From positions 1,364,001-1,428,000 of the forward strand of contig CP167917.1 of NCBI GenBank assembly GCA_041504365.1: 64,000 nt of DNA, written 5' to 3'. This document shows positions 1 to 64,000 of this stretch, piece after piece; within the stretch, counting starts at the first letter, position 1; each line of letters opens with the position of its first letter. Under the pieces are notes generated by a model. It was not told where the DNA came from. It saw only the letters and a list, made by a program, of their open reading frames with translations, and did not search any database. A program made the translations under genes and the position numbers. The DNA comes from Dryocola sp. LX212. GTDB taxonomy: Bacteria > Pseudomonadota > Gammaproteobacteria > Enterobacterales > Enterobacteriaceae.

Positions 1-1112
1 ACGAGCGGGAGCGCGATGCTTCGGTTGAAAAAATTCTCGGGCGTGAAGTTATCTGCCAGGGTTTTGACGACAGCGTGCTTCTGGCGCCGGGCAGCGTGAC
101 CACCGGCAATCATGAAATGTACAAAGTGTTCACGCCGTTCAGTAAGGCATTTATCCGTCGGCTCCACGAAGGACTTCCTGAATGTGTTACCGCGCCGCAA
201 TCGCGCGGTGAACCATTGTCGGTTTCAAATCTCACGCCTTTTAATTACCCACGCGAAACAGTCGACGCTGCTTTATTCCCGACAGGAGAAAAAGCGGCCA
301 TTTCCCAGCTACGAAAATTTAGCCAGACCCCGGTCGCAGAGTATCCTGAAAAGCGTGATTTTCCCGCAGTAGAGGGCACCAGCAGATTGTCGCCCTATCT
401 TGCAGCTGGCATTATTTCTCCTCGGCAGTGCCTGCATCGCCTGCTGAAAGAGCACCCCCAGGCGCTTGATGGTGGGGCAGGGGCTACGTGGCTCAACGAA
501 CTTATCTGGCGTGAGTTCTACCGGCACCTGCTGGTAGCCTGGCCGAAGCTCTGCCGCTTTCAGCCGTTTATCCCATGGGCGGATGGCGTGCGCTGGGCTC
601 AGGACAGGCAGAGGCTGACCGACTGGCAGCAGGGAAAAACAGGCTTCCCGATAGTGGATGCAGCAATGCGTCAGCTGAATACTACGGGCTGGATGCATAA
701 CCGCCTGCGTATGGTTGTCGCCAGCTTCCTGGTTAAGGATCTGCTTGTCGACTGGCGGGAAGGCGAGCGCTATTTCATGTCGCAGCTGATTGATGGCGAT
801 CTCGCCGCCAACAACGGCGGCTGGCAGTGGGCCGCCTCGACGGGCACCGATGCAGCACCGTATTTTCGCATTTTCAACCCAACAACCCAGGGGGAACGCT
901 TCGATGCCACAGGCGAATTCATTCGCCGTTGGCTGCCGGAGCTTGCGAAGGTCCCGGATAAGTTTATCCATACCCCATGGGTTTTCGCGGATAAACAGCA
1001 ACATACGCTGGACTATCCGCGTCCGATTGTTGACCATAAGCAGGCACGAATCGCGACCCTTGCCGCCTATGAGGCGGCCCGAAAACCGGAAGATAAACAA
1101 GATGAAAAATAG
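1..1112 (+). CDS. phrB: Deoxyribodipyrimidine photolyase (5' end outside window)
   Basis: Light-driven repair enzyme that splits cyclobutane pyrimidine dimers using FAD and a folate antenna. The open frame runs from the window edge (first full codon at position 3) to the stop at 1110-1112, giving 369 residues; the E. coli protein has about 472, so roughly 100 N-terminal residues lie upstream. The FAD-binding C-terminal region is intact: the TGWMHNRLRMVVASF stretch and the NGGWQWAASTGTDAAPYFRI stretch are typical of class I CPD photolyases. The stop overlaps the ybgI start by 11 bp, suggesting co-transcription. The identification is by recognisable family motifs and by the phrB-ybgI order. Confidence 0.95.
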   Translation, partial: ERERDASVEKILGREVICQGFDDSVLLAPGSVTTGNHEMYKVFTPFSKAFIRRLHEGLPECVTAPQSRGEPLSVSNLTPFNYPRETVDAALFPTGEKAAISQLRKFSQTPVAEYPEKRDFPAVEGTSRLSPYLAAGIISPRQCLHRLLKEHPQALDGGAGATWLNELIWREFYRHLLVAWPKLCRFQPFIPWADGVRWAQDRQRLTDWQQGKTGFPIVDAAMRQLNTTGWMHNRLRMVVASFLVKDLLVDWREGERYFMSQLIDGDLAANNGGWQWAASTGTDAAPYFRIFNPTTQGERFDATGEFIRRWLPELAKVPDKFIHTPWVFADKQQHTLDYPRPIVDHKQARIATLAAYEAARKPEDKQDEK

Positions 1113-1845
1113 CGAACTTGAACGCCTGATTAACGAAAAGCTTAACAGCGCGGCCTTCAGCGACTATGCGCCAAACGGCCTGCAGGTTGAGGGGCGCGAA
1201 GAGATCCGCAAAATTGTGACCGGCGTAACGGCAAGCCAGGCGTTGTTAGATGAGGCCGTCCGTCAGAGTGCGGATGCGGTGGTTGTGCATCATGGCTATT
1301 TCTGGAAGGGGGAATCCCCGGTGATTCGCGGCATGAAGCGCAATCGTCTGAAAACGCTGCTTGCTAATGACATCAATCTGTATGGCTGGCATTTGCCGCT
1401 GGACGCCCATCCGCAGCTGGGGAATAACGCGCAGCTGGGTTCACTTTTGGGCATTGAAACCAAAGGTGAAATTGAGCCGCTTGTGCCGTGGGGTGAGTTT
1501 CCCTCTTCGCTGACGGGTGTTGAGCTGGCTTCCTGGATAGAGCTTCGTCTTGGCCGCACGCCGTTGTGGTGTGGCGATACCGGTCCGGAACACATTCGCC
1601 GCGTAGCCTGGTGCACCGGTGGCGGACAAAGCTTCATAGACAGCGCCGCTCGTTTCGGCGTGGATGCTTTTATTACCGGCGAGGTTTCCGAGCAAACCAT
1701 CCATTCCGCACGTGAGCAGGGCCTGCATTTCTTTGCGGCGGGCCATCACGCCACTGAACGCGGCGGCATTCAGGCGCTGAGCGACTGGTTAAACAGCGAA
1801 ACGGATCTGGACGTCACCTTTATTGATATTCCGAACCCGGCATAA
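1102..1845 (+). CDS. ybgI: Nif3-like dinuclear metal-binding protein YbgI
   Basis: Member of the Nif3/DUF34 family: a 247-residue protein expected to form a toroidal hexamer with a dinuclear metal site. The family's biochemical role is not settled; a link to GTP cyclohydrolase-type chemistry or DNA damage tolerance has been suggested for relatives. The start at 1102 (ATG, MKNSELERL) gives exactly the E. coli length; an in-frame start at 790 is upstream but lies inside phrB. Metal ligands are visible in the HHGYFWKGE segment near residue 63 and in the C-terminal GHHATERGG segment. It overlaps phrB by 11 bp and precedes pxpB by 20 bp. Confidence 0.93.
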   Translation: MKNSELERLINEKLNSAAFSDYAPNGLQVEGREEIRKIVTGVTASQALLDEAVRQSADAVVVHHGYFWKGESPVIRGMKRNRLKTLLANDINLYGWHLPLDAHPQLGNNAQLGSLLGIETKGEIEPLVPWGEFPSSLTGVELASWIELRLGRTPLWCGDTGPEHIRRVAWCTGGGQSFIDSAARFGVDAFITGEVSEQTIHSAREQGLHFFAAGHHATERGGIQALSDWLNSETDLDVTFIDIPNPA

Positions 1846-1865
1846 GACGGTATTCAGGAGGATAA

Positions 1866-2522
1866 GTGCAAAGAGCTCGGTGTTATTTATTAGGTGAAAG
1901 TGCGGTTGTTCTGGAGCTGGAGCCGCCGGTTTCCCTTGAAAGTCAGCAGCGCATCTGGGGGTTGACCCGCAGGCTCGAAGAGTCGGATGCGATACGGGAA
2001 GTTATCCCAGGGATGAATAACATCACGGTGATCCTGCGCGATCCGCAAAGCCTTGCCATCGACGGCATAGAACGGATCCAGCGCTGGTGGGAAGAGAGTG
2101 AAGCGATAATCCCGGAATCGCGCCGGGTCGACATCCCGGTAATATATGGCGGGGATTTTGGGCCGGATCTTAGCGTGGTTGCGGAGCATAACGACCTGAC
2201 GATTAGTCAGGTGGTCGAGCAGCACGCCAGCGCGGAATACATCGTCTATTTTCTTGGATTCCAGCCTGGCTTTGCCTATCTTGGCGGGCTTGCGCCAGCG
2301 TTGTATACCCCACGTCGCGCCGAGCCTCGTCTGCTGGTGCCTGCCGGCTCGGTCGGCATCGGCGGCGGTCAGACGGGGATTTATCCGCTGGCAACGCCAG
2401 GCGGCTGGCAGATTATCGGCCAGACGTCAGTGAAATTATTTAACCCGACAACTGAACCACCAACGCTGTTAGCGCCGGGCGATACCGTGCGTTTTGTTCC
2501 CCAGAAGGAGGGCGTGTGCTAA
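1866..2522 (+). CDS. pxpB: 5-oxoprolinase subunit B
   Basis: Subunit B of the PxpABC 5-oxoprolinase, which opens the spontaneous cyclisation product 5-oxoproline to glutamate at the cost of ATP. The 218 residues match E. coli PxpB (YbgJ, a KipI homologue) in length. The start is GTG at 1866, preceded by a strong CAGGAGG ribosome site at 1855-1861. The cyclophilin-like C-terminal core motif [12 protein letters not shown] is visible. It overlaps pxpC by 7 bp, so the two are translationally coupled. The expected third subunit gene, pxpA, is not found next to it. Confidence 0.93.
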
Positions 2523-3448
2523 AAATTATTCGTGCCGGGATGCACACCACCGTGCAGGACAGCGGGCGTTTTGGCTATCGCCAGCTCGGCGTCAGCCGCT
2601 GCGGTGCGCTGGATGGCCCCGCGCTGCGTATTGCTAATTTACTGGTTGGCAACGAACCGGGCAGCGCCGCGCTGGAAATCACCCTCGGGCAGTTTGCGGT
2701 GGAATTCACCGAAGACGGCTGGTTTGCGTTAACCGGCGCGGGCTGCCACGCCGAGCTGGATGGCAAAGCCGTATGGACCGGCTGGCGTCTGCCGGTAAAA
2801 GCCGGGCAGCAGCTGCATCTGAAATCCCCGGAGCGTGGTATGCGCAGCTATCTGGCGGTAGCGGGCGGGCTGAATGTACCTTTGCTGATGGGCTCGGCAA
2901 GCACGGATTTGAAAGCGCAGGTGGGGGGATTTGAGGGGCGTTTGCTGAAGGATGGCGATGTTATTCCCGCTCATCCTTCAAAGCGCCATTTTCGCGAGGC
3001 TCGCGGGATTAAACAGCTGCAGTGGGGCAACCGCATACGTGCGCTCCCTGGGCCGGAATACCATGAGTTCAGCCAGACGGCGCAGGACAGTTTCTGGCGC
3101 CTTCCCTGGCAGCTAAGCCCGCAGAGTAACCGCATGGGTTACCGCTTCATGGGGCAGAGGCTGGAGCGAAACACCGACCGGGAGCTGTTATCCCACGGGC
3201 TTTTGCCGGGCGTGGTGCAAGTCCCTCACAACGGCCAGCCAATCGTGTTACTCAACGATGCCCAGACCACCGGCGGCTACCCGCGCATTGCCTGCGTTAT
3301 CGAGGCCGATATGTTCCACCTGGCGCAAATCCGCCTGGGCGAACCTATCCATTTTGTGCAGTGCACGATTGAAGAGGCGCTGAAGGCGCGGCGCGACGAG
3401 CTGCTCTATCTCGAGCAGCTGGCTTGGCGGCTTAACGACGGCGATTAA
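2516..3448 (+). CDS. pxpC: 5-oxoprolinase subunit C
   Basis: Subunit C of the 5-oxoprolinase complex (YbgK, KipA-like, related to the carboxyltransferase part of urea amidolyase). It has 310 residues, the usual length. The start is GTG at 2516, inside the end of pxpB. The N-terminal signature [20 protein letters not shown] is characteristic of the biotin-dependent carboxyltransferase AHS2 fold, and the [12 protein letters not shown] segment near the C-terminus is also diagnostic. In E. coli pxpA follows; here the next gene is nei, 17 bp after the stop, so the complex appears incomplete at this locus. Confidence 0.93.
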
Positions 3449-3465
3449 CTCATCAAGGAGACGGC

Positions 3466-4257
3466 ATGCCGGAAGGCCCGGAAATAAGACGTGCGGCGGA
3501 TGCGCTTGAGGCCGCCGTCCTCAATAAACCTCTTACCGACGTCTGGTTTGCTTTTCCCACGTTAAAAGCGTTCGAGCACCAGCTGATTGGCGAAAAAATC
3601 GAGCGTATCGACACGCGAGGCAAAGCGCTGCTAACACGCTTTTCAAATGGTAAAACGCTTTATAGCCATAACCAGTTATATGGTGTATGGCGCGTCGTCA
3701 GCGCGGATGAAACTCCGAAAACCACTCGTGTTCTGCGCGTTAAATTGCAGACGGCGGACAAGGCGATTTTGCTCTACAGCGCGTCTGAAATCCTTATGCT
3801 GGATGATGATGAACTGGCAAAGCACCCGTTTTTACTGCGCGTGGGGCCGGACGTGCTGGATCTGACGCTGACGATGGAGGAAGTTAAAAAACGGCTGCTG
3901 TCGACGAGATTTCGCAGGCGGCAGTTCAGCGGCCTGCTGCTCGATCAGGCATTTCTTGCGGGGCTGGGAAACTACCTGCGCGTGGAAATACTCTGGCATG
4001 CCGGGCTGAGTGCGAGCCATCGGGCACAGGATTTAACCCCGGAGCAGCTGGAAAGGCTGGCCAAAGCGCTGCTGGATATACCGCGTCTCTCGTACAACAC
4101 GCGGGGCAATGTGGATGTAAACAAGCATCATGGCTCAATTTTCAGCTTTAAGGTTTTTCATCGGGCCGGGGAATTGTGCGAGCGTTGCGGCGGGGTGATA
4201 GACAGAACTATGCTTTCGTCCCGGCCTTTTTACTGGTGTCCGCACTGTCAGAAATAG
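3466..4257 (+). CDS. nei: Endonuclease VIII, DNA glycosylase/AP lyase
   Basis: Base-excision repair enzyme that removes oxidised pyrimidines and cuts the abasic site by beta,delta-elimination. At 263 residues it is full length. The N-terminus [12 protein letters not shown] supplies the catalytic proline (after Met removal) and glutamate. The C-terminal zinc finger is complete, with spacing C-x2-C-x16-C-x2-C ending in the CPHC pair at the very end. AAGGAG lies before the ATG. The gene sits 17 bp after pxpC, where E. coli has pxpA between them. It is convergent with gltA, sharing a bidirectional terminator. Confidence 0.96.
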
Positions 4258-4264
4258 CCATAAA

Positions 4265-4288
4265 AAAACGCGCCCTTGAGCGCGTTTT
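4265..4288. terminator. Bidirectional terminator between nei and gltA
   Basis: The stem AACGCGC (4267-4273) pairs with GCGCGTT (4280-4286) around a 6-nt loop and can be extended by A-T pairs on both sides. On the minus strand it is followed by a run of seven T, a strong Rho-independent terminator for gltA. On the plus strand it is followed by TTTTCCTT, serving nei. Confidence 0.85.
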
Positions 4289-4304
4289 CCTTATCTGCGA
4301 GACG

Positions 4305-5591
4305 TTAGTTTTTCAAATCAGATTTGAAATCACGCTTGTCGTAGCCGGTATAAAGCTGGCGAGGACGGGCAATTTTGATCCCGTCGTCGTGCATTTCGTT
4401 CCAGTGTGCAATCCAGCCAACGGTACGTGCCATGGCGAAGATAACGGTAAACATAGAAGACGGAATGCCCATCGCTTTCAGGATGATGCCGGAGTAGAAG
4501 TCCACGTTCGGATAGAGTTTCTTCTCGATGAAGTACGGGTCGTTCAACGCAATGTGCTCAAGCTCCATCGCCACTTCCAGCAGGCTGTTATCTTTCAGAT
4601 TCAGCTCTTTCAGCACTTCATGGCAGGTTTCACGCATTACGGTGGCACGCGGGTCGTAGTTTTTGTAGACACGGTGACCAAAGCCCATCAGGCGGAAAGA
4701 GTCGTTCTTGTCTTTCGCGCGGCGGATGAATTCCGGAATGTGCTCAACGCTGCTGATCTCTTCAAGCATTTTCAGCGCGGCTTCGTTAGCGCCACCGTGC
4801 GCAGGTCCCCACAGGGAGGCGATACCGGCGGCGATACAGGCGAACGGGTTAGCGCCGCTTGAGCCTGCGGTACGCACGGTAGAGGTGGAGGCGTTTTGCT
4901 CGTGGTCGGCGTGCAGGATCAGAATACGGTCCATTGCGCGTTCCAGAATTGGGTTAACCACGTACTCTTCGCACGGCGTGGAGAACATCATATTCAGGAA
5001 GTTGCCGGCGTAGGAGAGGTCGTTACGCGGGTAAACAAACGGCTGACCGATAGAGTACTTGTAGCACATCGCTGCCATGGTCGGCATTTTGGACAGCAGG
5101 CGGAACGCGGCAATCTCGCGGTGGCGCGGGTTATTCACGTCCATTGAGTCATGGTAGAACGCCGCCAGCGCGCCGGTCACGCCACACATTACCGCCATCG
5201 GGTGGGAGTCGCGACGGAAGCCGTGGAACAAACGGGTAATTTGTTCGTGGATCATGGTGTGACGGGTAACGGTGGTTTTGAACTCTTCGTATTGTTCCTG
5301 GGTCGGCTTTTCGCCGTTCAGCAGGATGTAGCAGACTTCAAGATAGTTGGAGTGGGTTGCCAGCTGGTCGATCGGGAAACCACGATGGAGCAGGATGCCT
5401 TCATCACCGTCGATAAAGGTGATTTTAGATTCACATGATGCGGTGGAGGTAAAACCTGGGTCAAAAGTAAACACACCTTTAGAACCAAGACTACGGATAT
5501 CAATTACATCCTGACCGAGCGTGCCCTGTAGCACATCCAGTTCGATAGCATCTTCACCGGTGCTGGTGAGGGTTGCTTTTTTGTCAGCCAT
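4305..5591 (-). CDS. gltA: Citrate synthase, type II hexameric
   Basis: Condenses acetyl-CoA and oxaloacetate to citrate, the first TCA step. It has 428 residues, against 427 in E. coli. The catalytic histidines are visible in [13 protein letters not shown] and [14 protein letters not shown] and the aspartate in NVDFYSG. The N-terminal domain is that of the NADH-inhibited Gram-negative type II enzyme. It is transcribed away from sdhC, so the 657-bp intergenic region carries control for the two halves of the TCA block. A GGAG ribosome site (minus strand) precedes the start. Confidence 0.98.
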
Positions 5592-5902
5592 TTACGGTCT
5601 CCTTAGCGCCTATTTTATAAGACTGCCGGGGGCCTGATTTGCATTCAAACTTACTGTGGTCGTTACCCGTTTTTTTAGTTGGCTCGCAGCTCTGCTTTAG
5701 AGGAGTACTACCAGGGTACAGAGCGATGGGCGCTTGCAGGTAACTTAGCCACGCAGGCGAAAAACAACAAATCAGGATGTTAGCAGTCCGTATCAGTCAA
5801 ACCTGTTTACCACTATTAACTGTCCTGAATACTTGGGTCAATACCGACACACTGTTACATAACTTATTCACAAGTGTAAGGCTGACCCTATAACTTTTGC
5901 GA

Positions 5903-5931
5903 ATTATACGGCTTTTCCGGCTTTGTTTGTA
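5903..5931 (-). promoter_or_regulatory. gltA promoter
   Basis: On the minus strand a perfect -10 hexamer TATAAT is read at 5908-5903. A weak -35 TACAAA lies 17 bp upstream at 5931-5926. The surrounding sequence closely resembles the main E. coli gltA promoter region as I recall it. The leader to the gltA start is about 300 nt. The rest of 5592-6248 is A+T rich and shared with sdh control. Confidence 0.65.
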
Positions 5932-5990
5932 ACAAGAATGTTTAACTTTTGTCAAATCAGATAATTAAATTTTAAAACAATGTTGTTATC

Positions 5991-6004
5991 GTGATGCATG
6001 TCAC
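5991..6004. promoter_or_regulatory. CRP-like site in gltA-sdhC intergenic region
   Basis: GTGATGCATGTCAC is a perfect inverted repeat with the CRP half-site spacing GTGA-N6-TCAC. It is centred about 80 bp before the expected sdh start point, a usual place for an upstream activator. The sdh operon is known to be CRP-activated and ArcA-repressed in E. coli; the CRP assignment here rests on the motif alone. Confidence 0.6.
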
Positions 6005-6042
6005 TGTTCCGAGCAAAACCCTTCAAACAATATGTAGGTTAA

Positions 6043-6071
6043 TTGTAATGATTTTGTGAAGAGCCTATACT
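6043..6071 (+). promoter_or_regulatory. sdhC promoter
   Basis: A -35 TTGTAA (6043-6048) and a -10 TATACT (6066-6071) are separated by exactly 17 bp. The context closely resembles the E. coli sdh promoter as I recall it. The transcript would carry a leader of about 170 nt before sdhC. Confidence 0.8.
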
Positions 6072-6248
6072 GCCGCCAGGTCTCCGGAATACCCTGCCAC
6101 CGGGCGCCACCCAGCGTTGTAGCCAGCATTTTGGCATCTGGACGTAGCTGTTTTTGCATGACGCACAGTTATAGAAAGTTCGCGCTGTCTGACCCCGCTT
6201 GCAGACCCGGAGGAAGGAAACAATAAGAACAGCATGTGGGCGCTATTC

Positions 6249-6638
6249 ATGATAAAAAATTCGAAAAAACAAAGACCTGTAAATCTGGATCTCTCAACGA
6301 TCCGATTTCCCGTGACTGCAATCGCTTCCATCCTCCATCGTGCATCCGGCGTGATCACTTTTGTGGCTGTCGGCATCCTGCTTTGGTTACTCGGTCTGTC
6401 ACTCTCCTCCCCGGAAGGCTTCCTCGTTGCGTCATCTATGATGAGCGGCTTCTTCGTTAAATTCATTATGTGGGGCATTCTGACCGCTCTCGCCTATCAC
6501 GTTGTCGGCGGTATTCGCCACATGCTGATGGACGTGGGCTATCTGGAAGAAACCTTCTTAGCGGGCAAACGATCCGCAATGATTTCCTTTGTAATAACTG
6601 TCGTGCTTTCAATTCTCGCAGGAGTCCTCGTATGGTAA
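6249..6638 (+). CDS. sdhC: Succinate dehydrogenase cytochrome b556 subunit
   Basis: Membrane anchor subunit of complex II; with SdhD it binds heme b556 and the ubiquinone site. Starting at ATG 6249 ([13 protein letters not shown]) gives 129 residues, the E. coli length; an in-frame ATG at 6234 would add five residues and is better placed relative to the GGAGGAAGG at 6210-6218, so the start remains slightly uncertain. Three transmembrane helices are evident. The SILHRASG segment carries the quinone-site Ser/Arg, and the heme ligand His lies in the [12 protein letters not shown] helix. It overlaps sdhD by 7 bp. Confidence 0.95.
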
Positions 6639-6979
6639 GCAATGCCTCTGCATTAGGTCGCAATGGCGTGCATGACTTTTTGCTGGTTCGTGCCACCGCC
6701 ATCGTTATCACCCTGTACATCATCTATATGATCGGGTTCTTCGCCTTCACCGGCGAGTTAACCTACGAGGTCTGGCGTGGTTTCTTCGCCTCCGCCTTCA
6801 CCAAAGTCTTCACCCTGCTGACGCTGTTCTCTATTTTGATCCATGCCTGGATTGGCATGTGGCAGGTACTGACCGACTACGTTAAACCGGTAGCGATGCG
6901 TCTTGGACTGCAACTGTTGATTGTTGTCGCGCTGCTGGTGTACGTCATTTATGGATTTGTTGTGGTGTGGGGTGTGTAA
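6632..6979 (+). CDS. sdhD: Succinate dehydrogenase membrane anchor subunit
   Basis: Second membrane anchor of complex II, 115 residues with three transmembrane helices. The start is ATG 6632 ([16 protein letters not shown]), preceded by GCAGGAG, and overlaps the end of sdhC. An upstream in-frame start at 6470 lies wholly within sdhC and is not used. [14 protein letters not shown] and the helix-II segment [17 protein letters not shown] hold the quinone and heme-contacting residues (His and Asp-Tyr). The TAA stop shares its last base with the sdhA ATG. Confidence 0.96.
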
Positions 6980-8745
6980 TGAATTTACCAGTTAGAGAGT
7001 TCGATGCAGTTGTTATCGGTGCGGGTGGTGCAGGTATGCGTGCCGCGCTGCAAATTTCTCAGTCAGGCCAGACCTGTGCCTTACTGTCCAAAGTATTCCC
7101 GACCCGTTCCCATACCGTGTCTGCGCAGGGCGGTATCACCGTAGCGCTGGGTAACACCCATGAAGACAACTGGGAATGGCATATGTACGACACGGTTAAA
7201 GGCTCCGATTACATCGGTGACCAGGACGCCATTGAATATATGTGTAAAACCGGCCCGGAAGCGATTCTGGAACTGGAACATATGGGTCTGCCGTTTTCCC
7301 GTCTTGACGATGGCACAATTTATCAGCGTCCGTTTGGCGGCCAGTCGAAAAATTTCGGCGGCGAACAGGCGGCACGTACAGCAGCAGCCGCGGACCGTAC
7401 CGGTCACGCTCTGCTGCACACGCTTTATCAGCAGAACCTGAAAAATAAAACCACTATATTCTCCGAGTGGTACGCGCTGGATCTGGTTAAGAATGATGAT
7501 GGCGCAGTCGTCGGCTGTACTGCGCTATGCATTGAAACCGGGGAAGTTGTCTACTTCAAAGCCAAAGCTACCGTGCTGGCAACCGGCGGTGCAGGCCGTA
7601 TTTATCAGTCCACTACCAACGCCCACATTAATACCGGCGACGGTGTCGGCATGGCCCTGCGTGCAGGCGTGCCCGTGCAGGACATGGAGATGTGGCAGTT
7701 CCACCCAACCGGTATCGCCGGGGCGGGTGTTCTGGTTACCGAAGGCTGCCGCGGTGAAGGTGGCTATCTGCTGAACAAACACGGTGAACGCTTCATGGAG
7801 CGTTATGCGCCGAACGCCAAAGACCTGGCGGGTCGTGACGTGGTGGCGCGTTCCATCATGATCGAAATCCGTGAAGGCCGTGGCTGCGAAGGTCCATGGG
7901 GGCCACACGCAAAACTTAAGCTGGATCACCTTGGTAAGGAAGTGCTGGAATCTCGCCTGCCGGGTATCCTGGAACTGTCCCGCACCTTCGCACACGTCGA
8001 CCCAATCAAAGAGCCAATCCCGGTTATCCCTACCTGCCACTATATGATGGGCGGTATTCCAACCAAAGTGACCGGACAGGCGCTGACCGTCAACGAACAG
8101 GGTGAAGACGTTGTCATCCCTGGTCTGTTTGCAGTGGGGGAAATCGCCTGCGTATCGGTACACGGTGCGAACCGCCTTGGCGGTAACTCGCTGCTGGACC
8201 TGGTAGTCTTTGGCCGTGCTGCAGGTCTCCATTTGCTGGAATGCATTGCCGAGCAGGGCGAACTGCGCGATGCAACGACCGAGCAAATCGACGCCGCGCT
8301 GGAACGTCTGAACCGCTGGAACGGCAACCGTGACGGTGAAGATCCGGTACAAATTCGTAAAGCCCTGCAGGAATGCATGCAGCACAACTTCTCGGTCTTC
8401 CGTGAAGGTGACGCAATGGCCAAAGGGCTTGAGCAGCTGAAGCAGATCCGCGAGCGCCTGAAAAACGCCCGTCTGGACGATACCTCCAGCGAATTCAACA
8501 CCCAGCGCGTCGAATGCCTGGAGCTGGATAACCTGATGGAAACCGCCTTTGCCACCGCCGTCTCCGCTAACTTCCGCACTGAAAGCCGGGGCGCCCATAG
8601 CCGCTTCGACTACCCGGACCGTGACGATGCAAACTGGCTGTGCCACAGCCTGTACCTGCCAGAGTCGGAAAGCATGACCCGCCGTGAGGTGAACATGCAG
8701 CCGAAACTGCGTCCGGCATTCCCACCAAAAGTGCGTACTTACTAA
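6979..8745 (+). CDS. sdhA: Succinate dehydrogenase flavoprotein subunit
   Basis: Catalytic subunit oxidising succinate to fumarate with covalently bound FAD. The start at 6979 ([20 protein letters not shown]) gives 588 residues, as in E. coli. The dinucleotide-binding GAGGAGM motif is at the N-terminus. The FAD-attachment histidine is in the [10 protein letters not shown] segment near residue 45. Substrate-site residues lie in [16 protein letters not shown] and the [13 protein letters not shown] segment. It overlaps the sdhD stop by one base, and sdhB follows 15 bp after its stop. Confidence 0.98.
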
Positions 8746-8760
8746 TAGCGGAGCAAAGTG

Positions 8761-9477
8761 ATGAAACTCGAATTCTCTATTTATCGCTACAACCCGGACG
8801 TTGATGATGCTCCGCGCATGCAGGAGTACACGCTGGAAGGGGAAGAAGGGCGCGACATGATGTTGCTCGATGCGCTCATTCAGCTGAAAGAAAAAGATCC
8901 TACGCTTGCGTTTCGCCGCTCGTGCCGTGAAGGAGTTTGTGGCTCGGACGGCGTGAACATGAACGGTAAAAACGGCCTGGCCTGTATTACCCCCATCTCC
9001 GCACTGGGCAACGGCAAGCAGAAGATTGTGATCCGTCCGCTGCCGGGTTTACCCGTCGTGCGCGATCTGGTGGTAGACATGGGGCAATTCTATGCCCAAT
9101 ATGAGAAGATTAAGCCTTACCTGTTGAATAATGGGCAAAATCCACCGGCCCGCGAGCATTTACAGTCGCCGGAGCAGCGTGAAAAACTGGATGGTCTGTA
9201 CGAGTGCATTCTTTGCGCCTGCTGCTCAACGTCCTGCCCGTCGTTCTGGTGGAACCCGGATAAGTTTATCGGACCTGCAGGTCTGCTGGCGGCATACCGC
9301 TTCCTGATTGACAGCCGCGATACCGAAACGGCAAATCGTCTGGACGGCATGAGCGACGCTTTCAGCGTATTCCGCTGCCATAGCATCATGAACTGCGTCA
9401 GTGTATGCCCTAAGGGGCTGAACCCGACGAAAGCCATCGGTCACATTAAGTCGATGCTGCTGCAAAGAAGCGCTTAG
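8761..9477 (+). CDS. sdhB: Succinate dehydrogenase iron-sulfur subunit
   Basis: Electron-transfer subunit of complex II. ATG 8761 gives 238 residues, the family length; a GTG one codon upstream at 8758 is in frame but closer to the GGAG site. Three clusters are visible: [2Fe-2S] in CREGVCGSDG and the following GLAC, [4Fe-4S] in CILCACCSTSCPSFWW, and [3Fe-4S] in CHSIMNCVSVCPKG. It is the last sdh gene; sucA follows after 283 bp filled with palindromes. Confidence 0.97.
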   Translation: MKLEFSIYRYNPDVDDAPRMQEYTLEGEEGRDMMLLDALIQLKEKDPTLAFRRSCREGVCGSDGVNMNGKNGLACITPISALGNGKQKIVIRPLPGLPVVRDLVVDMGQFYAQYEKIKPYLLNNGQNPPAREHLQSPEQREKLDGLYECILCACCSTSCPSFWWNPDKFIGPAGLLAAYRFLIDSRDTETANRLDGMSDAFSVFRCHSIMNCVSVCPKGLNPTKAIGHIKSMLLQRSA

Positions 9478-9490
9478 TCAGAAAAACGTT

Positions 9491-9556
9491 GGCGGATGGC
9501 GCGGGCTTATCCGCCCTACGAAACAGGTAGGGTGGGTAAACGATGAGCCATTCACC
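9491..9556. repeat. REP/BIME-type repeat after sdhB
   Basis: A REP unit (9491-9520) contains GGCGGATGG and its partner TATCCGCC around a short spacer. A second, degenerate unit in the opposite orientation (9527-9556, GTAGGGTGGGTAAACG) follows, the arrangement of a small BIME. It lies just past the sdhB stop, where it could stabilise the upstream sdh message. Confidence 0.75.
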
Positions 9557-9560
9557 ATTC

Positions 9561-9675
9561 GGCTCCCGGGAAGGGAGCCATGCAGGAAATCTTTAAAAAC
9601 TGCCCTACGTAACCTCGTACAGCGACAGTTTTTAAAGGTTCCTTCGCGGGCCAAATTTCCACGGCACTGGCCCGC
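9561..9675. repeat. Cluster of inverted repeats in the sdhB-sucA gap
   Basis: Three further perfect inverted repeats follow the REP. GGCTCCC pairs with GGGAGCC (9561-9579). CTTTAAAAACTG (9591-9602) pairs with CAGTTTTTAAAG (9626-9637). GCGGGCCA (9646-9653) pairs with TGGCCCGC (9668-9675). No open frame of note is present. I cannot assign the cluster to a named repeat family. Confidence 0.7.
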
Positions 9676-9760
9676 TGAATGTGAACCCTGGAATGTGTAC
9701 CAAACGTGTACGCTATAGTTATCCACGGCGAATAAGCAGATAAATGCTTAAGGGATCACG

Positions 9761-12568
9761 ATGCAGAACGGCGAAATGAAAGCCTGGCTGGATTCCTCTT
9801 ACCTGGCGGGTGCGAACCAGTCCTGGATAGAGCAGCTCTATGAAGACTTCTTAACCGATCCTGACTCTGTTGATGCGCACTGGCGCTCAATGTTCCAGCA
9901 GTTACCTGGAACCGGAGCCAGACCGGATCAATTCCATTCCAAAACACGTGATTATTTTCGTCGTCTGGCGAAGGATGCCTCACGTTACTCCACCGCAATT
10001 ACCGACCCTGACACCGACGTTAAGCAGGTTAAAGTCCTGCAGCTGATTAACGCCTGGCGTTTCCGTGGGCATCAGGCGGCAAATCTCGATCCGCTTGGCC
10101 TCTGGAAGCAGGATGCGGTTCCCGATCTTGACCCTGCGTTCCACAACTTGACGGAAGCAGACCTGCAGGAAACCTTCAACGTCGGTTCTTTTGCCAGCGG
10201 CAAAGAGACGATGAAACTTGCGGATCTGATCGCTGCCCTGAAGCAAACCTACGGCGGCTCTATCGGTGCGGAATATATGCACATCACCAGCACCGAGGAA
10301 AAACGCTGGATCCAGCAGCGTATCGAATCGGTTGTCGGTCATTCCACCTTCAGCGTGGAAGAGAAAAAACGTTTCCTGAGCGAGCTGACCGCAGCGGAAG
10401 GCCTGGAGCGCTATCTCGGTGCGAAATTCCCGGGTGCGAAGCGCTTCTCGCTGGAAGGCGGCGATGCGCTGGTGCCCATGCTCAAAGAAATGATTCGCCA
10501 TGCGGGCAAGAGCGGTACGCGCGAAGTTGTTCTGGGGATGGCACACCGTGGCCGTCTGAACGTGCTGATCAACGTGCTGGGCAAAAAACCGCAGGATCTG
10601 TTCGACGAGTTCGCGGGCAAACATAAAGAGCATCTCGGCACCGGCGACGTGAAGTACCACATGGGCTTCTCATCGGATGTCGAAACCGAAGGCGGACTGG
10701 TTCACCTGGCGCTGGCGTTTAACCCGTCGCACCTGGAAATCGTCAGCCCGGTGGTTATTGGTTCAGTGCGCGCGCGCCTGGATCGTCTGGAAAAGCCAGG
10801 TATCAATCAGGTTCTGCCTATCACCATCCATGGTGATGCAGCGGTTGCGGGTCAGGGCGTCGTTCAGGAAACGCTGAACATGTCCAAGGCGCGTGGATAC
10901 GAAGTGGGCGGTACCGTTCGCATCGTTATCAACAACCAGATTGGCTTTACCACGTCTAACCCGCTGGACGCTCGTTCCACACCATACTGTACCGATATCG
11001 GTAAGATGGTGATGGCGCCGATCTTCCACGTTAATGCTGATGATCCGGAAGCGGTCGCGTTTGTGACCCGTCTGGCACTGGACTTCCGTAATACCTTCAA
11101 ACGCGACGTATTTATCGACCTGGTTTGCTACCGTCGCCATGGTCATAACGAAGCCGATGAGCCAAGCGCAACCCAGCCGGTGATGTACCAGAAAATCAAG
11201 AAGCACCCGACGCCGCGTAAAATCTACGCTGACCGTCTGGAGCAGGAAAAGCTGGCCACGCTGGAAGATGCCACCGAAATGGTGAACCTCTACCGTGACG
11301 CGCTGGATGCCGGTGAATGCGTGGTGAAAGAATACCGTCCGATGAACATGCATTCGTTCACCTGGTCGCCGTACCTTAACCACGACTGGGATGAAAGCTA
11401 CCCCAACAAGGTTGAGATGAAGCGCCTGCAGGAGCTGGCGAAACGTATCAGCTCCGCGCCTGAAACCGTAGAACTGCAGTCCCGCGTCGCGAAAATTTAC
11501 AGCGACCGCCAGGATATGGCGAACGGCGATAAGAAATTTGACTGGGGTGCGGCGGAGAACCTGGCGTATGCCACGCTGGTTGACGAAGGCGTCTCCGTCC
11601 GTCTGTCCGGCGAAGATGCTGGTCGCGGCACGTTCTTCCACCGTCACGCTGTGATTCACAACCAGACTAATGGTTCGACCTACACGCCGCTGCAGCACGT
11701 TCACAACAGCCAGGGCGAGTTCAAAGTCTGGGACTCCGTGCTGTCTGAAGAAGCGGTGCTGGCCTTCGAATACGGTTATGCCACCGCTGAACCCCGCACC
11801 CTGACCATCTGGGAAGCGCAGTTCGGCGACTTCGCCAACGGTGCACAGGTTGTCATCGACCAGTTCATCAGTTCCGGCGAGCAGAAGTGGGGCCGTATGT
11901 GTGGCCTGGTCATGCTGCTGCCGCACGGTTACGAAGGGCAGGGGCCAGAACACTCCTCGGCACGTCTGGAGCGTTATCTTCAGCTGTGCGCCGAGCAGAA
12001 CATGCAGGTTTGCGTACCTTCTACGCCGGCACAGGTTTACCACATGCTGCGTCGCCAGGCGCTGCGCGGTATGCGTCGTCCGCTGGTTGTCATGTCGCCT
12101 AAATCTCTGCTGCGCCACCCGCTGGCGGTCTCCACGCTGGATGAGCTGGCTAACGGCACCTTCCTGCCGGCAATTGGTGAAGTTGACGAGCTGGATCCGG
12201 CAGGCGTGAAGCGCGTGGTTCTGTGTTCCGGTAAGGTTTACTACGACCTGCTTGAGCAGCGCCGTAAGAAAGATCAGAAAGATGTCGCGATTGTGCGCAT
12301 CGAGCAGCTCTATCCGTTCCCGCACCAGGCGGTGCAGGAAGCGTTGAAACCGTTCGCTCACGTGCATGATTTTGTCTGGTGCCAGGAAGAGCCGCTTAAC
12401 CAGGGCGCATGGTACTGCAGCCAACACCACTTCCGCGAAGTGATTCCATTCGGATCTGCCCTGCGTTATGCAGGTCGTCCGGCCTCCGCCTCTCCGGCGG
12501 TAGGGTATATGTCCGTTCACCAGAAACAGCAGCAAGATCTGGTTAATGACGCGCTGAACGTCGATTAA
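9761..12568 (+). CDS. sucA: 2-oxoglutarate dehydrogenase E1 component
   Basis: Thiamine-diphosphate-dependent decarboxylase of the 2-oxoglutarate dehydrogenase complex; it passes the succinyl group to lipoyl-SucB. It has 935 residues against 933 in E. coli. The N-terminal LDSSYLAGANQSWIEQLYEDF helix (E2 binding) is followed by the thiamine-diphosphate site with GDAAVAGQGVVQE and the NNQIGFTT loop. The conserved HRHAVIHNQ and HGYEGQGPEHSSAR segments are in the C-terminal half. sucB follows after 14 bp. Confidence 0.98.
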   Translation: MQNGEMKAWLDSSYLAGANQSWIEQLYEDFLTDPDSVDAHWRSMFQQLPGTGARPDQFHSKTRDYFRRLAKDASRYSTAITDPDTDVKQVKVLQLINAWRFRGHQAANLDPLGLWKQDAVPDLDPAFHNLTEADLQETFNVGSFASGKETMKLADLIAALKQTYGGSIGAEYMHITSTEEKRWIQQRIESVVGHSTFSVEEKKRFLSELTAAEGLERYLGAKFPGAKRFSLEGGDALVPMLKEMIRHAGKSGTREVVLGMAHRGRLNVLINVLGKKPQDLFDEFAGKHKEHLGTGDVKYHMGFSSDVETEGGLVHLALAFNPSHLEIVSPVVIGSVRARLDRLEKPGINQVLPITIHGDAAVAGQGVVQETLNMSKARGYEVGGTVRIVINNQIGFTTSNPLDARSTPYCTDIGKMVMAPIFHVNADDPEAVAFVTRLALDFRNTFKRDVFIDLVCYRRHGHNEADEPSATQPVMYQKIKKHPTPRKIYADRLEQEKLATLEDATEMVNLYRDALDAGECVVKEYRPMNMHSFTWSPYLNHDWDESYPNKVEMKRLQELAKRISSAPETVELQSRVAKIYSDRQDMANGDKKFDWGAAENLAYATLVDEGVSVRLSGEDAGRGTFFHRHAVIHNQTNGSTYTPLQHVHNSQGEFKVWDSVLSEEAVLAFEYGYATAEPRTLTIWEAQFGDFANGAQVVIDQFISSGEQKWGRMCGLVMLLPHGYEGQGPEHSSARLERYLQLCAEQNMQVCVPSTPAQVYHMLRRQALRGMRRPLVVMSPKSLLRHPLAVSTLDELANGTFLPAIGEVDELDPAGVKRVVLCSGKVYYDLLEQRRKKDQKDVAIVRIEQLYPFPHQAVQEALKPFAHVHDFVWCQEEPLNQGAWYCSQHHFREVIPFGSALRYAGRPASASPAVGYMSVHQKQQQDLVNDALNVD

Positions 12569-12582
12569 TTAAAGGATAAAAA

Positions 12583-13809
12583 ATGAGTAGCGTAGATATT
12601 CTTGTTCCTGACCTGCCTGAGTCCGTTGCCGATGCGACCGTTGCAACCTGGCATAAAAAACCGGGTGATGCCGTTACCCGTGACGAAGTGCTGGTAGAAA
12701 TCGAAACTGACAAAGTGGTACTGGAAGTACCGGCGTCGGCAGATGGTATTCTGGATGCGGTACTGGAAGATGAAGGCACCACCGTGACTTCTCGCCAGAT
12801 TCTGGGCCGCCTGCGCGAAGGCAACAGCGCCGGGAAAGAGACCTCTGCGAAAGCGGACGCTAAAGAGTCGACCCCGGCGCAGCGCCAGCAGGCCTCTCTG
12901 GAAGAACAAAACAATGACGCGCTCAGTCCGGCGATTCGCCGCCTGATTGCGGAGCACTCTCTGGACGCCAGCGCTATTAAAGGCAGCGGCGTAGGCGGTC
13001 GTATCACCCGTGAAGATGTGGATAAACATCTGACCCAGGCGAAAGCGGCACAGCCAGCTCCGGCCAAAGCAGCGACAGAAACTAAAGCACCGGTTGCACC
13101 GTTGGCTGGCCGCAGCGAAAAACGCGTGCCGATGACTCGTCTGCGCAAGCGCGTTGCTGAACGCCTGCTGGAAGCGAAAAATTCCACCGCCATGCTCACT
13201 ACCTTCAACGAAGTGAACATGCAGCCAATCATGGCGCTGCGCAAGCAGTACGGTGAGTCCTTCGAGAAGCGTCACGGCGTGCGTCTGGGCTTCATGTCCT
13301 TCTACATTAAAGCGGTTGTTGAGGCCCTGAAACGCTACCCGGAAGTGAATGCTTCCATCGATGGCGATGATGTGGTTTACCACAATTATTTTGATGTCAG
13401 CATCGCGGTATCTACTCCACGTGGTCTGGTTACGCCAGTACTGCGCGACGTTGATACCCTCGGCATGGCCGATATCGAAAAGCGCATTAAAGAACTGGCC
13501 GTAAAAGGCCGTGACGGTAAGCTGACTGTGGAAGATCTGACCGGCGGTAACTTCACAATTACCAACGGTGGCGTATTCGGATCTCTGATGTCTACCCCGA
13601 TCATCAACCCACCGCAGAGCGCGATCCTCGGGATGCACGCCATCAAAGATCGCCCAATGGCGGTCGACGGCAAAGTAGAGATCCTGCCGATGATGTACCT
13701 GGCGCTCTCCTACGATCACCGTTTGATCGACGGGCGTGAGTCCGTGGGCTATCTGGTTGCAATTAAAGAGCTGCTGGAAGACCCAACTCGTCTGCTGCTG
13801 GACGTGTAG
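12583..13809 (+). CDS. sucB: Dihydrolipoamide succinyltransferase (E2)
   Basis: Core of the 2-oxoglutarate dehydrogenase complex, moving the succinyl group from lipoamide to CoA. It has 408 residues (E. coli 405). Domains in order: lipoyl domain with the modified lysine in [12 protein letters not shown] (about residue 44); an Ala/Lys-rich linker; a peripheral subunit-binding domain at about 110-145 ([23 protein letters not shown]); a second flexible linker; and the catalytic domain ending in [11 protein letters not shown] with the active His and Asp. AAAGGA precedes the ATG. A 113-bp gap with a REP element separates it from sucC. Confidence 0.98.
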
Positions 13810-13830
13810 TTGTAAAGCATCACCTGCCCT

Positions 13831-13863
13831 GTAGGCCGGATAAGCGTAGCGCCATCCGGCATT
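13831..13863. repeat. REP element between sucB and sucC
   Basis: GTAGGCCGGATAAGCG followed by the paired GCCATCCGGC is a near-consensus enterobacterial REP palindrome. It lies within the sdh-suc transcript between the 2-oxoglutarate dehydrogenase genes and the succinyl-CoA synthetase genes, where it may affect relative message stability. Confidence 0.85.
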
Positions 13864-13922
13864 AAAGCGCACCGGTCTACAGGTTTGAAGATAACGATTA
13901 CCCTGAAGGATGGATAGAACTC

Positions 13923-15089
13923 ATGAACTTACACGAATATCAGGCGAAACAATTGTTTGCTCGGTATGGTTTACCGGCACCAGTCGGTTACGCCTGCACC
14001 ACACCGCGTGAAGCCGAAGAAGCTGCCTCTAAAATTGGCGCAGGTCCGTGGGTGGTAAAATGTCAGGTTCATGCCGGTGGCCGTGGTAAAGCGGGCGGCG
14101 TGAAAGTGGTCAACAGCAAAGAAGACATTCGTGCTTTTGCTGAGCACTGGCTGGGTAAACGTCTGGTGACCTACCAGACAGACGCTAACGGCCAGCCGGT
14201 ACACCAGATCCTGGTTGAAGCGGCGACCGACATTGATAAAGAACTGTATCTGGGCGCGGTAGTCGACCGCAGTTCCCGTCGCGTAGTCTTCATGGCTTCT
14301 ACCGAAGGCGGCGTGGAAATCGAGAAAGTCGCGGAAGAAACTCCGCACCTGATTCATAAAGTTGCTCTTGATCCGCTGGCTGGCCCAATGCCGTACCAGG
14401 GACGAGAACTGGCTTTCAAACTGGGTCTGGAAGGTAAGCAGGTTCAGCAGTTCACTAAAATCTTCATGGGCCTGGCCACTATCTTCCTGGACCGTGATCT
14501 TGCGCTTATCGAAATTAACCCGCTGGTTATCACTAAGCAGGGCGATCTGATCTGCCTCGACGGCAAGCTGGGCGCAGATGGCAACGCACTGTTCCGCCAG
14601 CCAGAGCTGCGCGAAATGCGTGACCCAAGCCAGGAAGATGCTCGTGAGTCTCAGGCTGCACAGTGGGAGCTGAACTACGTTGCGCTTGATGGCAACATCG
14701 GCTGCATGGTTAACGGTGCGGGCCTGGCAATGGGCACCATGGACATCGTTAAACTGCACGGCGGCGAACCGGCTAACTTCCTTGACGTTGGTGGTGGCGC
14801 AACCAAAGAGCGCGTGACCGAAGCATTCAAAATCATTCTGTCAGACGACAAGGTGAAAGCCGTTCTGGTTAACATCTTCGGCGGCATCGTGCGCTGCGAC
14901 CTGATCGCAGACGGCATCATCGGTGCGGTTGCCGAAGTGGGCGTAAACGTTCCGGTCGTTGTTCGTCTGGAAGGTAACAACGCCGAACTGGGCGCGAAGA
15001 AACTGGCTGACAGCGGCCTGAATATCATTGCAGCGAAAAGTCTGACCGATGCAGCACAGCAGGTAGTTGCTGCCGTGGAGGGGAAATAA
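13923..15089 (+). CDS. sucC: Succinyl-CoA synthetase beta subunit
   Basis: ADP/GDP-binding subunit of succinyl-CoA synthetase, which makes ATP from succinyl-CoA. It is 388 residues, exactly the E. coli length. The ATP-grasp domain starts at [18 protein letters not shown], with [14 protein letters not shown] as the nucleotide loop. The C-terminal CoA-ligase-type domain includes [11 protein letters not shown] and [11 protein letters not shown]. Its last base is the first of the sucD start (ATG at 15089 within TAATG), which favours balanced synthesis of the two subunits. Confidence 0.98.
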
Positions 15090-15961
15090 TGTCCATTTTG
15101 ATCGATAAAAACACCAAGGTAATTTGCCAGGGCTTCACCGGCAGCCAGGGGACCTTCCACTCCGAGCAGGCAATTGCCTACGGTACGCAGATGGTTGGCG
15201 GTGTAACGCCGGGCAAAGGCGGCACCGAACATTTGGGTTTGCCAGTCTTTAACACCGTGCGTGAAGCCGTAGACGCTACGGGTGCTACTGCCTCTGTAAT
15301 TTACGTCCCGGCTCCGTTCTGCAAAGACTCCATTCTGGAAGCTATCGACGCAGGTATTAAGCTGGTTATCACGATTACCGAAGGCATCCCTACACTAGAT
15401 ATGCTGACCGTGAAGGTGAAGCTGGATGAAGCTGGCGTACGCATGATCGGGCCAAACTGCCCGGGCGTTATCACCCCTGGTGAATGCAAAATCGGCATCA
15501 TGCCGGGCCACATTCACCTGCCGGGCAAAGTGGGCATCGTTTCCCGCTCCGGTACGCTGACTTATGAAGCGGTTAAACAGACCACAGATATCGGTCTGGG
15601 CCAGTCCACCTGCGTGGGCATCGGCGGTGACCCGATCCCAGGGGCTAACTTCATCGATATCCTGAAAATGTTCGAGGAAGATCCGAAAACTGAAGCTATC
15701 GTGATGATCGGTGAAATAGGCGGCAGTGCGGAAGAAGAAGCGGCAGCTTATATCAAAGAGCATGTAACGAAGCCTGTTGTTGGCTACATTGCGGGTGTTA
15801 CCGCGCCGAAAGGCAAGCGTATGGGCCATGCGGGCGCCATTATCGCGGGCGGTAAAGGTACAGCGGATGAGAAGTTCGCCGCTCTGGAAGCTGCTGGCGT
15901 GAAAACTGTTCGCAGCCTTGCTGACATCGGCGATGCGTTGAAAGCGATTTTGCCACAGTAA
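15089..15961 (+). CDS. sucD: Succinyl-CoA synthetase alpha subunit
   Basis: CoA-binding subunit that carries the phosphohistidine intermediate. It has 290 residues (E. coli 289). The N-terminal Rossmann CoA domain begins at [15 protein letters not shown]. The active histidine is in the [20 protein letters not shown] segment near residue 247. It is the last gene of the sdh-suc operon; a strong terminator hairpin follows 31 bp after the stop. Confidence 0.98.
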
Positions 15962-16017
15962 AGCTAACTAATAATAAATGTTCGACATGGTTGGCCACCC
16001 TTTGGGTGGCCTTTTTT
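15962..16017 (+). ncRNA. Candidate sucD 3'UTR small RNA (SdhX-like)
   Basis: In E. coli a small RNA, SdhX, is cut from the 3' end of the sdh-suc transcript and ends at its terminator. The same position is occupied here by a short A+U-rich stretch followed by a strong terminator. I recognise the location and architecture only; the seed sequence was not verified against SdhX. Confidence 0.3.
15993..16017 (+). terminator. Terminator of the sdh-suc operon
   Basis: GGCCACCC (15993-16000), loop TTT, GGGTGGCC (16004-16011), then six T (16012-16017): a textbook Rho-independent terminator immediately after sucD. Confidence 0.92.
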
Positions 16018-16414
16018 ATGGCTAACAGCAGAGTCGGAGCAAACACAGCCGCTCATCTCTGTTTAACCTCATGATGGTGCCGAAACGGTACCGTTTTTAC
16101 GCGAGGAGAATAAATATCGCCAAGGCTTAACCGCATAAAAAATAATGCTTTGTTAATATGTTTGACCTATAAAGTGAATTGTTTGTGAATTAATGGGCAG
16201 GGTAAGCGGAAGGGGCCGTTCATTGCGTGAGGCGATTAACAGGAGTGAATAAGTTTGTGGCGAAAAGCGGAATGTAAACCATAGTTGAAGCGAAGCGTTT
16301 TTAATTATACAAGGCCGGATACGCTTAACTTTAGCGCATGTTTAAAAACACATTATTAACAATGTGTTTACCAATCTTTCTTAAAATAAACGCAATTAAC
16401 AAAGTGAAATTAAA

Positions 16415-16480
16415 TTGCGCCAGATCAATATCTAAGGCTGGCATCTATGGCTACAAAAGGGGTAAATTGTCGCGGATCAA
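16415..16480 (+). promoter_or_regulatory. FNR-like boxes upstream of cydA
   Basis: The 809-bp gap between sucD and cydA holds no credible gene. Two sequences fit the FNR pattern TTGAT-N4-ATCAA with mismatches in the left half: TTGCG-CCAG-ATCAA (16415-16428) and TTGTC-GCGG-ATCAA (16467-16480). The flanks are A+T rich and contain several ATTAAC-type tracts compatible with ArcA binding (for example around 16360-16400 and 16605-16625). This agrees with known ArcA/FNR control of cydAB, but exact start points were not resolved. Confidence 0.45.
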
Positions 16481-16770
16481 AGTAGCGGAATCACGACATT
16501 TTCGCTATAAATTGATCACTGTCGAGAAACGTAAAAAACCCTTAGCAAATACCTATTTATCGTAAGGGCATTGCAGGGTAATATATTTGCGGATTATTTT
16601 AGGTTTTTATTAACGTATTTGTAACCTTTCACCTTTTGTCGTCACATTTGAATGAAATGTGAGGGCAAAGCGTCGTCTGGAAGCGAATGTTTTTGTATTA
16701 GGGCATGCGTTGTGGGGAGCCTGGCGGCGAACCACGGTCGGAGTCTTCATGCGAAGAGCAAGGAGTCAAG

Positions 16771-18339
16771 ATGTTTGATATTGTCGAGCTGTCGCGCTTA
16801 CAGTTTGCCTTGACCGCGATGTACCACTTCCTGTTTGTGCCACTGACGCTGGGTATGGCGTTCCTGCTGGCCATCATGGAAACGGTTTACGTCCTGTCGG
16901 GTAAGCAAATTTATAAAGATATGACCAAGTTCTGGGGCAAGTTGTTTGGTATCAACTTTGCGCTGGGTGTTGCTACTGGTTTAACCATGGAGTTCCAGTT
17001 CGGGACGAACTGGTCTTACTATTCACATTACGTGGGTGACATTTTTGGTGCGCCTCTGGCTATAGAAGGCCTGATGGCGTTCATGCTTGAATCCACTTTT
17101 GTCGGCCTCTTCTTCTTCGGTTGGGATCGCCTGGGTAAAGTTCAGCACATGGCGGTGACCTGGCTGGTGGCATTAGGTTCCAACCTTTCCGCACTGTGGA
17201 TTCTGGTAGCGAATGGCTGGATGCAAAACCCCATTGCTTCCGACTTCAACTTCGAAACCATGCGCATGGAGATGGTCAGCTTCTCCGAACTGGTGCTTAA
17301 CCCGGTAGCCCAGGTGAAATTTGTTCACACCGTGGCGGCTGGTTACTGTACTGGTGCAATGTTTATCCTCGGCATCAGCTCTTACTACCTGCTCAAGGGT
17401 CGCGACACCGCGTTTGCAAAACGCTCCTTCGCCATCGCTGCAAGCTTCGGTATGGCGGCTGTGCTTTCCGTTATCGTTCTGGGCGACGAGTCCGGTTACG
17501 AAATGGGTGACGTGCAGAAAACCAAACTGGCTGCCATTGAAGCAGAGTGGGAAACCCAACCCGCTCCTGCATCCTTTACGCTGTTCGGCATTCCCGATCA
17601 GGATAAGCAGGAAAACCACCTGTCCATCCAGATCCCTTACGCGCTGGGTATCATCGCGACACGTTCTGTTGATAAGCCGGTGACCGGTCTGAAAGACCTT
17701 CTGGTTCAGCATGAAGAACGTATTCGTAATGGTATGAAGGCATACAGCCTGCTTGAACAACTGCGTTCCGGCTCTGCTGACCAGTCCGTTCGTGACGATT
17801 TCAACGCAATTAAGAAAGATCTTGGCTATGGCCTGCTGCTGAAACGCTATACCCCGAACGTCACCGACGCGACGGAAGAGCAGATTCAGCAAGCCACCAA
17901 AGACTCAATCCCACGCGTTGCGCCGCTGTACTTCGCGTTCCGTATCATGGTGGCATGCGGCATCCTGATGCTGTTGATCATTGGCGTCTCCTTCTGGACG
18001 GTGTGTCGTAACCGTATTGGCGAGAAGAAATGGCTGCTCCGCGCCGCGCTGTATGGCTTACCACTGCCATGGATTGCGGTTGAAACCGGCTGGTTCGTTG
18101 CTGAATATGGTCGTCAGCCGTGGGCGATTGGTGAAGTGCTGCCGACCGCGGTGGCGAACTCGTCGCTGACGGCGGGCGATCTCATTTTCTCAATGTTGCT
18201 GATTTGCGGTTTGTATACGCTGTTCCTGGTGGCCGAACTGTTCCTGATGTTCAAGTTTGCTCGCCTTGGGCCGAGCAGCCTGAAAACAGGTCGCTATCAC
18301 TATGAACAGTCTACCGTGGCTTCTCAGCCGGCACGCTAA
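16771..18339 (+). CDS. cydA: Cytochrome bd-I ubiquinol oxidase subunit I
   Basis: Subunit I of the high-affinity, non-proton-pumping quinol oxidase of the inner membrane; it binds hemes b558, b595 and d. ATG 16771, 6 bp after AAGGAG, gives 522 residues, identical to E. coli; the frame is open further upstream to 16705, but that extension is unlikely. Heme ligands are visible: His19 in MYHFLF, the histidine of VKFVHTV near 186, and the methionine in the [11 protein letters not shown] helix. The long periplasmic Q-loop and the conserved GRQPW motif are present. cydB follows after 15 bp. Confidence 0.98.
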
Positions 18340-18354
18340 GACAGGAGTCGTCAA

Positions 18355-19494
18355 ATGTTCGATTATGAAGTATTACGTTTTGTCTGGTGGCTGCTGATTG
18401 GCGTACTGCTGATCGGTTTTGCAGTGACCGATGGCTTCGACATGGGCGTCGGGATGCTGTCACGCATCATCGGCCGCACCGATGTCGAACGCCGCATTAT
18501 GGTTAACTCTATTGCCCCGCACTGGGACGGTAATCAGGTCTGGCTCATCACCGGAGCTGGCGCACTGTTTGCCGCCTGGCCAATGGTTTACGCTGCGGCG
18601 TTCTCCGGTTTCTACATAGCAATGATTCTGGTACTGGCTTCTTTGTTCTTCCGCCCGGTTGGTTTTGACTACCGTTCGAAGATCGAAGACGTGCGCTGGC
18701 GTGGCATGTGGGACTGGGGCATCTTCATCGGCAGCTTCGTGCCGCCGCTGGTCATCGGCGTGGCGTTCGGTAACCTGCTGCAGGGCGTGCCGTTCCATTT
18801 GGATGAGTATCTTCGCCTGTACTACACCGGCAACTTCTTCCAGCTGCTGAATCCGTTTGGTCTGCTGGCCGGTATCGTGAGCGTGACCATGATCCTGACT
18901 CAGGGTGCGACTTATCTGCAGATGCGTACGGTGGGTGAACTTCACCTGCGTTCACGCACTGCAGCGCAAATCGCCGCGCTGGTCATGATGGTCTGCTTCG
19001 CACTTGCTGGTGTCTGGGTGATGTACGGCATTGATGGTTACGTGGTGACCTCCGAGCTGAACCATCACGCCGCATCGAATCCGCTGACTAAAGAGGTTGC
19101 CCGTCAGGCTGGTGCCTGGATGGTGAACTTCAATAACATGCCGATTCTGTGGCTCATCCCTGCATTGGGTGTGGTTCTGCCTCTGCTTACGATTCTGATG
19201 TCGCGTCTTGAGAAAGGTGCCATGGCGTTCGTGTTCTCTTCACTGACCGTGGCCTGCGTTATCCTGACTGCCGGTATTGCGATGTTCCCGTTCGTGATGC
19301 CTTCCAGCACGATGATGAACGCTAGCCTCACCATGTGGGATGCAACATCAAGCCAGCTGACGCTGAACGTGATGGTTTATGCCGCTGCGGTATTTGTTCC
19401 GATCATTCTTATCTACACCACCTGGTGTTACTGGAAGATGTTCGGTCGAATCACTAAAGAGCATATCGAAAGCAACACCCACTCTCTGTACTAA
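18355..19494 (+). CDS. cydB: Cytochrome bd-I ubiquinol oxidase subunit II
   Basis: Subunit II of cytochrome bd-I, structurally a pseudo-symmetric partner of CydA that lacks heme. It has 379 residues, the E. coli length, with eight or nine hydrophobic helices. The N-terminal MFDYEVLRFVWWLLIGVLLI helix and the conserved DGFDMGVGML and WDGNQVWLI segments are clear. It is preceded by ACAGGAG. cydX starts 14 bp after the stop. Confidence 0.98.
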   Translation: MFDYEVLRFVWWLLIGVLLIGFAVTDGFDMGVGMLSRIIGRTDVERRIMVNSIAPHWDGNQVWLITGAGALFAAWPMVYAAAFSGFYIAMILVLASLFFRPVGFDYRSKIEDVRWRGMWDWGIFIGSFVPPLVIGVAFGNLLQGVPFHLDEYLRLYYTGNFFQLLNPFGLLAGIVSVTMILTQGATYLQMRTVGELHLRSRTAAQIAALVMMVCFALAGVWVMYGIDGYVVTSELNHHAASNPLTKEVARQAGAWMVNFNNMPILWLIPALGVVLPLLTILMSRLEKGAMAFVFSSLTVACVILTAGIAMFPFVMPSSTMMNASLTMWDATSSQLTLNVMVYAAAVFVPIILIYTTWCYWKMFGRITKEHIESNTHSLY

Positions 19495-19508
19495 GTAAGG
19501 AGCTGATT

Positions 19509-19622
19509 ATGTGGTACTTTGCATGGATTCTGGGGACGCTTCTGGCCTGTGCTTTTGGCATCATTACCGCCCTCGCGCTTGAACATGTGGAAGCGGCAAA
19601 AGCCGGTAAAGAAGAACACTGA
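19509..19622 (+). CDS. cydX: Cytochrome bd-I accessory subunit CydX
   Basis: A 37-residue single-span membrane protein that stabilises cytochrome bd-I heme binding. It reads MWYFAWILGTLLACAFG and continues with the ITALALEHVEAAKAG tail, close to E. coli CydX in sequence and equal in length. AAGGAG (19497-19502) precedes ATG 19509. Its TGA stop (19620-19622) overlaps the ybgE ATG at 19622, so the two are translationally coupled. Confidence 0.96.
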   Translation: MWYFAWILGTLLACAFGIITALALEHVEAAKAGKEEH

Positions 19623-19915
19623 TGGAAGCAATTATCGCAAAGCTTTACGCGATAATGGATAAGAGCCCTTTAAGGGCTCTTTCCTTGATCATGGCCCTGG
19701 CGCTTGCGGGCTGCATCTTCTGGGACCCCTCTCGCTTTGCGGCGAAGACCAGTGAGCTGGCAATCTGGCATGGTTTTTTGTTGATGTGGGGCGTCTGTGC
19801 AGGCGTGATTCATGGCGTAGGCTTTCGACCCCGTAAGACCCTCTGGCAGGGGCTTTTTTGCCCGCTCATTGCCCAGTTGACGCTGCTGGCAGGACTCCTC
19901 TTCTTCTTCGCCTGA
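19622..19915 (+). CDS. ybgE: Cyd operon protein YbgE
   Basis: Small inner-membrane protein of 97 residues with about three hydrophobic helices (roughly residues 18-35, 45-65 and 75-95). It is always found with cydABX and is co-transcribed with them; a direct role in oxidase function has not been established. The GVIHGVGFRPRK segment is the conserved family mark. A charged cytoplasmic linker follows. No terminator with a T-run follows, but a strong inverted repeat lies 30 bp downstream. Confidence 0.9.
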   Translation: MEAIIAKLYAIMDKSPLRALSLIMALALAGCIFWDPSRFAAKTSELAIWHGFLLMWGVCAGVIHGVGFRPRKTLWQGLFCPLIAQLTLLAGLLFFFA

Positions 19916-19944
19916 AGCCCGCGCTAAGACAAGTTTATTTACCC

Positions 19945-19978
19945 AATATTTATAGGCTTTAACAAGCCTATAAATATT
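19945..19978. repeat. Perfect 15-bp inverted repeat between ybgE and ybgC
   Basis: AATATTTATAGGCTT (19945-19959) pairs perfectly with AAGCCTATAAATATT (19964-19978) around the loop TAAC. There is no T-run on either side, so it is not a typical terminator. It could be a message-end hairpin for the cyd operon or a protein-binding palindrome. Confidence 0.8.
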
Positions 19979-20061
19979 TACCTATCGTTTAAGACAACCC
20001 ATTCCCAACCCCCATCCTCTTGCGTATAGTAGCAACGTTTAAAGCACTACCGGGATGTAAA

Positions 20062-21149
<1,088 letters not shown>

Positions 21150-21159
21150 GGGGTAAGTC

Positions 21160-21585
21160 ATGGCCAGACGTGTACGTGGTCGTCGTGAATTAAAGTCAGA
21201 AATCAACATCGTACCTTTGCTGGACGTGCTGCTGGTGCTGCTGCTGATCTTCATGGCAACGGCACCCATCATCACCCAGAGCGTAGAGGTGGACCTGCCT
21301 GATGCGACCGACTCGCAAACGGTAAGCAGTAACGATGAGCCGCCGGTCATTATTGAAGTGTCCGGGGTAGGGCAATACAGCGTGGTGGTTGAAAAAGATC
21401 GTATGGATCAGTTGCCGTCCGAACAGGTTGTTGCTGAAGCCCAGCGTCGCCTGCAGGCGAATCCAAAAACGGTCTTTTTGATCGGTGGTGCAAAAGATGT
21501 TCCTTATGAAGAGATCATCAAAGCATTGAACCTGCTGCATAGCGCGGGCGTGAAATCCGTCGGCCTGATGACGCAGCCAATCTGA
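21160..21585 (+). CDS. tolR: Tol-Pal system protein TolR
   Basis: Single-span inner-membrane protein of 141 residues with a periplasmic domain, the partner of TolQ in the proton channel. The essential aspartate of the ExbD/TolR family is in the VPLLDVLLVLLLIFM transmembrane stretch (about residue 23). The C-terminal periplasmic domain has the conserved SVGLMTQPI end. It lies 10 bp after tolQ; the tolA GTG is 34 bp after its stop. Confidence 0.97.
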   Translation: MARRVRGRRELKSEINIVPLLDVLLVLLLIFMATAPIITQSVEVDLPDATDSQTVSSNDEPPVIIEVSGVGQYSVVVEKDRMDQLPSEQVVAEAQRRLQANPKTVFLIGGAKDVPYEEIIKALNLLHSAGVKSVGLMTQPI

Positions 21586-21619
21586 TCTACCTCGCGATAG
21601 CTATATTTGGGAACCGAGA

Positions 21620-22807
21620 GTGTCAAAGGCAACCGCAGAAAACGATAAGCTTAAACGCGCAATAATCGTCTCAGTGATTCTGCATATCATCCTGATTGCG
21701 ATCCTGATATGGAGCTCGTTTGACGAACACATTGACGCCAGTGCTGGTGGCGGTGGTGGTTCGGCTATTGACGCTGTCATGGTCGACCCTGGCGCCGTAG
21801 TGCAGCAATACAATCGCCAGCAGCAGCAGCAGGCGAGCAGTAAACGTGCGGCAGAGCAGCGTGAAAAGCAGGCGCAGCAGCAGGCTGAAGAGCTGCAGGA
21901 GAAACAGGCCGCTGAGCAGCAGCGTCTGAAAGCCCTGGAGAAAGAACGCCTCGAAGCGCAGGAACAAGCGAAACAGCAGGCCGACCAGCAGAAACAGGCT
22001 CAGGAAGCAGCAAAAGAAGCTCAGGAACAGCAGAAGCAAGCGGAAGCCGCAGCGGCAAAAGCCAAAGCAGAGGCTAAAGCCCAGGCTGATGCTCAGGCAA
22101 AAGCTGCCGCAGATGCGCAGAAAAAAGCTGCGGAGGAAGCTGCAAAGAAAGCCGCTGCCGCAGAGAAAAAAGTAGCCGCCGCCGAAGCAGCCGCTGCGGC
22201 CAAAAAGGCCCAGCAGGATGCTGAGAAGAAAGCGGCTGCTGAAGCCGCGAAAAAAGAGGCCGCTGCTGAAAAAGCAGCTTCAGAAAAAGCAGCTTCAGAA
22301 AAAGCAGCTGCCGAAAAGGCTGCCGCGGCAAAAGCTGCCGCAGATAAAAAAGCGGCTGCGGATGCGAAGAAAAAGGCTGCTGCAGAGAAAGCTGCTGCCG
22401 ATAAAGCAGCGACTGAAGGCGTAGACGATCTTTTTGGTGACCTCAGCTCAGGTAAGAATGCACCGAAAACGGGGGGTGGGGCGAAAGGTAATGCCGCAGC
22501 CGCTGCCGGAAAAGGGAATACTAAGAATAATGGCGCATCTGGTGCCGAGATCAGTGGTTATGCAGGTCAGATAAAGGCAGCGATCGAAAGTAAGTTTTAT
22601 AATGATCCTTCGTTTGCCGGTAAGATCTGTTCATTACGCATCAAACTGGCTCCTGATGGCTTACTGCTGGATATCAAATCAGAGGGGGGGGACCCGGCGC
22701 TTTGTCAGGCGGCTATAGCAGCCGCGCGGCTGGCAAAGATACCGAAGCCACCGAGCCAGGACGTGTATGAAGTATTCAAAAACGCGCCGATTGACTTCAA
22801 ACCTTAA
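21620..22807 (+). CDS. tolA: Cell envelope integrity protein TolA
   Basis: Links the TolQR motor to TolB and Pal across the periplasm and is the entry receptor for group A colicins and filamentous phage in relatives. GTG 21620 gives 395 residues (E. coli 421). Domain I is the N-terminal anchor (IIVSVILHIILIAILIW). Domain II, roughly residues 70-275, is a long Ala/Lys/Glu/Gln-rich helical coiled coil whose AEKAAAAEK-like repeats explain the shorter length. Domain III (about 310-395) is the globular colicin/TolB-binding domain. The repetitive DNA of domain II is prone to length change. Confidence 0.96.
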   Translation: MSKATAENDKLKRAIIVSVILHIILIAILIWSSFDEHIDASAGGGGGSAIDAVMVDPGAVVQQYNRQQQQQASSKRAAEQREKQAQQQAEELQEKQAAEQQRLKALEKERLEAQEQAKQQADQQKQAQEAAKEAQEQQKQAEAAAAKAKAEAKAQADAQAKAAADAQKKAAEEAAKKAAAAEKKVAAAEAAAAAKKAQQDAEKKAAAEAAKKEAAAEKAASEKAASEKAAAEKAAAAKAAADKKAAADAKKKAAAEKAAADKAATEGVDDLFGDLSSGKNAPKTGGGAKGNAAAAAGKGNTKNNGASGAEISGYAGQIKAAIESKFYNDPSFAGKICSLRIKLAPDGLLLDIKSEGGDPALCQAAIAAARLAKIPKPPSQDVYEVFKNAPIDFKP

Positions 22808-22935
22808 TAGCCTTCCCGGAAGCGGACAGAAATGATGAAGTGCTATATAAAAGGGTTTTGATAGTTTTGTGTATTTGAGTTTGTTAAAATTCTGCTAAAT
22901 TATCGTGGGCTTTGGGTCCGGATAAGGGAGATATG

Positions 22936-24228
22936 ATGAAGCAGGCATTTCGAGTAGCATTAAGTTTTTTGATGCTGTGGGCAGCCGTGCTGCACGCAGA
23001 AGTTCGTATTGAAATCACACAAGGTGTGGACTCAGCACGACCTATTGGTGTTGCACCCTTTAAATGGGCAGGCCCTGGTGCGGCGCCTGAAGACGTTGGC
23101 GGCATTGTTGCCGCTGACTTACGCAACAGCGGCAAGTTCAATCCGCTGGATCGCTCCCGTCTCCCGCAGCAGCCTGGTTCCGCTCAGGAAGTGCAGCCGG
23201 CCGCCTGGACCGCTCTGGGGATTGATGCCGTCGTTGTCGGCCAGGTTACGCCAAACGGTGACGGTAGTTATACCGTGGCTTACCAGCTGGTTGATACGTC
23301 TGGCGCGCCGGGCACGGTGCTGGCTCAGAACTCCTACAAGGTTAATAAGCAGTGGCTGCGCTACGCCGGTCACACCGCCAGTGATGAAGTATTTGAAAAA
23401 CTGACGGGTATCAAAGGCGCATTCCGTACTCGTATCGCTTACGTAGTGCAGACTAACGGCGGTCAGTTCCCTTACGAACTGCGTGTTTCTGATTACGATG
23501 GCTACAACCAGTTTGTGGTTCACCGTTCTCCGCAGCCGCTGATGTCTCCGTCCTGGTCTCCAGACGGCAGCAAGCTGGCTTACGTAACGTTTGAAAGCGG
23601 TCGTTCGGCGTTGGTCATTCAGACGCTGGCAAACGGCGCCGTGCGCCAGGTGGCTTCGTTCCCTCGCCACAACGGTGCGCCGTCGTTCTCTCCAGACGGG
23701 ACTAAACTGGCCTTTGCGCTGTCCAAGACCGGTAGTCTGAACTTGTACGTGATGGATATTGGCTCCGGCCAGATTCGTCAGGTTACCGACGGACGCAGCA
23801 ACAACACTGAACCAAGCTGGTTCCCGGATAGCCAGAACCTGGCCTATACCTCCGATCAGGCTGGACGTCCGCAGATTTACAAAATTAATATCAACGGCGG
23901 TGCCCCGCAGCGTCTGTCCTGGGAAGGTGGCCAGAACCAGAATGCTGATGTAAGTACCGACGGGAAGTTTATGGTAATGGTGAGCTCCGCAAGCGGGCAG
24001 CAGCACATTGCCAAACAGGATCTGGTAGCGGGTGGCGTACAAACTTTATCGTCAACGTTGCTGGATGAAACGCCAAGTCTGGCACCTAACGGCACTATGG
24101 TAATCTACAGCTCTTCTCAGGGGATGGGATCCGTGCTGAATCTGGTCTCAACAGATGGGCGTTTCAAAGCGCGTCTTCCGGCAACTGATGGTCAGGTGAA
24201 ATCACCTGCCTGGTCGCCGTATCTGTGA
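22936..24228 (+). CDS. tolB: Tol-Pal system beta-propeller protein TolB
   Basis: Periplasmic protein that binds Pal, Lpp and the TolA C-terminus. ATG 22936 ([25 protein letters not shown] with a Sec signal ending at HA-E) gives 430 residues, the E. coli length; this start is best spaced from AAGGGAG at 22924-22930. An N-terminal alpha/beta domain is followed by a six-bladed propeller with SPDGSKLAY-type repeats (SWSPDG, SFSPDG, SWFPDS). The 128-bp gap after tolA suggests an internal promoter, as in E. coli. Confidence 0.97.
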
Positions 24229-24241
24229 TAATAAAATCTAA

Positions 24242-24775
<534 letters not shown>

Positions 24776-24784
24776 GAGAATTGC

Positions 24785-25576
24785 ATGAGCAGTAACTTCA
24801 GACATCACTTGTTGAGTCTGTCGTTACTGGTTGGCATAGCGGCCCCCTGGGCCGCTTTTGCTCAGGCGCCAATCAGTAGTGTCGGCTCAGGCTCGGTCGA
24901 AGACCGTGTCACTCAACTCGAGCGTATTTCTAACGCTCACAGTCAGCTTTTAACCCAACTCCAGCAACAGCTCTCCGATAATCAACGTGATATTGATTCC
25001 CTGCGCGGTCAGATTCAGGAAAACCAGTATCAGCTTAATCAGGTTGTTGAGCGACAGAAGCAGATTCTGCTGCAGATAGAGGGCCTCAGCAACGGCGGTA
25101 CCGCAGCGGGTCAGGCTAGCGGCGGCGAACAAGGTGCTGCTCCGGCAACGCCCGATGCGAGTGCGTCCACTGGCGCCCCTGCTGCTGCTCCTGTGCAGGG
25201 TGGAGACGCAAACAGCGACTACAATGCGGCTATCGCCCTGGTGCAGGATAAATCTCGCCAGGATGAAGCTATGGTTGCTTTCCAGAACTTTGTGAAAAAG
25301 TATCCGGATTCAACTTACCAGCCTAATGCGAATTACTGGCTGGGTCAGTTGAACTACAACAAAGGGAAAAAGGATGATGCGGCCTATTATTTTGCCTTTG
25401 TGGTAAAAAATTATCCGAAATCTCCTAAAGCTCCGGACGCAATGTACAAGGTCGGTCTGATCATGCAGGACAAAGGCGACACCGCGAAAGCAAAAGCCGT
25501 GTACCAGCAGGTGATCAAACAGTTCCCAAATACCGATGGGGCAAAGCAGGCGCAAAAGCGTCTGGATGCGATGTAA
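24785..25576 (+). CDS. cpoB: Cell division coordinator CpoB
   Basis: Periplasmic protein that coordinates PBP1B and Tol activity during septation. It has 263 residues, the usual length. A Sec signal peptide ends at AFA-QAP. An N-terminal coiled coil (about 40-105, HSQLLTQLQQQLSDNQRDID) is followed by an Ala/Gly/Pro-rich linker and C-terminal TPR repeats (YNAAIALVQDKSRQDEAMVA and two further copies). It is the last gene of the Tol-Pal operon. No strong terminator was recognised before the tRNA promoter. Confidence 0.96.
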   Translation: MSSNFRHHLLSLSLLVGIAAPWAAFAQAPISSVGSGSVEDRVTQLERISNAHSQLLTQLQQQLSDNQRDIDSLRGQIQENQYQLNQVVERQKQILLQIEGLSNGGTAAGQASGGEQGAAPATPDASASTGAPAAAPVQGGDANSDYNAAIALVQDKSRQDEAMVAFQNFVKKYPDSTYQPNANYWLGQLNYNKGKKDDAAYYFAFVVKNYPKSPKAPDAMYKVGLIMQDKGDTAKAKAVYQQVIKQFPNTDGAKQAQKRLDAM

Positions 25577-25661
25577 TGCTTGCGGCCTGGCCAGATTTCG
25601 TTGTTTTTCTGGTCTTGCCGCGCGATTACTAAGCAGTTGAGAAAATTGTTCAAAATTGTTG

Positions 25662-25689
25662 TTGCGTCAAAATCTTAAATCAGTAATAT
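25662..25689 (+). promoter_or_regulatory. Promoter of the tRNA-Lys genes
   Basis: A -35-like TTGCGT (25662-25667) and a -10-like TAATAT (25684-25689) are separated by 16 bp. They are followed by a G+C-rich discriminator, a feature of growth-rate-controlled stable RNA promoters. The upstream sequence is A+T rich. Confidence 0.55.
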
Positions 25690-25739
25690 ATGCCGCCGTT
25701 GCCGGGGGATAAGAAACAAACCGGAAATGACACGAAAAT

Positions 25740-25815
25740 GGGTCGTTAGCTCAGTTGGTAGAGCAGTTGACTTTTAATCAATTGGTCGCAGGTTCGAATC
25801 CTGCACGACCCACCA
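25740..25815 (+). tRNA. lysT: tRNA-Lys (anticodon UUU), copy 1
   Basis: A 76-nt cloverleaf with encoded CCA. The acceptor GGGTCGT pairs with ACGACCC; the D arm is GCTCAGTTGGTAGAGC; the anticodon stem TTGAC/GTCAA-type arm holds loop CTTTTAA with anticodon TTT at 25773-25775; the T loop is GGTTCGAATCC. The sequence appears identical to the enterobacterial tRNA-Lys. It lies just after the Tol-Pal operon, the position of the seven-gene lysT-valT cluster of E. coli, of which only two tRNA-Lys remain here. Confidence 0.98.
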
Positions 25816-25839
25816 TTTTCAAATTGAAATACGATTAGT

Positions 25840-25954
25840 GAATCGTGAAGGGTTTGAACCAGCAGCAGGTTCGAGTGGAGCGAAGCGACACAGCGTTGCA
25901 TAGCAACGACCCGAAGGGTGAGGCCAAAGCCGAGTCATCCTGCACGACCCACCA
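25840..25954 (+). ncRNA. RtT-like tRNA-associated repeat, copy 1
   Basis: A 115-nt unit downstream of the first tRNA-Lys. It ends in a copy of the tRNA 3' end (TCCTGCACGACCCACCA). It contains several small hairpins: GTTGC-ATA-GCAAC, ACCC-GAA-GGGT and GGC-CAAA-GCC. Its layout resembles the rtT RNA repeats known after the E. coli tyrT tRNAs, which also carry the 3' end of the neighbouring tRNA. It is 102/115 identical by hand count to a second copy at 26089-26203. Confidence 0.6.
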
Positions 25955-25989
25955 TTTTCGATGTTGTAGTAAGCAGTAACCGCATAGCG

Positions 25990-26065
25990 GGGGCGTTAGC
26001 TCAGTTGGTAGAGCAGTTGACTTTTAATCAATTGGTCGCAGGTTCGAATCCTGCACGCCCCACCA
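25990..26065 (+). tRNA. tRNA-Lys (anticodon UUU), copy 2
   Basis: Identical to the first copy except for one compensated base pair of the acceptor stem: GGGGCGT pairs with ACGCCCC, so the fourth pair is G-C rather than U-A. The CTTTTAA anticodon loop and encoded CCA are kept, so it should be functional. Confidence 0.97.
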
Positions 26066-26088
26066 TCCTTTAGATGAAATGCATATGT

Positions 26089-26203
26089 GAAGCGTGAAGG
26101 GTTTGAACCTGCAGCAGGTATGAATGTCGCGAAGCGATAGAGCGTTGCGTAGCAACGACCCGAAGGGTGAGGCCAGAGCCAAGTCATCCTGCACGACCTA
26201 CCA
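26089..26203 (+). ncRNA. RtT-like tRNA-associated repeat, copy 2
   Basis: The second 115-nt unit, after the second tRNA-Lys, with the same hairpin series and ending in a tRNA 3'-end copy with one change (GACCTACCA). Notably its tRNA remnant matches the acceptor of tRNA copy 1 (ACGACC), not that of the tRNA directly before it (ACGCCC). Confidence 0.6.
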
Positions 26204-26210
26204 AATTTAG

Positions 26211-26246
26211 ACAAAGGCGCCTCAATGGCGCCTTTGTTGTTTTCTT
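26211..26246 (+). terminator. Terminator of the tRNA-Lys transcript
   Basis: ACAAAGGCGCC (26211-26221) pairs with GGCGCCTTTGT (26227-26237) around a 5-nt loop, followed by TGTTTTCTTCT. It closes the tRNA and repeat transcript before nadA. Confidence 0.88.
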
Positions 26247-26287
26247 CTCTAAATTCCCCACGACAAATCATCCATAATTGGCTATCT

Positions 26288-26305
26288 TGTTTAGCATATA
26301 AAACA
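26288..26305. promoter_or_regulatory. NadR operator upstream of nadA
   Basis: TGTTTAGCATATAAAACA matches the NadR box TGTTTA-N6-TAAACA with one deviation in the right half. NadR is known to repress nadA in enterobacteria when NAD is plentiful. The site lies 73 bp before the nadA start. Confidence 0.8.
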
Positions 26306-26378
26306 ATCTGCGCTTCGTGTAGCCTGTTGATGGCATAAATGCGCTGATTTTGTTAAGCCTGTAAAACGAGATTGCCTG

Positions 26379-27440
26379 ATGAGCGTGATGTTCGATCCAC
26401 AAGCAGCGATATATCCCTTCCCTCCAAAGCCGAAGCCACTTAGCGTCGACGAAAAGCAGTACTATCGCGAAAAAATCAAGCGTCTGCTTAAAGAGCGCAA
26501 TGCGGTGATGGTTGCTCATTACTACACGGATCCTGAAATCCAGTCTCTTGCCGAAGAAACAGGCGGCTGTATATCCGATTCGCTGGAGATGGCGTGCTTC
26601 GGGGCAAATCACCCCGCCACGACGCTTTTGGTTGCAGGCGTACGCTTTATGGGTGAGACCGCGAAAATACTCAGCCCGGAAAAAACCATACTGATGCCGA
26701 CGCTTAACGCCGAGTGCTCGCTCGATCTTGGCTGCCCAATTGACGAGTTCAGCGCCTTCTGCGACCAGCACCCTGACCGTACCGTGGTGGTCTATGCTAA
26801 TACTTCGGCTGCGGTTAAAGCCCGTGCAGACTGGGTGGTAACCTCAAGCATTGCCGTTGAGCTGATTGAACACCTGGACAGCCTTGGCGAAAAAATTATC
26901 TGGGCGCCGGATCGCCATCTTGGCAACTACGTGCAAAAACAGACCGGTGCTGATGTCCTGTGCTGGCAGGGCGCGTGCATCGTACATGACGAGTTTAAAA
27001 CACAGGCGCTGGCGCGCATGAAGGCACTCCATCCTGATGCTGCCGTGCTGGTGCATCCGGAATCCCCCCAGGCGATAGTCGATATGGCGGACGCGGTGGG
27101 GTCCACCAGCCAGCTGATTGCGGCGGCGCAGACTTTGCCTAACCGGCAGCTGATAGTGGCGACCGACCGTGGGATTTTCTATAAAATGCAGCAGGCGTGC
27201 CCGGATAAAGAGTTACTGGAAGCGCCGACGGCGGGCGAAGGCGCAACGTGCCGCACCTGTGCTCATTGTCCCTGGATGGCAATGAACGGCCTTAAAGCCA
27301 TCGCTGAGGGGCTGGAGCAAGGCGGAGCGGCTCACGAGATTCATGTGGACGCCGCGTTGCGTGAGGGGGCTCTGGTGCCGCTTAACCGGATGCTCGACTT
27401 TGCTGCGGAAATAAGACGTTCGATTAAAGGCAATGCGTAA
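26379..27440 (+). CDS. nadA: Quinolinate synthase A
   Basis: Condenses iminoaspartate (from NadB) with dihydroxyacetone phosphate to quinolinate, a [4Fe-4S] enzyme of de novo NAD synthesis. It has 353 residues (E. coli 347). The three cluster cysteines are in SLDLGC-type ([11 protein letters not shown]), [12 protein letters not shown] and [13 protein letters not shown] segments. The substrate-binding HYYTDPEIQ motif is near residue 46. It is followed 23 bp later by pnuC, so synthesis and uptake of NAD precursors share one transcript. Confidence 0.97.
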
Positions 27441-27463
27441 GGACATTACGCTCAGGGGAGAAT

Positions 27464-28180
27464 ATGGATTTTTTTAGCACGCAGAACATTCTGGTCCACA
27501 TCCCGATCGGGGCCGGTGGTTACGATTTATCATGGATTGAGGCGATTGGCACGCTGGCAGGGCTGTTGTGCATCTGGCTGGCCAGCCTCGAGAAAATCAG
27601 CAACTACGCGTTTGGCCTGGTCAACGTCACGCTGTTTGCCATTATCTTCTTCCAGATACAGCTCTATGCCAGCCTGCTTCTGCAGCTGTTCTTCTTTGCG
27701 GCGAATATTTATGGCTGGTACGCATGGTCAAGGCAGACCAACGATAACGAAACGGCCCTGCGCATACGCTGGCTCCCTTTGCCGAAGGCTATCGCATGGC
27801 TTGCGGTATGCGTGGGTGCGATTGGCCTGATGACGGTATTCATCGATCCTGTTTTCGCGTTCCTGACCCGTATCGCCGTTAACGCCATGAATGGGCTTGG
27901 CATGAGCGTCACAATGCCAGTTCTGCAGCCGGATGCTTTCCCGTTTTGGGATTCGTGCATGATGGTACTGTCCATCGTTGCGATGATTCTGATGACGCGG
28001 AAATACGTTGAGAACTGGATCCTTTGGGTGGTGATTAACGTAATAAGCGTGGTGATCTTTGCAAGGCAGGGCGTTTACGCCATGTCGCTGGAGTACTTGC
28101 TGCTGACGTTTATCGCTCTGAATGGCAGCAGGATGTGGATCAAAAGCGCACGAGAAAGAGGTTCCCGCGCGCTTTCCTGA
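27464..28180 (+). CDS. pnuC: Nicotinamide riboside transporter
   Basis: Inner-membrane facilitator for nicotinamide riboside. It has 238 residues with seven predicted helices. Family marks: the EAIGTLAGLLCIWLASLEKISNYAFGL-type region (residues 25-50) and the NIYGWYAW segment near residue 87. AGGGGAG precedes the ATG. It is co-transcribed with nadA and probably under the same NadR operator. Its TGA is directly abutted by the stop of zitB on the other strand. Confidence 0.96.
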   Translation: MDFFSTQNILVHIPIGAGGYDLSWIEAIGTLAGLLCIWLASLEKISNYAFGLVNVTLFAIIFFQIQLYASLLLQLFFFAANIYGWYAWSRQTNDNETALRIRWLPLPKAIAWLAVCVGAIGLMTVFIDPVFAFLTRIAVNAMNGLGMSVTMPVLQPDAFPFWDSCMMVLSIVAMILMTRKYVENWILWVVINVISVVIFARQGVYAMSLEYLLLTFIALNGSRMWIKSARERGSRALS

Positions 28181-29110
28181 TCAGTGATGATGAGCATGGC
28201 CGCTGTGGCCGTGCTCATTTAAATCGCAGTTCGGCCCTTCGCAGGGCTGATATTCCATCTGCACCGTGGCATGTTCAATCTGGTATTCATGAGCCAGGAA
28301 ATGGTGTATGCGACCCAGAAGCCCGTCATGGTCGTGCGGTGGGATCACCTGGACGTGCAGCGTCATCAGCGGTTTTTCACCCACTAGCCAGACGTGAACA
28401 TGGTGGACGTTGCGAACTTCTGGAATACTCCGCGAAAGTTTTCTCTTCAGGGCTTCAATATCGATAGCTACCGGTGCGCCTTCAAGCAGTTCGTTCACGC
28501 TCTCTTTCAACAGGCGCCAGGCGCTGCGTAAGACCAGGCAGGAAACCAGTACGGAAAGAATCGGATCGATGGGCGTCCAGCCGGTCCATAGAATCACCAG
28601 GGCGGCGATTATCGCCCCTACGGAACCCAGTAAATCCCCCATCACATGCAGTGCGGCAGCGCGAACGTTCAGGTTTTTCTCTTCACTTCCCCGATGCAGG
28701 ATCCAGAAAGAGGCAATATTTGCCGCAAGCCCGGCAAACGCCACGATTAGCATCATGCCGCCCGCGACCGGCTGGGGCTGATAGAAGCGCTGTATCGCCT
28801 CCCAGACTATTAAGACAGTAATCACCACAAGCGCAATGGCGTTCACAAAGGCAGCGAGCGTAGTCAGGCGGAGCCAGCCAAAAGTGTGGCGCGCATTAGG
28901 CGGGCGCTGAGCAAACTGAACGGCGACAAGGGCCACCAGCAAAGCGGCGGCATCAGTGAGCATATGCCCGGCGTCGGCCAGCAGCGCCAGGGAGCCGGAA
29001 ACTAACCCACCAATAACTTCCGCGACCATAAAAAGCGCGGTAATCACGAATGCCCAGAAAAGGCGTCTGACGTTAGAATCCTGAGGAGTATGTGAATGAG
29101 AGTGAGCCAT
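28181..29110 (-). CDS. zitB: Zinc transporter ZitB (cation diffusion facilitator)
   Basis: Proton-coupled zinc exporter of the inner membrane. ATG 29110 ([10 protein letters not shown]) gives 309 residues (E. coli 313); an in-frame start four codons upstream is less likely. Six transmembrane helices. Zinc-site residues are in [15 protein letters not shown] and HVMGDLLGS. There is a C-terminal cytoplasmic domain and a His-rich tail ([10 protein letters not shown]). It is convergent with pnuC with no gap, so no terminator separates them on the DNA. Confidence 0.96.
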
Positions 29111-29189
29111 GTCTTCCCGCAAGCAAAGTTAGCAATGCGGTAATTATAACCCTTTCTTATTCAACCTCTTGAATATAATCTTATAAAAA

Positions 29190-29209
29190 AGGAGAGCCTC
29201 AGCTCTCCT
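29190..29209 (-). terminator. Terminator hairpin, distal copy after ybgS
   Basis: Read on the minus strand: AGGAGAGC-TGAG-GCTCTCCT followed by six T, a strong Rho-independent terminator. The same 20-bp hairpin is repeated at 29350-29369. Confidence 0.85.
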
Positions 29210-29349
29210 CAGATTGATGACAACCTTAAAGCGAATGAATTTCGCAAAGATTTCACCGAATAAATGACAAGAAAATCAATTCATTGATTTTCGCCTGCTT
29301 AACACAAAGAAGGAAATATCACCCTTTTTCCTTCTTTGTGAGCAAACTA
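29210..29349 (-). repeat. Terminator-flanked palindromic repeat, copy 1
   Basis: A 140-bp block between two copies of the ybgS terminator hairpin. Minus strand, in order: a 13-bp inverted repeat CACAAAGAAGGAA / TTCCTTCTTTGTG (29340-29303); a perfect 10-bp inverted repeat GAAAATCAAT / ATTGATTTTC (29292-29271); and a GCGAA / TTCGC hairpin (29245-29231). It ends in TCTGAG just before the next hairpin. Its first 75 bp (29345-29271) align without gaps to the block after acrZ with 63 identities by hand count. Confidence 0.8.
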
Positions 29350-29369
29350 AGGAGAGCCTCAGCTCTCCT
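29350..29369 (-). terminator. Terminator hairpin, proximal copy after ybgS
   Basis: The hairpin is identical to the one at 29190-29209, but the downstream run on the minus strand is TTAGTTTGCT, so this copy should be a weak or leaky terminator. It lies 23 bp after the ybgS stop. Confidence 0.75.
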
Positions 29370-29392
29370 GTTGATTACAGTACCGATACAGG

Positions 29393-29761
29393 TTACTGGG
29401 TAGTACCGTCAGTTTTGGTGTCTACGTTGTTCCCGCTGCCGGTTTCAACTTTTTTGTTCATATCCGGACAACGACCGTCTTTACACATGGTGTTTTTATG
29501 GATGTCCTCTTTCGACATATTGTCGCCGGTCGTCGCGCCGCTGTTATCGGGGTGCAGCATGGTGCCGGAATTATTCACGTCATTACCATCCACCCCTTTT
29601 GGGGCGACATTCTGATGCGCGTCCGGGGCAACCTGACCGGCCTCAGCGCTTGAGTTAGCCTGGCCGTTGTTGTTACTCGCAGACCCAGAGTCAGCAGCCA
29701 GAGCTGCACCGCTTGCGACAGAGAGAGTTGCTGTAAAGAAAAGAGTAGCTAATTTATTCAT
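29393..29761 (-). CDS. ybgS: Homeobox-like periplasmic protein YbgS
   Basis: Small periplasmic protein of unknown role. ATG 29761 ([24 protein letters not shown]) gives 122 residues with a clear Sec signal cut after ALA. The mature part is rich in Asn, Gly, Asp and Ser and ends with the conserved [18 protein letters not shown] segment (two cysteines) and DTKTDGTTQ. The frame continues 16 codons upstream, but that start lacks support. The name follows the E. coli homologue; the historic homeobox label carries no functional evidence. Confidence 0.9.
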
Positions 29762-29997
29762 CTTTGTGCTCCTGTTCTGGTCGTTATAGTGCTGGATAAC
29801 TTCTTCCAACAGTGCAAAAAATATGCTGATTTTATCCGTTAAGACAGAAATTAATATCGGTAACGAATGTGTGATCAGAATACAATTTTGAGAAACTGAC
29901 TATTTTCAGCGTTAACATTAAAAATTGTAGCCTCGATCTCGCTTTTAGCCATGTTTTGCCGCTTAAAACAACGATTCCAGGAATAATCCGCCAGAAG

Positions 29998-30015
29998 TGT
30001 AAAAGCCCGTTTACA
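29998..30015. promoter_or_regulatory. TyrR box upstream of aroG
   Basis: TGTAAAAGCCCGTTTACA is an exact TyrR consensus (TGTAAA-N6-TTTACA). TyrR with phenylalanine represses aroG in E. coli. It lies 70 bp before the aroG start. The remainder of the 323-bp ybgS-aroG gap is A+T rich with no other recognised element. Confidence 0.9.
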
Positions 30016-30084
30016 CTTCCGGCCCAACGAGATAGATTGAAGGCATTGCTAATCAAATAAATTGTCTAATCCCGCGGAATTATC

Positions 30085-31137
30085 ATGAATTATCAGAACG
30101 ATGACTTACGAATCAAAGAAATCAACGAGCTCCTGCCACCCGTAGCGCTGTTAGAAAAATTCCCGGCTACAGAAAAAGCAGCTCAGACCGTCTCCCACGC
30201 GCGCAGCGCAATCCATAAAATCCTTAAGGGCAACGACGATCGCCTGCTGGTAGTGATTGGACCTTGCTCGATTCACGACATTAATGCGGCAAAAGAGTAT
30301 GGCGCACGGCTGCTGACGCTGCGTGACGAGCTTAAGGGTGAACTGGAAGTAGTGATGCGCGTCTACTTCGAAAAGCCGCGCACGACCGTGGGCTGGAAAG
30401 GGCTGATTAACGATCCGCACATGGACAGCAGCTACCAGATTAACGAAGGACTGCGCATTGCCCGTAAGCTGCTGCTGGATATTAACGACTCTGGCCTGCC
30501 GGCGGCGGGAGAATTCCTGGATATGATCACGCCGCAGTACCTTGCGGATTTGATGAGCTGGGGGGCAATCGGCGCACGTACCACTGAATCGCAGGTTCAT
30601 CGTGAGCTGGCGTCAGGTCTGTCCTGCCCGGTCGGTTTTAAAAACGGCACCGACGGTACTATGAAGGTCGCTATCGACGCCATTAACGCCGCGGGCGCGC
30701 CGCACTGTTTCCTGTCCGTTACCAAATGGGGCCATTCCGCTATTGTTAACACCAGCGGTAACGGCGATTGCCATATCATTCTGCGCGGTGGCAAAGAGCC
30801 AAACTACAGCGCGGCACACGTTGCTCAGGTGAAGCAAGATTTAACCAAAGCGGGTCTGCCAGCTCAGGTGATGATTGATTTCAGCCACGCCAACAGCAGC
30901 AAGCAGTTTAAAAAGCAGATGGAAGTGGGCGAGGACGTTTGCCAGCAGATTTCCGGTGGCGATAAGGCCATTACCGGCGTGATGATTGAGAGCCATCTGG
31001 TGGAAGGGAATCAGAGCCTGGAGAGCGGCGAGCCGCTGGTCTACGGCAAAAGCGTTACCGATGCCTGCATCGGCTGGGAAGATACGGAAGTTATTCTGCG
31101 TCAACTGGCTGCGGCGGTAAAAGCCCGTCGCGGTTAA
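30085..31137 (+). CDS. aroG: 3-deoxy-7-phosphoheptulonate synthase, Phe-sensitive
   Basis: First enzyme of the shikimate pathway, joining phosphoenolpyruvate and erythrose-4-phosphate; the isoenzyme inhibited by phenylalanine. It has 350 residues, the E. coli length. The N-terminal MNYQNDDLRIKEINELLPP arm forms the regulatory contact. PEP and metal residues are in VIGPCSIHD, YFEKPRTTVGWKG, IGARTTESQ and DFSHANSSKQ. It is TyrR-controlled by the upstream box and convergent with gpmA across a shared terminator. Confidence 0.97.
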   Translation: MNYQNDDLRIKEINELLPPVALLEKFPATEKAAQTVSHARSAIHKILKGNDDRLLVVIGPCSIHDINAAKEYGARLLTLRDELKGELEVVMRVYFEKPRTTVGWKGLINDPHMDSSYQINEGLRIARKLLLDINDSGLPAAGEFLDMITPQYLADLMSWGAIGARTTESQVHRELASGLSCPVGFKNGTDGTMKVAIDAINAAGAPHCFLSVTKWGHSAIVNTSGNGDCHIILRGGKEPNYSAAHVAQVKQDLTKAGLPAQVMIDFSHANSSKQFKKQMEVGEDVCQQISGGDKAITGVMIESHLVEGNQSLESGEPLVYGKSVTDACIGWEDTEVILRQLAAAVKARRG

Positions 31138-31153
31138 GAAGGTCAGCGGCAAT

Positions 31154-31185
31154 AAAAAAGGCGTGGATTGCTCCACGCCTTTTTT
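31154..31185. terminator. Bidirectional terminator between aroG and gpmA
   Basis: AAAAAAGGCGTGGA (31154-31167), loop TTGC, TCCACGCCTTTTTT (31172-31185). The A and T runs on each side make it effective in both directions. Confidence 0.92.
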
Positions 31186-31197
31186 ACATCTGGCGAA

Positions 31198-31950
31198 TTA
31201 CTTCGCTTTACCCTGGTTCGCCACGGCCGCGGCTTTTGCTGCGATTTCGTCAGCGTTGCCAAGATAGTAGCGTTTCAGCGGCTTGAAGTTTTCGTCGAAT
31301 TCATACACCAACGGCACGCCGGTTGGGATATTCAACTCAAGAATTTCTTCTTCGCTCAGGTTATCCAGGAATTTAACCAGCGCGCGCAGGGAGTTACCGT
31401 GCGCGGCAACGATGACGCGTTCGCCGCTCTTCATGCGTGGCAGAATGGTTTCGTTCCAGTAAGGGATAACGCGATCGATAGTCAGCGCCAGGCTTTCGGT
31501 AGTAGGCAGCTCTTTATCGGTCAGGTTTGCATAACGCGGGTCATGGCCCGGGAAACGCTCGTCGTCACGGGTCAGCTCTGGTGGGGTCACGGCAAAGCCA
31601 CGACGCCATTGTTTAACCTGCTCGTCACCGTATTTTTCAGCGGTTTCGGCTTTGTTCAGACCCTGCAGCGCGCCGTAGTGACGCTCGTTTAGCTTCCAGG
31701 ATTTCTCAACCGGCAGCCAGGCCTGGTCCAGTTCGTCAAGGACGTTCCACAGCGTGTGGATGGCACGTTTCAGCACGGAGGTATAAGCAAAATCGAAGGA
31801 GTAGCCTTCGTCTTTAAGCAGCTTGCCCGCCGCTTTCGCTTCAGTTTTACCTTTCTCAGACAGATCAACGTCATACCAACCTGTAAAGCGGTTTTCGTTG
31901 TTCCACTGGCTTTCGCCGTGGCGAACCAGTACCAGCTTAGTAACAGCCAT
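31198..31950 (-). CDS. gpmA: 2,3-bisphosphoglycerate-dependent phosphoglycerate mutase
   Basis: Interconverts 3- and 2-phosphoglycerate in glycolysis and gluconeogenesis, needing 2,3-bisphosphoglycerate. It has 250 residues, as in E. coli. The phosphohistidine is His11 in [10 protein letters not shown]; the second catalytic histidine is in [14 protein letters not shown] near residue 184. AAGGAG precedes the start on the minus strand. A Fur-type palindrome lies 27 bp upstream. Confidence 0.98.
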
Positions 31951-31976
31951 AGTTAACTCCTTAATAGCCTGCGATT

Positions 31977-31995
31977 AATGATAACGATTATCATT
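31977..31995. promoter_or_regulatory. Fur box upstream of gpmA
   Basis: AATGATAACGATTATCATT is a 19-bp inverted repeat with central CGA, close to the Fur consensus of GATAAT-type hexamers. gpmA is a known Fur-linked gene in E. coli, and the position 27 bp before the start codon fits repression. Confidence 0.75.
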
Positions 31996-32125
31996 ATATT
32001 GCCGACAGATGACCAGCGGCAATCTAAACGTTTAACATAGCGAAAAAGAACGTTAAGTGTAAGGCAGATGTGATGCGGTCGTTATTTTTTATGTTTTTTT
32101 GACGAGATATTCAGCAGTCGACGCT

Positions 32126-32151
32126 GAAAAAGCCCTCTCTGGAGAGAGGGC
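32126..32151 (-). terminator. Terminator of the gal operon
   Basis: Minus strand: GCCCTCTC-TCCA-GAGAGGGC (32151-32132) followed by TTTTTC, just after galM. Confidence 0.88.
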
Positions 32152-32158
32152 GAGGGGA

Positions 32159-33199
32159 TCAGGCAGGAATAAACTGATATTCAGTTACGCTGAGGTATTC
32201 ATCACCCGGCTGTAGCCAGCAGTCCGGCTGCGGCCATTCGGCGTGATTTGGGCTGTCCGGCAAAAATTCGCTTTCCAGCGCCAGGCCCTGGTAAGCCCTG
32301 TAGTTACCCTGCTCGCGAGCCGGGGTGCCATCCAGGTAATTCCCGCTATAAAACTGCAACGCCGGAGCGGAGGTATAGACGGTCATCTGAAGCTGATTAT
32401 CGCTCGACCAGACGTGGGCAGCAGGCTGGTTGACATCACCTTTTGCCCGCAGCAGGAAGGCATGATCGTAACCCTTAACCAGCGCCTGATCGTTGTCGGC
32501 CAGGAAATCATCCGCGATGGTTTTCGGAGTACGGAAATCAAAGCTGTTGCCATCCACGCTCTTCAGGCCGGCCTGCGGAATGCCGTTCTCATCCACCGGC
32601 AGATAGCTGTCGGCAAACAGCTGAAGGCGATGCTGACGAACATCGTTTTGCGAACCATCGAGGTTGAAGTAAGCATGATTGGTGAGGTTCACCGGGCACG
32701 GCTTATCAACCTTAGCGCGGAACTCAATGGCGATTCGGTTATCTTCCGTCAGTGAATAACGGGCCGTGGCGCGAAACTCACCCGGGAAGCCCTGGTCGCC
32801 ATCTTGTGAGTCCAGCGTATACAGAACTTCCTGCTCGTTCTGGCGAACAATGCGCCAGCGGCGCGTGTCAAAGCCATCCGGCCCGCCGTGCAGCTGATGC
32901 TCACCCTGGTTTGGGGTAAGGGCGATTGTTTTCCCGTCGTGCTTCAGCCTGCTGTTGGCTATGCGGTTCGCATAGCGGCCCACCGTTGCGCCAAGATAGG
33001 CAGTCTGATTGAGATAGTCTTCCGGCGTTTCACAGCCGAGCAGCGTTTCGCGTACGGTGCCGTCTTTCATCGGGACGCGACATGAAAGCAGCGTTGCGCC
33101 CCAGTCCATCATGGTCACCACCATCCCCGAGCTGTTGCGCAGGGTGGAGATACGGAACGGCAGCCCGTCCGGCGCGAGCTGAGGTGTTTCTTTTAGCAT
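32159..33199 (-). CDS. galM: Galactose mutarotase (aldose 1-epimerase)
   Basis: Converts beta- to alpha-D-galactose, the form GalK uses. It has 346 residues, the E. coli length. The catalytic histidine is in the [13 protein letters not shown] segment (near residue 175) and the catalytic glutamate in [14 protein letters not shown] (near residue 309). An N-terminal [10 protein letters not shown] motif is also conserved. It overlaps the galK stop by 7 bp, and is the last gene of galETKM. Confidence 0.97.
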
Positions 33200-34341
33200 T
33201 GTCCTGCTCCCTCCGATGCTTTGCAGACGTAAAAGGTCTCTTTGATCCCGGTTTTCGCTTCGTACTGCTCTGCCACGGCCTTTTGAACCGCTGGTACCAG
33301 GTCTTCAGGAATAAGCGCCACGATGCAGCCGCCAAAACCGCCGCCGGTCATGCGCACGCCGCCTTTGTCGCCAATCGTCTCTTTCACGATCTCCACCAGC
33401 GTATCGATCTGCGGAACGGTGATCTCGAAGTCATCACGCATTGACGCGTGGGAGTCCGCCATCAGCTGACCCATACGCAGCAGATCGCCTTTAGCCAGCG
33501 CGTCAGCGGCTTCCACGGTGCGGATGTTTTCAGTCAGCACGTGGCGCACACGTTTCGCGACCACCGGATCAAGTTCGTGAGCAACCTCATTGAATTTAGC
33601 CAGTTCAACGTCACGCAGCGCTTTCTGAGAAAAGAAGCGGGCGCCGGTCTCACACTGCTGGCGACGAGTGTTGTACTCGCTGCCCACCAGCGTACGTTTG
33701 AAGTTGCTGTTGATGATCACTACCGCCACGCCTTTCGGCATAGAAACGGCTTTAGTCCCAAGCGAACGGCAGTCAATCAGCAGAGCGTGATCTTTCTTGC
33801 CCAGCGCGGAGATCAGCTGGTCCATGATGCCGCAGTTGCAGCCAACAAACTGGTTCTCTGCTTCCTGGCCGTTAAGCGCCAGCTGCGCGCCGTCCAGCGA
33901 CAGATGATAAAGCTGCTGGAACACCTTACCGACGGCCACTTCCAGAGAGGCTGATGAGCTAAGGCCCGCGCCCTGCGGCACGTTGCCGCTGATCACCAGG
34001 TCCGCCCCGCCAAAATTTTTGTCGCGCTTCTGCAAGTGTTTAACGACGCCACGCACATAGTTGGACCACTGCTGGGTGTCATGGCTGAGAATGGGCTTAT
34101 CGAGGGAGAACTCATCAATCTGGTTATCGTAGTCGGCGGCGATGACGCGCACTATGCGGTCGTCACGCTTGCCGCAGCTGATCACGGTCTGGTAATCGAT
34201 AGCACAGGGCAGCACGAAGCCATCATTGTAGTCGGTATGTTCGCCAATGAGGTTCACGCGACCCGGAGCCTGAATGGACAATGGGGCAGGGTAGCCAAAA
34301 GTATCGGCGAAGATCTGCTGGGTTTTATCTTTCAGACTCAT
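33193..34341 (-). CDS. galK: Galactokinase
   Basis: Phosphorylates galactose with ATP, the first committed step of the Leloir pathway. It has 382 residues, as in E. coli. GHMP-kinase motifs in order: [20 protein letters not shown] (galactokinase signature, about residue 28-47), [14 protein letters not shown] (phosphate loop) and the C-terminal [13 protein letters not shown]. The gap from galT is 2 bp and it overlaps galM by 7 bp, so translation is coupled. Confidence 0.98.
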
Positions 34342-34343
34342 GT

Positions 34344-35390
34344 TTATTCTCCTGACTGGCGAAAGTGAACGTCGGACACGGCACGCAAGCGTTCTGCGGC
34401 TTGCTCTGCGGTTAGATCGCGCTGGGTCTCGGCAAGCATTTCGTAGCCGACCATAAATTTACGCACCGTCGCGCTGCGCAGCAGCGGCGGATAGAAATGG
34501 GCGTGCAGCTGCCAGTGAGCATTTTCCTCGCCGTTGAACGGCGCGCCGTGCCAGCCCATTGAATACGGGAAGGAAGTCTGGAAAAGGTTGTCATAGCGGC
34601 TGGTCAGCTTTTTCAGCGCCAGCGCCAGGTCGCCACTTTGCCCGGCGCTCAAGTCGGTTATGCGCAGAACGTGGGCCTTCGGCAGCAGCAGCGTTTCAAA
34701 CGGCCAGGCTGCCCAGTAGGGCACCACGGCAAGCCAGTGCTCGGTTTCCACTACGGTGCGGCTGCCGTCTTTCATCTCGCGCTGAACGTAATCCACCAGC
34801 ATCGGCGATTTCTGTTCCGCAAAATAGTCGCGCTGAAGAACATCTTCACGAGCCACTTCGTTTGGCAGGAAGCTGTTAGCCCAGATCTGACCGTGTGGAT
34901 GGGGATTCGAACAGCCCATCGCTGCGCCTTTGTTCTCGAACACCTGAACCCACGGGTAGGTTTTACCGAGGTCCGCCGTCTGTTCCTGCCAGGTTTTAAC
35001 CACTTCTTCGAGCGCAGGCAGCGAAAGCTGCGGCAGCGTCTTGCTGTGGTCAGGAGAGAAGCAGATAACCCGGCTGGTTCCGCGAGCGCTTTCACAGCGC
35101 ATCAGCGGGTCGGCGCTAGCCGGTGCATCCGGCGTGTCGGTCATCAGCGCAGCAAAATCGTTGGTAAAGACGAAAGTGCCGGTGTACTGCGGGTTTTTGT
35201 CGCCGGTGACGCGGGTATTACCCGGGCACAGGAAACAGTCCGGATCGTGTACCGGAAGCACCTCCTGAGAGGGCGTCTCCTGCGCGCCCTGCCATGGACG
35301 TTTGGCGCGATGCGGAGAAACCAGAATCCATTGACCCGTTAAAGGGTTATAGCGACGATGTGGATGATCCACCGGGTTAAACTGCTCCAT
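34344..35390 (-). CDS. galT: Galactose-1-phosphate uridylyltransferase
   Basis: Exchanges UMP between UDP-glucose and galactose-1-phosphate. It has 348 residues, as in E. coli. The nucleophilic histidine is in the [11 protein letters not shown] motif (near residue 166). The N-terminal zinc site includes CFLCPGN, and the [16 protein letters not shown] start is typical. It is 9 bp after galE. Confidence 0.98.
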
Positions 35391-35399
35391 CAGATTTCC

Positions 35400-36416
35400 T
35401 TAGTCCGGATAGCCTTGTGGGTGGCGGGACTGCCAGCGCCAGGTATCATCTGCCATTTCTTGCAGGGTACGGCTGACACGCCAGTTAAGTTCTTTTGCGG
35501 CCTTATTGGCATCGGCCCAATATGCGGGCAGGTCGCCATCGCGACGAGGGGCGAAGTGATAATTCACAGGCTTACCGCAGGCTTTGCTGAATGCGTTAAT
35601 AACGTCCAGCACGCTGCTGCCGATACCTGCGCCCAGATTGTAAATATGCACGCCCGGTTTGCCCTGCAGCGTCTGCATCGCGGCAACGTGGCCGTCGGCC
35701 AGATCCATGACGTGAATGTAATCGCGTACGCCTGTGCCATCTTCTGTCGGATAGTCGTTGCCAAACACCGCCAGCGAGTCACGACGTCCAACGGCAACCT
35801 GGGCGATATAAGGCATCAGGTTATTTGGAATGCCCTGCGGATCTTCACCCATGTCACCCGATGGATGCGCGCCAACCGGGTTGAAGTAGCGGAGTAGCGC
35901 CACGCTCCAGTTCGGCTGGGCCTTTTGCAGGTCCGCCAGAATCTGTTCCACCATCAGCTTGCTGCGGCCATACGGGCTGGCAGGCGTGCCGGTCGGGAAG
36001 CTTTCAGCGTAAGGGATTTGCGGCTGGTCGCCATAGACGGTAGCTGAGGAGCTGAAAATGAAGTTGGTGACGTTGGCCGCCCGCATGGCGGAAATCAGGC
36101 GCAGCGTGCCGGTAACGTTGTTATCGTAGTATTCCAGCGGCTTGTTTACCGATTCACCCACCGCCTTAAGGCCGGCGAAATGAATAACGGCGTCAATGCG
36201 ATGGTCATGAAAAATTTCCGCCAGCAGGCCTTCGTCGCGGATATCACCGTCGATAAACAGCGGCTTTTTCCCACCGAGGCGCTCAATGACCGGCAGCACG
36301 CTGCGCTTGCTGTTACACAGATTATCCAGAATGACGACGTCGTGGCCGTTTTGCAGCAGCTGTACGCAGGTATGACTGCCAATGTAACCGCTACCACCTG
36401 TTACCAGAACTCTCAT
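35400..36416 (-). CDS. galE: UDP-glucose 4-epimerase
   Basis: NAD-dependent epimerase between UDP-galactose and UDP-glucose, also supplying UDP-galactose for surface polysaccharides. ATG 36416 (MRVLVTGGSGYIGSH) gives 338 residues, the E. coli length; the frame stays open 14 codons upstream, but the start with the Rossmann motif at once is correct. The SDR catalytic pair is in the SPYGRSKLMVEQ motif (Tyr-x3-Lys). It is the first gene of galETKM. Confidence 0.98.
   Translation of the reverse strand: MRVLVTGGSGYIGSHTCVQLLQNGHDVVILDNLCNSKRSVLPVIERLGGKKPLFIDGDIRDEGLLAEIFHDHRIDAVIHFAGLKAVGESVNKPLEYYDNNVTGTLRLISAMRAANVTNFIFSSSATVYGDQPQIPYAESFPTGTPASPYGRSKLMVEQILADLQKAQPNWSVALLRYFNPVGAHPSGDMGEDPQGIPNNLMPYIAQVAVGRRDSLAVFGNDYPTEDGTGVRDYIHVMDLADGHVAAMQTLQGKPGVHIYNLGAGIGSSVLDVINAFSKACGKPVNYHFAPRRDGDLPAYWADANKAAKELNWRVSRTLQEMADDTWRWQSRHPQGYPD
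36382..36397. promoter_or_regulatory. Internal GalR/GalS operator in galE
   Basis: Read on the minus strand this is GTGGTAGCGGTTACAT, the internal gal operator sequence as known from E. coli. It lies within the first codons of galE. With the external operator it would allow DNA looping. Confidence 0.8.
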
Positions 36417-36475
36417 TTTTCGCTCCATTACGGCTATGGTATGTATTAACCTTAGCATAACAGAGAAGCAAAAAG

Positions 36476-36510
36476 TGTGACACGGGATAAATTAGTGGAA
36501 TCGTTTACAC
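36476..36510. promoter_or_regulatory. External GalR operator and CRP half-site of gal
   Basis: GTGGAATCGTTTACAC (36495-36510) is the gal external operator; its reverse complement GTGTAAACGATTCCAC matches the E. coli site. Next to it a clear CRP half-site TGTGA starts at 36476, with a degenerate second half. An extended -10 TTATGCT for gal P1 is read on the minus strand around 36460-36452. The order CRP/operator/promoter matches the classical gal control region. Confidence 0.8.
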
Positions 36511-36636
36511 TGCCAGTTTCTCAGGGGAATCTGATCGGCAGAAGTAGTATAAAACAAACCGGCGGCGATGTAGCGATGAGGGGAGTCTGAAAGTCATGCA
36601 GGCAGGCCGTGAAGGCCGCCTGCTCAGAAGGAAGAT

Positions 36637-38106
36637 TTATAAGTCCTCGAACTCATAGCGATAGTTTTCACCTTCCGCCACAAAACTTAACCGCCTGGTG
36701 ATGCATTCAGGCGCGTCTTCGGCATGGTGAGAAACAAACAGCAATTGGGTTTCGCCTTCGTCGATCAGGATGTCGACAAAACGGCGAACAAGCTGGCGGT
36801 TAAGCGGATCGAGCCCCTGCAACGGCTCATCCAGAATCAGCACGGTCGGGTGTTTGACCAGCGCTCGGGCGATAAGCGCCAGGCGTTGCTGTCCCCAGGA
36901 GAGGCTTTGGAAAGGCGCGTCGGCGATAGCGTTGTCCATGCCCAGCATATTCAGCCACTCGCGGGTGAGTTTCTGCTGGCGGTCCGACACGGGCTGATAA
37001 ATACCGATAGAATCAAAGAAGCCGGAAAGAATCACGTTACGCACTGACGTGCTGACACGATATTCAAGGTGCAGGCTGCTGCTGACGTAGCCGATGTGCT
37101 TTTTAATATCCCATATTGTTTCACCGCTGCCGCGGCGGCGGCCAAAAAGCGTTAAATCGTTGCTGTAACCCTGCGGATGGTCCCCCGTTACAAGGCTCAG
37201 CAGCGTAGATTTACCCGCCCCGTTCGGCCCGACTATTTGCCAGTGCTCGCCGGGGTTAACGGTCCACGAAAGTTTATGCAGGATTGGCCTGTCATTATAG
37301 GTCACTACGCCATCGCGCAGAATAATCCGCGGCTCGCCTTCCGGCAGGGTGTGCCGCGCGCTGGGATCGTCTGCTTCCGGAAGCGCCACGCCAGCCAGCT
37401 TTTCGCTGTGCGCAAGCTGGGCGATTAACGCCTGTTCCAGCAGCTTTTCCTTTTCCCCCGTCTCGATAAGCGTGCAGTCGGCCAGCACGCCCGCATGCTG
37501 CACAAAACCAGGGATTTCATCAAAGCGGTTTAGCACCAGCACCAGCGTGTAGCCGTGACCGCTTAGCTCGCCCAGCAATGCGGCCAGCTGCTCGCGGGAC
37601 TTTACGTCCAGCCCGTCAAAAGGCTCGTCCAGAATCAGTAACTCCGGCTTTGGCATCAGCGCCTGACACAGCAGGGTTTTGCGCGTTTCACCGGTTGAAA
37701 GGTATTTGAAGCGGCGGGAGAGCAGGTGAGTTATCCCGAACAGCGCGGCCAGCTTTTCACAACGTTCGGCATCTTTCACCTCTTCCTGGATGATTTCGGC
37801 GGTCGTGCGTCCGGTGTCGTCTTCGTCCGGGCTGAGCATATCGGTGTTGTTGCGCTGCCACTCGTCGCTGACCAGCTTCTGAAGCTGTTCAAAAGAGAGA
37901 TGGGCGATGCGGGGGAAGCCGCAGGTGCGCTCGCCCAAAAGCTGCGGCAAGGTTCCCGCCAGTGCACGGGCCAGGGCTGATTTACCGCTGCCGTTTGCGC
38001 CGACAAAGGCCCAGCTTTCACCGGAGCGAATAATCAGGTCGTTGAGAAGTAGAGTTTTAGTGTCGCTTAGGCGAAAAGTACCTTGCGAGATTTGCAACGC
38101 AGACAT
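36637..38106 (-). CDS. modF: Molybdate-linked ABC ATPase ModF
   Basis: Cytoplasmic protein with two fused ABC ATPase domains and no membrane part, homologous to PhrA; its exact role is unknown. It has 489 residues (E. coli 490). Domain 1 has Walker A VGANGSGKSAL (about residue 36) and Walker B ELLILDEPFDGLD; domain 2 has GPNGAGKSTL (about 293) and VLILDEPLQGLDP. Both carry signature motifs (YLSTGETRK and SLSWGQQR). It lies 75 bp after modE in the same direction, so it is probably co-transcribed. Confidence 0.94.
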   Translation of the reverse strand: MSALQISQGTFRLSDTKTLLLNDLIIRSGESWAFVGANGSGKSALARALAGTLPQLLGERTCGFPRIAHLSFEQLQKLVSDEWQRNNTDMLSPDEDDTGRTTAEIIQEEVKDAERCEKLAALFGITHLLSRRFKYLSTGETRKTLLCQALMPKPELLILDEPFDGLDVKSREQLAALLGELSGHGYTLVLVLNRFDEIPGFVQHAGVLADCTLIETGEKEKLLEQALIAQLAHSEKLAGVALPEADDPSARHTLPEGEPRIILRDGVVTYNDRPILHKLSWTVNPGEHWQIVGPNGAGKSTLLSLVTGDHPQGYSNDLTLFGRRRGSGETIWDIKKHIGYVSSSLHLEYRVSTSVRNVILSGFFDSIGIYQPVSDRQQKLTREWLNMLGMDNAIADAPFQSLSWGQQRLALIARALVKHPTVLILDEPLQGLDPLNRQLVRRFVDILIDEGETQLLFVSHHAEDAPECITRRLSFVAEGENYRYEFEDL

Positions 38107-38181
38107 GTGTCATCCCATTTTTTGCAGTGATGACCCCAGAATTACGGAATGTCCGCGCGCTTGTCAATTCGCCCGACGGAT

Positions 38182-38973
38182 TTAGCACAGCGTGGCGATA
38201 ATAACCCGGTCGGCATTAAAAAATGCTATGACCTCAGAGCCTTCCGCCAGATGCTGATGCTCCACGACGCTATTGGGCACCGTAGCGCAAAGCGTTTGGC
38301 CGTCCGGAAGATGAACCAGCACTTCGCTCTGTTCTGCCCCTTGCTGAATACTTTGTACTTTGCCCGGCAGGCGGTTATCCGCATGGCCTGCACGCTTTTC
38401 ATCAGTAGTGATTTCCACCCACGGCGCTTTGATCAGCACCAGCACCTCTTTGCCCTCGCTAAGGCTCAGACGCTCGGCGCTCTGTCGTGTAACGGCGGCT
38501 TTCAGCTGTGTTGTGCCATCGGCAAGCAGGATGTCGATATGCTGCTGAACCTGTTCGCTGTCGCGGTGCAGCACGGTGCCAAAAAGCTGGTTGCGGGCGC
38601 TGGTTTGCAGGGAGAAACGGGAGATCGCCGCCAGCAGGCTGTCCAGCGGCAGGGCGTCATCGCGCAGCACGTCGAAAGCTTTCTGCTGGATTTGCGCGAG
38701 CAGTTCATAAAGCTGAATGAGACGCTCACCGTAGCGGGTGACGACGGCACCGCCGCCGCCTTTGCCGCCGGTGGCGCGCTCTACCAGCGTCTCTTCGGTG
38801 AGCTGGTTCATTTCGTTGATGGCATCCCAGGCGCTTTTATAGCTGATGCCCGCAAGCTTTGCCCCCTGGCTGATGGAGCCGGTATGCTGAATCTGTTTCA
38901 GCAGCGCGATGCGACGAGGATCGGCGAACAGCCGCTGCTGGAGCTTCAGCGTGAGTAAAATTTCAGCCTGCAT
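38182..38973 (-). CDS. modE: Molybdate-responsive transcriptional regulator ModE
   Basis: Dimeric molybdate sensor that represses modABC and activates molybdoenzyme and cofactor genes. ATG 38973 (MQAEILLTLKLQQRLFADP) gives 263 residues (E. coli 262); the longer frame to 39084 is not supported. The N-terminal winged helix (about 20-115) includes SISQGAKLAGISYKSAWDAI and the wing TGGKGGGGAV. Two Mop-like molybdate domains (about 125-190 and 195-263) follow, with repeated SARNQLFG and TVPN-type segments. Confidence 0.96.
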   Translation of the reverse strand: MQAEILLTLKLQQRLFADPRRIALLKQIQHTGSISQGAKLAGISYKSAWDAINEMNQLTEETLVERATGGKGGGGAVVTRYGERLIQLYELLAQIQQKAFDVLRDDALPLDSLLAAISRFSLQTSARNQLFGTVLHRDSEQVQQHIDILLADGTTQLKAAVTRQSAERLSLSEGKEVLVLIKAPWVEITTDEKRAGHADNRLPGKVQSIQQGAEQSEVLVHLPDGQTLCATVPNSVVEHQHLAEGSEVIAFFNADRVIIATLC

Positions 38974-39102
38974 AACCTCTCCGGTAAAAGAAAAACGCCA
39001 TTTTCCTCTATTGCGCCGCCGCGGGCAAATGGCACAAAAGGAGGATGCGTTTTTCTGCAGGGTCGGTAGAATAGACCCTCTCACTTTTCACTTGAGGCAA
39101 TT

Positions 39103-39255
39103 ATGTTAGAGTTATTGAAAAGTCTGCTATTTGCCGTGGTCATGGTGCCTGTTGTGATGGCAGTGATCCTCGGTCTAATCTACGGATTGGGTGAAGTCTT
39201 CAACGTCTTCTCGAAAGCTGGTCACCGCGACCAGCAGCCAAAGCAACACCCTTGA
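39103..39255 (+). CDS. acrZ: AcrAB-TolC accessory small membrane protein
   Basis: A 50-residue single-helix inner-membrane protein that binds AcrB and widens the set of drugs exported. It reads [20 protein letters not shown] and then an [16 protein letters not shown] helix end with a charged tail, close to E. coli AcrZ (49 residues). TTGAGGC precedes the ATG. It is divergent from modE and is followed by two copies of the same terminator hairpin flanking a palindromic repeat. Confidence 0.95.
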
Positions 39256-39262
39256 TTTCCAG

Positions 39263-39287
39263 ACGCCCGCATTCGCGGGCGTTTTTT
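39263..39287 (+). terminator. Terminator hairpin, proximal copy after acrZ
   Basis: ACGCCCGC-ATTC-GCGGGCGT followed by T6, a strong Rho-independent terminator 7 bp after the acrZ stop. The same hairpin recurs 165 bp downstream. Confidence 0.92.
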
Positions 39288-39427
39288 ATTGCTGACAAAA
39301 AAGGAAAAAGCGTGGTTTTTCCTTTTTTGTGTTTATCAGCCGAAAATCGATAAATAGATTTTCCTTGTTATTTTCCTGATGCGATCTAATCGCTTCGTTA
39401 CCGTTAAGAGTATTTCATTCGTCTGAG
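39288..39427 (+). repeat. Terminator-flanked palindromic repeat, copy 2
   Basis: The block between two acrZ terminator copies. In order: the inverted repeat ACAAAAAAGGAAAAA / TTTTTCCTTTTTTGT around GCGTGG (39295-39330); GAAAATC / GATTTTC (39342-39363); and GCGAT / ATCGC (39381-39393). It ends in TCTGAG before the second terminator copy. The core 39289-39363 aligns ungapped to the ybgS-side copy with 63/75 identities by hand count. Confidence 0.8.
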
Positions 39428-39447
39428 ACGCCCGCATTCGCGGGCGT
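39428..39447 (+). terminator. Terminator hairpin, distal copy after acrZ
   Basis: An exact copy of the 20-nt hairpin at 39263-39282; the identical stretch including flanks is 24 bp (AGACGCCC to CGTTT). The following run is TTTCTTATT, somewhat weaker than the proximal copy. Confidence 0.85.
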
Positions 39448-39504
39448 TTCTTATTAAAGCCCTTTCTTTTTCTGCCGATAAGTTCTGTATATTCCTGTTC
39501 AGTA

Positions 39505-39530
39505 TCGTTATATTAATGACTACATAACGA
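39505..39530. promoter_or_regulatory. ModE operator upstream of modA
   Basis: A 26-bp site with half-sites TCGTTATAT and ACATAACGA, matching the ModE consensus (TCGTTATAT-type inverted repeat). It lies 20 bp before modA, where ModE-molybdate represses transcription in E. coli. The same 26-bp layout recurs before moaA. Confidence 0.88.
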
Positions 39531-39549
39531 AACTCAGTGGAGTAATAAC

Positions 39550-40326
39550 ATGGCTAAGCAGTGGGTACGTCTCGCTTTGGGCGCAGCATTGAGCGTCAGT
39601 CTTGCCGGTCAGGCAGCTGCTGATAACAGCAAAATTACCGTTTTCGCCGCCGCATCGCTGACAAACGCGATGCAGGATATTGCCACCCAGTATCAGAAAG
39701 GCAAGAATGTTAAGGTGGCCTCTTCCTTCGCCTCTTCTTCCACCCTTGCGCGCCAGATAGAAGCGGGCGCGCCTGCGGATCTTTTTATCTCTGCCGATCA
39801 GAAATGGATGGACTACGCGGTCAGCAAAGACGCCATTAAAACCGACAGCCGTGAAACGCTGCTTGGCAATAGCCTGGTTGTTGTCGCACCGAAAGACAGC
39901 AAGGTGGGCGATGTAGACATCAACGCCAAAACTGACTGGGCCGCACTGCTGAAGGGGGGGAGACTGGCGGTGGGCGATCCTGACCACGTTCCTGCCGGGA
40001 TTTACGCTAAAGAAGCGCTGCAAAAACTGGGGGCCTGGGATACGCTATCAACGAAACTCGCTCCTGCTGAAGACGTGCGCGGCGCGCTGGCGCTGGTGGA
40101 GCGCGATGAGGCGCCGCTGGGTATTGTCTACGGCTCGGATGCCGTTGCCAGCAAAGGCGTGAAGGTCACAGGAACCTTCCCGGAAGACTCCCATAAGAAA
40201 GTGGAATACCCTATCGCCATTGTTAAAGGCCACGATAACCCAACCGTTACCGCGTTCTATGGCTACCTGAAAGGACCGGAAGCGGCTGCAATCTTCCAAC
40301 GTTACGGATTCACGACTAAACAATGA
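39550..40326 (+). CDS. modA: Molybdate ABC transporter, binding protein
   Basis: Periplasmic molybdate/tungstate-binding protein. It has 258 residues (E. coli 257), with a Sec signal ending at QAAA-DNSKI. The ligand-binding AASLTNAMQDI and FASSSTLARQIEAGAPADLF segments are characteristic of the ModA family. The stop overlaps modB by 4 bp. Confidence 0.97.
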   Translation: MAKQWVRLALGAALSVSLAGQAAADNSKITVFAAASLTNAMQDIATQYQKGKNVKVASSFASSSTLARQIEAGAPADLFISADQKWMDYAVSKDAIKTDSRETLLGNSLVVVAPKDSKVGDVDINAKTDWAALLKGGRLAVGDPDHVPAGIYAKEALQKLGAWDTLSTKLAPAEDVRGALALVERDEAPLGIVYGSDAVASKGVKVTGTFPEDSHKKVEYPIAIVKGHDNPTVTAFYGYLKGPEAAAIFQRYGFTTKQ

Positions 40327-41015
40327 TATTGACCGATCCCGAATGGCAGGCGCTGCTGCTGAGCCTGAAAGTCTCCACCCTGGCGGTGCTGTTTAGCCTT
40401 CCTTTTGGGATCTTCTTTGCCTGGGTGCTGGTGCGATGTCGCTTCCCGGGCAAGGCCCTGCTCGACAGTATTATTCATCTTCCCCTTGTGCTGCCCCCCG
40501 TCGTGGTGGGCTATCTGCTGCTGGTTGCCATGGGTCGCCGCGGCTTTCTTGGGGCATGGATTTACGACGTGTTTGGCATTATCTTCGCGTTCAGCTGGCG
40601 GGGGGCCGTGCTGGCCGCCGCCGTGATGTCCTTTCCGCTGATGGTGCGGGCGATCCGCCTGGCGCTGGAAGGGGTGGATATCAAACTAGAACAGGCCGCC
40701 CGTACGCTGGGGGCCGGGCGCTGGCGCGTATTCTGCACAATTACCCTGCCGCTCACCTTACCGGGCATTATCGCCGGGACGGTGTTGGCCTTTGCCCGCT
40801 CGCTGGGCGAGTTCGGTGCCACTATTACCTTCGTTTCCAACATTCCGGGGGAAACGCGCACCCTTCCTTCGGCGATGTACACCCTGATTCAGACGCCGGG
40901 CGGCGAGAGTGCGGCCGCAAGGCTGTGCGTTATCTCCATTGTGCTGGCAATGGTTTCCCTGCTGGTGGCCGAATGGCTGGCGCGCCAGAGTCGCAAACGG
41001 ATAGGGACTGAGTAA
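40323..41015 (+). CDS. modB: Molybdate ABC transporter, permease
   Basis: Inner-membrane channel subunit of ModABC. It has 230 residues with five helices. The EAA loop contacting ModC is visible as [21 protein letters not shown] (around residue 120-140). It begins within the modA stop (ATGA overlap), and its TAATG stop overlaps the modC start by one base. Confidence 0.97.
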
Positions 41016-42073
41016 TGCTGGAGCTTAATTTTGTGCAGACGCTGGGCGACCACCGGCTGGCAATCAACGAAACGCTGCCGGGGCAGGGCATTACGGCTGT
41101 GTTCGGGGTATCGGGCGCGGGAAAAACGTCGTTGATCAACGCGATAAGCGGACTGACGCGGCCGGAGCAGGGAAAGATTGTGCTCAACGACCGGGTGCTT
41201 AGCGACGCGGAGAATAAACGTTTTCTCGCCCCTGAAAAGCGCCGCATTGGCTATGTTTTCCAGGATGCGCGCCTGTTCCCGCACTACAAAGTTCGCGGCA
41301 ATCTGAAATATGGCATGGTGAAAAGCGCGTCAGACCAGTTCGATAAGCTGGTGGCGCTGCTCGGCATTGAAGAGTTGTTAGACCGCCTCCCGTGGAGCCT
41401 GTCCGGGGGCGAGAAGCAGCGCGTGGCTATCGGGCGGGCGCTGTTGACCTCGCCGGAGCTGCTGCTGCTGGACGAACCGCTGGCCTCGCTGGACATCCCC
41501 CGCAAGCGCGAACTGCTGCCGTACCTGCAGCGGCTTGCCCGGGAAATAAATATTCCGATGCTTTATGTCAGCCACTCGCTGGAAGAGATCCTCCATCTGG
41601 CGGACAAGGTGCTGGTGCTGGACGGCGGCGAGGTGAAAGCCTTCGGCAATCTGGAAGAGGTGTGGGGCAGCAGCGTGATGCACCCCTGGCTGCCAAAAGA
41701 ACAGCAAAGTAGCGTGCTGAAGGTAACGGTGCTTGAGCATCACCCGCACTACGCGATGACCGCGCTGGCGCTGGGCGATCAGCACCTCTGGGTCAACAGG
41801 CTGGATAAGCCGCTGCAGGCCCCGCTGCGTATCCGCATTCAGGCATCAGACGTTTCGCTGATCCTTCAGCCCCCGGTTAACAGCAGCATCCGTAACGTGC
41901 TGCGCGCGAAGGTCGCGCAGTGTTACGACGATGAAGGGCAGGTTGAGGTGCAGCTTGAAGTGGGTGGCAGAACGCTGTGGGCGCGCATCAGTCCCTGGGC
42001 GCGGGATGAGCTGGCCATTAAACCCGGACAGTGGCTCTACGCACAGGTCAAAAGCGTGTCGATAACGACCTGA
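41015..42073 (+). CDS. modC: Molybdate ABC transporter, ATP-binding protein
   Basis: ATPase driving molybdate import. It has 352 residues, as in E. coli. Walker A is [11 protein letters not shown] (about residue 30), the signature is [15 protein letters not shown], Walker B is [12 protein letters not shown], and the switch histidine is in YVSHSLEE. The C-terminal Mop domain (about 290-350) allows regulatory molybdate binding. It ends 56 bp before the convergent ybhA, separated by a REP element. Confidence 0.98.
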
Positions 42074-42080
42074 CAGATTC

Positions 42081-42118
42081 GGGCATTAGCTGGGTGGATA
42101 AGTGCAGCGTCATCCACC
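42081..42118. repeat. REP element between modC and ybhA
   Basis: GGTGGAT (around 42093) pairs with ATCCACC (42112-42118) in a REP-type palindrome with an AGTGCAGCGTC spacer. It sits in the 56-bp gap of a convergent gene pair, the usual REP setting. Confidence 0.7.
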
Positions 42119-42129
42119 GTTTATTGCAG

Positions 42130-42948
42130 CTAAATTAAATGCTTATAAATCGTCCCGGCGATGCCCGCTTCAAGGTTTGTACCAATTACCAGGTCAGCGC
42201 GGGCCTTAATGGCCTCGTCGGCGTTGCCCATCGCGACGCCCAGACCTGCGGCCTCGAGCATGCTCAAATCGTTAAAGTTATCGCCAAACGCGATGACCTG
42301 CTCCATAGACAGCCCTTCGGACTCCACCCACTGCGCCAGGCGTTTGCCTTTGCTGTTCCCGCGCTGCGCCACGTCGACCTGATCGTGCCACGACCATTCA
42401 CACGCTAATCCCAGCTGCTCTTCGACCGAGCGGGCGAAATTTTGCAGCTTCGGAATAGCTTCATCGGTCAGCGCAAATTTCCAGATGGCGTCCACTTCAT
42501 GTGCGGCTTCACGCAGGGAATTCACATGGCGGAACACCGGGCGCTGGGCTTCCGGCAGAGACCGGGCCCAGTTTTCGGTACGAGTAACGTGGCCCGTCGG
42601 GCGCTGATAGAGCATCGCGTTATCGACGTACATCAGCCCGTGAACGTCATGCGCATCGAGTAAATCAATGAGCTGCGTCGCCTGCGCTGGCTGCAACGGA
42701 TCGGCAGTCAGCACCTTTTTTGCATGATAATCATACAAATAGGTGCCATTACAGCAAATTGCAGGTGTATCTAAAGCCAGTGCCTGATAAAAAGGATGGA
42801 TGGCAACGTGATGGCGACCGGTCACGATGACCACTTTGTAGCCCGATTCGCGGGCGCGCTCGAGCGCCGCCAGCGACTCCGGCAGAATGGTTTTTTGCGG
42901 CGTCAGGAGGGTGCCGTCCAGATCCAGGGCGATTACTCGATAAGTCAT
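42130..42948 (-). CDS. ybhA: Pyridoxal phosphate phosphatase YbhA (HAD family)
   Basis: HAD superfamily Cof-type phosphatase; the E. coli homologue removes phosphate from pyridoxal 5'-phosphate and other sugar phosphates. It has 272 residues, the E. coli length. The HAD motifs are VIALDLDGTLL (catalytic aspartates near residue 9), IVTGRHH, a lysine in the later SKGKRLAQW segment, and VIAFGDNFNDLSML. The cap is type C2B. It is convergent with modC and divergent from pgl. Confidence 0.93.
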   Translation of the reverse strand: MTYRVIALDLDGTLLTPQKTILPESLAALERARESGYKVVIVTGRHHVAIHPFYQALALDTPAICCNGTYLYDYHAKKVLTADPLQPAQATQLIDLLDAHDVHGLMYVDNAMLYQRPTGHVTRTENWARSLPEAQRPVFRHVNSLREAAHEVDAIWKFALTDEAIPKLQNFARSVEEQLGLACEWSWHDQVDVAQRGNSKGKRLAQWVESEGLSMEQVIAFGDNFNDLSMLEAAGLGVAMGNADEAIKARADLVIGTNLEAGIAGTIYKHLI

Positions 42949-43089
42949 TTGTTATTCCAGTCAAATTCAAGCCGTAAGGTCTAAGCCGATGGTACACCGC
43001 CTGGCGCATTGTGCAAAATTGTGACCCAGAGCGGCAAAACGGACTACCCTTGTGACTATTACTCAAGACGTTGGGAGGAACGAGATTTC

Positions 43090-44088
43090 ATGAAACAAAC
43101 AGTCTATACCGCCAGCCCCGAAAGCCAGCAAATCCATGTCTGGTCTTTGAATTCACAGGGCGAGCTGACGCTTGTTCAGGTGGTGGATGCCCCAGGCCAG
43201 GTCCAGCCGATGGTAATCAGCCCCGATAAGCGCTTCCTGTATGTTGGCGTACGCCCTGACTTCCGGGTGATTGCCTATCGTATCGCGCCGGACGATGGCC
43301 GCCTGAGCGAAGCTGGTGCCTCAGCGCTGCCGGGTAGCCCAACGCACATCTCAACCGATCGTCAGGGTAAATTCCTGTTCAGCGCTTCTTACAACGCAGG
43401 CAGCGTCAGCGTGACCCCGCTGGGTGAGGATGGCCTGCCGGGTAATGTCGTGTATCAGGCTGAAGGGCTGGAAGGCTGCCACTCGGCGAACATCTCGCCG
43501 GACAACCGCACGCTATGGGTGCCCGCGCTGAAACAGGATCGTATCTGCCTGTTTACGCTGTCTGACGACGGCGCGCTGAGGGCGCAAACCCCGGCAGAAG
43601 TGACTACCGTTGAAGGGGCCGGACCGCGCCATATGGCGTTCCATCCTAACCAGCAATATGCGTACTGCGTGAATGAGCTGAACAGCTCGGTAGACGTGTG
43701 GGAACTGAAAGATCCTAACGGCAAAATCGAATGCGTGCAGACGCTGGACATCATGCCGCCGGACTTTGCGGACACACGCTGGGCGGCCGATATCCATATT
43801 ACCCCGGACGGGCGTCACCTCTATACCTGTGACCGTACCGCCAGCGTCATCACCGTATTCAGCGTTTCCGAGGACGGCAGCGTACTGGCTATCGAAGGCT
43901 ACCAGCCGACGGAAACCCAGCCGCGCGGCTTCAACGTCGATCACAGTGGGAAATACCTGATTGCCGCAGGCCAGAAATCCCACCATATCGCGGTGTACGA
44001 GATTAAAGGCGTGCAGGGGCTGCTGGAAGAGAAGGGGCGCTATGCGGTTGGCCAGGGCCCGATGTGGGTTGTGGTTAACGCCCACTAA
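43090..44088 (+). CDS. pgl: 6-phosphogluconolactonase
   Basis: Hydrolyses 6-phosphogluconolactone in the oxidative pentose phosphate pathway; a seven-bladed propeller enzyme of the YbhE type. ATG 43090 ([18 protein letters not shown]) gives 332 residues (E. coli 331); the upstream open frame to 43009 is not supported. Conserved segments include [35 protein letters not shown] and [16 protein letters not shown] precedes the start. A bidirectional terminator separates it from ybhC. Confidence 0.96.
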
Positions 44089-44104
44089 CCGCGGGAAAGA
44101 GTAT

Positions 44105-44136
44105 AAAAAAACCTCGCGTCTGCGAGGTTTTTATTT
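44105..44136. terminator. Bidirectional terminator between pgl and ybhC
   Basis: AAACCTCGC (44109-44117), loop GTCT, GCGAGGTTT (44122-44130), with an A-run before and TTATTTTT after, so it can act in both directions. Confidence 0.9.
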
Positions 44137-44153
44137 TTCAGGAAGCGGTGAAA

Positions 44154-45452
44154 TTATTCACTGACAACCTTGCTGCCCGCGCCGCGGTTGTTGTACTCCC
44201 ACAGGCGGTTAGCAGCAGTATCATTCAGATCGCGCTGCATCTCGCCTTTCTCGCCTTTGGTACCAACGTTGCCAGCAAACGGACGCTTCGATCCCAGCGC
44301 ATCGCCCCACGGCTTAGCCGAGTTGAAGCCTTCGTTGAGCGCGCTGTCACGGATGACAACCTGGCCGTTAGAAGTCTGCCCGGCGGTATAGCCGTTTTCA
44401 GACGCTTCCAGATCCCAGGCGCGACCCAGCTGTGCGGTGTTATCGCCAGCAGCGGTAAAGCGGCTATTGATAGCAAGGAAGCCGTAGAACATGTTCGGCA
44501 GGGTAGCCGGGGCAAAAACGGAGCCTTCTTTCGTGCGGGTATCGACCAGGCGGAATTCAGTGTTATCGAACACCACGGCGCCGCGACCGGCAACCACATC
44601 CACATCGCCTTCGATGTAGCTGTTAGTGACCTGAGTGCGGGTCTGGCGGTTCGCTAACATGCGGTTCTGCACGTCGCTGTTGGTCACGAAGAAGGTATTC
44701 TGGCGGCCCAGCAGGTGCACATTGTTCAGCTGAACTTTGTCGCCGTCCGTACGCAGCGCAACGGCCTGATGGTTTGTTGCGTCAACGCTATCGCCCAGGG
44801 TGTTTGCGATGGTCAGGTTCTGCAGTTGCAAACCGCTGTTCTGGGACCAGACGACGGCGGAACACATCACGCCAACGGTCGCGGCACGGCGGCTCAGGCA
44901 GTTATCAAACATATACCAGGCTGGTTTACCCGGCATATATTTGCCCGAAGGGTTCACGGTGCGGCGCCAGGTTGCAACATCAATTTCAGAATCCAGAGGC
45001 TGGACGATTTTTACGTCTGCAGCGTCGTCGGTGGTGCCATACAGCGTCACGCTACCGGAAGAAGCCGGGATATAAACGGTACCCGCATACTCGCCCGGCT
45101 GAATGGCGATGTACTGACGCGAGCTGCTGTGTTTCGCAATCGCCGCGTCAACCGCTGCCTGAATTGAGGTATGGGTCACGCCCTCGCCGCCCGCAGCGCC
45201 GACCACGAAATCAGGCTGCTGAGGAAGACGGATAGAAGAAGGTGCCCACGGCGCTTCGTCTTTATTCATCGAAGAGAAATAGCGTGCCGGTACAAAGTTC
45301 TGCGCTTCATCCGCGGACAGGATCGGACGGGACTGGGTGCCCGGAGCTTCCTGGGTGGACGGACGGTCTTCCGGTGGCGTTGAGCTACAGGCGCTCAATG
45401 CAACGGCAAATGCGAGCGCGGCGGCCCGACGAGTAACCGATAGTGTGTTCAA
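44154..45452 (-). CDS. ybhC: Pectinesterase-family outer membrane lipoprotein YbhC
   Basis: Lipoprotein of the pectin methylesterase family (beta-helix fold); in E. coli YbhC its true substrate is unclear and an acyl-CoA thioesterase role has been suggested. It has 432 residues (E. coli 427). The lipobox is LSAC at about residue 21 (AVALSACSSTPPE). Pectinesterase signatures are present: GVTHTSIQAAVDAAI, GRQNTFFV and SYIEGDVDVVAGRGAVVFDN with the catalytic aspartates. It is transcribed alone, convergent with pgl. Confidence 0.92.
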   Translation of the reverse strand: MNTLSVTRRAAALAFAVALSACSSTPPEDRPSTQEAPGTQSRPILSADEAQNFVPARYFSSMNKDEAPWAPSSIRLPQQPDFVVGAAGGEGVTHTSIQAAVDAAIAKHSSSRQYIAIQPGEYAGTVYIPASSGSVTLYGTTDDAADVKIVQPLDSEIDVATWRRTVNPSGKYMPGKPAWYMFDNCLSRRAATVGVMCSAVVWSQNSGLQLQNLTIANTLGDSVDATNHQAVALRTDGDKVQLNNVHLLGRQNTFFVTNSDVQNRMLANRQTRTQVTNSYIEGDVDVVAGRGAVVFDNTEFRLVDTRTKEGSVFAPATLPNMFYGFLAINSRFTAAGDNTAQLGRAWDLEASENGYTAGQTSNGQVVIRDSALNEGFNSAKPWGDALGSKRPFAGNVGTKGEKGEMQRDLNDTAANRLWEYNNRGAGSKVVSE

Positions 45453-45564
45453 GGTTGCTCCTTGCTGTGAAAGGGTAAAAAGGGGATGCCAAAGGCCTGC
45501 ATTTTTATACTAAGTTGAGCGATACGGGAAGCCGATTTATACAATCGGCCTCATAAAGACGGGG

Positions 45565-46041
45565 TTAGCTGAACATGGCGGTGATGGAGGCGCTGGCTAA
45601 CGCGTGGAAATGGACGTTAAAGCCCACCATTGCGCCTGATGCATTTTCATCCACCTCAAGCTTTTCAACCTCCAGAGCGTGAACGGTGAAAATATAGCGG
45701 TGGGTCTCGCCTTTTGGCGGCGCGGCGCCGCCGTAACCCGCTTTGCCAAAGTCGGTACGGGTCTGAACGGCGGGCTCCGGTAACTCGACAAGATCCGAAC
45801 CTGACCCCTGTGGCAGCACGCGAGTATCGGCAGGCAGGTTCGCAACTACCCAGTGCCACCAGCCTGAGCCGGTAGGCGCATCCGGGTCATAGCAGGTAAC
45901 CACAAAGCTTTTGGTTCCCGCTGGTACATCATCCCAAGCCAGATGGGGGGAAATATTATCCCCCTCGTAGCCCATGCCGTTGAACACATGGCGGGCAGGG
46001 AGTTTTTCGCCCTCTTTGATGTCCTGACTGATCAGTTTCAT
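45565..46041 (-). CDS. ybhB: PEBP/Raf kinase inhibitor family protein YbhB
   Basis: Phosphatidylethanolamine-binding-protein-family member of 158 residues, cytoplasmic, with no known enzymatic role. Family motifs are visible: VVTCYDPDAPTGSGWWHWVV and the GAAPPKGETHRYIFTVHAL segment. Length equals E. coli YbhB. It follows bioA by 64 bp on the same strand, so it may be the second gene of the bioA transcript, as in E. coli. Confidence 0.94.
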   Translation of the reverse strand: MKLISQDIKEGEKLPARHVFNGMGYEGDNISPHLAWDDVPAGTKSFVVTCYDPDAPTGSGWWHWVVANLPADTRVLPQGSGSDLVELPEPAVQTRTDFGKAGYGGAAPPKGETHRYIFTVHALEVEKLEVDENASGAMVGFNVHFHALASASITAMFS

Positions 46042-46105
46042 AAACCGCTCCTTGCAAGTTAAAGATCCACCAAGTGTAGTGTATCCGGGCGGGGGATGCA
46101 GGCGG

Positions 46106-47395
46106 TTAGCGTCTGAAAAAATCCGGGTTTTTCACGGCAGCGGACACCGCCGCTATGAGCTTAGCAAGCTGTTCAGACGCGATAACGTAAGGCGGCATCA
46201 GATAAATCAGCTTGCCGAACGGGCGGATCCACACGCCCTGTTCGACGAAGAACGCCTGGAGTGCGGCCATATCCACAGGATGATGCATCTCCACAACGCC
46301 AATGGCTCCCAACACGCGAACATCTGCAACCAGCCCGCACTCCTGCAAAGGTTTTAACCCGGAATTTAACTGCTCCTCGATGACCTGGACATGGTCCTGC
46401 CAGCAGCTCTCGTCTAACAGGGCGAGACTTTCCGCAGCGACAGCGCACGCCAACGGATTGCCCATAAAAGTCGGGCCGTGCATGAAACAGCCCGCCTCGC
46501 CGTCACTGATGGTTTCCGCAACTTCGCGGGTTGCGAGAGTAGCCGACAGCGTCATTGTACCGCCCGTCAGCGCTTTGCCCAGGCACATAATATCCGGCGA
46601 AATACCAGCATGATCGCAGGCGAAAAGTTTGCCGGTGCGGCCAAAGCCGGTTGCGATTTCATCGGCAATCAGCAGGATGCCCTCACGGTCACACATTTTG
46701 CGGATGCGACGCAGCCATTCCGGATGATAGAAACGCATGCCGCCAGCCCCCTGCACGATAGGTTCAAGGATCACGGCGGCGATTTCCTGACGGTGGGCGG
46801 CCATCAGGCGCGCAAACGGCACGATATCCATCTCATCCCAGTCATCTTCAAAGCCGCACTGCGGAGCCGGGGCGAACAGGTGCTCGGGTAAATATCCCTG
46901 CCAGAGGCGGTGCATGGAGTTATCCGGATCGCAGACGGACATTGCGCCGAAGGTATCGCCGTGGTAGCCGTGGCGGAAGGTCAGAAAACGTTGACGAGGT
47001 TCGCCTTTGGCATGCCAGTACTGCAGCGCCATTTTCATCGCCACCTCAACGGCCACCGAACCCGAGTCGGCCAGGAATACGCATTCAAGCGGCTCCGGCG
47101 TTATGGCGACAAGCTTCTGGCACAGCGCCACCGCAGGGGGATGGGTGATGCCGCCAAACATGACGTGGGACATCTGGTCAATCTGCGTTTTCATCGCCTG
47201 GTTCAGGCGCGGATGGTTATAGCCGTGAATCGCAGCCCACCACGATGACATACCGTCCACCAGCTGCCTGCCATCTGCAAGCTGCAGCTCACAGCCAGCA
47301 GCTGAAACTACCGGGTAGACCGGTAGCGGGCGCGTCATGGACGTGTAGGGATGCCAGATATGTTGTTGGTCGAATGTTAAATCAGCAGGCGTCAT
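46106..47395 (-). CDS. bioA: Adenosylmethionine-8-amino-7-oxononanoate transaminase
   Basis: PLP enzyme using S-adenosylmethionine as amino donor to make 7,8-diaminononanoate. ATG 47395 ([20 protein letters not shown]) gives 429 residues, as in E. coli; a start 10 codons further upstream would lie inside the operator. The PLP lysine is in [11 protein letters not shown] (near residue 274). HGYHGDTFG and [11 protein letters not shown] are also visible. It is transcribed away from bioB from the shared bio control region. Confidence 0.97.
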
Positions 47396-47402
47396 AGGGT
47401 GA

Positions 47403-47438
47403 CTTGTAAACCATTTTAAAAACATTTAGGTTTACAAG
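47403..47438. promoter_or_regulatory. BirA operator of the divergent bio operons
   Basis: A long imperfect palindrome with perfect end halves CTTGTAAACC (47403-47412) and GGTTTACAAG (47429-47438). This is the classical bio operator bound by BirA-biotinoyl-AMP, blocking both the leftward (bioA) and rightward (bioBFCD) promoters at once. Confidence 0.95.
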
Positions 47439-47484
47439 TATAACGTCAATCAACGGCTAACAACACCCCTTTTGGAGACGCCCC

Positions 47485-48525
47485 ATGGCTCACCACGCTC
47501 GCTGGTCAATGTCGCAGGTCACTGCTTTATTTGAAAAACCTTTGCTGGATCTGCTTTTCGAAGCGCAGCAAATCCACCGTCAGCACTTCGATCCCCGGCA
47601 CGTGCAGGTCAGCACGCTACTGTCGATTAAAACCGGCGCCTGCCCGGAAGACTGCAAATATTGCCCGCAGAGCGCGCGCTATAAAACCGGGCTGGAGTCG
47701 GAGCGCCTGATGGAGGTTGAACAGGTTCTGGACGCCGCTCGCAAAGCCCGCAACGCTGGCTCCACCCGCTTTTGTATGGGCGCGGCATGGAAGAACCCGA
47801 ACGATCGGGACATGCCCTATCTGGAGCAGATGGTGCAGGGCGTCCGTGAAATGGGGATGGAAACCTGCATGACGCTGGGCACGTTAACCGATGCCCAGGC
47901 GCAGCGGCTGGCGGCGGCAGGGCTGGATTACTACAACCATAACCTGGACACCTCGCCGGAATTTTACGGCAACATCATTACCACGCGCACCTACCAGGAG
48001 CGTCTGGATACGCTGGGTAAAGTACGCGATGCGGGTATCAAAGTGTGCTCCGGCGGGATTGTCGGCCTGGGTGAAACGGTCAAAGACCGGGCGGGTCTGC
48101 TGCTCCAGCTGGCGAACCTGCCTACGCCGCCGGAAAGCGTGCCGATCAACATGCTGGTGAAAGTGAAGGGCACGCCGCTTGCGGATAACGACGACGTGGA
48201 TGCCTTTGATTTTATTCGTACCATTGCGATTGCGCGCATCATGATGCCAGCTTCCTTTGTGCGCCTTTCGGCAGGGCGCGAGCAGATGAGCGAGCAGACT
48301 CAGGCGATGTGCTTTATGGCGGGCGCAAATTCCATCTTCTACGGCTGCAAGCTGCTCACCACGCCTAATCCGGAAGAGGACAAAGACGTTCAGCTGTTCC
48401 GCAAGCTGGGACTGAATCCGCAGCAGACGACCACGGAAGCAGGGGATAACGAACAGCAGCAGCAGCTGGCCGCTCAGCTGCTCAACGCCGACACCGACAA
48501 GTATTACAACGCGGCGGCGATATGA
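47485..48525 (+). CDS. bioB: Biotin synthase
   Basis: Radical SAM enzyme inserting sulfur into dethiobiotin. It has 346 residues, as in E. coli. The radical SAM cluster motif is CPEDCKYC (near residue 53-60). The [2Fe-2S] cysteines lie in [16 protein letters not shown] and the RFCMGAAW segment, with the arginine ligand in SFVRLSAGR. The stop overlaps bioF by 4 bp (ATGA). Confidence 0.98.
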
Positions 48526-49676
48526 GCTGGCAGGTCAGAGTTGAGCAGGCGCTTGCCGACCGGCGGGCCAGCGACAGTTTCCGCACCAGACAGGTTAACG
48601 AGCGTGGAATCGGACGCTTTTTAGTCGCGAATGGGATGCGGCATCTCAACTTTTCCAGCAATGATTATCTGGGCCTCAGCCAGCATCCGGAAATTATCCG
48701 CGCCTGGCAAACGGGCGCGGAGAAATACGGGGTAGGCAGCGGCGGCTCCGGGCACGTAACGGGTTACAGCACTCCGCATTACCAGCTTGAGCAGGAGCTT
48801 GCCGACTGGCTTGGCTTTTCTCGCGCGCTGCTGTTTATCTCTGGCTTTGCCGCAAACCAGGCCGTTATCACCGCGCTGGTGCAAAAGCAGGACCGAATCC
48901 TTGCGGACAGGCTCAGCCACGCCTCGCTGCTGGAAGCGGCGATGCTCAGCCCGGCGCAGCTGCGCCGGTTTGCCCATAACGACGTTCAGTCTCTCTCTCA
49001 GCTTCTCACCCTGCCTTGTGAAGGCCAAAAGCTGGTGGTCACCGAGGGTGTTTTCAGCATGGACGGCGACCAGGCTCCGCTGGAAGCTATCGCTTCAACT
49101 ACGCATAGCGTTGGCGGCTGGCTGATGGTGGATGACGCGCACGGAATCGGCGTGTTGGGTGATGAAGGGCGGGGGAGCTGTCACCACCGGCAGATCAAGC
49201 CTGACCTGCTGGTCATCACGTTCGGCAAGGCCTTTGGCATGAGCGGGGCGGCGGTCTTGTGCAATGACGATGTCGCTGATTATCTGCTGCAATTTGCCCG
49301 CCATCTCATCTACAGCACCGCTATGCCGCCTCCCCAGGCCACGGCGCTTTCAGCAGCGTTAGCCGTCATTCGCAATGGGGATGAACAGCGTTCACGTCTG
49401 CGGGAAAACATCGCGCAATTTCGGGAAGGGGCGGCGCGGCTGCCGCTCACGCTGATAGATTCCCAGACCGCCATTCAGCCGCTGATAGTTGGGGAAAATG
49501 CCCGCACGCTGGAGCTTGCAGCGGGAATGCGCGAGCGGGGTTTCTGGCTGACTGCTATTCGGCCACCGACAGTACCGAATGGCAGCGCGCGCCTGCGCGT
49601 TACGCTCACTGCCAGCCATACAAGCCGTGATATCGAAACGTTACTGGAGGCGCTTTATGACGAAACCCGTGGATAA
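48522..49676 (+). CDS. bioF: 8-amino-7-oxononanoate synthase
   Basis: PLP enzyme condensing pimeloyl-ACP and alanine. It has 384 residues, the E. coli length. The PLP lysine is in [14 protein letters not shown] (near residue 236). [20 protein letters not shown] and [11 protein letters not shown] are further family marks. It overlaps bioB by 4 bp and bioC by 20 bp. Confidence 0.97.
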
Positions 49677-50415
49677 ACTCGCCGTTGCAAAGGCGTTCGG
49701 GCGCGCCGCCGCCAACTACGATAACTTTGCCGAACTCCAGCGCCTTAGCGGTAACTATCTTATCAGACGTCTGGCTGGCGTAACGGCCGCAAAAGTACTG
49801 GATGCAGGCTGTGGCACCGGCTGGTTCAGTCGTTACTGGCAGGCGCAGGGCAGCAGCGTGACGGCGCTGGATCTCTCCGCAACTATGCTCACTCAGGCCC
49901 GTGAAAATCAGGCCGCGCAGGTCTATCTTGAGGGCGACATTGAGTCGCTGCCGCTGGCTGACGAGCAGGTGGATCTTGCCTGGAGCAACCTGGCCGTGCA
50001 GTGGTGCAGTGACCTACGCAGGGGGCTGAGCGAGCTTTACCGGGTGACCCGCCCCGGGGGACGAGTTGCTTTTACCACGGTAGCAGAAGGCTCGCTGCCC
50101 GAACTGCATGCCGCATGGCAGGCGGTGGACGACCGTCCGCACGCCAACGCTTTTTTATCGCAAAGCGAAATCGAAACTGCCTGCGCAGGCTGGCGAGCAA
50201 CAGTCCATTTAGAAGAAATAACCCAGTCTTTTCCAGATGTGATGAGCGCCATGCGTACGCTGAAAGGCATAGGCGCTACGCATCTTCACGACGGGCGTAA
50301 AAACGCGCTGATGACCCGTCAGCAGCTACAGCGCCTGAGCCTTGCCTGGCCGAAGCAAAACGGCGAGTTTCCGTTAACCTGGCGGCTGGTTTCTGGAGTA
50401 ATTGAACGTGATTAA
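49657..50415 (+). CDS. bioC: Malonyl-ACP O-methyltransferase
   Basis: Methylates malonyl-ACP so that fatty acid synthesis can build the pimeloyl chain of biotin. ATG 49657 ([22 protein letters not shown]) gives 252 residues (E. coli 251); the frame extends upstream inside bioF but is not used. SAM motif I is [15 protein letters not shown] (near residue 45). ACTGGAGGC precedes the ATG within bioF. It overlaps bioD by 8 bp. Confidence 0.96.
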
Positions 50416-51091
50416 AAAATGGTTTGTGACCGGCACGGATACCGAAGTTGGTAAAACGGTGGCCAGCTGCGCCTTATTGCAGGCAGCGGGAATGGCTGGC
50501 TATAGGACGGCGGGCTATAAGCCGGTGGCCTCAGGCAGCGAAATGACGCCGCAGGGGATCCGTAACGGCGACGCGCTGTCCCTGCAGCGCAACAGCAATC
50601 AGGTTCTTCGCTATGAACAGGTTAACCCTCTGGCATTTCTGGAGCCGACTTCTCCGCATATCATCAGCGCGGAGGAGGGCAGGCCAATTAAATTTTCTGC
50701 GCTATCTGCTGGTCTGAACGAACTGTGCCGGGTAGCTGATTGGGTGCAGGTCGAAGGGGCAGGAGGTTGGTTTACGCCTCTTTCTGAAAGCACCACATTT
50801 GCTGACTGGGCTATCGAAGAGCAGCTTCCCGTCATTCTGGTTGTTGGCGTTAAGCTCGGCTGTATTAACCATGCCATGTTAACGGCGCGGGCCGTGCAAA
50901 GCGCGGGTCTGCCGCTGGCAGGCTGGATTGCCAACGACGTGCAGCCAGCAGGCAAGCGCCACGCGGAATATATGGCAACCCTGATACGCGTGCTGCCTGC
51001 GCCGCTGCTGGGAGAGATTCCTTACCTGCCTGCGCTGGATGAAAATTGCCCCCTCGGTCACTACCTTGATTTAACCCCGCTTGCGAGCTGA
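50408..51091 (+). CDS. bioD: Dethiobiotin synthetase
   Basis: ATP-dependent ring closure of diaminononanoate with CO2. GTG 50408 ([20 protein letters not shown]) gives 227 residues (E. coli 225); a TTG two codons upstream at 50402 is possible. The phosphate loop GTDTEVGKT is near residue 9-17. [11 protein letters not shown] and the KPVASGSE segment complete the active site. It is the last gene of bioBFCD. The downstream accessory patch begins 172 bp later. Confidence 0.97.
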
Positions 51092-51219
51092 TTCGCAATT
51101 CTGAGCATTCCCTTTGCAATGCCCGAAAATAAATTCGGGCGCTGTTCCAGAAATCTTCCCAGCTCAAAAAACACGCTTCCCGACGTGAACAATAACGTAT
51201 AAATTATCTGTGCATCGAG

Positions 51220-51249
51220 GTTGTCATATGACAACTGGTGTGGGATATT
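51220..51249 (+). promoter_or_regulatory. Palindromic operator over a promoter
   Basis: GTTGTCATATGACAAC (51220-51235) is a perfect 16-bp palindrome. Its left half contains a -35-like TTGTCA (51221-51226); a -10-like GATATT (51244-51249) lies 17 bp downstream. A repressor bound here would block the two-gene unit at 51264-52062, the pattern of self-regulating toxin-antitoxin genes. The rest of 51092-51219 shows no clear element. Confidence 0.6.
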
Positions 51250-51263
51250 TATAAGGAAATTTT

Positions 51264-51524
51264 ATGGCGCGTCGCATACATCCGCAAAAGGATATCGAAG
51301 CAGCATTAACCTACGCGGAAAGCCAGGGCTGGCGGATACTGCCGGGCGGCTCACACTGCTGGGGGAAAATGTTCTTCCCCTGGAATGATAAAACCTGTCG
51401 CTGCGGGGAGTTTTGTATCAGCTGCATCTGGAGCACGCCGCGAAACGCGGGAAATCATGCCCGGTTGATCAGACGGGTGGTCGACAAGTGCAGCCAGACT
51501 GCGGCTGAGGCGATTAAGCATTAA
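51264..51524 (+). CDS. Small Cys-rich HicA-like protein, possible toxin
   Basis: An 86-residue protein of unproven function. A helix (IEAALTYAESQGW) is followed by a GGSH motif at residues 28-31, the position of the catalytic histidine in HicA-type mRNA interferases (dsRBD-like fold). Unlike classical HicA it has a Cys-rich middle (Cys 32, 45, 47, 51, 54) that could bind a metal, then NHARLIRRVVDKC. The Shine-Dalgarno AAGGAAA is well placed before the ATG. It is 16 bp upstream of a gene for an HTH protein. The toxin-type assignment is my inference. The pair lies between bioD and uvrB, adjacent genes in E. coli. Confidence 0.55.
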   Translation: MARRIHPQKDIEAALTYAESQGWRILPGGSHCWGKMFFPWNDKTCRCGEFCISCIWSTPRNAGNHARLIRRVVDKCSQTAAEAIKH

Positions 51525-51540
51525 TGACAAGGAGAGAGAG

Positions 51541-52062
51541 ATGTCAGAATTCAGTTTTACGCTGATTTTTACGCTGCCCGAAGGCCAGCAGGATCCCGCC
51601 GTCTGGTTGGAAGCTCTGGGAGCAAACGGCTGTGACGACGCGCTGATTGGCATCGGCGTCACCGGGCGCATTGCACTGGATTTTATCCGCGAAGCCCCAA
51701 CGGCAACGGCGGCCGTGGTATCCGCTATCGAGGACGTCAAACGTACTGTCCGTGGCGCAGCGCTTGTTGAGGTCACGCCAGATCTGGTGGGGTTAACGGA
51801 CGTCGCCGAGCTGCTGGGCTATTCCCGGCAGTACATGCGCAAGGTCATGGTCAACCGGGCGGCGTTTCCGGCCCCGGTGCATGACGGAAAGACCGCGCTG
51901 TGGCATCTGGAAAGCGTCCTGCGCTGGCTGCGCGAAAACAAAGTCACGCAGGTGCCTTTGCCCTTGCTTGAGCTGTCAGCCGTGACCCGGCAGTGCAATC
52001 TTCAGCGTGAGCTCGCCGCGTTAGATGTCGCGCTGCAAAACCAGCTGGGTAAACTACACTAG
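51541..52062 (+). CDS. HTH DNA-binding protein, probable antitoxin/regulator
   Basis: A 173-residue protein. Residues 1-80 look like a small alpha/beta domain (EFSFTLIFTLPEGQ, then GCDDALIGIG). Residues 85-104 (LTDVAELLGYSRQYMRKVMV) are a clear helix-turn-helix of the AlpA/HTH_17 type, followed by WHLESVLRWLREN typical of that family. The C-terminal helix is amphipathic. AAGGAGAGAG precedes ATG 51541. Its position after the HicA-like gene and the palindrome at their promoter suggest it is the partner and autorepressor. Convergent with the ABC gene with only 6 bp between. Confidence 0.6.
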   Translation: MSEFSFTLIFTLPEGQQDPAVWLEALGANGCDDALIGIGVTGRIALDFIREAPTATAAVVSAIEDVKRTVRGAALVEVTPDLVGLTDVAELLGYSRQYMRKVMVNRAAFPAPVHDGKTALWHLESVLRWLRENKVTQVPLPLLELSAVTRQCNLQRELAALDVALQNQLGKLH

Positions 52063-52068
52063 CCGGGG

Positions 52069-52779
52069 CTACGGCACCATCCAGCTGGCGACAAGCTTAT
52101 CGTCAAGCAGCTCAACTTTGCCCTGCGCCACGTTGCGGCCACGGTGCAGCAGGCAAAACCGGTCGGCGACGCGGCGGATGAACGATAACCGCTGCTCGAC
52201 AAGCAGTATCGTCAAGCCAAAGTCACGGTTCAGGCGGCGGATAATACCGCCCAGCTCCTGGATGAAACGCTGTCCGCTTCCCAGCGTCGGTTCATCCATA
52301 ATCAGCAGCTTTGGTTCCGTAACCAGCGCTCTTGCCAGGGCGAGGCGCTGCTGCAGATCGTTTTGCAGCTCCCCCCCTCTGATGTGGCGCAGGGAATACA
52401 GCTCGGGAAAGAGCTGGTAAACCATATCGGGGATGGCGCGGGCGTGCTCGTTGCCCGCCAGCAGGGCAATTTGCAGGTTCTCCTCAACGCTCAGCTGCGA
52501 AAAAATTCGCCGTTCCTGTGCCACATAGCTCATCCCCAGCGCGGCACGGTCCTCAACGGGCCTGGTCAGCAGATTCTGGGGCGGCTGGCCCGCCTCATTC
52601 CAGAAAATGCTGCCGCTTTCGACCGGCAGGTAGCCGGTAATGCAATTTACCAGCGTGGTCTTACCCATGCCCGGCGCACCCAGCACGCAGGTGCATTCTC
52701 CTTTGCTCAGTTCCAGGTCAAAATTCCACAGAATGTGGTTCTCGCCATAGAATTGGTTAACGGCGCGTAAACTCAACAT
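52069..52779 (-). CDS. Orphan UrtE-like ABC transporter ATPase
   Basis: A 236-residue ABC ATPase of the branched-chain amino acid/urea (LivF/UrtE) type, found here without any permease or binding-protein gene. Walker A GAPGMGKTT is at residues 34-42, the Q-loop glutamine is Q88, and Walker B LLIMDEP is at 158-164 with catalytic Glu163. The ILLVEQRLSF segment fits UrtE. The signature motif is unusual: where UrtE has LSGGQ this protein has LQNDL (138-142), so ATP hydrolysis may be impaired or the gene decaying. GAGGAG precedes the start. A sigma-54-type promoter lies about 130 bp upstream. Confidence 0.75.
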   Translation of the reverse strand: MLSLRAVNQFYGENHILWNFDLELSKGECTCVLGAPGMGKTTLVNCITGYLPVESGSIFWNEAGQPPQNLLTRPVEDRAALGMSYVAQERRIFSQLSVEENLQIALLAGNEHARAIPDMVYQLFPELYSLRHIRGGELQNDLQQRLALARALVTEPKLLIMDEPTLGSGQRFIQELGGIIRRLNRDFGLTILLVEQRLSFIRRVADRFCLLHRGRNVAQGKVELLDDKLVASWMVP

Positions 52780-52907
52780 GCGTCAGCTCCTCAACACAGG
52801 GTTAAACTTCATTAAGCCGCTTAGCGCTTCTGACCTGCTCTGAACTCATCAAACCCTGGCTTCCAGCATCTCCCCCGAAGGAGGGGTTAGGTTCAGTCGC
52901 TAAGCTG

Positions 52908-52923
52908 TGCAATTCCCTTGCCA
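52908..52923 (-). promoter_or_regulatory. Sigma-54 promoter for the UrtE-like gene
   Basis: Minus strand: TGGCAAGGGAATTGCA. It has the invariant GG and GC of -24/-12 promoters exactly 10 bp apart (GG-N10-GC) and matches TGGCA-N6-TTGCA. The transcript would start about 115 nt before the ABC gene. No gene lies between. Confidence 0.65.
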
Positions 52924-53018
52924 TCTTCTGCAGGTAAGCCAGGAACGGAGCAAGTTTGAGAAAAGCCTCATAAATTCGGGTGAGCGTGCGTGCGCAGACT
53001 AACACCTGGCCGTTTCGC

Positions 53019-53058
53019 TGCACTTTAGCAGTGCTGATGGGTCATCGATTTTGGTGCA
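53019..53058. promoter_or_regulatory. NtrC-like enhancer sites
   Basis: TGCACTTTAGCAGTGC (53019-53034) is close to the NtrC site TGCACC-N5-GGTGCA, keeping the N5 spacing. A second half-site GGTGCA follows at 53053-53058. They lie about 100-140 bp upstream of the sigma-54 motif, the usual enhancer distance. Support is by pattern only. Confidence 0.45.
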
Positions 53059-53234
53059 GAAGAACAATGCGAAACGGCGGTGATATATCCCGAATTTGTG
53101 AGCGATCTCATACCGTGCCAACGGTCAAAAACCTGGCGTTAAACGGTAAAAAAAATCGGGAAAATTTTTTTTAAGTCAGAAAACACAGTTTGTGAGGTTT
53201 TTTGCGAGCGGCTACCCAAAAGGCCTGGATGCAG

Positions 53235-53257
53235 TTATCCACTATTCCTGTGGATAA
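53235..53257. promoter_or_regulatory. Inverted pair of DnaA boxes upstream of uvrB
   Basis: TTATCCACT (53235-53243, one mismatch to TTATNCACA) faces TGTGGATAA (53249-53257, a perfect DnaA box on the other strand). They lie about 400 bp before uvrB. Apart from these and the LexA box, the 874-bp gap 52780-53653 holds the sigma-54 region and A+T-rich DNA without a gene. Confidence 0.65.
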
Positions 53258-53558
53258 CCTTGTGCATTAGAGTTAGAAAACTAACGGTGAACGAGAGCGG
53301 GCGCGGCCTGCGCGCAAATTGGCGCGAAACCGGTCTTTTACATTTAATCCTTTTAAATCAATCTGTTAGATAAAAGCAATCCATGTAAGAAAAGTGTCAA
53401 ATATCCCGCCCCCGCCGTCATGACGCAGCTTGACAAATGTTAAATACCAAAAAAATCTGGGGATAAACGTCTGCTGACAGTGATAAATTCCGCCATTGTA
53501 GAAATTGCGCGCAAACTGCGCCGTTATTTGCGCCGCTAATCGACTTATGTCGATGCGT

Positions 53559-53578
53559 AACTGGTTTTTCATCCAGTA
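53559..53578. promoter_or_regulatory. LexA (SOS) box upstream of uvrB
   Basis: AACTGGTTTTTCATCCAGTA fits the LexA pattern CTG-N10-CAG with flanking A and TA. uvrB is a classical SOS gene with a box at this position in E. coli. Confidence 0.88.
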
Positions 53579-53653
53579 TTTTTTACTGGCAAAATTTTCC
53601 GGGGCGAGTAAAATTATCCTCCGGCCCGCGAGTTCTTCACCAGGTAGCCCCGC

Positions 53654-55669
53654 ATGAGTAAAGCGTTCAAATTAAATTCCGCATTCAAACCTTCAGGCGA
53701 TCAGCCTGAGGCCATTCGTCGTCTGGAAGAGGGGCTGGAAGATGGCCTTGCCCACCAGACGCTGCTGGGGGTAACCGGCTCAGGGAAAACCTTCACCGTG
53801 GCAAACGTGATTGCGGATTTGCAACGCCCCACCATGGTGCTGGCACCTAACAAAACCCTCGCGGCACAGCTTTATGGCGAGATGAAAGAGTTCTTCCCGG
53901 ACAATGCGGTCGAGTTTTTCGTCTCCTACTATGACTACTATCAGCCGGAAGCCTACGTCCCCAGCTCCGACACCTTCATTGAAAAAGACTCCTCCGTTAA
54001 CGAACACATCGAGCAGATGCGCCTGTCGGCGACCAAAGCGCTGCTGGAACGCCGCGATGTTATCGTGGTGGCGTCTGTTTCGGCGATCTACGGTCTGGGC
54101 GATCCGGATCTCTATCTGAAGATGATGCTGCACCTCACCAAAGGAATGATCATCGATCAGCGTTCGATTCTGCGCCGTCTCACGGAGCTGCAGTATGCCC
54201 GCAACGACCAGGCATTCCAGCGCGGCACTTTCCGCGTGCGCGGTGAGGTAATCGATATCTTCCCGGCGGAATCTGACGATCTGGCACTGCGCGTGGAACT
54301 GTTCGATGAAGAGGTCGAACGCCTTTCGCTGTTTGACCCACTTACGGGCCAGGTCGATCAGGCTATTCAGCGTTTCACGGTCTACCCGAAAACCCACTAC
54401 GTCACGCCGCGTGAACGCATTCTGCAGGCCATGGAAGAGATCAAGGTCGAGCTGGCGGACAGGCGTAAGGTGCTGCTGGCCAACAATAAACTACTGGAAG
54501 AGCAGCGTTTAACCCAGCGTACGCAGTTTGACTTAGAGATGATGAACGAGCTGGGCTACTGCTCGGGCGTGGAAAACTACTCGCGCTTCCTCTCCGGGCG
54601 TGGGCCAGGGGAAGCGCCGCCAACGCTGTTTGACTATCTGCCAGCCGACGGTCTGCTGGTAGTAGACGAATCGCACGTTACCATCCCGCAGATTGGCGGT
54701 ATGTATCGCGGCGACCGGGCGCGTAAAGAGACGCTTGTGGAGTACGGCTTCCGCCTGCCGTCGGCGTTGGATAACCGTCCGCTCAAGTTTGAAGAGTTTG
54801 AGGCGCTGGCGCCGCAGACGATCTACGTGTCCGCAACGCCCGGCAACTACGAGCTGGAGAAATCCGGCGATGAAATCGTCGATCAGGTTGTTCGCCCAAC
54901 CGGGCTGCTGGATCCGATCATTGAAGTGCGTCCGGTGGCGACTCAGGTGGACGATCTGCTCTCGGAGATCCGTAAACGCGTTGAAATTAACGAGCGCGTG
55001 CTGGTGACCACGCTCACCAAACGCATGGCGGAAGACCTCACCGAGTATCTGGAAGAGCACGGCGAGAAGGTGCGCTATCTGCACTCAGATATCGACACGG
55101 TAGAGCGCATGGAAATTATCCGCGATTTGCGCCTTGGGGAGTTCGACGTGCTCGTCGGCATCAACCTGCTGCGTGAGGGGCTGGATATGCCAGAAGTTTC
55201 GCTGGTGGCGATTCTGGACGCGGATAAAGAGGGCTTCCTGCGTTCGGAGCGATCGCTAATCCAGACCATCGGTCGTGCGGCGCGTAACGTTAACGGTAAA
55301 GCCATTCTCTACGGTGATAAAATTACCCCGTCCATGGCGAAGGCGATTGGCGAAACGGAACGTCGTCGCGAGAAGCAGCAGCGCTATAACGAAGAAAATG
55401 GCATCACGCCGCAGGGCCTGAACAAGAAGGTGGTGGATATCCTGCAGCTTGGCGAAGGGATGGCGAAAACCAAAGGCCGCATGAAGAGCAAAGCGCGCAG
55501 CGTGATTGAAGACGATGAAATCATCCTCACGCCGAAAGCGCTGCAGCAGAAAATCCATCAGCTGGAAGCGAAAATGCTGGAGCATGCCCAGAACCTGGAG
55601 TTTGAAGAGGCGGCACAGCTTCGCGATCAGCTGCACCAGCTGCGGGATCTGTTCATCGCTGCATCCTGA
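53654..55669 (+). CDS. uvrB: Excinuclease ABC subunit B
   Basis: Central damage-verification helicase-like subunit of nucleotide excision repair, loaded by UvrA and recruiting UvrC. It has 671 residues (E. coli 673). Helicase motif I is [10 protein letters not shown] (about 38-47). The beta-hairpin region [17 protein letters not shown] (near residue 92-110) is diagnostic. DESHV (motif II) and QTIGRAARN (motif VI) follow. The C-terminal UVR domain (about 630-668) contacts UvrC. Regulated by the LexA box. A REP element follows. Confidence 0.98.
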
Positions 55670-55677
55670 GACGGTGT

Positions 55678-55741
55678 GGGTGGCGCTACGCTTACCCGGC
55701 CACGACTATAAAAGCCTGGGAGGATAAGCGCCAGCGTCCCA
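55678..55741. repeat. REP/BIME pair after uvrB
   Basis: A REP unit with GGTGGCGCTACGCTTACCCG is followed by an opposed degenerate unit around GGGAGGATAAGCGCCAGCG (55718-55736). It fills the 76-bp gap between convergent uvrB and the YvcK gene. Confidence 0.7.
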
Positions 55742-55745
55742 AAAA

Positions 55746-56654
55746 TTATCCCAGCTGCTGAATCGCCTTCTCCAGCGCCTGGCGCAGCAGCAGCCGATCA
55801 TGACGATAGGGGATATCGCTGGCCTCCAGCGGCTCCTGAATGACAACGCGGTCCTGCACGTCTGACACATCCACGTGCGGGCCAACAACCACAGCGTCAA
55901 TAATCCGTTTGCCGATCCGCTGCTCCATAATCTCCAGCTTCTCTTTCAGGCCCAGGCTGGCCGCCGCCACGCTCAGCTCGCGCCCGAGGTTACCGATATA
56001 TACCACCGGGGCAGGCGTCCGGCGCAGCGCCTGGTCCATATCCTCCAGCAGCAGCAGCGGCATCAGGCTGGTGTAAAAACTCCCTGGGCCAATCAGAATC
56101 AGATCCGCTTCGGCAATGGCTTCCACAGCTTCGCGCGTCGCATGGGCTGTTGGATAAAGCATCAGCTCCTGAGGGGGAGAAGCCAGGTTGTCGATATTCA
56201 CCTCACCATAGACAAAATGCCCGTCCGCGTCGGTGGCCATCAAATCAACCGGCTGTTCGGACATCGGAATCAACAATGCATCCACTTTAAGCAGGTTGCG
56301 AATGAGATTGATGGCTTCTAGAGGCCTCACGCTCAGGTGATCCAGCGCCTTTAACATCAGATTTCCGAGGTTATGGCCCGAAAGCTCGCCGTTACCGCCA
56401 AAACGATATTCAAACATCGCCGATGCGACGCTGGGCTCGGTAATTAACTGATTTAAACAGTTACGCATATCGCCCCAGGCAATTCCCCCTTCGGAGCGTC
56501 GGATGCGCCCCGTGGAGCCGCCGTTATCGGTGGTGGTGACGATACCCGTCAGGCGCGAACCCATGGAAGATAGGGAGGACATTACCCGGCCAAGGCCGTG
56601 TCCCCCGCCGAGTGCAACCACCCGATCAAGATCCGCAAATGTGCGACTGCGCAT
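55746..56654 (-). CDS. ybhK: YvcK/CofD-like gluconeogenesis factor YbhK
   Basis: Cytoplasmic protein of the YvcK/YbhK family (CofD-like fold, UDP-sugar binding in Bacillus homologues). It affects cell shape and growth on gluconeogenic carbon in Gram-positives; its role in enterobacteria is poorly known. It has 302 residues, as in E. coli. The N-terminal [20 protein letters not shown] and the [11 protein letters not shown] segment are the family hallmarks; [17 protein letters not shown] lies in the middle. It is divergent from moaA across 324 bp. Confidence 0.92.
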
Positions 56655-56792
56655 AGCTATTCCTTATGTCTAACTCTCCGGCTTAAGGTAGCGTAAAAGC
56701 GTTAAAAAGACGATGCAGGCCCAGAGGTTAATGATGTATATCAAGGTAAAAGTTAGCTTTTCACGTACTCTGTGGCTAAATTAAACGATTAG

Positions 56793-56820
56793 TTCGTTAT
56801 GCATTAATTTATATAACGAA
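56793..56820. promoter_or_regulatory. ModE operator upstream of moaA
   Basis: Half-sites TTCGTTAT (56793-56800) and ATAACGAA (56813-56820) form an inverted repeat with the 26-bp ModE layout (TCGTTAT to ATAACGA) also found before modA. ModE-molybdate activates moaA in E. coli. Confidence 0.88.
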
Positions 56821-56869
56821 AGCTGCTATGGCGAACCTGTCACCGACGCGCTACTATCGTTAAACACAC

Positions 56870-56965
56870 ACTAAGCCTCTGGACCTAACTCGCAAGATAC
56901 GGTGCTTTGGCCGTGGCCCTCCCGGTCACCAGGGTGCAGAAAGAAATGCCTGCATCTCCCGTATT
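56870..56965 (+). promoter_or_regulatory. Molybdenum cofactor riboswitch in moaA leader
   Basis: The leader carries the Moco RNA motif. A closing stem ATACGG (56897-56902) pairs with CCGTAT (56959-56964). Between them are the conserved GGTGCTTTGGCCGTG and CCCGGTCACCAGGGTGCAG segments and a GCA-GAAAGAAA-TGC hairpin. It matches the E. coli moaA leader closely as I recall it. The moaA ribosome site AAGGTG lies just after the closing stem, consistent with translational control. Confidence 0.82.
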
Positions 56966-56978
56966 TGGAAAGGTGTTT

Positions 56979-57968
56979 ATGTCCCCACAACTGACTGATG
57001 CGTTTGCGCGCAAGTTCTTCTATCTGCGTCTGTCCATTACGGACGTCTGCAACTTCCGTTGCAACTACTGCCTGCCCGACGGCTACAAGCCGCACGGCGT
57101 GGCGAACAAAAGCTTCCTGAATGTCGATGAGATTCGCCGCGTTACCCGCGCCTTTGCCGCGCTGGGGACGGAAAAAGTGCGTCTGACCGGGGGCGAACCC
57201 TCTTTACGTCGAGATTTCCCCGAAATTATTGCTGCGGTGCGTGAAAACGCGGCTATTCGTCAGCTGGCGGTAACCACCAATGGCTATCGCCTGGCTCGTG
57301 ACGTGCAGCAGTGGCGCGACGCGGGGTTAACAGCCGTGAACGTCAGCGTCGACAGCCTCGACGCCCGCCAGTTTCACGCCATCACCGGGCAGGACAAATT
57401 CCGCCAGGTGATGGATGGCATCGACGCCACTTTTGCCGCCGGATTCAAAAAGGTCAAAGTGAACACGGTGCTGATGCGCGGCGTGAACAGCCATGATCTG
57501 GACACCTTCCTTGCGTGGATCAAACCGCGTCCCATCCAGCTGCGTTTTATCGAGCTGATGGAGACGGGCGACGGCGGCGAGCTGTTCCGTAAATATCATA
57601 TCTCCGGCACCACTATTCGCGACCAGCTGCTGCAGCGTGGCTGGGTACGCCAGCTCAGCGGGCGCAGCGACGGCCCGGCGCAGGTCTTCTGCCATCCAGA
57701 CTATGAAGGCGAAATTGGCCTGATCATGCCCTATGAAAAAGACTTCTGTGCCACCTGCAACCGTCTGCGCGTCTCTTCCGTCGGCAACCTGCACCTCTGC
57801 CTGTTCGGCGAGGGGGGCATCTCCTTGCGTGACCTGTTAGCGGACGATGCGCAGGGCGAGGCGCTCGAAGCGCGTATCTCGTCGGCGCTGGTTCAGAAAA
57901 AGCAAACCCATTTCCTGCATGACGGTCATACCGGCATCACACAAAACCTGTCCTATATTGGTGGATAG
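56979..57968 (+). CDS. moaA: GTP 3',8-cyclase (molybdenum cofactor step 1)
   Basis: Radical SAM enzyme starting molybdopterin synthesis from GTP. ATG 56979 ([19 protein letters not shown]) gives 329 residues, as in E. coli; the frame continues through the riboswitch to 56907, but that start is not plausible. The radical SAM motif CNFRCNYC is near residue 24-31. A second [4Fe-4S] site is in [11 protein letters not shown] and HLCLFG. It ends in the essential Gly-Gly pair (YIGG). Confidence 0.97.
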
Positions 57969-57992
57969 CGTCAAAAATTAAGGAGAATAAGT

Positions 57993-58505
57993 ATGAGTCA
58001 GGTAAGCGAAGCGTTTATCCCGGCGCGTATTGCCATTTTGACGGTCTCCGGCCGCCGTACCGAAGAGGATGACACCTCAGGGCATTATCTGCGTGAGTCC
58101 GCGACCGAAGCGGGGCACGAGGTGGTCGACAAAGCCATTGTGAAAGAGAACCGTTATGCGATCCGCGCTCAGGTATCCCAGTGGATAGCCAGTGAAAACG
58201 TGCAGGTTGTACTGATCACCGGCGGTACAGGATTTACCGATGGCGACCAGGTGCCTGAAGCGCTTTTACCGCTTTTTGACCGTGAGATCGAAGGTTTTGG
58301 CGAGCTGTTTCGCATGCTTTCCTACGAAGAGATCGGCACCTCCACGTTGCAGTCCCGTGCCGTAGCGGGTATGGCCAACCGTACGCTGATATTCGCCATG
58401 CCGGGCTCAACGAAAGCCTGCCGCACCGCTTGGGAAAACATTATTCTTCAGCAGCTGGATGCCACCCAGCGTCCCTGCAACTTCCATCCCCACATCAAGA
58501 AATAG
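57993..58505 (+). CDS. moaB: Molybdenum cofactor biosynthesis protein B
   Basis: MogA-like protein of 170 residues, E. coli length. The MPT-binding ITGGTGFTDGDQVPEAL motif and the FRMLSYEEIGTSTLQSRA segment are visible. Its catalytic contribution in E. coli is uncertain because MogA does the adenylylation. AAGGAG lies before ATG 57993, 24 bp after moaA; moaC starts 3 bp after the stop. Confidence 0.96.
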   Translation: MSQVSEAFIPARIAILTVSGRRTEEDDTSGHYLRESATEAGHEVVDKAIVKENRYAIRAQVSQWIASENVQVVLITGGTGFTDGDQVPEALLPLFDREIEGFGELFRMLSYEEIGTSTLQSRAVAGMANRTLIFAMPGSTKACRTAWENIILQQLDATQRPCNFHPHIKK

Positions 58506-58508
58506 ATT

Positions 58509-58994
58509 ATGTCGCAACTGACCCATATTAACGCCGCTGGCGAAGCGCACATGGTGGACGTTTCCACTAAAAACGAGACCGTGCGCGAAGCCCGCGCCGA
58601 AGCCTTTGTCACCATGCAGGCCGCTACGCTTGCAATGATTGTCGACGGTAGCCACCACAAAGGTGACGTCTTTGCCACCGCCCGTATCGCCGGTATTCAG
58701 GCCGCTAAGCGTACGTGGGAGCTGATCCCGCTGTGCCATCCACTGCTGCTGAGCAAAGTGGAAGTTAACCTGGAAGCCGAAACTGAGCACAACCGTGTGC
58801 GCATCGAAGCCGTTTGCCGCCTGACGGGAAAAACAGGCGTTGAGATGGAAGCGCTAACCGCAGCCTCCGTAGCCGCGTTAACCATCTACGACATGTGCAA
58901 GGCCGTGCAGAAAGATATGGTCATCGGCCCGGTTCGTCTGCTGACCAAAAGCGGCGGCAAATCCGGCGACTTCAAGGCGGCAGATCATGATTAA
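58509..58994 (+). CDS. moaC: Cyclic pyranopterin monophosphate synthase
   Basis: Completes precursor Z (cyclic pyranopterin monophosphate) from the MoaA product. It has 161 residues, as in E. coli. Active-site segments [13 protein letters not shown] and the DGSHHKGDV and MCKAVQKDM stretches are visible, the latter with the catalytic Lys and Asp. It overlaps moaD by 8 bp. Confidence 0.97.
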
Positions 58995-59232
58995 CGTTTT
59001 GTTCTTTGCCCAGGTTCGCGAGCTGGTGGACTGCGACAATCTTCAGGTTGAATCAGCTTTTGCCGACGTTGAACAGCTGCGTGATCATCTGGCAGCCAAA
59101 AACGACCGCTGGGCGCTGGCGCTGGAATCCGGCAAGCTGCTGGCAGCGGTAAACCAGACGTTGGTGAGCTTTGACCATGCGCTTAAAGACGGCGACGAAG
59201 TGGCCTTCTTCCCACCGGTCACCGGAGGCTGA
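58987..59232 (+). CDS. moaD: Molybdopterin synthase small (sulfur carrier) subunit
   Basis: Ubiquitin-like sulfur carrier, 81 residues as in E. coli. The C-terminal PPVTGG holds the Gly-Gly that becomes a thiocarboxylate for sulfur transfer. It starts inside moaC and ends with TGA one base before the moaE ATG. Confidence 0.97.
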
Positions 59233-59233
59233 G

Positions 59234-59689
59234 ATGAACGAAAACACCCGTATCCGCGTCGGCCATGAAAATTTCAGCGTTGGCGATGAGTACCAGTGGC
59301 TGTCGCAGTGCGACGAAGACGGCGCGGTTGTCACCTTCACAGGCAAAGTGCGCAACCACAATCTGGGCGACAGCGTGAAAGCGTTAACCCTGGAGCACTA
59401 TCCAGGCATGACGGAAAAAGCGCTGGCAGAAATCGTGGAAGAGGCGCGCGGGCGCTGGCCGCTACAGCGCGTTTCGGTTATCCACCGTATCGGGGAATTA
59501 TGGCCCGGCGAGGAAATTGTTTTTGTTGGCGTAACCGGCGCGCACCGCAGCTCGGCGTTTGAAGCTGCCCAATTTATGATGGATTACCTGAAAACTCGCG
59601 CGCCGTTTTGGAAGCGGGAAGCCACGCCGGAAGGGGATCGTTGGGTAGAAGCCCGGGACACGGACAAGCAGGCGGCGAAACGCTGGTAA
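59234..59689 (+). CDS. moaE: Molybdopterin synthase catalytic subunit
   Basis: Large subunit of molybdopterin synthase, inserting dithiolene sulfur with MoaD. ATG 59234 (MNENTRIRVGHENFSVGDEY) gives 151 residues (E. coli 150); a longer frame to 59171 lies in moaD. Family marks: DGAVVTFTGKVRNHN, LEHYPGMTEKAL, GAHRSSAFEAAQF and the catalytic lysine segment APFWKREATP. GGAGGC of moaD's end serves as its ribosome site. Confidence 0.97.
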   Translation: MNENTRIRVGHENFSVGDEYQWLSQCDEDGAVVTFTGKVRNHNLGDSVKALTLEHYPGMTEKALAEIVEEARGRWPLQRVSVIHRIGELWPGEEIVFVGVTGAHRSSAFEAAQFMMDYLKTRAPFWKREATPEGDRWVEARDTDKQAAKRW

Positions 59690-59778
59690 CATGCACCCAC
59701 GTGCAGTTGTGTTAATCTTATATAGGGTAGGCTTTTAAGCCTGAAATTAGGTCAACGTAATTCACTTGAGGAAGCATC

Positions 59779-60489
59779 ATGGATCGATTCCCCCGCTCCA
59801 ATGACACTATTGTTCAGCAAGCGCGAACTGGCTTGCAGGCTTATATGGCGCAGGTCTATGGCTGGATGACCTGCGGGCTGCTGCTTACAGCGTTTGTTGC
59901 CTGGTATGCCGCCAACACCCCGGCGGTGATGGAATTCGTCTTCTCCAGCAAAATCACCTTCTTTGGTTTGATTATTGTCCAGCTGGGCCTGGTGTTCGTG
60001 CTGTCCGGTATGGTGCATAAGCTGAGCGCCGGTATGGCGACCACGCTGTTCATGCTCTATTCCGCGCTGACGGGCCTGACGCTCTCCAGCATCTTTATCG
60101 TCTACACCTATTCGTCCATTGCCAGCACCTTCGTGGTGGCGGGCGGCATGTTTGGCGCCATGAGCCTTTACGGCTATACCACCAAGCGTGACCTGAGCGG
60201 CTTCGGCAATATGCTGTTTATGGCGCTGATCGGTATCGTGCTGGCGTCGCTGGTAAACATCTGGCTGAAAAGCACGGCGCTGATGTGGGCGGTGACCTAC
60301 ATCGGTGTGATTGTGTTTGTGGGCCTGACGGCGTACGACACGCAGAAGCTGAAAAACATCGGCGAGCAGATTGACGTGCGCGACACGCAGAATATGCGCA
60401 AGTATTCCATTCTTGGCGCGCTGACGCTGTATCTGGACTTCATCAACCTGTTCCTGATGCTGCTGCGTATTTTCGGCAACCGTCGCTGA
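59779..60489 (+). CDS. ybhL: Bax inhibitor-1 family inner membrane protein YbhL
   Basis: Seven-helix integral membrane protein of the BI-1/YccA family; homologues are calcium-leak or stress proteins, but the bacterial role is unclear. It has 236 residues (E. coli 234). The N-terminal region includes TGLQAYMAQVYGWMTCGLLL and the conserved C-terminal LYLDFINLFLMLLRIFG holds the di-aspartate-type pore region. Preceded by TTGAGGAAG. A REP element follows. Confidence 0.93.
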   Translation: MDRFPRSNDTIVQQARTGLQAYMAQVYGWMTCGLLLTAFVAWYAANTPAVMEFVFSSKITFFGLIIVQLGLVFVLSGMVHKLSAGMATTLFMLYSALTGLTLSSIFIVYTYSSIASTFVVAGGMFGAMSLYGYTTKRDLSGFGNMLFMALIGIVLASLVNIWLKSTALMWAVTYIGVIVFVGLTAYDTQKLKNIGEQIDVRDTQNMRKYSILGALTLYLDFINLFLMLLRIFGNRR

Positions 60490-60496
60490 TCGCAGG

Positions 60497-60550
60497 TTTA
60501 TCCGCTCTACGGAGCTGTAGGGCGGATAAGCATTAGCGTCATTCACCGCT
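60497..60550. repeat. REP element between ybhL and ybhN
   Basis: TTTATCCGCTCTACG and the opposed TAGGGCGGATAAG form a REP pair with a short GGAGCTG spacer in the gap between convergent genes, continuing with CATTAGCGTCATTCACC. Confidence 0.75.
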
Positions 60551-61517
60551 AGCTATTCTCTCCGAGCTTCCTTTCGTTCTTCGCCCGCAGCTTTTTCGCC
60601 CGGCTCTCCAGCCCTAAATAGCAGACAATCGCCAGCAGCAGCGGGGCGATGAAATAGAGCAGGCGGTAGGCCAGCAGCGCGGCGATAATCGTGCCGTGGC
60701 TCACGTGTTCACCCGCCAGCAGCGCAATAAATACCGCTTCCAGTACGCCGATACCCGCCGGGATATGCACGATAACGCCCGCGATACTGCTCACCAGCAG
60801 CACGCCCAGTACGAAGAAGTAGTTCACCTCCTGACCCAGCAGCAGCCAGATAATCGCCCCCATCACCATCCAGTTGGCGCTGGAGATAACCAGCTGTGCG
60901 AGGGCAAATTTGAAGGACGGCAGGACGAGTCGCTGGCCCTTGATTGTCGCGTGACGATGCTTAGCAAATGCGCAGAACCATAGATAGACCGCGATAAACG
61001 CCAGCAGGATGACACCCAGAATACGCAGCGTTCCTTCGTCGATATACCAGTGGTCCGGAAGCTGCACCACGCCGACGGTGAAAATGAAGCCTGCCAGCAC
61101 GATATAGCCAAGCCAGTTAGTTGAAATACTCAGCGAGAATATTCGCGTAATGGTGGCGCTCGGCAGGCCCAGGCGGGAATAGAGCCGGTAGCGCATACCG
61201 ATGCCGCCCACCCAGGTGCTCAGCGTCAGGTTGAAGGCGTAGCAGATAAACGACACCAGCATGACCTGCCGTTTCGCCAGCTTATGCCCGCAGTAGGCGC
61301 GCGCGAGCAGATCGTAACAGCCGTAAATCAGGTAGCTGAGGATCACCAGCCCGACCGCGCTTGCCAGCACCATGCGGTTATAGTTGCGGATGACCTTCCA
61401 TACTTCCTCCCAGTCCACTTTGGTGGCGTACACCACGAGCAGCACAATCACGGCGATAAAAAACAGCCACGTGAGGATCTTTTTTGCTTTTCGCCATTTT
61501 GGGTGCGAGTGAGACAT
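60549..61517 (-). CDS. ybhN: Flippase-like inner membrane protein YbhN
   Basis: Integral membrane protein of the LPG_synthase_TM/UPF0104 family with about eight helices, 322 residues (E. coli 318). The GIGMRYRLYSRLGLPS and IPAGIGVLEAVFIALL segments are the family core. It is downstream of clsB and overlaps the clsB stop by one base, which suggests a role in lipid movement linked to ClsB; its actual substrate is unknown. Confidence 0.92.
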   Translation of the reverse strand: MSHSHPKWRKAKKILTWLFFIAVIVLLVVYATKVDWEEVWKVIRNYNRMVLASAVGLVILSYLIYGCYDLLARAYCGHKLAKRQVMLVSFICYAFNLTLSTWVGGIGMRYRLYSRLGLPSATITRIFSLSISTNWLGYIVLAGFIFTVGVVQLPDHWYIDEGTLRILGVILLAFIAVYLWFCAFAKHRHATIKGQRLVLPSFKFALAQLVISSANWMVMGAIIWLLLGQEVNYFFVLGVLLVSSIAGVIVHIPAGIGVLEAVFIALLAGEHVSHGTIIAALLAYRLLYFIAPLLLAIVCYLGLESRAKKLRAKNERKLGENS

Positions 61518-62761
61518 CAGAATTTCACCCCCTGATTATCCGTCTCCACCCGATCCTGTGTCTCGATCTCGGGCTGCACCGGAGGCTTTACTAGTGAAAG
61601 ACGCGGAGTATGCGCGGGCAGCCACCCAACCATCGCCGGGAAGTGGCGCAGGAAGTGGAACGCCAGCACGCTTTTCCCCAGGTTCCACCAGGTGCGTTTG
61701 GGCACCATAGTTTCATCCACCCGTTTGCTGTCGTTGGCGATCAGCCCGTTGAGGTTTTCACGCAGCTCCGCGTTGAACGCTTTATCGTAGATAATCAGAT
61801 TCGCTTCCAGGTTCAGCGACAGGCTAAGGGGATCAAGATTGCTGGATCCCACTGTTGCCCAGTGATCGTCCATAATGGCCACCTTGCCATGCAGCGGACG
61901 ACGCGTGTACTCGTAAATTTCAACGTTGGACTTCACCAGATAGTTATAAAGCAGGCGGGCGCCTACTTTCACGATCGGCATATCCGGTTCGCCCTGAACG
62001 ACCAGCTTCACTTTTACGCCACGGCGTGAGGCATTGCGCATCGCATGAAGCAGACGGTAACCCGGGAAGAAATAGGCGTTGGCAATAATCACTTCCTGCT
62101 TCGCGTTGCTGAGCATCTTCAGATAGTAACGTTCGATATCGTCCCGATGCTCGTTGTTATCACGCCAGACAAACAGCGCCTGCGCCTCACCTGGCGTCAG
62201 GTTTTCATGGGCGCTGTTATGGCGACGCCCCCACCAGCGGCGAGGATTTTCCTCGCCCGGCAGGTTTGAAATCACATACTGGTAAATATCCTGCACCACA
62301 GGGCCTTCCACCTTTACGGCGTAATCCTGTTTGGCTTCCGGCCCGTAATCAATCATATGTTCAGCGGAATAGTTGATCCCGCCGACAAACGCCAGTTCAC
62401 CGTCCACCACAACGATTTTGCGGTGCATGCGGCGGAACAGATTGGTGCGCATGCCAAAAATCAGCGGGCGGGGATCGTAATAGCGAAACATCACGCCCGC
62501 GGTGGTTAACTCGCTGACGAAACTGTCGCTCAGATCGGGCGAGCCGTAGCCGTCCAGCAGCACTTCCACGCTCACGCCGCGACGCGCAGCGTCCAGAATC
62601 ACCTCATGGAGCTGCTTACCCACGTCGTCTTCAAACCAGATAAACGTTTCCAGGATCACTTTGCTGTTTGCTTGTCGGATGGCCTCGAAGACCGCCGGGA
62701 AAAAAGCATCGCCATTCTCCAGCAGCTCAATGCGGTTGCCGTCACGCCAGTTATTTTTCAT
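61517..62761 (-). CDS. clsB: Cardiolipin synthase B
   Basis: Phospholipase-D-type enzyme that makes cardiolipin and can also form phosphatidylglycerol. ATG 62761 ([18 protein letters not shown]) gives 414 residues (E. coli 413); the frame runs on 16 codons upstream without support. Two HKD motifs are visible: [16 protein letters not shown] (near residue 113) and [18 protein letters not shown] (near residue 290). Translation is coupled to ybhP upstream (ATGA overlap of 4 bp) and to ybhN downstream. Confidence 0.96.
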
Positions 62762-63519
62762 ACATGGATCTCCACGGCGAGGGGGGCATGGTCTGACAGG
62801 TGTCGCCACTGACGTAAATTAAGCGCGGCGGGCGCGCTGACAGAGGCATGCCTTACGTAAATACGGTCAAGGCGAAGCAGCGGGAAACCAGCCGGGAAGG
62901 TACGCACGGGTCGGCCCCAGGCGCGGGTAAACACCTCGTCCAGGCTGGCTTCTTTTTTCAGCATATGGCTCGCTTTCTGACGCCAGTCGTTAAAGTCTCC
63001 GGCCACCACAACCGGTTCGCCTTCTGGCAGCTCATTGACCAGCTTACAGAGCATGGTGAGCTGCGCCTGGCGGTGCTCCTCGCGCAGGCCAAGGTGCACG
63101 CAGATAACGTGCACACGCAGGTTGCTGTCCGGCACGGTCATCTGGCAGTGAAGCATGCCGCGCTTCTCGTGGCCCTCAACGGAGATATCCCGGTTATCGT
63201 AATGAATGATAGGGAAGCGGGAGAGGATCGCGTTGCCATGGTGGCCTTCGGGATAAACAGCATTCCGCCCGTAGGCAAAATCTTCCCAGACGGTATCCGC
63301 CAGAAACTCATAATGGCTGGTCTCCGGCCAGTGTTCAAAGCGCACCGAATGGGCCTCATGCGCCCCCATCACCTCCTGAAGACAGACAATATCCGCAGAT
63401 ACCGTGCGTATCGCATCTCGCAGCTCCGGCAAAATAAAGCGCCGGTTGAAGGTGGTAAAGCCTTTGTGTGTATTTATCGTGAGCACTTTAAAAGAAAAGC
63501 GCGGAGTATGATGTGCCAT
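62758..63519 (-). CDS. ybhP: Endonuclease/exonuclease/phosphatase family protein YbhP
   Basis: Protein of the EEP (DNase I-like) superfamily, 253 residues, as in E. coli. Metal and catalytic motifs: LTINTHKGF at the N-terminus, [34 protein letters not shown] and [11 protein letters not shown] at the C-terminus. It is the first gene of the ybhP-clsB-ybhN unit; an enzyme acting on a phosphodiester next to lipid genes fits a phospholipid role, but no substrate is proven. Confidence 0.93.
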
Positions 63520-63653
63520 GCCGCTCCCGGTCTTATTCGTTATCCTGATGAAAATAAAGTGTAGTCTTTGTCACAAAAAGAGGGCGGGATGCGGAATTTT
63601 CCGTACACTTGCGTACTCTCAAAGACAGGAAAATATACGCCAGGAGTGAATAC

Positions 63654-64000
63654 ATGAAGTGGCAACAGCGGATACAGGTGGCAACCGGCCTGACTTGTTG
63701 GCAGATTATGCTGCATTTGATGGTTGTATGCGTGGTGCTGATTGGCTGGAAAACCAAAACCCTGATCCCGGTCGGCATCGGCCTGTGCGGCCTGTATCTG
63801 GCAACGGTTATCCTGATGTTCACCTTCCAGCGTTTCCATAGCGGCAAGCTGCGCGACATCGGCGATTTTCTGGAAGAGCTGACCACCACCTGGTACTTCG
63901 GTACGGCGATGATCGCCCTGTGGCTGCTCTCCCGCGTGGTAGAGAACAAATGGCTATTGCTGGCAGCTGGCCTGGCGATGATAGCCGGACCCGCCATCTA
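63654..64000 (+). CDS. ybhQ: Inner membrane protein YbhQ (3' end outside window)
   Basis: Small integral membrane protein of unknown role. ATG 63654 (MKWQQRIQVATGLTCWQIML), preceded by CCAGGAG, opens a frame running off the window edge after 115 codons; the E. coli protein has 136, so about 20 residues are missing. Four hydrophobic helices are expected, with the conserved FLEELTTTWYFGTAMIALWL segment. It is divergent from ybhP. Confidence 0.92.
   Translation, partial: MKWQQRIQVATGLTCWQIMLHLMVVCVVLIGWKTKTLIPVGIGLCGLYLATVILMFTFQRFHSGKLRDIGDFLEELTTTWYFGTAMIALWLLSRVVENKWLLLAAGLAMIAGPAI

Follow-up and report, generated by a model that had tools for sequence, protein, structure and literature searches.

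A 141-bp gene-less mobile element that inserts into transcription-terminator hairpins, leaves a full hairpin copy on each side and shares its ends with IS1182-family insertion sequences

Results

Two copies of one repeat between duplicated terminator hairpins

The window analysed here is a stretch of 64,000 nucleotides from Dryocola sp. LX212 (GCA_041504365.1, contig CP167917.1, positions 1,364,001 to 1,428,000), a host which we infer from named congeners to be a Cedecea. Downstream of ybgS, which in E. coli lies in the order zitB-ybgS-aroG, the hairpin AGGAGAGCCTCAGCTCTCCT occurs twice without a mismatch, 160 bp apart, where 0 matches are expected by chance. Downstream of acrZ a different hairpin, ACGCCCGCATTCGCGGGCGT, occurs at 39263-39282 and again at 39428-39447, exact and 165 bp apart, and with its flanks the identical stretch is 24 bp long (Table 1). 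In both cases the hairpins enclose the same repeat, in opposite orientation at the two loci, although the acrZ copy is divergent enough to be missed by blastn with the ybgS copy as query. Rfam has no family at either repeat. The observation in the original prediction, that a locus-specific hairpin is duplicated on either side of a shared repeat at both genes, is therefore confirmed, with only a small correction to the exact limits of the element, which has one deletion at ybgS.

Table 1. Features of the window at the two insertion sites, and one further repeat in the same window
Coordinates	Strand	Feature	Comment
29190-29209		Left copy of the duplicated ybgS terminator hairpin (20 bp)	Preceded by the native A-tract (29184-29189), i.e. 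the U-tract of the leftward ybgS transcript; distal, intact terminator; single copy in all congeners
29210-29349	+	Element of the 141-bp family (140 bp here)	Left end CAGATTGATGACAAC, right end TTTGTGAGCAAACTA; two internal stem-loops
29271-29292		Internal palindrome GAAAATCAATTCATTGATTTTC	RNA stem-loop; match to the IHF consensus WATCARNNNNTTR on both strands
29304-29339		Subterminal stem-loop ACAAAGAAGGAAA...TTTCCTTCTTTGT	Begins inside the terminal repeat, the same architecture as the IS1182-family ends
29350-29369		Right copy of the duplicated ybgS hairpin	Met first by ybgS transcription; native U-tract lost
29393-29761	-	ybgS coding sequence	Host gene whose terminator was hit; coordinates read from the sequence
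39103-39255	+	acrZ coding sequence	Host gene; read from the sequence
39261-39284		Left copy of the duplicated acrZ terminator hairpin (24 bp)	
39285-39425	-	Second copy of the element (141 bp), reverse orientation	Right end on the acrZ side; last bases (TAAA for TCTA) give the proximal hairpin a six-T tract
39426-39449		Right copy of the duplicated acrZ hairpin	
25740-26203		Tandem duplication of a tRNA gene plus an RtT RNA element (Rfam RF00005 and RF00391)	Units about 250 bp apart

The repeat is a dispersed MITE

A search of the whole 4.7-Mb genome gave about 30 copies or fragments of this short, non-coding repeat. Its fixed ends are CAGACTGATGACAAAC...CTTTGTCAGCAATCTA, forming imperfect 15-bp terminal inverted repeats (CAGACTGATGACAAA / TAGATTGCTGACAAA, 12 of 15 identical), and its length is 141 bp in 50 of 59 clean copies, so that it has the size, the dispersal and the termini of a MITE. 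The left interior (positions 20-60 in our alignment) varies strongly while the total length stays at 141 bp and the right half is nearly invariant; the reason for the fixed length is unexplained. The internal palindrome AATCAATTCATTGATT is strongly conserved at the same position in other copies and may be a host-factor site in the element or simply an RNA stem-loop.

It had been suggested in advance that the other copies should be examined for duplicated terminators, and most of them are indeed flanked by a hairpin that is identical on both sides and different at every locus. Of 31 copies and remnants tested in this genome, 22 have a direct repeat scoring 12 or more across the element, and together with copies from four congeners the count is 64 of 89, against 0.2% of 3000 pairs in which left and right flanks of different copies were mismatched; the pattern is far beyond chance genome-wide. 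The nine own-genome copies without a recognisable duplication are mostly truncated or decayed. At one own-genome copy (L008, C1:2394011-2394151) the two flanking hairpins keep the same stem but have different loops, as if stems are kept by selection while loops drift.

Empty sites

An allele with one terminator and no repeat had been named beforehand as the proof of insertion, and such alleles are common. With the ybgS region as query the nearest congener (93% identical) aligns up to the end of the left hairpin and again from the start of the right hairpin, with the two alignments overlapping by 20 bp in the congener, i.e. one hairpin and no element. The other four congeners agree, and E. coli ybgS also has a single terminator and no repeat. 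We then joined the flanks of 21 other copies and searched them in the five congeners: 18 of these loci have at least one empty ortholog (19 of 22 with ybgS), with 51 empty and 13 filled cells in total, the filled ones mostly showing a gap of 136-143 bp. The acrZ site is empty cleanly in one congener (G001), empty with extra sequence in another (G004) and filled in three.

Terminators can be hit repeatedly. In G002, a congener inferred to be C. sulfonylureivorans LAM2020 (a further one, G003, is inferred to be C. colo ZA), two copies lie in tandem 20 bp apart in the order hairpin-element-hairpin-element-hairpin (L115, G002:C2:273290-274190; L367 is also of this kind), as a duplicated terminator was hit a second time. 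The terminator occupied by the own-genome copy L026 is also occupied in congener G005 (L219), which matches a MAG labelled Buttiauxella, but with the element in opposite orientation, so that the two insertions are independent. In another genus (G007) a related element with a decayed left end (L069) sits downstream of ybgS too, apparently an independent insertion at the same terminator.

The duplicated unit is the hairpin itself

The geometry was analysed on the 59 clean copies. The duplicated unit is 18-27 bp long, with every length used, a mean of 21.7 and a mode of 22. Its centre equals the centre of the hairpin in 48 of 59 cases, 51 of 59 have complementary outermost bases, and moving the window by one base reduces the number of self-paired cases from 34 to 1-3. 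Duplication length follows the outer-GC stem length with r = 0.60, but with a slope of 0.58 rather than 1; most of the shortfall comes from how many A-T pairs are counted as stem, although a preference for about 22 bp cannot be excluded. Thus the enzyme cut symmetrically at the two feet of the stem, one to three A-T pairs outside the G+C stem. A ten-base range is a full helical turn, which is hard to reconcile with a rigid complex on B-form DNA and natural if both attack points meet at the base of an extruded hairpin, this step being inference.

The hairpin met first by RNA polymerase usually loses its U-tract (on average 2.3 T in 8 nt, against 5.5 at the distal copy), so the intact terminator is normally the distal one and the element is expected to be transcribed as 3' UTR. 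Expression data were not examined. The acrZ copy is an exception, owing to its altered end bases (Table 1). Transcripts bearing the Yersinia YPAL repeat, discussed below, are reportedly present at higher levels (De Gregorio et al.).

Elements with the same ends in other genera

An exact search for the terminal 15-mer found many hits in some other genera of the family. Around 60 of these ends, in six other genera, we looked for an IS-sized element with the same ends and found only elements of 132, 141, 205, 243, 271, 287 and 314 bp with unrelated interiors, many of them between duplicated hairpins; another genus repeats the 141-bp form. A covariance model searched in 248 Enterobacterales genomes gave hits in three only, our own genome included, because the filters are strict and the interiors differ.

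The closest published repeat is YPAL/RU-2 of Yersinia (De Gregorio 2006; PMC2229807, PMC2759123), likewise a small gene-less mobile repeat with empty and filled alleles, which has the left end CAGACTGCTGACAAAC; the Y. pestis sequence begins ttCAGACTGCTGACAAAC (PMC2759123). The left 15-mer is identical to ours at 14 of 15 positions (CAGACTGCTGACAAA), while the right end is only partly alike (TTTGTCAATAACCTCA). YPAL is reported to use terminator-like or dyad targets, with duplications of 3-26 bp at or next to dyads (PMC2229807), and insertion into terminator-like dyads near gene 3' ends is also what we observe. However, YPAL is 168 bp long, its interior is unrelated by eye to that of the 141-bp element, and its termini are stated to lack an inverted repeat, which the 141-bp element has. 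No parent transposase is named in these papers and the whole-hairpin rule is not stated there. A near-identical YPAL copy in a viral (phage) contig (L295) sits between identical hairpins in our analysis. The 141-bp repeat is therefore a sister element of YPAL with shared ends, not a YPAL. The Yersinia repeats Kristensenii39 (142 bp) and Aldovae3 (154 bp), listed without assignment in PMC2847712 (table 3), may belong to the same group. ERIC/IRU (RU-1), an enterobacterial intergenic MITE of about 127 bp, has a different sequence and, per the review, TA dinucleotide ends, and neither TA ends nor a TA duplication is found in our element. Group IIC introns use intrinsic terminator hairpins as insertion landmarks, but they are retroelements inserting next to the hairpin without duplicating it, and there is no relation in sequence.

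IS1182-family insertion sequences have these ends and duplicate hairpins

A search for a full-length parent with the same ends was a further check proposed in the original prediction, and autonomous elements of this kind were found. Most 15-mer hits in viral contigs were chance, but three proved to be MITEs and six had IS1182-type transposase starts. One of the viral contigs, L354, has the end CAGACTGCTGACAAAG against a hairpin, then a transposase gene, and the same hairpin again 1.6 kb on. The protein is an IS1182 family transposase (NF033551, 494 bits against a cut-off of 270; PF13751, PF05598, PF01609). Among plasmid relatives at 58-92% identity, nine, in Providencia (L553, L562, L565), Klebsiella (L556, L557), Salinivibrio (L558), Vibrio (L559) and Rhizobium (L560, L561), have the same ends between identical hairpins of 16-28 bp, while the hairpin of L354 itself is 15 bp. 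L552 has a different hairpin at each end, as expected after recombination between two copies, and L554 sits in inverted flanks. These insertion sequences are 1.53-1.61 kb long, share the 15-bp end at 14 of 15 positions and have the same subterminal stem-loop, which starts within the inverted repeat; the MITE has no transposase gene and no recognised internal homology to them. Whether the MITE ends are recognised by this transposase was not assayed.

A search for the transposase in 246 genomes of the family gave a match in 8, none of them Cedecea at the thresholds used. Of four of those loci that were read, only one, the chromosomal copy L539, had the right ends, with a 24-bp hairpin on both sides, and the others apparently represent a different lineage. 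Two distant IS1182 members, ISEfa7 and ISCfr1, showed no hairpin duplication at the copies read.

Discussion

The best explanation, in which we have good confidence, is that the repeat is a non-autonomous transposon (MITE) of the IS1182 family. Wan et al. (PMC5678879) showed that IS1272, a DDE-transposase element of the same family, chooses inverted-repeat targets (21-38 bp in the sequenced strains), proposed to be cruciform, and deletes and replaces the stem-loop without leaving a duplication. They drew three outcomes of attack on a cruciform: IS1272 follows pathway a, replacement, while pathway b, attack at the 5' feet, would duplicate the whole stem-loop; they also note that some IS1182 members were said to target palindromes. 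In our element both hairpin copies are present, so that IS1272-type replacement does not apply, and what we describe corresponds to pathway b in nature, on many independent targets, by IS1182-family elements and by MITEs that share their ends. In the mechanism that we favour, structure-dependent strand transfer at the 5' feet of the extruded hairpin is followed by repair of the single-stranded hairpin arms, which copies the whole hairpin and leaves one complete copy on each side. As both attack points would lie at the base of the stem, the duplication would be as long as the hairpin. The original U-tract would go with the outer copy, so that transcripts would normally read through the element and stop at the distal terminator, carrying the element as structured 3' UTR. 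In this view the transposase has been lost in Cedecea, leaving the MITE orphaned there and the copies as fossils of past mobility; no copies are identical enough to imply current activity.

The analysis itself demonstrates the insertion, the class of target, the symmetric duplication of the entire hairpin, the empty alleles and the ends shared with IS1182-family elements that behave alike. That this transposase moved the MITE rests only on the shared ends (about 15 bp plus a stem-loop) and is an inference, as are the recognition of a cruciform or other extruded hairpin, since cruciform DNA was not examined directly, and the effect on transcripts. The original interpretation, that a small non-autonomous element targets Rho-independent terminators and duplicates them, is supported, with two refinements. 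The duplication appeared unusually long for a transposon because it is the whole hairpin and not a fixed-length stagger, and the suggestion that transcription still ends properly is only partly right, as the proximal copy usually loses its U-tract.

Among the alternatives, only one seems to us a real, if unlikely, possibility, namely that the same transposase reads ordinary double-stranded DNA, with two symmetric half-sites (A-tract/G+C stem junctions) bound by a dimer and no extruded hairpin. The palindrome supplies such half-sites, duplications almost always start with A and end with T (57 and 53 of 59), and there is a modal length. However, the use of all lengths from 18 to 27 bp puts the two attacked phosphates on every face of the helix, which a rigid complex would not tolerate, the stem sequences share no motif, and IS1272 was judged to recognise structure, not sequence (PMC5678879). 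A parent from another family with long duplications is very improbable: IS1202-group elements make duplications of 16-28 bp (PMC10132070), but their ends are TGT...ACA, with no terminator target reported, while ours are YAGAYTG (YAGAYTGMTGACAAA ends), and an IS1182 parent with near-identical ends is in hand. Copying through RNA, considered because the element would be transcribed at gene 3' ends, is equally disfavoured, as the orientation relative to the terminator is mixed (24 left, 13 right, 22 bidirectional), which is not what RNA-primed insertion predicts.

It is also very unlikely that the two-terminator arrangement is ancestral and that empty sites are losses by recombination between the 20-bp direct repeats. 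Such loss is possible between identical flanking repeats, and a few loci (L010, L026) are filled in some species and empty in others in a pattern not obviously tree-like, but ybgS is empty in five of five congeners and in E. coli, the own-genome locus L021 is empty in all five congeners tested, and insertions at one site can be in opposite orientation. Replication slippage or gene conversion around an unrelated repeat can be dismissed almost entirely: hairpins promote slippage, but the same 141-bp unit with fixed ends sits inside different hairpins at many loci, the empty allele lacks exactly one element plus one hairpin, and the tandem arrangement in G002 fits repeated insertion into one target.

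A broader reading, which we consider somewhat more likely than not, is that a whole clade of IS1182-family transposases recognises the extruded hairpin itself (cruciform or four-way junction) and duplicates it entire, by pathway b of the Wan et al. scheme. This structure-reading transposase would then have spawned many unrelated MITE families across Enterobacterales, YPAL included, repeatedly converting single terminators into paired terminators with a structured 3' UTR between them. The analysis names a likely transposase for a class of enterobacterial repeats, including YPAL, whose source is given as unknown in the reviews consulted, and a literature search for IS1182 with YPAL, MITE or rho-independent found nothing that links them. 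The repeats are thereby tied to a family whose best-studied member in those papers does the reverse, deleting the hairpin. A duplication that is as long as the hairpin, at every length over a full helical turn, is a clean natural data set for structure-dependent transposition. It also offers a safe-haven logic for the element, as terminators are outside genes and a full terminator survives the insertion, and it gives a natural source of double terminators and of mobile 3' UTR structure at many genes.
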